Part shown: piece by piece, positions 1-23,108 of the stretch | Numbering within the stretch: the stretch's first letter is position 1 | Layout of the letters: each line of letters begins with the position of its first letter | From: a virus | Direction: 5' to 3' (one strand) | DNA: 23,108 nt | IMG/VR virus record: IMGVR_UViG_3300018083_000118 | Span: 1-23,108 of that record | The notes under the pieces: model-generated | The model's database searches: none | The model's input: only the letters and a program-made list of their open reading frames with translations | Told to the model about the DNA's origin: nothing | Made by a program: the position numbers and the translations under genes

Positions 1-393
1 GACAATAAGCCTTTTTGCCTCGGCCCCAAATTCATCCAGCCGGGATAGAACGGCCTCAATGCTGCTAGCATCTGGTGCGCGGTTTGATTTCGCCACGATC
101 TCTGCGTCATTCGGCCAGCGCCCTTCCTTGATGCGGTACAGATAATCTTCGTGCGTCACGGCTGCGTTGCCGCAGCTGTTCCAGACCTCTATCGGGTACT
201 GATCTTTCTTGCCGTTGACGATGCAGACCAGATCGGAGCCGTGCCAGAAGAACGACACGGCGTCGTCGATGCCTTTGCGGCTGCGGCGATAGAACCCCGG
301 CTGCATGTCGTTCATAAACAGCGTCGGCTTGTAGCCGCTCAACAGCTGCTGCCAGTAGCCGTAATCGCCGGTCCCGTATTTCAGTGCGGTCAC
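1..393 (-). CDS. Unknown phage protein, 3' end outside window
   Basis: A leftward frame opens with GTG at 393 and stays open for 131 codons to the window edge, so the C-terminus is missing. The start is supported by a strong GGGAGG ribosome-binding site five bases upstream and by its position one base after the stop of the 27-residue gene before it. The protein is soluble-looking, with many aromatic residues in the first half (YGTGDYGYWQQLL, PGFYRRSRKG, FFWHGSD) and a helical charged tail. I do not recognise a family. It points away from the early operon that begins at 542, so it belongs to a separate leftward unit. The function is unknown; coding potential is convincing from the RBS, the codon pattern and the unbroken frame. 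Confidence 0.75.
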   Translation of the reverse strand, partial: MTALKYGTGDYGYWQQLLSGYKPTLFMNDMQPGFYRRSRKGIDDAVSFFWHGSDLVCIVNGKKDQYPIEVWNSCGNAAVTHEDYLYRIKEGRWPNDAEIVAKSNRAPDASSIEAVLSRLDEFGAEAKRLIV

Positions 394-394
394 G

Positions 395-478
395 TCAGCC
401 TCCCACGACAATGGCGAACACTGCCACGGCTGCGACGAAGGCGCTGATCGATACCAGCTCGAAAAGTGTGTGGAACAT
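395..478 (-). CDS. 27-residue single-pass membrane peptide
   Basis: This short leftward gene has an ATG at 478 preceded by a good GGGGGA ribosome-binding site. It encodes MFHTLFELVSISAFVAAV followed by AVFAIVVGG, which is essentially one membrane-spanning helix with almost no soluble part. Its TGA ends one base before the GTG of the next gene, so the two are probably co-translated. Tiny membrane proteins of this kind in phages can be holin-like or can act on host membrane proteins, but nothing in the sequence decides between these. The call rests on the RBS, the gene spacing and the clean hydrophobic helix; a chance frame cannot be excluded. Confidence 0.6.
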   Translation of the reverse strand: MFHTLFELVSISAFVAAVAVFAIVVGG

Positions 479-495
479 GGGTAATCCCCCGTTTA

Positions 496-524
496 TTGAC
501 TTGATGGGCGTCATATAATATGAA
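496..524 (+). promoter_or_regulatory. Site A: TTGAC box plus TCATATAATATGA palindrome
   Basis: A TTGACT box at 496-501 is followed by the perfect palindrome TCATATAATATGA at 511-523. With a 17-bp spacer the -10 would be TATGAA (519-524). The palindrome therefore lies over the spacer and -10, as expected of a repressor operator. It is a variant of the CCATATAATATGG element found at four other sites, with the outer C/G pair changed to T/A and a longer gap from the TTGAC box (10 bp rather than 4-6). It points into the early operon starting at 542. A leftward promoter for the 478-1 pair could overlap it (TTTGCT, 16 bp, TATTAT on the minus strand). Confidence 0.6.
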
Positions 525-541
525 ACCACCTGTCATAGCAA

Positions 542-787
542 ATGGAAATGTGGACATCTCAGATGATGCCTAACAAAAAGCTGAAGCGGCTCGACAGTGT
601 CGAAGCCGTGTTCAACGCGCTGGGCGACACCCATGACGTCGCCGCCGTTGCGGAGGTGCCGTACCGCACCGCGCTGAATTGGAAGAACCTCTACGACCGG
701 CTCCCGGCCAGAACGTACAAGCGCATACAGGAGCGGCTGGCGGAGAAGGGCTACGTCGGCGACGACGATCTGTGGGGCATGATCTGA
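542..787 (+). CDS. Small helix-turn-helix DNA-binding protein
   Basis: An 81-residue protein and the first gene of the rightward early operon. Residues 20-60 read as a Cro-like helix-turn-helix: a helix (VEAVFNALG), a turn, AAVAEVPYRTALNWKNLYDRL as the recognition region, then RLPARTYKRIQERL, ending in LWGMI. Small Cro-like proteins of this layout (a 'V.ALG... VA......A..W.....P...Y' pattern) are common in rhizobial genomes and prophages; that is recollection, not a search. It lies directly behind palindrome A, so it is the best candidate for the protein that binds this element and controls its own operon. The start is uncertain: 542 has no clear Shine-Dalgarno, and ATGs at 563 or 566 would give proteins of 74 or 73 residues. 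Its stop overlaps the next start (TGATG). Confidence 0.7.
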   Translation: MEMWTSQMMPNKKLKRLDSVEAVFNALGDTHDVAAVAEVPYRTALNWKNLYDRLPARTYKRIQERLAEKGYVGDDDLWGMI

Positions 788-1257
788 TGCCCGTGAAGAT
801 CAACATCAATCCAGATTGGACACCGGAGCGCGTTCAGTATCTGCGCGACAACTACAGAACGATGTTGGCTGCAGACATTGCCAAGACGTTTGGCGTGTTC
901 ACGCGCAACGCAGTGATCGGAAAGGCGCGGCGTCTCGGCCTGCAATCCGATCACCGCATGCGACCGGCGAGGCGCGGGCCGAAACGTGTCCTGACAACAA
1001 CCAAAGCGAAGATCAGTCCGAGGGGGATCATTGTGAAGCGGGAGAAGGTAATGGACGAGATCAAGCTGAAGGTGCTGCGCGGCCCGATCACCTTCATCGA
1101 CCTTGAGCCGTGGCACTGCCGCGAGATCGTGCGCGACAAGCCGGTGATGTACTGCGGTCATCACAAGATGCAGGGCAGCTCGTACTGCCTTGAACACCAC
1201 AGCAAGAACCATGTCCGAATGGCAAACAGCAGAGTGGAGAAATACTATGGCCTCTGA
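787..1257 (+). CDS. gcrA-like: GcrA-family cell-cycle regulator homologue
   Basis: A 156-residue protein starting at ATG 787, which overlaps the previous stop as TGATG. Residues 10-52 (DWTPERVQYLRDNY, then IAKTFGVFTRNAVIGKARRLGL) match the GcrA N-terminal DNA-binding domain, including the signature TRNAVIGK. A basic linker (57-90) leads to a C-terminal part with C111, C123, C134 and H137 (PWHCREIV, YCGHHK, SSYCLEHH), matching the cysteine-rich GcrA end. In Alphaproteobacteria GcrA recruits sigma-70 holoenzyme to promoters carrying CcrM-methylated GANTC. The host C-terminal motif usually reads CRWPIG; here it is CREIVR, so sigma contacts may differ. A phage copy could redirect host transcription. 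I found no GANTC in the window, so its targets may be on the host chromosome. Confidence 0.88.
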   Translation: MPVKININPDWTPERVQYLRDNYRTMLAADIAKTFGVFTRNAVIGKARRLGLQSDHRMRPARRGPKRVLTTTKAKISPRGIIVKREKVMDEIKLKVLRGPITFIDLEPWHCREIVRDKPVMYCGHHKMQGSSYCLEHHSKNHVRMANSRVEKYYGL

Positions 1258-1642
1258 CGTCACATCGACCAACGGCGAACTGCCTCCGGCCCGCGAAGCA
1301 ATCGTCGAGCAGGGGCTTCGCATTTCGCAAGAGGTCGCCGCCGAACGTGACAGCCTCCGGCTGCTACTCTCGGAGCGCGACACCACCATCGCCGGGCTGA
1401 AGGCGCAGCTGGAGATCGCGGAGCTAGCGATGAGCCAGATGGGCAACCGCACTGCCGACATGATGGCGGCGCGAGATGAAGCCGTCGCCCGTCGTGCCGA
1501 GGTCGAGACGGTGCTGGGGTCGATGATGGCGATTGGCCGCGCGTTCCGCATCGCCAATGAGCCGCTGATTAAGGAGGTGGAAGATGCAGAGGTTGCTTCC
1601 CCTTCTATTCCTGCTGCTCGCAATCCTTCCGACGTTGGCTGA
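1247..1642 (+). CDS. Coiled-coil protein of unknown function
   Basis: A 131-residue protein starting at ATG 1247 behind GGAG, with its first 11 bases overlapping the end of the GcrA-like gene. An upstream in-frame ATG at 1190 lies inside the conserved GcrA C-terminus and is less likely. The centre (residues 18-100) is a long charged helix with heptad-like leucines (ERDSLRLLLSERDTTIAGLK and onward), typical of a coiled coil. No catalytic motif is visible. Its 3' end overlaps the next gene by 59 bases in another frame. It could be a structural adaptor or an oligomeric DNA-associated protein; the sequence does not decide. Confidence 0.7.
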   Translation: MASDVTSTNGELPPAREAIVEQGLRISQEVAAERDSLRLLLSERDTTIAGLKAQLEIAELAMSQMGNRTADMMAARDEAVARRAEVETVLGSMMAIGRAFRIANEPLIKEVEDAEVASPSIPAARNPSDVG

Positions 1643-1904
1643 CGGAGCTGATGTGCAGAGGCCGACGTGCATGAACCGCAGCGAGGCTCGCAAGGCGTGG
1701 CCCCGCGCCTACCTGTACTGGTCCGGTGGTCCGCGCGGACAGCGGTGCTGGAGCAATCGACGGCACAACCGGCGCATCGTGTTCGTGCCGGTCAAGGCAA
1801 TGGCGGCTGAGCCGCCAGAGCCGCTGGAGATTTTACCGGAGGCGGTGAGGCTGTTCATGCCGCCGCTGCAGATATCGCCAATCGAATGGAGGTGGCCGAG
1901 ATGA
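1584..1904 (+). CDS. Exported small protein with signal peptide
   Basis: A 106-residue protein starting at ATG 1584 behind a near-perfect AAGGAGG. Residues 1-22 form a typical Sec signal peptide: a basic start, the leucine-rich core LLPLLFLLLAILP, and a small-residue region LADGA. The mature part is basic and tryptophan-rich with two cysteines (TCMNRSEARKAW, GQRCWSNRR) that could form a disulfide in the periplasm. The first 59 bases overlap the coiled-coil gene out of frame, and the stop overlaps the next ATG (ATGA). A periplasmic product in an early operon is unusual and could act on envelope, superinfection or lysis, but no family is recognised. Confidence 0.7.
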   Translation: MQRLLPLLFLLLAILPTLADGADVQRPTCMNRSEARKAWPRAYLYWSGGPRGQRCWSNRRHNRRIVFVPVKAMAAEPPEPLEILPEAVRLFMPPLQISPIEWRWPR

Positions 1905-2116
1905 GTGAGTTCAAACAATACCAACGCAAGCAGATCGCGGAGCTGCGTCCGTATGTCAAAGGCGAGGACACCAGCAACATCAGCATCAGCGACGCGGACA
2001 TCCTCGCTGGTTCACCAAAGACCGGCGACATGATCGCGAGGAACCCCAAGAACCACAACGACAAGTGGCTGGTGGCGGAGAAGTATTTCGCCGACAACTT
2101 TGAGCCGGTGACATGA
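1901..2116 (+). CDS. Conserved small phage protein
   Basis: A 71-residue protein. ATG 1901 is preferred over ATG 1886 because GGAGGT lies seven bases upstream and because it overlaps the previous stop as ATGA. The sequence runs MSEFKQYQRKQIAELRPYV, then an acidic stretch with ISISDADILAGSPKTGDMIARNPKNHNDKW, ending YFADNFEPVT. I recall very similar short proteins, with the MIARNPKNH...W stretch, across many unrelated phages, where they have no assigned function. The size and early-operon position suggest an accessory DNA-metabolism or host-takeover role, but this is inference. Its stop overlaps the next gene (ATGA). Confidence 0.8.
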   Translation: MSEFKQYQRKQIAELRPYVKGEDTSNISISDADILAGSPKTGDMIARNPKNHNDKWLVAEKYFADNFEPVT

Positions 2117-2289
2117 CCGATCAAAAAAAACTCAACGCTGTGCGCGATGTGTACAAATTCTTCAGACAGCAACAGCCATCGTCGCCTGCATGGTTTCAGG
2201 TGGTGGATAGTTGCATTGACATACTGATGCAGAGCCACATTGCAGACTTAGAGAGCCGTGCGCCAATGGTTGGGCATGAGGACGATTGA
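2113..2289 (+). CDS. 58-residue unknown protein
   Basis: A short gene linking its neighbours: ATG 2113 overlaps the previous stop (ATGA), and its TGA (2287-2289) overlaps the helicase ATG (TGATG). The product begins MTDQKKLNAVRDVYKFFRQQ, contains a predicted helix WFQVVDSCIDILMQSHIADL, and ends in acidic residues. No cysteine cluster or membrane segment is present. The local base composition is less GC-rich than its neighbours. I do not recognise it. Coding status rests on translational coupling at both ends and the absence of any other gene in the 170-base interval. Confidence 0.7.
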   Translation: MTDQKKLNAVRDVYKFFRQQQPSSPAWFQVVDSCIDILMQSHIADLESRAPMVGHEDD

Positions 2290-3794
2290 TGATCACTGAG
2301 CTGCGCGACTATCAGGTCGAGGCGATCGACGAGCTGCGTGATGCGGTTCGCGACGGGCACCAGCGCGTCGTGATGCAGGCCCCGACCGGCGCAGGCAAGA
2401 CGCTGGTGGGAGCCGCGATCATCGACAGCGCAGTCCGCAAGGGCAAGCGGGTGTTGTTCGTGGTCCCGGCGTTGTCACTGATCGACCAGACGGTCGGCGT
2501 GTTGCAGGGCGAGGGCGTCGATGACGTCGGCGTGATGCAGGCGATGCACGAGATGACGGACGGACGTTGCAAGGTTCAGGTCGCGTCGGTGCAGACCTTG
2601 AGCAAGCGGCAGTTCCCCGAGGCCGACATCATCATCATCGACGAGGTGCATCGCTGGTTTAAGTTCTACGGCAAGATGGTTCTGGACCCGGCGCACAAGG
2701 GCAAGCCGATCATTGGATTGTCGGCCACGCCTTGGACGCGCGGGCTGGGATCGTATTTTACGAAGCTGCTGCAGCCGGTGACGACGCAGCAGCTGATCGA
2801 CGACGGCTGGCTGTCGGATTTCAAGGTGTATGCACCCAGCTCGCCCGATCTCACAAACGTCCGCACGGTGGCTGGCGACTACCACGAAGGCGATCTCGGC
2901 GTGGTGATGAACGATGGCAAGCTGGTCGCCGACGTGGTGCAGACGTGGCTGGAGAAGGCGCAGGGGAGGCCGACGCTATGCTTTGCGGTGGACTGCGCCC
3001 ATGCGCGGGCTTTGCAGGAGCAGTTCGTCAGGGCTGGGGTGGCTGCGGACTATCAGGACGCCTACACCAAATCGGAGGCGCGGCACCATATACGGCATCG
3101 TTTCCACAATGGGGACATCAAGGTTGTCTGCAACGTCGGGACGCTGACCACTGGTGTGGATTGGGATGTCCGCTGCATCGTGGTGGCGCGACCGACCAAA
3201 AGCGAGATGCTGCACGTTCAGATTATCGGGCGTGGTTTGAGGACGGCTGAAGGTAAGGATCACTGTCTGATCCTCGACCACAGCGACAACCATATCCGCT
3301 TGGGGTTCGTCACCGACATCAATCATCCAGAGCTGGACAGCGGGCGCGAGCCGCGAGCCAAGACCAAGACCGAGGACGCCATCGCGCTGCCGCGACCGTG
3401 CGTCGGCTGCAAGGCGCTGCTGCCGCCCAAGACCAAGGTGTGTCCGGCCTGCGGGTTTGAACACCAGCCGCGCAACGGTGCCATCGTCTGCGCCGACGGC
3501 GAGCTGCTGGAGATGGACCGGGTCACCAAGAAGCAGAAGCCATCGCTGGGTGTTCGCGAGCAGCTGGTTCTGATGGGGCGACAATCGATCTACTCACAGC
3601 TGCTGCACATTCAGGAAGAGAAGGGCTACAAGCCGGGCTGGGCGTCGATGCAGTTCCGTGACGTGTTCGGATCACCACCCGCCGGGATTGTCTGGGCAAC
3701 GCAAACTCCGACACCACAGCTGCGGTCGTGGATCAAGTCGCGGCAGATCGCCTATTTCAAGGCCCGTGAAAAAACACTGGAGACGGCACGATGA
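2289..3794 (+). CDS. SF2 DEAD/DEAH-type helicase with C-terminal zinc motif
   Basis: A 501-residue superfamily 2 helicase. From ATG 2289: a Q-like region (LRDYQVEAIDEL, 6-17), Walker A APTGAGKT (31-38), motif II DEVH (118-121), motif III GLSATPW (143-149), a second RecA-like lobe with LTTGVDWD, and motif VI QIIGRGLR (311-318). Residues 371-388 carry two CxxC pairs (CVGC and CPAC), a rubredoxin-like zinc ribbon. This is the general ResIII/UvsW-like layout used by phages for ATP-driven DNA unwinding or branch migration in replication and repair. A TTG at 2286 is an alternative start. The gene is coupled to the next by ATGA. No polymerase or primase is in the window, so its replication partners lie elsewhere or in the host. 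Confidence 0.93.
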   Translation: MITELRDYQVEAIDELRDAVRDGHQRVVMQAPTGAGKTLVGAAIIDSAVRKGKRVLFVVPALSLIDQTVGVLQGEGVDDVGVMQAMHEMTDGRCKVQVASVQTLSKRQFPEADIIIIDEVHRWFKFYGKMVLDPAHKGKPIIGLSATPWTRGLGSYFTKLLQPVTTQQLIDDGWLSDFKVYAPSSPDLTNVRTVAGDYHEGDLGVVMNDGKLVADVVQTWLEKAQGRPTLCFAVDCAHARALQEQFVRAGVAADYQDAYTKSEARHHIRHRFHNGDIKVVCNVGTLTTGVDWDVRCIVVARPTKSEMLHVQIIGRGLRTAEGKDHCLILDHSDNHIRLGFVTDINHPELDSGREPRAKTKTEDAIALPRPCVGCKALLPPKTKVCPACGFEHQPRNGAIVCADGELLEMDRVTKKQKPSLGVREQLVLMGRQSIYSQLLHIQEEKGYKPGWASMQFRDVFGSPPAGIVWATQTPTPQLRSWIKSRQIAYFKAREKTLETAR

Positions 3795-4069
3795 ACGCCG
3801 GGCGCAAGGCGTTCCTGCTGGCCGGGCTGCGAGCGGCAGTGCTGAAGGTGAAGCTGATGGAGAACGAGCTGCTTGCAATCGGCGTGTCGGTGAAGCACGG
3901 CGTGATCAACGAGGAGGGGGCAATGCAATGGCTGCACAGCGAAGGACTGCTGCATCTGATGCCGGAGGCATTTCAGATCGACGACGGCTCAACCGATACG
4001 TCTGTGACAAGTGCCTCTCCGAAGCCGTCACCATCGAACCCGGCGTCGGACGTGTCCCCTACGAGCTGA
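3791..4069 (+). CDS. Small unknown protein downstream of helicase
   Basis: A 92-residue protein starting at ATG 3791 inside the helicase stop (ATGA). Residues 1-60 look like a compact helical domain (NAGRKAFLLAGLRAAVLKVK, then HGVINEEGAMQWLHSEGLL). The last 30 residues are Ser/Thr/Pro-rich and low in complexity (TDTSVTSASPKPSPSNPAS). That tail is exactly the part that overlaps, out of frame, the start of the zinc-ribbon gene, so it may be under weak protein-level constraint. The position directly behind the helicase suggests a helper, but no motif supports a specific role. Confidence 0.7.
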   Translation: MNAGRKAFLLAGLRAAVLKVKLMENELLAIGVSVKHGVINEEGAMQWLHSEGLLHLMPEAFQIDDGSTDTSVTSASPKPSPSNPASDVSPTS

Positions 4070-4272
4070 AATGCCGATCCGTGCTGTCGGTGGCGGGAGG
4101 GCGCGAGCGGTTGTGCGACGGCTTCGCGCGTTCGCAATTCTACGACGTCCCGAAGGGTGCGGTGCCGACGTGGGAGTTCTACTCGCCACAGGTCAGCGAC
4201 ATCCATTCGTGGTTCGACAGGTGGAAATTCACCAACAACATTCTCTTCATCAGGAAGATCGACAATGGGTGA
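3928..4272 (+). CDS. Zinc-ribbon protein
   Basis: A 114-residue protein. ATG 3928 is the best start, seven bases after a purine-rich GAGGAGGGGG, although this gives a 142-base out-of-frame overlap with the preceding gene. The first 20 residues are basic and may be poorly conserved. Then come C26 and C29 (YVCDKC), C49 (ELKCRS) and C63 (RLCDGF), spaced like a four-cysteine zinc ribbon, and an aromatic C-terminal part (WEFYSPQ, SWFDRWKF). Such ribbons in phages bind nucleic acid or mediate protein contacts. No enzyme motif is visible. The stop overlaps the next gene's start region by eight bases. Confidence 0.65.
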   Translation: MAAQRRTAASDAGGISDRRRLNRYVCDKCLSEAVTIEPGVGRVPYELKCRSVLSVAGGRERLCDGFARSQFYDVPKGAVPTWEFYSPQVSDIHSWFDRWKFTNNILFIRKIDNG

Positions 4273-4753
4273 GATCGTGACGCTGACGCCGGGCGAGATG
4301 CTGATGGGGGCGAACGTCGGCGTGATGCGAAACCTCAACGCCATCGTGAAGGGCTACGAGGACAAGCACGGTTTTGAGGAGGAGGAGCAGTGGGAGGTCA
4401 ACATCGTCGCGGCGCAGGCCGAGGTGGCGGTGGCAAAGTATCTCAATCTGTACTGGAGCGGCGCGACGTCGTTCGCCGCTGACGTCGGCGGTTTGGTCGA
4501 GGTGAGATCGGTGGCGGCGGAATACAAGCGGCTGCTCGTCTACAAGACCAGCGCCGACGAGAAGCCGTTCGTCAGCGTGTGGCGCATCGACAAAAAGAAA
4601 ATGGATTTCGATCTGCGCGGCTGGATGTACGGCAAGGACGCCAAGGTCGATAAGTATTGGTGCGATCCGAAGGGCAGCGGGCGCTTCAACTTTTTCGTCG
4701 AGACGCGCGATCTGCACCCCATGAACCGGCTCAAGGCTTCGCTGCCAAAGTAA
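4265..4753 (+). CDS. Conserved phage protein, possible PD-(D/E)XK-like fold
   Basis: A 162-residue protein starting at ATG 4265 with AGGAAG upstream; it is the last gene of the early operon. Residues 43-60 form a helix with E53 (NIVAAQAEVAVAKYLNL), followed by D73 (ADVGG) and EVRS at 79-82, then KRLLVYKTS and a strand-rich segment FVSVWRI. The order 'E in a helix, then D, then E-x-R/K' resembles PD-(D/E)XK nuclease-like folds seen in many small phage proteins. Here R81 would stand where a catalytic lysine is usual, so activity is uncertain. It may be a nuclease, an inactive relative, or something else. Confidence 0.65.
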   Translation: MGEIVTLTPGEMLMGANVGVMRNLNAIVKGYEDKHGFEEEEQWEVNIVAAQAEVAVAKYLNLYWSGATSFAADVGGLVEVRSVAAEYKRLLVYKTSADEKPFVSVWRIDKKKMDFDLRGWMYGKDAKVDKYWCDPKGSGRFNFFVETRDLHPMNRLKASLPK

Positions 4754-4783
4754 GTCATTGATATTGCATAAGAATAATAGCTG

Positions 4784-4812
4784 TTGACCCGATCCATATA
4801 AAATGGGATGAT
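4784..4812 (+). promoter_or_regulatory. Site B: TTGAC box plus CCATATAAAATGG
   Basis: TTGACC at 4784-4789 is followed, after a five-base gap from TTGAC, by the palindromic core CCATATAAAATGG at 4794-4806. A 17-bp spacer from TTGACC puts GATGAT (4807-4812) at the -10 position, so the palindrome would fill the spacer of a sigma-70-like promoter. The same 13 bases occur on the minus strand at site E. The element sits in the 97-base gap after the early operon and points into the genes starting at 4851. Confidence 0.65.
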
Positions 4813-4850
4813 GATGATGCGTTGAAACACAAACGCTTAAAGGAAACCAG

Positions 4851-5021
4851 ATGATCTCCATCCGCTTCTGCAATAGCTCTGGCTGCGAGCTGGTCAGCTA
4901 TCCGGTGCCGACGCAAGACGGCGTCGATCAGGACGAGCTGATCTCCAAGACGCTGCGCGAGGCCGTCAGCAACGGCATCTTCTGCGTCGGCGACACCATC
5001 CGCATTGTCGAGGAGGCGTGA
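4851..5021 (+). CDS. 56-residue unknown protein
   Basis: The first gene behind site B, starting at ATG 4851 with AAGGAAA about eight bases upstream. The product (MISIRFCNSSGCELVSY, then a helix DELISKTLREAVSNG, then IFCVGDTIRIVEEA) looks like a small alpha/beta protein with three cysteines. No family is recognised. It is followed after one base by the next start, and the GAGGAGG inside its own end serves as ribosome-binding site for that gene. The tight spacing and good codon pattern support it as real although it is short. Confidence 0.75.
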   Translation: MISIRFCNSSGCELVSYPVPTQDGVDQDELISKTLREAVSNGIFCVGDTIRIVEEA

Positions 5022-5022
5022 C

Positions 5023-5238
5023 ATGAAAGGCCTCAAGACTTACGCCGACCAAGTCAACGCATGGGCCTCGCGCCGCGTGTTGAGCGGCAAGCCGCTGCCG
5101 AACAAGGACAGCCTGCGCGACATGGCTGATCAGGTATCGCAGGGCGATCTCGACACCATGCAGCTCGACATCGTCTGCGACATGATTGATCGCAAGATCG
5201 CGACGTGGCTCAAGCGAGACACGCCGATCCTCCGCTAA
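5023..5238 (+). CDS. 71-residue helical unknown protein
   Basis: ATG 5023 is chosen because GAGGAGG lies eight bases upstream; an in-frame start at 5005 would lack one. The product starts MKGLKTYADQVNAWASRRV and contains two amphipathic helices (KDSLRDMADQVSQG and MQLDIVCDMIDRKIATWL). It is soluble, mostly alpha-helical and without recognised motifs. It is the second gene of the site B unit and is followed closely by a strong GC hairpin, so it may mark the end of a short transcript or a point of partial termination. Confidence 0.75.
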   Translation: MKGLKTYADQVNAWASRRVLSGKPLPNKDSLRDMADQVSQGDLDTMQLDIVCDMIDRKIATWLKRDTPILR

Positions 5239-5245
5239 ACCGAAA

Positions 5246-5275
5246 CCCCGCCCCGGTGTCGCAGCCGGGGCGGGG
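5246..5275 (+). terminator. 11-bp perfect GC hairpin
   Basis: CCCCGCCCCGG (5246-5256) pairs perfectly with CCGGGGCGGGG (5265-5275) around an eight-base loop. No T-tract follows; instead CTAG-TGCAA-CTAG comes next. This is a very stable structure between two genes of the same direction. It may be an intrinsic terminator of the weak-tail type, an attenuator or an RNA-stability element. Confidence 0.55.
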
Positions 5276-5308
5276 CCTAGTGCAACTAGCAACAGAGGAG
5301 AAGCACAG

Positions 5309-5755
5309 ATGACGACACTGCGAGAGAAGCGGCACCGTCAGTGCCTGAATACCATTGGACGGCTGACCGAGCAACGCGAGGTGACATTCCGTCGGCTCGC
5401 GATCATCCAGAACAAGCTGCATTTTGAGAGGACGCGCCTGCGCCGCCTGCAGAAGGAGCTGGGCAAGGCCCCGGTGTTCACGCCACTGCCCAAAGCACCG
5501 GAGTGGATACCGAAGGGCGAGCCAGAGCCATCTGGCCCGCTGCCGACGCTGTACCCCGACCCGATCCCCGATTTCCTGAAGCGGGACAAGGCCGACGCCA
5601 AGGCCCGCGCCGAGATCGCCGCCGAGAAGGAGGCCCGCGCCAAGGCCAAGCGGGACGGCAAGGGCGTGGTTCGACCCAGCAAGAAGATAGGCCCAGACGC
5701 CCAGCGGATGCCGCTGATGGGCCGGGACGCCCTGAAGGCTATCCGAGGCAAGTAG
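5309..5755 (+). CDS. Basic coiled-coil/low-complexity protein
   Basis: A 148-residue protein with ATG 5309 behind GAGGAGA. Residues 1-52 are a basic, arginine-rich helix with coiled-coil character (TEQREVTFRRLAIIQNKL and RTRLRRLQKELG). The middle is proline-rich (PLPKAPEWIPKGEPEPSGPL). The end is an Ala/Lys/Glu/Arg-rich helix (RAEIAAEKEARAKAKRDGKG) with a basic tail. It is likely a nucleic-acid-binding or scaffolding protein; no enzyme motif is present. Sequence bias of the last third makes database similarity hard to interpret. Confidence 0.65.
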   Translation: MTTLREKRHRQCLNTIGRLTEQREVTFRRLAIIQNKLHFERTRLRRLQKELGKAPVFTPLPKAPEWIPKGEPEPSGPLPTLYPDPIPDFLKRDKADAKARAEIAAEKEARAKAKRDGKGVVRPSKKIGPDAQRMPLMGRDALKAIRGK

Positions 5756-5764
5756 GAACCACAG

Positions 5765-5793
5765 CCAGCCGGTTGTTCGATGGGTCCGGCTGG
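5765..5793 (+). terminator. Hairpin after the coiled-coil gene
   Basis: CCAGCCGG (5765-5772) and CCGGCTGG (5786-5793) form a perfect 8-bp stem with a 13-base loop just after the stop at 5755. No T-run follows. It is probably a terminator or processing signal that separates this unit from the site C promoter; the rest of the 215-base gap shows no convincing gene. Confidence 0.4.
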
Positions 5794-5896
5794 ACGTCCA
5801 CTCGACAGGTGACGGTCAACAACAGTCGAGAGCCGGTGGCGGGGGCTATCCTTTTCCTCCGCGCGACCGGCAGTTCCTCCATGAAACATTTCGTGA

Positions 5897-5920
5897 TTGG
5901 CACCGATCCATATAATATGG
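5897..5920 (+). promoter_or_regulatory. Site C: TTGGC box plus CCATATAATATGG
   Basis: This is the most symmetric copy of the element: CCATATAATATGG at 5908-5920 is a perfect palindrome around a central A, preceded by TTGGCA at 5897-5902. The next bases are GAGAACC. The TTGAC box is one base off consensus and the -10 at 17 bp (GGAGAA) is poor, so the exact promoter here is unclear. The element lies 50 bases before the ATG of the DUF6011 gene and points into it. Confidence 0.6.
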
Positions 5921-5970
5921 GAGAACCATTCCGTTGAACCCGTTCACGCAAACCCAAAAGGACTAAGACC

Positions 5971-6765
5971 ATGAACCGCTTCAAGAAAATCAACGACGTG
6001 TGGTGCATCGAGATCGGCGGCGAGCCGACCGTCGGCACCCTTGTCGGCCAGACCGTCACGGTGACGCTGGCCTCCGGCGCAACCAAGCAAGTCACGCTGG
6101 GCGCGTATCTCGGCAACGGCATCTACGCCAACGCGCCGCTCGCCTCCGCCCCCAAGGTGGAGATCGGCTCGCTCGACGGCATCATCGCGCTGTTCGACAA
6201 GGCCGCCGCCCGGCTCAAGTTCCCGGCGGTGGTGCTGGACGTGCCCGGCTACGAGGACGGCGTCCGCATCTCACGCGCTGGCGCTCGCGCCAAGTTCCCC
6301 GGCACCCTGAACGTCACCAACGGCGCGAAGGATGACAGCGAGTACGGGCGCACATGGTTCGGGCGCGTCGGCCTCGACGGCAAGTACGCGCCGAGCCGTG
6401 ACGCCACCCCCGAGATCGCTGCGGCGCTCAAGGCGTTTGCTGCCGATCCGGTCAAGGTCGCCACCGCCTATGGCCGCGTCAAGCGCAGCCAGATCGAGGT
6501 GCGGAACGCCGACGGCACGGTCGGCTTCAAGCTGGTCGGCCAGTGCTGCTTCTGCCGCAAGGCGCTGACCGACGAGCGCAGCACCGACGTCGGCTACGGC
6601 AAAATCTGCGCCGGTCACTACGGCCTGCCGTGGGGAGCCACGGCGGTGGAGGCCGCCGACGACGGCGCGTTCCATCAGGAGCAGGCCTTCAGCGAAGAGC
6701 AGCGGCTGGAGGACGAGGCGGATCGCCGCCTCGATTGGGAAGCAATGGCGCAGCAGCACGGCTGA
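5971..6765 (+). CDS. DUF6011-domain protein
   Basis: A 264-residue protein starting at ATG 5971 with AAAAGGA upstream. Residues 1-60 are strand-rich (VGTLVGQTVTVTLASGA), possibly a small beta-barrel. The middle contains GYEDGVRISRAGARAKFPGT and YGRTWFGRVGLDGKY. Residues 187-220 match the DUF6011 zinc-binding pattern: QCCFCRKALTDERSTDVGYG then ICAGHYG, with C192/C193, C195, C213 and H216 as likely ligands. The tail is acidic and helical. DUF6011 is a short treble-clef-like module found in phage and actinobacterial proteins, often as an add-on to DNA-related enzymes. Here it has no obvious catalytic partner. The gene has its own element-type promoter and is followed by a hairpin, so it appears monocistronic or nearly so. 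Confidence 0.8.
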   Translation: MNRFKKINDVWCIEIGGEPTVGTLVGQTVTVTLASGATKQVTLGAYLGNGIYANAPLASAPKVEIGSLDGIIALFDKAAARLKFPAVVLDVPGYEDGVRISRAGARAKFPGTLNVTNGAKDDSEYGRTWFGRVGLDGKYAPSRDATPEIAAALKAFAADPVKVATAYGRVKRSQIEVRNADGTVGFKLVGQCCFCRKALTDERSTDVGYGKICAGHYGLPWGATAVEAADDGAFHQEQAFSEEQRLEDEADRRLDWEAMAQQHG

Positions 6766-6769
6766 ACCG

Positions 6770-6808
6770 GGTACGGACCCACGCCAAAATCGGTGGTGGG
6801 TCAGTACC
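6770..6808 (+). terminator. 13-bp hairpin after DUF6011 gene
   Basis: GGTACGGACCCAC (6770-6782) and GTGGGTCAGTACC (6796-6808) pair at 12 of 13 positions around a 13-base loop, followed by TTTGATC. It begins five bases after the stop at 6765 and fits an intrinsic terminator with a short T-tract. Confidence 0.6.
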
Positions 6809-6809
6809 T

Positions 6810-6823
6810 TTGATCTAGATCAA
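6810..6823. promoter_or_regulatory. 14-bp perfect palindrome TTGATCTAGATCAA
   Basis: A perfect 14-bp palindrome containing two GATC steps around TCTAGA. It abuts the preceding hairpin and lies 27 bases before the next ATG. It could be an operator for the 6850 gene or an extension of the terminator structure. It is not related to the CCATAT element. Confidence 0.35.
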
Positions 6824-6849
6824 CCCAAAGCACAGAGAGAGAACGTAAG

Positions 6850-7107
6850 ATGATCACACCGACGATCCACCTGAACGGCACCTCCAAGGCCGCGCTGCTG
6901 GAAGGCTACCTCGATGTCCTCGCCGCTGGCCGCGATCTGCGCGAGGCCCTTTGCAAAGCCGCTCCCCACGGGCGCGACTACTACCCGCAGGGGTCGCAGG
7001 CCTACACCGACGCCGCCACGGATCACACCGCCCGGCTGCGGAAGCTGAACGAGATCATCAAGGAGATCGAGGTGATCGCCACGGCGGTCAGCGGTCAAGG
7101 CCGATAG
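6850..7107 (+). CDS. 85-residue unknown protein
   Basis: ATG 6850 is preceded by AGAGAGA and GTAAG. The product is helical: HLNGTSKAALLEGYLDVLAA, then REALCKAAPHGRDYYPQG, and a C-terminal helix RKLNEIIKEIEVIATAVSG. The motif N-G-T-S-K-x-x-L and the Asp-Tyr-Tyr segment recall small proteins that I have seen repeatedly in proteobacterial phages; none has a known role. It is followed by a strong terminator, which ends the non-structural block before the packaging genes. Confidence 0.78.
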   Translation: MITPTIHLNGTSKAALLEGYLDVLAAGRDLREALCKAAPHGRDYYPQGSQAYTDAATDHTARLRKLNEIIKEIEVIATAVSGQGR

Positions 7108-7131
7108 ACGTTTCACATGACACACCTATGG

Positions 7132-7157
7132 AAGGGGCTGGGGAAACCCGGCCCCTT
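7132..7157 (+). terminator. Strong intrinsic-type terminator with GAAA loop
   Basis: AAGGGGCTGGG (7132-7142), a GAAA tetraloop, and CCCGGCCCCTT (7147-7157) form an 11-bp stem with one G-T wobble, ending in TTTCGC. It is placed 25 bases after the stop at 7107 and separates early from packaging genes. Confidence 0.75.
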
Positions 7158-7457
7158 TCGCATGCAGAGATCGATCTGCCTGTCACATGCAGGAAATTGT
7201 TTTTTATCGGGGTATTTCCTCCACCCCCAAAAGGTTTGCCAAACCCCTTTAAACGAACCGTGAGTAATGCATGGGGGCACCTATTCCGCTCACATGGCAC
7301 GACATTTTCAGGGGGTAATTTGTCGGGTCACCATCGCCGCCCACAGAGCGGTTCATTTAACCCGATTAAATGAACCCGCCCCCAACTTGGTTTTCTGTGG
7401 CATAATCAAACTGAAACCAAGAAACCAAGATTAAACCAAGATCGTCCGGTCAAACCG
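7158..7457. other. Non-coding gap upstream of terminase, with repeats
   Basis: No convincing gene is present in these 300 bases, which are AT-richer than the surroundings. Visible structure includes the 11-bp perfect inverted repeat GGTTCATTTAA / TTAAATGAACC (7350-7360 and 7366-7376, five-base loop). Three copies of AAACCAAGA follow at 7414-7422, 7422-7430 and 7433-7441, with looser relatives further on at about 7463 and 7475. The palindrome AGATCGATCT lies near 7168. Placement directly before the small terminase gene would suit a packaging start (pac/cos) or a late-gene control region. No good -35/-10 pair was found. Confidence 0.5.
7414..7441 (+). repeat. Three AAACCAAGA direct repeats
   Basis: AAACCAAGA occurs at 7414, 7422 and 7433, spaced eight and eleven bases apart, just before the small terminase start. 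Short iterated sites here could be the binding site of the small terminase or of a late regulator; this is inference from position. Confidence 0.55.
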
Positions 7458-7973
7458 TTGGAAACCCAAGAGAATAAACCAAAGCATGGCGGCTGGAGGC
7501 CCGGCGGGGGCAGGCCGCCCGGCAGCACCGCCCGAAAGCGCGAGGTGAAAGTGCGCCTTGAGCCGGTCGCCTTCGACGGCGGCGACATCCGGCCCCTTGG
7601 CCTCCGCGCCCGCGACTACACCGGCCTGTCGCTGAAGGCCTACGTTGATGTCCTGAAGAACCCGAAGGCGCAGGACGGCGACAAGATCAGAGCCGCCACC
7701 GAAATCCTAAATCGCGGTTGGGGAAAGGCCGTCGAGAATGTCAACGTCTCCACCATCAACAGCTTCGCCGGACTTAGCGACGGAGACATCGCCGCCACCC
7801 TCGCTCACATTCGAGCAGCTCTCACAGTGGGAGCGCGATCTGATGCAGCTACAGACGTCACGCGAGGTACGACGATCATTGACGGCGTGGGCGGAGAGGT
7901 TGGGGTACAAGCTGGCGAAGCATCACCGGCTGATGCTGCGGAAGCTGCAGGCGGTGGCGAACAACGAGATTGA
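7458..7973 (+). CDS. Small terminase subunit (TerS)-like
   Basis: A 171-residue protein that starts at TTG 7458; no ATG is available in this frame, and GTGs near 7544 would remove the conserved N-terminus. Residues 9-23 (KHGGWRPGGGRPPGS) are the Gly/Arg-rich lead typical of small terminases, followed by a helical part (GLSLKAYVDVLKNPKAQDGD, KIRAATEILNRGWG). A segment around 95-120 (FAGLSDGDIAATLAHIRA) resembles the C-terminal helix of such proteins. In the packaging motor TerS recognises phage DNA and stimulates TerL. The last 236 bases overlap TerL in another frame, and the corresponding residues become low-complexity, so the effective TerS may end near residue 125. Confidence 0.75.
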   Translation: METQENKPKHGGWRPGGGRPPGSTARKREVKVRLEPVAFDGGDIRPLGLRARDYTGLSLKAYVDVLKNPKAQDGDKIRAATEILNRGWGKAVENVNVSTINSFAGLSDGDIAATLAHIRAALTVGARSDAATDVTRGTTIIDGVGGEVGVQAGEASPADAAEAAGGGEQRD

Positions 7974-9267
7974 TCGGCTGGCGATCTTCCTGCCGCCCGG
8001 TTCAGCGAAATCAACGTATGGCTCAATCGTTTTTCCTGCGTGGTTCCTGCAGCGCGTTAGAGGCAGCAAGATCATCGCTGCCTCACATACGACTGAGCTG
8101 GCGGAACGCTTCGGTCGGCGGGTGCGAAACCTTGTTGCAGAACATGGAGAGCTGCTCAATCTCAAGGTCAGCGGGGATAGTTCGGCGGCTGGTCGCTGGT
8201 CTACTGAGACGGACAACGAATACTACGCAGCCGGTGTTGACACTGGTATCGCTGGCTTCCGCGCAGACCTCGCAATAATTGACGATCCGGTCAGAAGCCG
8301 GGCGGATGCCGACAGTCAGCTGCTCAGAGATCGGCATTGGGATTGGTTCAAATCAGATTTGATGCCACGCATGCGGCCCGGCGGGCGCATCGTGCTGATC
8401 ATGACGCGATGGCATGAGGACGATCTCGCCGCGCGCATCCTCGCCGAGAAGAGCAGCCGCTGGGAGGTGATCTCGATCCCGGCTGAAGCGGAGGAGAACG
8501 ATCCGCTGGGTCGCAAGCCGGGCGAGATGCTGTGGGACGATGACGACTACGGCTACGCCGACGTGATGCGAACCGCGAAGCTGCAGCAGCCGCCGCGCAA
8601 CTGGAGCGCCCTGTACCAGCAGCATCCGACGCCGGACGAGGGCAATTTCTTCAACCGTAATTGGCTGAAACCCTACGACACGCATCCGCATGTGGATCGC
8701 ATGCGCGTCTACATGGGCAGCGACTACGCAGTGACCGACGACGGTGGCGACTACACTTGCCACATCGTGGTCGGCCTCGATCCGACGGGCGAGATGTATC
8801 TGCTCGACCTGTGGCGCGGGCAGACGACGTCCGACGTCTGGGTCGAGCGGTTCTGCGACCTTGTGAAACGCTGGAAGCCGCTCTACGCGGCGGAGGAGCA
8901 GGGTCAGATCAAGGCCGGTGTCGGGCCGTTCCTCGACAGCCGGATGCGGCTGCGGCAGGCGTTCGTGGTGCGCGAGCCGTTCCCGACGCGCGGCGACAAG
9001 GCGACGAGGGCGCGGTCGATCCAAGGCCGGATGGCGTTGAACAAGCTGCACGTCCCGGTGCATGCGCCGTGGTATTCCGCCTTCGAGAACGAGCTGCTGT
9101 CGTTTCCCGCTGGCAAGCACGACGATCAGGTTGATGCTATCGGGTTGGTCGGCCAGCTGCTCGACAAGGTGGTGTTTGGCCTAGCCGCGCCGCCGAAAGA
9201 CAAAGGCGCTCAGACCGGCTACACTGTCGTTACCGAATTTGAGCAGCGGTTCGACAAGGCGTTGTGA
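7738..9267 (+). CDS. terL: Large terminase subunit (TerL)
   Basis: A 509-residue DNA-packaging motor ATPase-nuclease. From ATG 7738: helical lead (FEQLSQWERDLMQLQ, 25-39), an adenine-binding-type region KHHRLMLRKLQAV (61-73), variant Walker A PPGSAKST (86-93), Walker B LAIIDD (178-183), coupling motif IMTRWHEDD (221-229), and an RNase H-like nuclease with D329 (MGSDYAVTDDGGD), E386 (AAEEQGQ) and D462/D463/D466 (KHDDQVDAIG). ATG 7843, with GGGAG upstream, would give 474 residues and is a real alternative because the first 24 residues are low-complexity. The family cuts and translocates concatemeric DNA into proheads through the portal encoded next. Confidence 0.95.
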   Translation: MSTSPPSTASPDLATETSPPPSLTFEQLSQWERDLMQLQTSREVRRSLTAWAERLGYKLAKHHRLMLRKLQAVANNEIDRLAIFLPPGSAKSTYGSIVFPAWFLQRVRGSKIIAASHTTELAERFGRRVRNLVAEHGELLNLKVSGDSSAAGRWSTETDNEYYAAGVDTGIAGFRADLAIIDDPVRSRADADSQLLRDRHWDWFKSDLMPRMRPGGRIVLIMTRWHEDDLAARILAEKSSRWEVISIPAEAEENDPLGRKPGEMLWDDDDYGYADVMRTAKLQQPPRNWSALYQQHPTPDEGNFFNRNWLKPYDTHPHVDRMRVYMGSDYAVTDDGGDYTCHIVVGLDPTGEMYLLDLWRGQTTSDVWVERFCDLVKRWKPLYAAEEQGQIKAGVGPFLDSRMRLRQAFVVREPFPTRGDKATRARSIQGRMALNKLHVPVHAPWYSAFENELLSFPAGKHDDQVDAIGLVGQLLDKVVFGLAAPPKDKGAQTGYTVVTEFEQRFDKAL

Positions 9268-9282
9268 TCCAAGGGGCCAGCG

Positions 9283-11253
9283 ATGTCAGACGTGTATCAA
9301 TCTTCCGTGGTGGAGGAAACCAGAGCCACGCCGAAGGAAGAGGATACCGCGCAATACCTGACCGTCGATGAGCTGACCAAGCAGCACGAGAACTACTACA
9401 ACACCAAGAACAGCGAGATCGAGGAGAAGGGTACGGCTCGCGCCTACTACTCCGGCTCGCAGTGGACATCCGACGAGCTGAAGAAGCTGAAGCTACGCAA
9501 TCAGCCGCCGATCACCCGCAACCGCATCAAGCGCAAGATCAACGGCGTGGTCGGCCTCGTCGAGCGGATGCGGCAAGACCCCAAGTGCTACCCGCGCAAT
9601 CCGAAGGATGATGGCAGCGCAGACATTGCAACAGCCGTCATCCGCTATTGCCTCGACAACAACCGCTGGGAAAGCCTGTCGAGCAAGATCGCCTCCGACG
9701 TGGCGAAGGAGGGATTGGGCGGATTGGAGCTGGGCCTGATCGCCGCCAAGCAGGGCGACTACGACGTCACGACGGCTCGCGTCCCGACCGACAGCTATTT
9801 CTACGACCCGGTTTCATTCGAGGCGGATTTCACCGACGTGCTGTTCAACGGGACGGCAAAGTGGGTGGACATGGAGATCGCCAAGACGTTCTGCCCGACC
9901 GACAAGTGGGACGAGATCGCATCCACCACCGACAGCGAGGGAACGCGCGACGACGAGAAGCGCACCGTGCGGTGGTACGACAGCAAGCGCAAGCGGGTTC
10001 GCCTCGTCGATCACTGGTACTACCGCAACGGCCAGTGGTGCTGGGCGCTGCACACCAAGACGCTGGTGCTGATGGAGGGGCTGTCGCCGTTCGTCGATCC
10101 AGACGGCAAGCCGATGAACAAGTTCATCATGTTCTCGGCGAACGTCGATCAGGACGGCGACCGCTACGGGTTCTTTAGAGACATGAAGGACACCCAAGAC
10201 GAAACCAATCACCGCTACAGCAAGGCGCTGCATCTGCTGAACACGCGGCGCATGATTGTCCGGCGCGGCACCGTTGACGTCAACAAGACGCGCATCGAGG
10301 CGCACAAAACAGACGGCGTCATCGAGTACGACGCCGAGAAGCCGGAGTTCGACGACGCCAAGTCGCTGGCCGACATGCAGGGCCAGCTCGCGTTCCTTGA
10401 GGACGCCAAGGCCGAGATGGAGAATTTCGGACCCAACCCGGCGCTGATGGGGATGGCGGAGGGTGCGAAGAGCGGGCGAGCGATTGCGCTGCTGCAGCAG
10501 GCCGGGATCGCGGAGCTGGGGACGTACATCATCGAGTACAAGGATTGGAAGCTGCGGGTTTACCGTGGCGTGTTCTGCGCCGTGAAGAAGCACTGGACGA
10601 TGGAGCGGTGGATACGAGTGGTCGATCCCGAGGACGAGATGCAGATGCTGCAGATCAACGGCATCCGCTCCGACCCGGTGTACGGCACACCGCAATCGAT
10701 CAACAGCATGGGTGCCATCGACGTTGACGTGATCATCGACGAGGGCAGCGACACCGTGAACCAGATGCAGGATGCGTTCGACACGCTGGGCGTTCTGGCT
10801 TCGCGCGGTGCCGAGGTGCCGCCGGGCCTGCTGATCGAGCTGGCCCCGATCAATTCGCGCATCAAGAAGAAATGGCTGAAGCAGATGGAGGACGCGCAGC
10901 AGGGCGATCCGATGAAGGAGAAGGCCAAGGAGATCGCGCTGGAGCAGGAAGAGGCCAAGACGATGAAGGAGAAGAGTATCGCGATCAAGAACATGACGGA
11001 TGCGATGCTGAACGTCAGCCAAGGTGCCTACTCGCCCGCGACGTTGCCGTATGAGCCGCATCTTCTGGGATTGGCCGACCTTCTCGACAGCGACGAGGGC
11101 AACGACCAAGGGGTTCCGGTGCCGGACGGCGGGATGAGAGGCCCGTCGCCCGGCGCTGGTGCATTGGCACCGCAGCAGCCGCCCAATCCTGCGGAGCAGC
11201 TGGCTGGCGGGCAATTCCCTGCGGCACCGCAAGGTCAACCACCGGGGCTGTAG
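9283..11253 (+). CDS. Portal protein, P22 gp1-like
   Basis: A 656-residue portal starting at ATG 9283 behind AAGGGG. The N-terminal part contains ENYYNTKNSEIEEKGTARAY and YYSGSQWTSDELKKLKLR, then RNRIKRKINGVVGLVERMRQ. The stem/clip region includes DTQDETNHRYSKALHLLNTR, FGPNPALMGMAEGAKSGRAI and QAGIAELGTY, which correspond to the conserved core of P22-type portals. The C-terminus has a long charged helix (KEKAKEIALEQEEAKTMK) and a Gly/Pro-rich tail. It forms the twelve-subunit ring at one head vertex used for packaging and ejection. The length is close to P22 gp1. The TAG stop is immediately followed by the ATG of the next gene. Confidence 0.92.
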   Translation: MSDVYQSSVVEETRATPKEEDTAQYLTVDELTKQHENYYNTKNSEIEEKGTARAYYSGSQWTSDELKKLKLRNQPPITRNRIKRKINGVVGLVERMRQDPKCYPRNPKDDGSADIATAVIRYCLDNNRWESLSSKIASDVAKEGLGGLELGLIAAKQGDYDVTTARVPTDSYFYDPVSFEADFTDVLFNGTAKWVDMEIAKTFCPTDKWDEIASTTDSEGTRDDEKRTVRWYDSKRKRVRLVDHWYYRNGQWCWALHTKTLVLMEGLSPFVDPDGKPMNKFIMFSANVDQDGDRYGFFRDMKDTQDETNHRYSKALHLLNTRRMIVRRGTVDVNKTRIEAHKTDGVIEYDAEKPEFDDAKSLADMQGQLAFLEDAKAEMENFGPNPALMGMAEGAKSGRAIALLQQAGIAELGTYIIEYKDWKLRVYRGVFCAVKKHWTMERWIRVVDPEDEMQMLQINGIRSDPVYGTPQSINSMGAIDVDVIIDEGSDTVNQMQDAFDTLGVLASRGAEVPPGLLIELAPINSRIKKKWLKQMEDAQQGDPMKEKAKEIALEQEEAKTMKEKSIAIKNMTDAMLNVSQGAYSPATLPYEPHLLGLADLLDSDEGNDQGVPVPDGGMRGPSPGAGALAPQQPPNPAEQLAGGQFPAAPQGQPPGL

Positions 11254-11718
11254 ATGGCTGGGGTGAAGCCATTGCTGGAGACGCTGGGCGCGTTGATGCC
11301 GCTGGCGAAGGTGCGACGCGGGCCGGGCGAGCTGATGGGCGTCTACGACAGGCACATTGACGACGTCCCTATCGATTGGCTGAAGCGGATGCCCGGCAAC
11401 AACATCAGAAGCGAAGAGAACGTCAGGCTGCTGATGAAGCAGATCGAGGAGCAAGGCCTGCTCGATCCCGGCATCATCCATGCCGGGGGCCAGAGCAAGA
11501 CGGCGATGCTGGGCGAGGGCAACCACCGGCTGGAGGCGCTGCGGCGCATGGGCTACCAATCGATGCCGATCCGGTCGTGGGTCGGCAGGGAATACGGCAG
11601 CGGCAAGCCGGGCAGTGATTTCAGCAGCGATTGGATTTTGCCGCCCGGCAAGACGGGTGACGCGCGACCGTCCGACATCTTCCGCAGCCTGTCCGATCTG
11701 CTGAAGGGGCAACGCTGA
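11254..11718 (+). CDS. ParB/Srx-like domain protein with shared N-terminal tag
   Basis: A 154-residue protein starting at ATG 11254 directly after the portal stop. Residues 1-16 (MAGVKPLLETLGALMP) are nearly identical to the start of the next gene product. The rest is a compact ParB/sulfiredoxin-like domain: VPIDWLKRMPGNNIRSEENV, LMKQIEEQGLLDPGIIH, and the nucleotide-binding box LGEGNHRLEALRRMGYQSMP with GEGNHR at 87-92. Known members of this fold include CTP-binding partition proteins, ATP-dependent sulfiredoxin, ADP-using serine kinases and DNA nickases. The EGNHR form does not by itself say which activity is present. Its position between portal and head genes suggests a virion-associated or injected protein. 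The stop overlaps the next ATG. Confidence 0.82.
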   Translation: MAGVKPLLETLGALMPLAKVRRGPGELMGVYDRHIDDVPIDWLKRMPGNNIRSEENVRLLMKQIEEQGLLDPGIIHAGGQSKTAMLGEGNHRLEALRRMGYQSMPIRSWVGREYGSGKPGSDFSSDWILPPGKTGDARPSDIFRSLSDLLKGQR

Positions 11719-12701
11719 TGGCTGGCGTCAAGCCTCTGCTCGAAACCATTGGGGCGCTGCTGCCGAAGGGCATCAAGGCGTGGCATGCCTCGCCGCACGA
11801 TTTCGACAAGGTGGACCTGAGCAAGATCGGCACCGGGCAGGGGGCGCAGTCATACGGGCCGGGGTTCTACGCGGCGGAAAGTCCTGCGGTGTCAGGACGT
11901 GGCGGCGAGTATTGGCAGGAGTTCTCGCGGCATCCAAAGTTTCAAGAGGACGTCGCGCAGCGCGGTGCCATTGGTTTTTTGGAGGGGGAAGGCTTTGATC
12001 GCGCCAAGGCTATCGAGGCTTCTGCAAAAAACCTAGAGAGCAACGAGCGGTGGCTGGCGAGCCATCCGGTGTCCACCGAGGAACAAGAATATCTCGCAAA
12101 GCTGACAGCCGAGCGGCGAGCGGCGCACGATCTTCTGGTGAGCGACAAACAGGTCGGCCCCCGCGTCTACGAGCTGAACCTCAAGGCCGACCCGAGATCG
12201 TTCCTGCAGTGGGATGAGCCGCTGTCGCAGCAGAACCCTGCCGTTCGCGGCGTGGTGGATAAGTTTGAGCTGGGCCGAGACACCGGGCGCACCAGCATCG
12301 TCCACGATGAAAGCACTGGCGAGAACATCTATCGGATACTCGGCCAGCGATTGGGGAATGATGGCGACAGGCTTGCGATGAAGCAGCTGTCGCGCGAGGG
12401 CATCCCCGGCGTCCGCTATCTCGATCAGCAATCACGCGCCTTTGGCAACCTCGACTTGGTGCGGAAAAACATTGCCGACACAGAAGCCTTGATCGCCGAG
12501 TTTCGCGCCAGCGGCAACAATCTCCGCGCTGCCGAGCTGGATCAAACCAGAGCGAGGCTGCAGCGCGGGTTGGACACGCCCCGCACCTACAACTACGTCG
12601 TCAACAACCCTGACATCATCGAGATCATGCGGAAGCTGGCGATCCCCGGCATGGTCGGCGGCGGTGCATACACGGCGTATCAGCCGGGGCAGCAGCAATG
12701 A
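11718..12701 (+). CDS. ADP-ribosyltransferase-like (ART-PolyVal type) protein with shared N-terminal tag
   Basis: A 327-residue protein; ATG 11718 overlaps the previous stop. Residues 1-16 (MAGVKPLLETIGALLP) are the shared tag. From residue 20 comes the ART-PolyVal signature: KAWHASPHDFDKVDLSKIGT, GQGAQSYGPGFYAAES, with H23, Y46 and Y51 as likely NAD-site residues, and later the typical GIPGVRYLDQQSR. The middle (about 65-140) is a charged helical insertion. A hydrophobic stretch (IPGMVGGGAYTAY) ends the protein. Such ARTs modify host proteins; phage T4 Alt is a packaged, injected example of the general idea. Substrate and activity here are unknown. The stop overlaps the next ATG (ATGA). Confidence 0.87.
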   Translation: MAGVKPLLETIGALLPKGIKAWHASPHDFDKVDLSKIGTGQGAQSYGPGFYAAESPAVSGRGGEYWQEFSRHPKFQEDVAQRGAIGFLEGEGFDRAKAIEASAKNLESNERWLASHPVSTEEQEYLAKLTAERRAAHDLLVSDKQVGPRVYELNLKADPRSFLQWDEPLSQQNPAVRGVVDKFELGRDTGRTSIVHDESTGENIYRILGQRLGNDGDRLAMKQLSREGIPGVRYLDQQSRAFGNLDLVRKNIADTEALIAEFRASGNNLRAAELDQTRARLQRGLDTPRTYNYVVNNPDIIEIMRKLAIPGMVGGGAYTAYQPGQQQ

Positions 12702-13726
12702 GCAAGCTGAGCAAGCTGCTCGAAACCATTGCCGCGCTGCGCGACATCCGTCCGGCAGCTGAGAGCCTGCACGACGTTGCGAGATCGAATTTCAAGTACG
12801 GCATGGTCGGCAAAAACGAGATGGTGCCGATTGATAAGTTGACCGGCGGCGTGTCCACCGCAGCCGACGATGCGCGGCGCGTCGATGAACTGTTTCAGCA
12901 GATGTCGGGACCGCAGGGCTACGTCGAGCGGCTGATCGCCGACGACGCAGGCAACGTGGTCGAGGGGCAGCACCGGCTCGACGCGCTGCGCCGCCTGCAG
13001 GCGCGGGAGGTGCCGGTGTCGCGGCTGCACGACCTGTCGAGGCCATATGACGTGCAGCGGGTTGAGCGAGCGATTGCCGAAGGCGGCGTCAAGCATCCAG
13101 ACCAGATCACGCAGCTGGCTCGCGAGGCTTTCGAGAGCGCGTTCCGGCACGGCGGCCCCGCCAAGGTTCTGGCCGAGCGGGAGATGCCAGCGCCGTACAC
13201 TGCGGCCTACGAGGCCGCGCTGAAGCAGATGCTGCCGATCAACACCTTCCACGGCTCGACCGAGCGCAACCTGAAGCGCATCGATCCGCGCCACGCCATC
13301 GAAACACGCGGCGCGACATTCCATGCGACCAATCCTGACGTCGCGGAGACGTTCACGTTCCCGCGCGAGTACGGCGAGATGCTGACCTACGATCCGGCGA
13401 CCGGGCGAGAGCTGAAGCGTGGCCGGGTCTACGAGACACAGCTGACGCCAAAGAAGCTGCATGAGGTGCCAGCCACCGACGCGCAGCGGTTCATCGACGA
13501 CAGCGGCATGCAGGCCGAGGTGGTGAAGGAGGCTCGCGGCACCGGCCACGACGCCATCGTCGCGCGTGACGTCAAGGAGGGGATCGGCGAGCGGTACAAG
13601 GGCGACGTCTACGGCACGTTCACCAGTGACATCGTCAAGATACTCCGCAAGTACGGCGTTGCAGCGCCGCTGGCTTACCCGCTGGCCGGGCCTGCGATTG
13701 ATGCGGCGAGGGGCAGTGATGGCTGA
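12698..13726 (+). CDS. ParB-like plus ART-like fusion protein
   Basis: A 342-residue two-domain protein. Residues 1-14 (MSKLSKLLETIAAL) are a divergent form of the shared tag. A ParB/Srx-like domain follows (VPIDKLTGGVST, then VVEGQHRLDALRRL with EGQHR at 89-93), resembling the stand-alone ParB-like protein two genes upstream. The C-terminal half begins INTFHGSTERNLKRIDP (H185), continues GATFHATNPDVAETF and GRVYETQLTPKKL, then TGHDAIVARDV, consistent with an ART-type fold, though without the ART-PolyVal signature of its neighbour. The combination places in one chain the two activities encoded separately upstream. The last residues are hydrophobic (VAAPLAYPLAGPAI). It is coupled to both neighbours by overlap. 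Confidence 0.8.
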   Translation: MSKLSKLLETIAALRDIRPAAESLHDVARSNFKYGMVGKNEMVPIDKLTGGVSTAADDARRVDELFQQMSGPQGYVERLIADDAGNVVEGQHRLDALRRLQAREVPVSRLHDLSRPYDVQRVERAIAEGGVKHPDQITQLAREAFESAFRHGGPAKVLAEREMPAPYTAAYEAALKQMLPINTFHGSTERNLKRIDPRHAIETRGATFHATNPDVAETFTFPREYGEMLTYDPATGRELKRGRVYETQLTPKKLHEVPATDAQRFIDDSGMQAEVVKEARGTGHDAIVARDVKEGIGERYKGDVYGTFTSDIVKILRKYGVAAPLAYPLAGPAIDAARGSDG

Positions 13727-15254
13727 CCGATACGAAACCGACGTGGCGTGGCCGCTGCCGCAGGAGCCGACCGCAGCCGAACGCGCTGCCTTCCTGCAAT
13801 CCCGCAAGTACCGCAACGTCGGGCCGGGCAACAACAGGCTGGAGGATGTCGCCGACGCGCTGGTGCCGAAGGAGCCGTGGGAATATGGGCTGATGGCGCT
13901 GGGGCCGGGCGCAGGCCTCGCCGGTCGGGCGCTGGCGCAGCTGCCGAAGGCTGCGCGGGTGGCGCTGGGGGCTGCTGGGATCACGGCGACGGCGAGCGAG
14001 GCCGAGGCAGGCAACAAGTGGAGCAAGGCCGGTGGCGCGTCCGTCGATGCCGTCAAGTCATGGCTGCAGAAGCTGGGCTACAACCCCAGCGACGTTCCGG
14101 CCAATTGGGTGGTCCGTCACACGCCGCAGGGTCCGGTGCTGGCCGACGCTTCCGACAAAGGCGCTGGCGGCTATCACAATCTGTCCGCGCTGCGAACCGG
14201 CCTGCCGCTCGACGAGATGGGCTACAAGATCAAGGGCGCACCGGATTTCCAGCGCAACGTCAAGGACATCGCCGACTACGAGGGCGGCTACCTGATCCCG
14301 ACCGGCGTGGATCGCATGCGAGCTGGCGGCAAGCTGACGCAGATCGGCGAGACGAAGCTGCCGAAGGCGGTGCAGATGGAGGGCGGCATCGACTATCCGT
14401 GGCTGCAGATGGGCAAGAAGGTGCCGGGGCAGGCCGACGACGTGACGCGCATCTGGGCGAACCAGCAAGGCCCGGCAACCGGGATCAACCGCAAGGCGGA
14501 AGAGGTGCTGGAGAAGGGCGGGACGCCATACCTGATGCCGGTGACCGGCGCGAAGGGCATGGGCGACAGTTCGCAGCAGCTCACATCGTCGGCGCTGCAG
14601 GCGGCGCGGCAAGCCGACCTGACACCGGCTGCGATCAAAGCCATCGACGAGGCGCTGCCGGTCAAGGGCGCGAAGATCAAGGGCGATCCGGTGCGGCCCT
14701 ATCCCGGCTTCGCCAGCGACGAGCTGCCGGATTGGCTGCGCGACGTCTCAGGACCGTGGCGCAGCGCGTTCGTGAAATCATTGGACATGAAGCCGGTGAT
14801 GAAGGGCGGCGGGCCGGATATCGGTCAGGTGCGCTACGCCAACACCGATCCGCGATTGGTCAACACGCCGACCGCTGCGGGTGGCCGCATGATCGCGCAG
14901 ATGGACCCGACGCTGGGGACAGCGCCGTCGCTGCATTCCACCTATCCGGCGGCGATGCTGGGACCGCAGGGCGGCGTCGGCGGCCTGCAGGGTTCGGTGC
15001 CGTTCCACCTGATCAACCCCGACATCCACCGTGCGCTGCTGAAGGCCGGGCCTGCCGAGAAGTTCGCCAACAAGGCCGACTACTACTCGATGCTGCACAT
15101 GCCGACCGGCGTTCCGAAATATCAGAAGGTGACGCCAGAGGTGGTCGATCTGGTTTCGGAGTTTTTCCGTAAATACCCGCAGGGTTGGGCAGTCGGTGGA
15201 GCTGTTCCGCTGGCCGGTCGCGCAGCCTACGAACAAAGTGTAGGATCACAGTAA
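13719..15254 (+). CDS. Large unknown protein of the head/ejection module
   Basis: A 511-residue protein. ATG 13719 is chosen because GAGGGG lies just upstream and it overlaps the previous stop by eight bases; upstream in-frame codons fall inside the fusion gene. Residues 50-90 contain an Ala/Gly-rich hydrophobic stretch (GPGAGLAGRALAQLP, ARVALGAAGITATASEAEAG) that could insert in or contact membrane. The rest looks globular (WVVRHTPQGPVLADASDKGA, GYLIPTGVDRMRAGG, LHSTYPAAMLGPQGG, SEFFRKYPQGW). I do not recognise a family. Size and place after the portal fit an internal virion or ejection protein, which is inference only; a polyvalent-type toxin is also possible. Confidence 0.75.
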   Translation: MADRYETDVAWPLPQEPTAAERAAFLQSRKYRNVGPGNNRLEDVADALVPKEPWEYGLMALGPGAGLAGRALAQLPKAARVALGAAGITATASEAEAGNKWSKAGGASVDAVKSWLQKLGYNPSDVPANWVVRHTPQGPVLADASDKGAGGYHNLSALRTGLPLDEMGYKIKGAPDFQRNVKDIADYEGGYLIPTGVDRMRAGGKLTQIGETKLPKAVQMEGGIDYPWLQMGKKVPGQADDVTRIWANQQGPATGINRKAEEVLEKGGTPYLMPVTGAKGMGDSSQQLTSSALQAARQADLTPAAIKAIDEALPVKGAKIKGDPVRPYPGFASDELPDWLRDVSGPWRSAFVKSLDMKPVMKGGGPDIGQVRYANTDPRLVNTPTAAGGRMIAQMDPTLGTAPSLHSTYPAAMLGPQGGVGGLQGSVPFHLINPDIHRALLKAGPAEKFANKADYYSMLHMPTGVPKYQKVTPEVVDLVSEFFRKYPQGWAVGGAVPLAGRAAYEQSVGSQ

Positions 15255-15269
15255 CCAAGGGGCGATCTC

Positions 15270-15650
15270 ATGCAAGATTTCAGCACGATGGCGCAGCAGA
15301 TGCAGAACATCGCCGCGCCCGGCAAGATGCCGATGGCGACGATGCAGGGTCGCGGCCCGATTGTCGCGCCACCCGGCGGCGCTGGCGTTGCGCCTCCAAT
15401 GGCACCGGCAGGGCCTGCGGGACCGGGGCAGGACGGCGGCCAGCTGATGGCGATGATCCAGATGATCGCGCAGCAGATCGAGGAGGTCACCGGCATCCCG
15501 GCGACGCCGGAGCAAATTCAGGCAGCACTGTCACAGGTGATGCCCGGCGTGGGAGCTGGCGCTGGCGCAATGCCTCCCGGTGGCGCAGCACCGGCTCCCG
15601 GCGGCGGGGCGCAGCCGATGGTTCCTCCGCAGCTTGGCATGAAGAGGTGA
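15270..15650 (+). CDS. Pro/Gly/Met-rich low-complexity protein
   Basis: A 126-residue protein with ATG 15270 behind AAGGGG. Both ends are rich in Pro, Gly, Ala and Met (APPGGAGVAPPMAPAGPAGP; GAMPPGGAAPAPGGGAQP), around one central helix (LMAMIQMIAQQIEEVTG, then TPEQIQAALSQVMPG). It resembles the disordered tails seen on portal and scaffold-like proteins in such phages and could be a minor head component. No domain is recognised. Composition bias means that coding support comes mainly from the start signal and gene spacing. Confidence 0.65.
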   Translation: MQDFSTMAQQMQNIAAPGKMPMATMQGRGPIVAPPGGAGVAPPMAPAGPAGPGQDGGQLMAMIQMIAQQIEEVTGIPATPEQIQAALSQVMPGVGAGAGAMPPGGAAPAPGGGAQPMVPPQLGMKR

Positions 15651-15654
15651 GACG

Positions 15655-16254
15655 ATGCGCCGTTTACTTTCCGCACTGGTTCTGCTGCTCGCCGGTTTGT
15701 CTCCGGCGATGGCACAGCCGTTCCCGGCGACCGGAGTGCCGACCTACTACGGATCGGTTCTCGATTACTCGGTGCCAGCCAACGCCACCGACATCGCCTG
15801 TCTGGAGGGTGCTGCTGGCAAGGTGGTCAAACTCAACGGCGCGTTTATTTCCGGCACCGCGCTGACGGCGGCGTCGATCAACGTCACGACGATGCGGCGG
15901 ATTTCGTTGAACGTCGGCGGCACCAGCAACGAGATCAACCCGACATCCGGCAACCCGACGCACGGCGCGGCGTTGGCGAAGCTGAAATTCTGGACTGTCA
16001 GCCCGGCCACGCTTGGCAACACCGATGTGCCTCCGAAGGGCATCGTGTTCAGGCGGCTGCGCTGGGACATTGGCGCTGCGCTCAGCTCGCCGGACGCCAG
16101 CTTGGCGATGATCGCATCGCAGGCGAACAATCCGTACACCTCGCAGCCTGAAATCCGCAGCGCCACCAACGCGATCTGCATTGGGTTTGGCGGCACCGGA
16201 TCGCCAGCGGCGCTGATCAACATCAACGTGGTTTGGACGGAGACTGACAGCTAA
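15655..16254 (+). CDS. Exported beta-rich protein with signal peptide
   Basis: A 199-residue protein, ATG 15655 with GAGGTGAG a few bases upstream. Residues 1-20 (MRRLLSALVLLLAGLSPAMA) are a textbook Sec signal peptide with an AMA cleavage site before QPF. The mature part is strand-rich with many Ser/Thr/Asn/Gly residues (SGTALTAASINVTTMRR, ISLNVGGTSNEINPTSGN, INVVWTETDS), resembling a beta-sandwich like head-fibre or decoration domains. A signal peptide on a gene inside a head module is odd. It may act in the periplasm or on the cell surface, for example in exclusion or release, or the hydrophobic segment may serve another purpose. Family not recognised. Confidence 0.75.
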   Translation: MRRLLSALVLLLAGLSPAMAQPFPATGVPTYYGSVLDYSVPANATDIACLEGAAGKVVKLNGAFISGTALTAASINVTTMRRISLNVGGTSNEINPTSGNPTHGAALAKLKFWTVSPATLGNTDVPPKGIVFRRLRWDIGAALSSPDASLAMIASQANNPYTSQPEIRSATNAICIGFGGTGSPAALININVVWTETDS

Positions 16255-16265
16255 CGGAGGCGGCT

Positions 16266-16475
16266 ATGATCGGCTCACTGGTTTCTCTGGTCGTCTACCT
16301 ATTGGTGGTCGGCCTGATCGTCTGGCTGCTGCTCTGGCTGATCGACTACATCCCGGTGCCGGAGCCGTTCGCTCGCGTCGCCAAGATCATCATCATGGTG
16401 GTGGCTGTGCTGATCGTCATCTTCGTGCTGCTCGGCCTGATCGGCGAGGCACCGTCACTCAGGCTACCGCGCTAG
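16266..16475 (+). CDS. Small two-helix membrane protein
   Basis: A 69-residue protein with ATG 16266 behind GGAGG. It has two membrane segments, about residues 4-26 and 38-60, joined by a short loop DYIPVPEPFARVAK, and a short polar end. It resembles the Thivi_2564-type family of small membrane proteins found in bacteria and phages, and a two-helix holin is possible. No endolysin lies next to it, so a lysis role cannot be claimed. Its TAG stop shares the four bases CTAG with the stop of the convergent gene on the other strand. Confidence 0.72.
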   Translation: MIGSLVSLVVYLLVVGLIVWLLLWLIDYIPVPEPFARVAKIIIMVVAVLIVIFVLLGLIGEAPSLRLPR

Positions 16476-16762
16476 CGTTTTCCTCTGAGGATTTCGGAGA
16501 CGCGCCCACCGTTGCGGAGGCCGACCTGTTCGGCGATCTGATGCATGGTCATCTCGGTTTCCGCGAGATCGATCACCGCCTCCCGCATGTCGGAGCTGAT
16601 GAACTCCATCTCCATTGGGGCGCGGCGAACCGGCGAGGCCCGCACCGTCAGTGCCTCCGCCTTGCGGCTGAGATCGTGCGCCTCGTCGATCAGCGCCATC
16701 GCCTCCAGCATCTTGCTGCGTGATCGCGCCATCAACACTCTTGCCCTCGCCATGTCACTCAT
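16472..16762 (-). CDS. Small helix-turn-helix protein
   Basis: A 96-residue protein, last gene of the leftward module, with ATG 16762 behind AGGAGG. Residues 1-40 are an alpha-helical charged segment (ARSRSKMLEAMALIDEAHDL). Residues 59-95 look like a helix-turn-helix (MREAVIDLAETEMTMHQIAE, then QVGLRNGGRVSEILRGKR): the 'IAEQVGL....RVSEIL' stretch is typical of a recognition region. It could be a regulator of the module or of the phage, and is an alternative candidate for binding the CCATAT palindrome. It converges on the rightward membrane-protein gene, sharing CTAG with its stop. Confidence 0.72.
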   Translation of the reverse strand: MSDMARARVLMARSRSKMLEAMALIDEAHDLSRKAEALTVRASPVRRAPMEMEFISSDMREAVIDLAETEMTMHQIAEQVGLRNGGRVSEILRGKR

Positions 16763-16845
16763 GTGTATCCTCCTGTTTGGCGCGTCGCGGCTGTCGGGAC
16801 ATTAACTAGACCTCGTATCCCCATGTACTTGTCGGTCGCGGCGCG

Positions 16846-16968
16846 CTACTGCCGTCGTCTGCAGCCACCTATAAAGCAGGCCAGCCAGCGCCAGCGGTAC
16901 GGTCCGTGCCAGACGTGGGGTTCGTAGGACACCCACCAGCCCAGCTCGTTCTGCATCACCAGCCGCAT
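16846..16968 (-). CDS. 40-residue Trp-rich peptide
   Basis: ATG 16968 overlaps the stop of the upstream gene (TGATG on the minus strand). The product MRLVMQNELGWWVSYEPHVW then HGPYRWRWLACFIGGCRRRQ carries five tryptophans and a basic end. The coupling and codon pattern suggest a real gene, but it is short and unlike anything I can name. Confidence 0.5.
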   Translation of the reverse strand: MRLVMQNELGWWVSYEPHVWHGPYRWRWLACFIGGCRRRQ

Positions 16969-17207
16969 CACTGGCTCTCCAGCCGCTGGATTTCCTTGCG
17001 GACGGCGATCCACGCCTCGCGCAGCTCGTCGTTTCGCCAGCCGGTTTCGTTGGCATGCAAGCCGCCGTCGCGAAAATAGATCGCATCAGCGGCGATCTCA
17101 AGCACGGCGAGCCACGGCTCGCGATCCATCTGCCTTGGGATGATCTCGCGGATTTCAGCGTTGATGCGCTTCAGCTTCGCGCTTCTGATGCCGGTGCGTA
17201 GTATCAT
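16968..17207 (-). CDS. 79-residue helical unknown protein
   Basis: ATG 17207 overlaps the upstream stop (ATGA) and has AGGGGAC nearby. The product starts MILRTGIRSAKLKRINAEIR and contains REPWLAVLEIAADAIYFRDG and DELREAWIAVRKEIQRLE. It is a charged, mostly helical soluble protein, typical of small phage early proteins, and is not recognised. It belongs to the leftward chain with overlaps on both sides. Confidence 0.72.
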   Translation of the reverse strand: MILRTGIRSAKLKRINAEIREIIPRQMDREPWLAVLEIAADAIYFRDGGLHANETGWRNDELREAWIAVRKEIQRLESQ

Positions 17208-17416
17208 GGCCGTTGTCCCCTAATGGCGCGGCGCACCTGTGCGATCATGTTCTTGTGAGCGGTGTTTAGGTTGTTTCGTCGCGAACGTCCTTTTGGCAGG
17301 ACGCCTGCGAGCTGGTTGCCGACGTAGATTTTGTGGTGGCGCGTCCCATCTTCTATCCGCCACGGCAGGCCGCAGCCGTTTAGTAGTTCTTCTAGGTCGC
17401 CGGGCAGGAACCTCAC
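17204..17416 (-). CDS. HicA-like small phage protein
   Basis: A 70-residue protein. GTG 17416 is preferred because it overlaps the upstream stop (GTGA) and gives MRFLPGDLEELLNGCGLPW; GTG 17428 is possible and adds four residues. The remainder, WRIEDGTRHHKIYVGNQLAG, VLPKG, then NTAHKNMIAQVRRAIRG, has the alpha-beta-beta-beta-alpha look of the HicA/dsRBD-like fold common in phages: a helix, a 'G.RH.KI.V' strand pair, and a final basic helix. HicA toxins are ribosome-dependent mRNA interferases with a catalytic histidine. Here H31/H32 could play that part, but phage copies without HicB are usually of unknown function and no HicB partner is adjacent. Confidence 0.72.
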   Translation of the reverse strand: MRFLPGDLEELLNGCGLPWRIEDGTRHHKIYVGNQLAGVLPKGRSRRNNLNTAHKNMIAQVRRAIRGQRP

Positions 17417-17622
17417 GACGACACCCACTGGCAGTCGTCGAGCAGCACCTTGATGGTCTTGCCGGATTTATCCAGCTTGACGTGGGCGATCTGCGCTTCA
17501 GCGACGGTGGCGAGGCCGCGCTGTTTACCGGCTGGCCGCTTGGTCGTCTTGATCAAGACGCCGTAGCGGTCGCCCATCATCCACCTGTCGGTGTAGACGG
17601 GGATTTGAACGCGGATCGTCAT
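17413..17622 (-). CDS. 69-residue beta-rich unknown protein
   Basis: ATG 17622 is preceded by AGGAGGAG and overlaps the upstream stop (ATGA). The product starts MTIRVQIPVYTDRWMMGDRY, runs through GVLIKTTKRPAGKQRG and ends HVKLDKSGKTIKVLLDDCQW. It alternates hydrophobic and polar residues as small beta-barrels do. No family is recognised. The strong RBS and tight coupling make it a confident gene. Confidence 0.75.
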   Translation of the reverse strand: MTIRVQIPVYTDRWMMGDRYGVLIKTTKRPAGKQRGLATVAEAQIAHVKLDKSGKTIKVLLDDCQWVSS

Positions 17623-17858
17623 TGCTGCTCCTCCTTCTGCGGCGTCGGCCAAGTCACGCCAAGTTCCTTTTTCCACTCGAAACAGATGCAATCGCCGCCG
17701 TCGGTGATGATGACGCGATCCACGAACCCAAGCACTGAGTGAGGACCGCAGGCGAGACGGTGCGATGCCTTGACGGCATCCAGCTCGCCGACGAAGCGCA
17801 GCTCCTCGTGCTGGCCGCCGTCGCGATCCCACCAGTAGACTGAAAATTCGTCGGTCAT
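17619..17858 (-). CDS. 79-residue unknown protein
   Basis: ATG 17858 overlaps the stop of the upstream membrane peptide (ATGA); ATG 17870 is in frame but lies inside that peptide's gene. The product begins MTDEFSVYWWDRDGGQHEEL and continues through a helix ELDAVKASHRLACG to strands DRVIITDGGDCICFEWKKEL. The layout suggests a small alpha/beta protein. No family is recognised. It is followed by a coupled gene. Confidence 0.72.
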   Translation of the reverse strand: MTDEFSVYWWDRDGGQHEELRFVGELDAVKASHRLACGPHSVLGFVDRVIITDGGDCICFEWKKELGVTWPTPQKEEQQ

Positions 17859-17920
17859 GTTTCCGCCCATGCAATCACCAAGAGGCACCACAAGATCAGG
17901 ATGAAGCCGATCAATTCCAT
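17855..17920 (-). CDS. 21-residue membrane peptide
   Basis: ATG 17920 overlaps the upstream stop (TGATG), and its own TGA overlaps the next ATG (ATGA). The product starts MELIGFILILWCLLVIAW and ends AET: a single membrane helix and nothing else. GGAG is present about eight bases before the start. With overlaps at both ends it fits the module's pattern exactly, which is the main reason for calling so short a frame. Confidence 0.55.
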   Translation of the reverse strand: MELIGFILILWCLLVIAWAET

Positions 17921-18300
17921 CACGTTCCACTCCGCGTGATGCCCGATCCAGCCAGCTCCATGAAGCCGGGCGGGATGGCTGCAGCCTCGACAGCGACCAG
18001 TGCGTCAAACACCGCCTTGGTGCGCCGCTCGACTAGGTTGCGATCAGCGTTGGGGGATATTTCAGCGACGATGTTTTCTAGGATGTTGGTTTTTGTCTCC
18101 CAGCCATCACCCCAATCCCCACTGTGGGAAACCGTTTCCTCAGTGAACACCTTGCCGACAAACTTGCCGGTGGATGTTGACACCCACTCAACCTGTTTGC
18201 GTCGGCCCATGATGCCGGTAGACATTTTGTAGCCTCGGCTTTTTCTGCTGACGGTCGTGCTTACAACCTCAGTCACCGAGAATTTTAGCTGCGTATTCAT
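17920..18300 (-). CDS. 126-residue unknown protein
   Basis: ATG 18300 has GAGGGAA upstream; an earlier in-frame start at 18426 would run through the neighbouring gene. The N-terminal part is strand-rich (LKFSVTEVVSTTVSRKSRGY, EWVSTSTGKFVGKVFTEET), then comes GDWGDGWETKTNILENIVAE and a helical C-terminus (NLVERRTKAVFDALVAVEAA). It is soluble, with no recognised domain. It is the second gene behind operator site D and overlaps the start of the 21-residue membrane peptide. Confidence 0.75.
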   Translation of the reverse strand: MNTQLKFSVTEVVSTTVSRKSRGYKMSTGIMGRRKQVEWVSTSTGKFVGKVFTEETVSHSGDWGDGWETKTNILENIVAEISPNADRNLVERRTKAVFDALVAVEAAAIPPGFMELAGSGITRSGT

Positions 18301-18310
18301 GGCCGTTCCC

Positions 18311-18493
18311 TCACAAATCCCATGCTTCGATATCGTTGATCCGCCAATCGATTGCCTCTTCAGCGACGTCGATCTTGCGGCAGGCGGCGCGGAATGCGCC
18401 GATGTCCCTAGTTGCGGTGAAATCATCGACGATATGAGCGGGGATACTCATCGCCTCGACCTCAACTCCGACTTGGTGCCAGTTCGTTTTCAT
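18311..18493 (-). CDS. 60-residue acidic protein, first of leftward module
   Basis: ATG 18493 is chosen over ATG 18508, since the latter lies inside the operator palindrome; GGGAG is about seven bases upstream of 18493. The product starts MKTNWHQVGVEVEAMSIPAH and continues FRAACRKIDVAEEAIDWRIN with an acidic end. It is probably a small helical protein, function unknown. It is the promoter-proximal gene of the leftward chain controlled by site D. Confidence 0.68.
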   Translation of the reverse strand: MKTNWHQVGVEVEAMSIPAHIVDDFTATRDIGAFRAACRKIDVAEEAIDWRINDIEAWDL

Positions 18494-18504
18494 ACCCTCT
18501 TCTC

Positions 18505-18540
18505 CCATATCGCATGGAAGCCGTCAACCATTAAATATGG
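18505..18540 (-). promoter_or_regulatory. Site D: double palindrome flanking TTGAC
   Basis: On the minus strand, CCATATTTAATGG (18540-18528), TTGACGG (18527-18521) and CCATGCGATATGG (18517-18505) follow in order. Two imperfect copies of the CCATAT element thus sit on either side of one TTGAC box, 23 bp centre to centre, or about two helical turns. It points into the leftward module. A second possible leftward promoter, TTGAGA with a 17-bp spacer to CATATT, ends in the upstream copy. The arrangement fits cooperative repressor binding. Confidence 0.65.
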
Positions 18541-18651
18541 GGCCGCCGTTTCCCTCTCTCAACATACTCAGTCCCTTCTGGTTGACTGTTCTAAGAGGCT
18601 AGTCGGCGTGGTGGGCGAGGGTTCAAGAGGCCACACCCCCCTTACCCCCAT

Positions 18652-18669
18652 TCAGGAAAATGTTCCTGA
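18652..18669 (+). other. Perfect 7-bp hairpin
   Basis: TCAGGAA and TTCCTGA pair around the tetraloop AATG. It lies in the non-coding gap; the role is unknown. Confidence 0.4.
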
Positions 18670-18886
18670 CTGGAAGGTAGGGAGATGGGCCTGACGGTCG
18701 TCGCGGAGCCGCGATGGGACTGTCGGCCTGACCGGCGTTTTGCTGCCACGGCATCCGGTCGGGAGAACTAAATCCCCTACACCTGACGTGTAATCCGGTC
18801 GCTGGCGGCTGGGGATTGATGCGGAGGCCTGCGGTTGCTATTTTGGCCTCAACATCCTCGCCTTCCCGCCGGAGGGTCTGGATCAG

Positions 18887-18919
18887 AAGGGCGGCCTCTT
18901 TCGAACAGGGGCCGCCTTT
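18887..18919 (+). terminator. Terminator-like hairpin in non-coding gap
   Basis: AAGGGCGGCC (18887-18896) pairs with GGCCGCCTTT (18910-18919), with one G-T wobble and a 13-base loop. The stem ends in TTTC on the plus strand. If a rightward small RNA starts in the gap, this would be its end. Confidence 0.5.
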
Positions 18920-18964
18920 CGCACGTCAAAGCTATGTCAGCTCGATGACATCTGTCCAGCCACA

Positions 18965-19012
18965 AGATGTAGTGGGTGTGGATGCACCGACCTACCAGAT
19001 GTAGTAGGTCGG
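18965..19012. repeat. Direct repeat AGATGTAGTRGGT with hairpin
   Basis: AGATGTAGTGGGT (18965-18977) and AGATGTAGTAGGT (18997-19009) are 12 of 13 identical and start 32 bases apart. The second copy is part of a perfect 9-bp hairpin, CCGACCTAC / GTAGGTCGG (18987-18995 and 19004-19012), with an eight-base loop. It could be a protein-binding or RNA element. Confidence 0.5.
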
Positions 19013-19099
19013 TCACCGAACATAGAAACCAAACGGAACCCGGTGCGTTCTGATTGTGGCTGGGCGGCTCTATCACCCCTTGGGCGGCTTCAGCTAAGT

Positions 19100-19132
19100 C
19101 GTGGCCGGGCGGCCTGCGCTGCTCCGGCCACG
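19100..19132. other. 9-bp perfect hairpin
   Basis: CGTGGCCGG (19100-19108) and CCGGCCACG (19124-19132) pair perfectly around a 15-base loop, just beside the terminator at 19141. Confidence 0.4.
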
Positions 19133-19140
19133 CACGAATA

Positions 19141-19168
19141 AACCCGCCGGGATCGCGCCCGGCGGGTT
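19141..19168 (-). terminator. Intrinsic terminator of the DUF932 gene
   Basis: AACCCGCCGGG and CCCGGCGGGTT form a perfect 11-bp stem with a six-base loop, 30 bases past the stop of the leftward DUF932 gene. On the minus strand the stem ends in GGGTTTATTC, giving a short T-tract. The plus side reads GGGTTCTCTTT, so it may work in both directions. Confidence 0.8.
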
Positions 19169-19198
19169 CTCTTTGGTATCGGAAACCTATCCGAAGGT

Positions 19199-20074
19199 TT
19201 AGGCGGCGATCTTCACCCCCCGCAGCTCCGCCATCGCGTTCGTCAGCGTGAACAGCGCCTTGTTCAGGTTGACGTTGCTATCCACGCCCTTGATCTGGCG
19301 AGTGGTCGAACGGCGGATCACGCCGTTGTCGTTGGTGCGGCGACCCTGCAGGCCACCCTTGATCGCGTTTTCCTGAACGCGATTGAAGGTCGTCCAGAGA
19401 TCGTTGGAACGATCCTCCCAGCGGCGCGGCTGCAGCAGCTGCTCCGGCGCGATGGCAGACACCGGGGCCTCGCCCTCGATCTGCTCACCGAAGCGGATTT
19501 GGTGAGCGGCGTTCGCGTAGATCATCTGCTCCTCGCCGTTGAGCTGGATCGACGACCACGCCTCCGGTGCAGCCAGCGCCTTGCGGCTCTGGTCGATCAC
19601 CGAGAACGTGCCCTCGATCACCTTGGCGGCGACGTCCTTGCCGGAGTGACGGACCTTGAAGCTGGACAGCGTGTTGAGCCACGCCACCATGCTGTTGAGG
19701 CAGTTGATGCGGAAGAGAGCCGACATCAGGTCGTAGGCCCCGGTGCCGTCGTTGGCGTTCTTCAGCATCATCTCCGGCACGGTGTCGCCGGTCTTGAACG
19801 TCACCGTCTCGTCGAGCTGACGAATGCGGAGCAGATGTTTGGTGAACAGCTTGCGATCCGGCAAGCGGGTGAGAGACTGCGAAGCGCCGACGACGCTGAA
19901 GCCTTCCTTCGCCAAGCCGCGCACGACCTCGATGGTCGGGATCGGCATGAACTTTTCCGAACGCGATTGATGCGCCGTCGTTGCAAACACCGACGGGGCG
20001 AGCTGAAACAACTCGTCCTCAGTGAGAGCGCGGGCGGTGCCATCGAAGCGAGCGGTGTTTGTGTAGACGGTCAT
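19199..20074 (-). CDS. DUF932-family protein
   Basis: A 291-residue leftward gene with ATG 20074 behind AAGGACT. The layout fits DUF932: an N-terminal part LTEDELFQLAPSVFATTAHQ, then SEKFMPIPTIEVVRGLAKEG, FSVVGASQS, TKHLLRIRQLDETVTFKTGD and PEMMLKNANDGTGAYDLMSA, with later IEGTFSVIDQSRKALAAPEA. DUF932 proteins are widespread on phages and plasmids, usually in early or maintenance regions. The biochemical role is not established. It has its own element-type promoter (site E) and its own terminator, so it is a single-gene unit lying between the two parts of the structural region, in the opposite direction to both. Confidence 0.88.
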   Translation of the reverse strand: MTVYTNTARFDGTARALTEDELFQLAPSVFATTAHQSRSEKFMPIPTIEVVRGLAKEGFSVVGASQSLTRLPDRKLFTKHLLRIRQLDETVTFKTGDTVPEMMLKNANDGTGAYDLMSALFRINCLNSMVAWLNTLSSFKVRHSGKDVAAKVIEGTFSVIDQSRKALAAPEAWSSIQLNGEEQMIYANAAHQIRFGEQIEGEAPVSAIAPEQLLQPRRWEDRSNDLWTTFNRVQENAIKGGLQGRRTNDNGVIRRSTTRQIKGVDSNVNLNKALFTLTNAMAELRGVKIAA

Positions 20075-20120
20075 CTGTGTAGTCCTTCTGTTGCTGGCCG
20101 CCGGTTGGCGACCGTGAGCA

Positions 20121-20150
20121 ATCGTAGTCCATTTTATATGGAGACGTCAA
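20121..20150 (-). promoter_or_regulatory. Site E: TTGAC box plus CCATATAAAATGG (minus strand)
   Basis: Read on the minus strand: TTGAC (20150-20146), four bases, then CCATATAAAATGG (20141-20129), identical to the core at site B. An 18-bp spacer from TTGACG gives TACGAT (20126-20121) as the -10. It lies about 50 bases before the DUF932 start and points into it. The neighbouring plus-strand gap up to 20253 shows no clear rightward promoter for the head genes. Confidence 0.7.
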
Positions 20151-20253
20151 GCGCAATAAACACCAGCAAAATCAACGATTTATGGGACTAGGAACTTTCC
20201 TGCAGAGAAATGTGCTAGATAAATCCTACCAAGGGGCAATCGAGGAAACACCC

Positions 20254-20457
20254 ATGACCGAAGCGGCGCAGCAGTACAGCATCGAGTTCAATCAGGAAGA
20301 GATCGACAAGTTGACAAAGGTCGCGGCGGCGCTGAAGGCTGCAGCCGGTCAGAACCCCGAATGGAACGAGCTGGCGGATTGGCTCTCCGGCATCATCGTC
20401 GATGACGAAACCGACGAGGGCGAACCCGACAAGCCGAAGCGGAAGAAAAAGAAATGA
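20254..20457 (+). CDS. Small acidic/basic-tailed protein
   Basis: A 67-residue protein; ATG 20254 with GAGGAAA is preferred over ATG 20182, which lacks one. It starts MTEAAQQYSIEFNQEEIDKL, has one long helix (TKVAAALKAAAG), ends acidic (DDETDEGEPD) and then lysine-rich (KPKRKKKK). It is the first gene of the second head segment and overlaps the next (ATGA). It may be a head accessory protein; no domain is recognised. Confidence 0.7.
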   Translation: MTEAAQQYSIEFNQEEIDKLTKVAAALKAAAGQNPEWNELADWLSGIIVDDETDEGEPDKPKRKKKK

Positions 20458-20762
20458 GTGTGCAGGATTACGATCACGAAGGTCCGTTGCAGACACGCGC
20501 AGCCGTCAAGTTCAAGAATTGGAGTGACGGCTACGGTCTGGTGATCCGCAAGGAGAAGCTGGCGCAGGACGCCAAGAACTTTCGCGCCATCGCAAAGCTG
20601 CTCGGTGCAAACCAAGACCATGAACATCAGACGTACTCGCAGATGCTGATGACGATGGCTGACCAGTTCCAGAACGCATCGTGCGGCTACGATCCGCAGG
20701 CGGAAGCAAAGCCATACGACAAACCACCGGAGATGGCGGAGCCAGAGCCGGTCAAAGCGTAA
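20454..20762 (+). CDS. 102-residue unknown protein
   Basis: ATG 20454 overlaps the previous stop. The product starts MSVQDYDHEGPLQTRAAVKF, continues through NWSDGYGLVIRKEKLAQDAK and a helix (QTYSQMLMTMADQFQNASCG), and ends in a Pro/Glu-rich tail. It is soluble and mostly helical, located just upstream of the scaffold-like gene. It is probably a minor head or assembly protein by position only. Confidence 0.72.
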   Translation: MSVQDYDHEGPLQTRAAVKFKNWSDGYGLVIRKEKLAQDAKNFRAIAKLLGANQDHEHQTYSQMLMTMADQFQNASCGYDPQAEAKPYDKPPEMAEPEPVKA

Positions 20763-20771
20763 GGGGTCACG

Positions 20772-21731
20772 ATGGCTGAAACCGAAGTCCCCGCTGACAT
20801 CAGCGTCAGCGACAGCGAACTATTCTCAAACGCCACCGCGCCGGAGCCGAAGCCGGAAACGCCGCCGCCACATCCGGCGGATGAAAGCCGTGACATCCAC
20901 GGTCGTTTCCGTCCGCAGGGCGATCAGGCACCGAAGCCGCCCAGCGAGCCACCGGCACCTCCGCCTCCCGGCCAGCCTGCTCCGCAGCCGCCACCCGGTA
21001 CACCGCCGCCGTCCGCATTGGTTCCCCCGCAGGATGACGCCAACGTGCCGTCGTGGCGGTTGCGCGAGGTCAACGAGCAGCGCGAGCGGCTGGCCCGTCA
21101 GATCGAGGAGCGCGACCTTCAGCTGCGCCATATGCAGCAGCGGATGGATCAATTCGAGAAGCAGCAATCGCCGGGGGAGGAGCTGCCCGATCCGCTGATC
21201 GACCCGCAGGGCTACCGGCGGGCGCTGGAGAACAAGTTCACCAGCGAACTCAAGACGCTGCAGCTCGAAAGCAATCTGCAGCTGACGCGGGCGACGACCG
21301 GCCCAATGTTCGACGAGGCCTATCAGGCCTTTATGCAGGCGGCGCAGGGCGATCCCGGCTTCGCCCGGCTGATCGTCAACTCGCCAAATCCCGGCGGCGC
21401 GATGGTCAATTGGTATAGGCGAGCCGTGACGCTGGCGAAGGTCGGCGACGATCCCGAAAAGTACGTCGAGGCCGAGATCGAGCGGCGCTTCGCCGATCCG
21501 CAATTCGTGTCCTCGTTGCTGGAGCGGGCGCGAGCCATCGCATCAGGCCAGCAGCTCGCGCCGCAGGGCAACGGAGCCGCGCCGCCACGGCAGAACAACG
21601 TGGTGCAGATACCGCCGTCGCTGTCGCGCGTCCCGTCCGGTTCGCCGACCGACAATCCGACCGGGGCCTACCACCTCGACGACGAAACTCTGTTCAGGGA
21701 AAGCCTTCCGCCCAATCGGCGGAACCGCTAG
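20772..21731 (+). CDS. Scaffold-like head assembly protein
   Basis: A 319-residue protein just before the major capsid gene, ATG 20772 behind AAGGGG. Residues 1-95 are disordered and Pro-rich (PPSEPPAPPPPGQPAPQPPP). A long helix/coiled coil follows (REVNEQRERLARQIEERDLQ, LRHMQQRMDQFEKQQ), then a helical body (DPQGYRRALENKFTSELKTL and EAEIERRFADPQFVSSLLER) and a flexible basic end (PPNRRNR). The disordered-coil-basic tail layout and the position are those of phage scaffolding proteins, which guide capsid assembly and leave before or during packaging. Sequence families of scaffolds diverge widely, so the assignment is mainly contextual. Confidence 0.75.
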   Translation: MAETEVPADISVSDSELFSNATAPEPKPETPPPHPADESRDIHGRFRPQGDQAPKPPSEPPAPPPPGQPAPQPPPGTPPPSALVPPQDDANVPSWRLREVNEQRERLARQIEERDLQLRHMQQRMDQFEKQQSPGEELPDPLIDPQGYRRALENKFTSELKTLQLESNLQLTRATTGPMFDEAYQAFMQAAQGDPGFARLIVNSPNPGGAMVNWYRRAVTLAKVGDDPEKYVEAEIERRFADPQFVSSLLERARAIASGQQLAPQGNGAAPPRQNNVVQIPPSLSRVPSGSPTDNPTGAYHLDDETLFRESLPPNRRNR

Positions 21732-21746
21732 AGTAGCCACTCGCCT

Positions 21747-21794
21747 GCCGGGAGCGACATCCCGGCCTCGCCTGCTCGTCGAGCGATATCGACG
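21747..21794 (+). other. Tandem hairpins between scaffold and capsid genes
   Basis: GCCGGGA / TCCCGGC (21747-21753 and 21760-21766) and CGTCGA / TCGACG (21777-21782 and 21789-21794) form two perfect stems in the 160-base gap before the capsid gene. No T-run follows. They could protect the capsid mRNA 5' end or mark RNA processing, raising capsid expression relative to scaffold. Confidence 0.45.
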
Positions 21795-21891
21795 GCCTCG
21801 CTGACGGACCCGCGACAGAGGTCTGATCCGAAGCCTGTATCGCATCAACAGATGCCGCGCATCCGCGTCGGTGTCACAGCAGGAGGCCGAC

Positions 21892-23037
21892 ATGGCCGTT
21901 ACGTCTATTCAGACGAACAACAAGCTGATCCAGTACGTCAAGGACGTGAACCGCGAATACGTTCGCGAGAATGCCTTCAGCCCGTACATGGGCGAGGCGT
22001 CCAACAGCATCATCCGTCTCCGCATGGAGACGAAAAAGGGCGGCGAGCAGATCAACATCCCGCTGCTCGCGCGTCTGGTCGGCGCGGGCCTTTCGACCGG
22101 CACACTGGCCGGAGCCGAAGAGGCGCTCGACGACTACGGCTATCGCGTCTGGGTGGATTTCGCGCGTAACGCCGTTCGCACCAACAAGTACCAGAACCAG
22201 ATCGACAGCGCCGACATCTTCGGCGAGGCGAAGCCTTCACTGTCGGATTGGGGCAAGGAGCTGCAGCGCAACGAGATCATCGCTGCATTGATGGCGCTGC
22301 CGACGGAAGCCGCGCCTGCCGGTCTTGCCAGCGCGGCGGGCCAGCGCGTCAACGGCATCCTGTTTCAGGCATCGACGGCTGCGGAGCGCAACGCTTTCAA
22401 CGCCGCGAACGCCGACCGTCTGGTGTTCGGTGCGACGACAGCAAACTTCAGCGCCACCTTCCTGACGGCGCTGGACACCATCGACGCCACCGCCGACAAG
22501 ATGAACGGCGCGGCGTTGTCGCTGCTCAAGTTCCAAGCGAAACACGCCAACCCGCGCATCCGGCCCTACATGCTGGAGAACGGTCGCGAGTATTTCGTGG
22601 CGTTCATGGGCGGCCTGCCGTTCCGCGATCTGAAGATCGATCTGAAACAGGTGAACGCCGACGCGCGCGAGCGCAACGTGGACACCAACCCCATCTTCCA
22701 AGATGGCGACCTGATGTACGACGGTGTCGTCGCGCGTGAAATCCCCGAGATCGACGATCTCGTTCGCGTCGGCGGCGCGTGGAACACCATCCTGACCAAC
22801 ACCGGCACCGTGGCATGTCACCCGGTGTTCCTGTGCGGCCAGAACGCCGTCTCGATGGCGTGGGGGCAGATGGCGAAGCCGACCTTCCTCAAGGAAGATG
22901 ACTACCAGTTCAATACGGGTGCAGGCGTCGAGATGTGCTACGGCGTCGGCAAGACCTTCAAGAAGCATCCGAAGGCGAGCGCCGCCCTCAAGCAGTGGGG
23001 CGTGGTGACCGGCTTCTACGCGGCATCCGCGACCTAA
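21892..23037 (+). CDS. Major capsid protein, N4-gp56 family
   Basis: A 381-residue protein with ATG 21892 six bases after a perfect AGGAGG; a GTG at 21871 is less likely. The N-terminus (NNKLIQYVKDVNREYVRENA, FSPYMGEASNSIIRLR) and the following KKGGEQINIPLLARLVGAGL fit the N4-gp56/DUF4043 capsid family. Later landmarks are YRVWVDFARNAVRTNKYQ, LLKFQAKHANPRIRPYMLEN and GREYFVAFMGGLPFRDLKID. It should form the HK97-fold shell of the icosahedral head. The pairing with a P22-type portal points to a podovirus-like head module. The strong RBS and following hairpin fit high expression. Confidence 0.92.
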   Translation: MAVTSIQTNNKLIQYVKDVNREYVRENAFSPYMGEASNSIIRLRMETKKGGEQINIPLLARLVGAGLSTGTLAGAEEALDDYGYRVWVDFARNAVRTNKYQNQIDSADIFGEAKPSLSDWGKELQRNEIIAALMALPTEAAPAGLASAAGQRVNGILFQASTAAERNAFNAANADRLVFGATTANFSATFLTALDTIDATADKMNGAALSLLKFQAKHANPRIRPYMLENGREYFVAFMGGLPFRDLKIDLKQVNADARERNVDTNPIFQDGDLMYDGVVAREIPEIDDLVRVGGAWNTILTNTGTVACHPVFLCGQNAVSMAWGQMAKPTFLKEDDYQFNTGAGVEMCYGVGKTFKKHPKASAALKQWGVVTGFYAASAT

Positions 23038-23051
23038 CTACACGCCAACTA

Positions 23052-23075
23052 CCCTCCCGGTTCGCGCCGGGAGGG
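23052..23075 (+). terminator. Hairpin after the capsid gene
   Basis: CCCTCCCGG (23052-23060) and CCGGGAGGG (23067-23075) form a perfect 9-bp stem with loop TTCGCG, followed by GCCTTTC. It begins 15 bases after the capsid stop and probably gives full or partial termination. Confidence 0.72.
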
Positions 23076-23100
23076 GCCTTTCACAGACGAGGGAAACACG

Positions 23101-23108
23101 ATGTCAAA
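23101..23108 (+). CDS. Start of next gene, cut by window edge
   Basis: ATGTCAAA begins at 23101, with GAGGG (23090-23094) six bases upstream. Only two full codons (M, S) are visible, so nothing can be said of the product beyond its direction and place after the capsid gene. Confidence 0.45.

Follow-up and report, generated by a model that had tools for sequence, protein, structure and literature searches.

A phage GcrA homologue with a shifted sigma-domain motif in a genome free of GANTC

Introduction

What can a GcrA-family protein, a reader of the methylated GANTC mark, do in a phage whose DNA holds no GANTC? GcrA of Caulobacter crescentus binds domain 2 of sigma-70 and promotes open-complex formation where promoters are methylated (review, PMC7403470). 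Phage-borne GcrA has been known since 2012, and the GcrA of phiCbK has been proposed to switch host replication genes on (PMC3556154). The chromosomes of Alphaproteobacteria are themselves about two-fold depleted in GANTC (PMC3973325). Here we analyzed a stretch of 23,108 nucleotides (positions 1 to 23,108 of IMG/VR virus record IMGVR_UViG_3300018083_000118; hereafter the window) in which a gcrA-like gene for a protein of 156 aa lies at 787..1257 on the + strand.

Results

The window matched IMG/VR record 3300021082_000063 (40,313 bp; hereafter G001, loci L095-L097) at 99.995% identity over 19.2 kb, and the remainder wrapped round on the same record at 98.7-99.6% identity, with 99.6% over 3.7 kb. 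Because the alignment wraps round, G001 is apparently a phage genome that is close to complete and circularly permuted. A megablast of phage records gave no match to the window. The phage has a P22-like portal and a genome of ~40 kb. No RNA polymerase or integrase was found among the phage genes scanned, and the phage therefore seems to depend on host RNA polymerase. The ORFs of at least 100 aa in G001 contained no [NDS]PP[YFW] methylase motif. Portal homologues were found in 8 of 397 genomes from the order of a Xanthobacteraceae MAG, compared to 1 of 385 in a wider draw from the class, a distribution that may give a weak hint of the host.

We observed that the product of the gcrA-like gene matched the Pfam GcrA profile PF07750 over positions 2-146 of 155 (67.6 bits, cut-off 26.9; E=2.1e-18), which bears out the first-pass annotation of the gene as a phage-borne GcrA homologue. 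It also matched PDB chain 7ye1_G (E=1.8e-7). Against the NCBI cell-cycle equivalog NF050816 it fell short (46.5 bits, cut-off 280). About 100 IMG/VR contigs encode a GcrA relative. In a tree of phage and bacterial GcrA, the clade of the window protein had a support of 0.995 and was placed among phage GcrA, its nearest nodes holding no bacterial tip; deeper support was weak (0.15-0.80), and the bacterial sample comprised the 80 nearest loci only. All clade members in which the region is represented carry an intact gcrA. The dN/dS of the window gene against its relatives was 0.14-0.37 for the whole gene, 0.08-0.21 for the DNA-binding domain and 0.20-0.58 for the C-terminal part. The phage gene is thus under purifying selection in both domains.

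An AlphaFold2 model built on a 68-row alignment gave two confident domains separated by a low-confidence linker. Compared to the GcrA-DNA and GcrA-sigma structures, both domains were present in the prediction, so the possibility that the DNA-binding and sigma-contact surfaces are absent was not borne out. The N-terminal DNA-binding domain (residues 9-54; 811..948, +) was predicted to superpose on 5yiv_A, the GcrA DNA-binding domain on methylated DNA, at 0.8 A over 44 residues (Z 7.6, 52% identity). The recognition helix signature TRNAVIGK is retained exactly as claimed from the first reading (residues 39-46; 901..924, +) and is the same as in Caulobacter GcrA. All clade members keep the helix essentially unchanged, and it was near-invariant across the 166 relatives in our alignment, a conservation partly conditioned by the search patterns. 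Because the patterns used to pick these relatives lie in the recognition helix and in the YC..H region, conservation in those two places is inflated; columns 111-120 and 142 are unaffected. The suggestion that DNA specificity has changed finds no favor here, given the canonical helix and the predicted 0.8 A fit to a methyl-DNA-bound crystal structure.

The C-terminal domain is of the sigma-interacting type (residues 100-143; 1084..1215, +). Its predicted fold matched 5yix_B, the sigma-interacting domain with sigma-70 domain 2, at 2.0 A over 45 residues with a Z of 5.5, which is modest taken alone and agrees with the profile match. The Cys-rich C-terminus reported earlier was found in the form of C111, C123, C134 and H137, and the C-C-C-H core is retained throughout the clade in the alignment. 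We also confirmed that CREIVR (residues 111-116; 1117..1134, +) stands in place of the usual CRWPIG. Among the 80 bacterial relatives, W113 was present in 80, P114 in 77, and G116, F120 and Y142 in 78 each. In the clade these positions read W113->E, P114->I, G116->R/Q/V, F120->V/I and Y142->H. E113/I114 was found in 7/7 clade contigs, which amount to about five distinct proteins, and in none of the bacterial relatives. Position 113 was aromatic in 67 of the 79 other phage GcrA and non-aromatic in the remaining 12. Judged by alignment, C(R/K)WPxG is therefore a usual feature of the GcrA family rather than a strictly defining one, and the window protein is a member that lacks it. With the loss of a Trp-Pro motif found almost without exception in the bacterial sigma-binding domain, productive contact with sigma-70 is uncertain. 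Because the CREIVR-type change is fixed and purifying selection acts on both domains, the clade GcrA is a maintained protein with a conventional DNA-reading part and a shifted sigma-domain motif.

The window contained no GANTC, compared to 111 +/- 10 in shuffled sequences, as the first-pass annotation had stated. The whole of G001 likewise had none (190 expected from dinucleotide composition), which rules out that GANTC abounds outside the window, and its 39.5-kb relative 3300011439_000009 had 1 (182 expected). It follows, in line with the earlier claim, that the protein cannot use this mark on phage DNA, the entire ~40-kb genome being GANTC-free. In the main CDSs of the window we counted 0 GANTC, compared to 30.2 +/- 4.2 (minimum 19) in 200 synonymous-codon shuffles. 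Wherever a serine came after Asp or Glu in these CDSs (26 cases), its codon was AGY, whereas TCN made up 145 of the 240 serine codons overall. Together, the codon shuffles, the AGY-only serines and the GANTC-free 40.3-kb record show that GANTC is truly missing from the whole genome and that selection on the DNA itself brought this about.

We observed that other palindromes are missing as well. Among hexamers in G001, 20/35 palindromic words were absent (counting as testable those expected at least 5 times) compared to 19/2280 non-palindromic words, and observed/expected ratios were 0.31 and 1.02, respectively. GANTC is the largest item of this broad palindrome purge. GATC was over-represented in the 40.3-kb genome (386 seen, 241 expected). 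GANTC is a Type II restriction site as well as the CcrM mark, and the missing words include many common Type II enzyme sites (GCCGGC, GGCGCC, CCGCGG, CGGCCG, GGATCC, CCATGG). With many Type II palindromes missing and non-palindromic words largely kept, the purge has the appearance of restriction-site avoidance, an already known phage strategy (PMC4687349).

The first reading had implied a link between carrying GcrA and having a GANTC-free genome. This link proved misleading. Three near-complete capsid relatives were informative: in G005 we detected no GcrA and GANTC stood at 0/195 expected, whereas G004 and G006 bear GcrA and contain 31/172 and 54/182 expected GANTC, respectively. An association between GcrA and GANTC loss was sought across the near-complete relatives and was not found. 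Because G005 lacks both GANTC and GcrA and G004 and G006 have both, the two features are uncoupled, and GANTC is lost within the wider purge. GANTC was below 0.05 of expectation in 10 of 86 GcrA-bearing phage sequences, and 7 of those 10 belong to the window clade. G003 and G008 gave weak GcrA matches that we discarded, since these were short, of the HTH type and lacked the C-terminal domain, and a match in G009 was rejected because its frame holds stops. Five low-GC phage contigs (L241, L244, L260, L261 and L264) encode a very short GcrA-like protein that consists of the DNA-binding domain without the C-C-C-H domain; these proteins are natural candidates for pure GANTC blockers.

Upstream of gcrA lies an ORF of 81 aa (542..787, +) to which family searches gave no clear match. 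Its stop overlaps the gcrA start (TGATG, 785-789), and the two are therefore probably translated together. A probable promoter/operator of this operon, TTGAC-N10-TCATATAATATGA, was found at 496..523 (+). Its 13-bp core is identical 5' of gcrA in all clade members examined, the TCATATAATATGA variant being the form found there. Across the window, TTGAC with YCAT-N5-ATGR occurred 4 times (0.02 expected) and CCATN5ATGG 5 times (0.27 expected). Copies of the clade-conserved element TTGAC-N4..6-CCATN5ATGG are located at 4784-4806 (+), 5908-5920 (+), 18505-18527 (-) and 20129-20150 (-), that at 5908 being preceded by TTGGC, not TTGAC. The palindrome mostly lies just 3' of TTGAC, upstream of non-structural genes and oriented with the downstream gene, an arrangement conserved in the clade. 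Several copies carry a poor -10 sequence. The element is probably an early promoter or operator peculiar to this clade, with the operator part lying between -35 and -10. A DUF932 protein is encoded at 19199-20074 (-) (Pfam E=5.7e-32), divergent from an ORF at 20182, and the palindromic element lies in the gap that separates the two.

The element was absent from the GcrA-bearing relatives G004 and G006. When IMG/VR was scanned for it, sequences beyond the clade mostly showed a single match, and no case of independent co-occurrence with GcrA emerged. Its tie to GcrA is one of shared descent and nothing more. The proposal that the protein might be specific for the phage element CCATATAATATGG gains no support, shared descent being the sole tie and the recognition helix being conventional.

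Discussion

The absence of GANTC from the phage, together with the conventional recognition helix, points to the host chromosome as the target. Host-directed action, as in the earlier proposal that the protein redirects sigma-70 on host promoters or competes with host GcrA, is the natural reading for a wholly GANTC-free genome. In the reading we prefer, and to which we give about an even chance, the phage GcrA paralogue would use host sigma-70 to act in trans at host promoters that are methylated. This reading draws on sequence comparison and structure prediction. The phage GcrA would probably be made early from a host sigma-70 promoter. Its intact DNA-binding domain would read CcrM-methylated GANTC in host promoters, and its C-terminal domain would dock on domain 2 of the host primary sigma factor. 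The phage could in this way shift which host promoters fire, among them those of cell-cycle and replication genes, presumably by activation rather than inhibition. The GANTC-free phage genome would offer the protein no target. The absence of GANTC would have a separate cause, namely long selection that may have been exerted by Type II restriction.

The same host sites would be occupied if the protein were a dominant-negative competitor, which would sit on methylated GANTC without engaging sigma-70 productively through its altered C-terminal domain, so that the host GcrA regulon is shut and the cell cycle is held for the phage. The DNA-binding domain is the best preserved part of the protein by dN/dS, and W113, P114, G116, F120 and Y142 are replaced clade-wide in the sigma domain, as such a competitor would have it. 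However, the C-C-C-H core, the predicted fold and purifying selection are all kept in the C-terminal part, a domain that a pure blocker could do without, and the residue changes may just track a different host sigma-70; we regard this competitor as doubtful. If the divergent motif, together with the low equivalog score, instead marked an idle passenger, a gcrA copy that the phage acquired from a host and that now drifts and plays no part in infection, the gene would hardly be intact in every clade member with the region represented, nor would dN/dS lie well below 1 in both domains downstream of a conserved element. We consider such a passenger highly improbable.

A target on the phage itself was also considered, with GcrA as a methylation-independent sigma-70 cofactor that would work through sigma domain 2 on host RNA polymerase at the phage early promoters (TTGAC-N4..6-CCATN5ATGG), with or without contacting the palindrome. 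The position of the element in the clade, just after TTGAC and ahead of both the gcrA operon and non-structural genes, would suit this role, as would the poor -10 sequences in several copies. Caulobacter GcrA is said, in work by Haakonsen from 2015, to be present at most active sigma-70 promoters, unmethylated ones included. The conventional recognition helix speaks against a phage-promoter cofactor, and the association of element and GcrA is confounded by descent, with G004 and G006 lacking the element and no independent co-occurrence seen. We therefore think this cofactor unlikely. A combined form, in which the clade GcrA, its sigma-facing surface altered, has been rebuilt into an early activator that needs no methylation and acts with host sigma-70 at these elements (good -35, poor -10) and also hijacks methylated host promoters, seems to us quite improbable.

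Returning to the preferred host-directed reading, this phage provides a clean natural case of a GANTC-mark reader carried by a genome without the mark. Because the phage genome has no GANTC, whatever the protein does through that mark must be done to the host, and phage takeover of the alphaproteobacterial cell-cycle circuit becomes directly testable. As a natural variant, the sigma-domain change fixed in this clade also offers a way to learn how sigma-70 domain 2 is used by GcrA. Within the literature searched, a GcrA clade with Glu-Ile fixed for Trp-Pro in the sigma domain appears to be new, as do its presence in a fully GANTC-free genome and a GANTC loss that is part of a general palindrome purge.

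The window protein shares with Caulobacter crescentus GcrA (PDB 5yiu, 5yiv, 5yix, 7ye1, 7ye2) the two-domain layout, TRNAVIGK and the C-C-C-H positions, and its two predicted domains superpose on the solved ones at 0.8 A and 2.0 A. It differs in having E-I-x-R where the Caulobacter protein has W-P-x-G, and R in place of H48. Clade-wise GANTC loss in phages of Alphaproteobacteria has a precedent in pelagiphages, where depletion has been known since 2022 and a past defence of the restriction type was suggested (PMC9516812). Those phages are of another lineage and no link to GcrA was drawn for them, whereas the loss in the window phage is complete and lies within a general palindrome purge. Similar to the window gene, gp222 of phiCbK (L265:34423-34971) is a phage GcrA-family gene proposed to steer the host cell cycle (PMC3556154), and the phiCbK stretch we counted is GANTC-poor (45 seen compared to 285 expected in 50 kb). 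However, phiCbK is a jumbo siphophage, unlike the ~40-kb window phage with its P22-like portal, and gp222 keeps CRWPYG and has an altered helix (RTKSAVCGK), the reverse of what we observed in the window protein.
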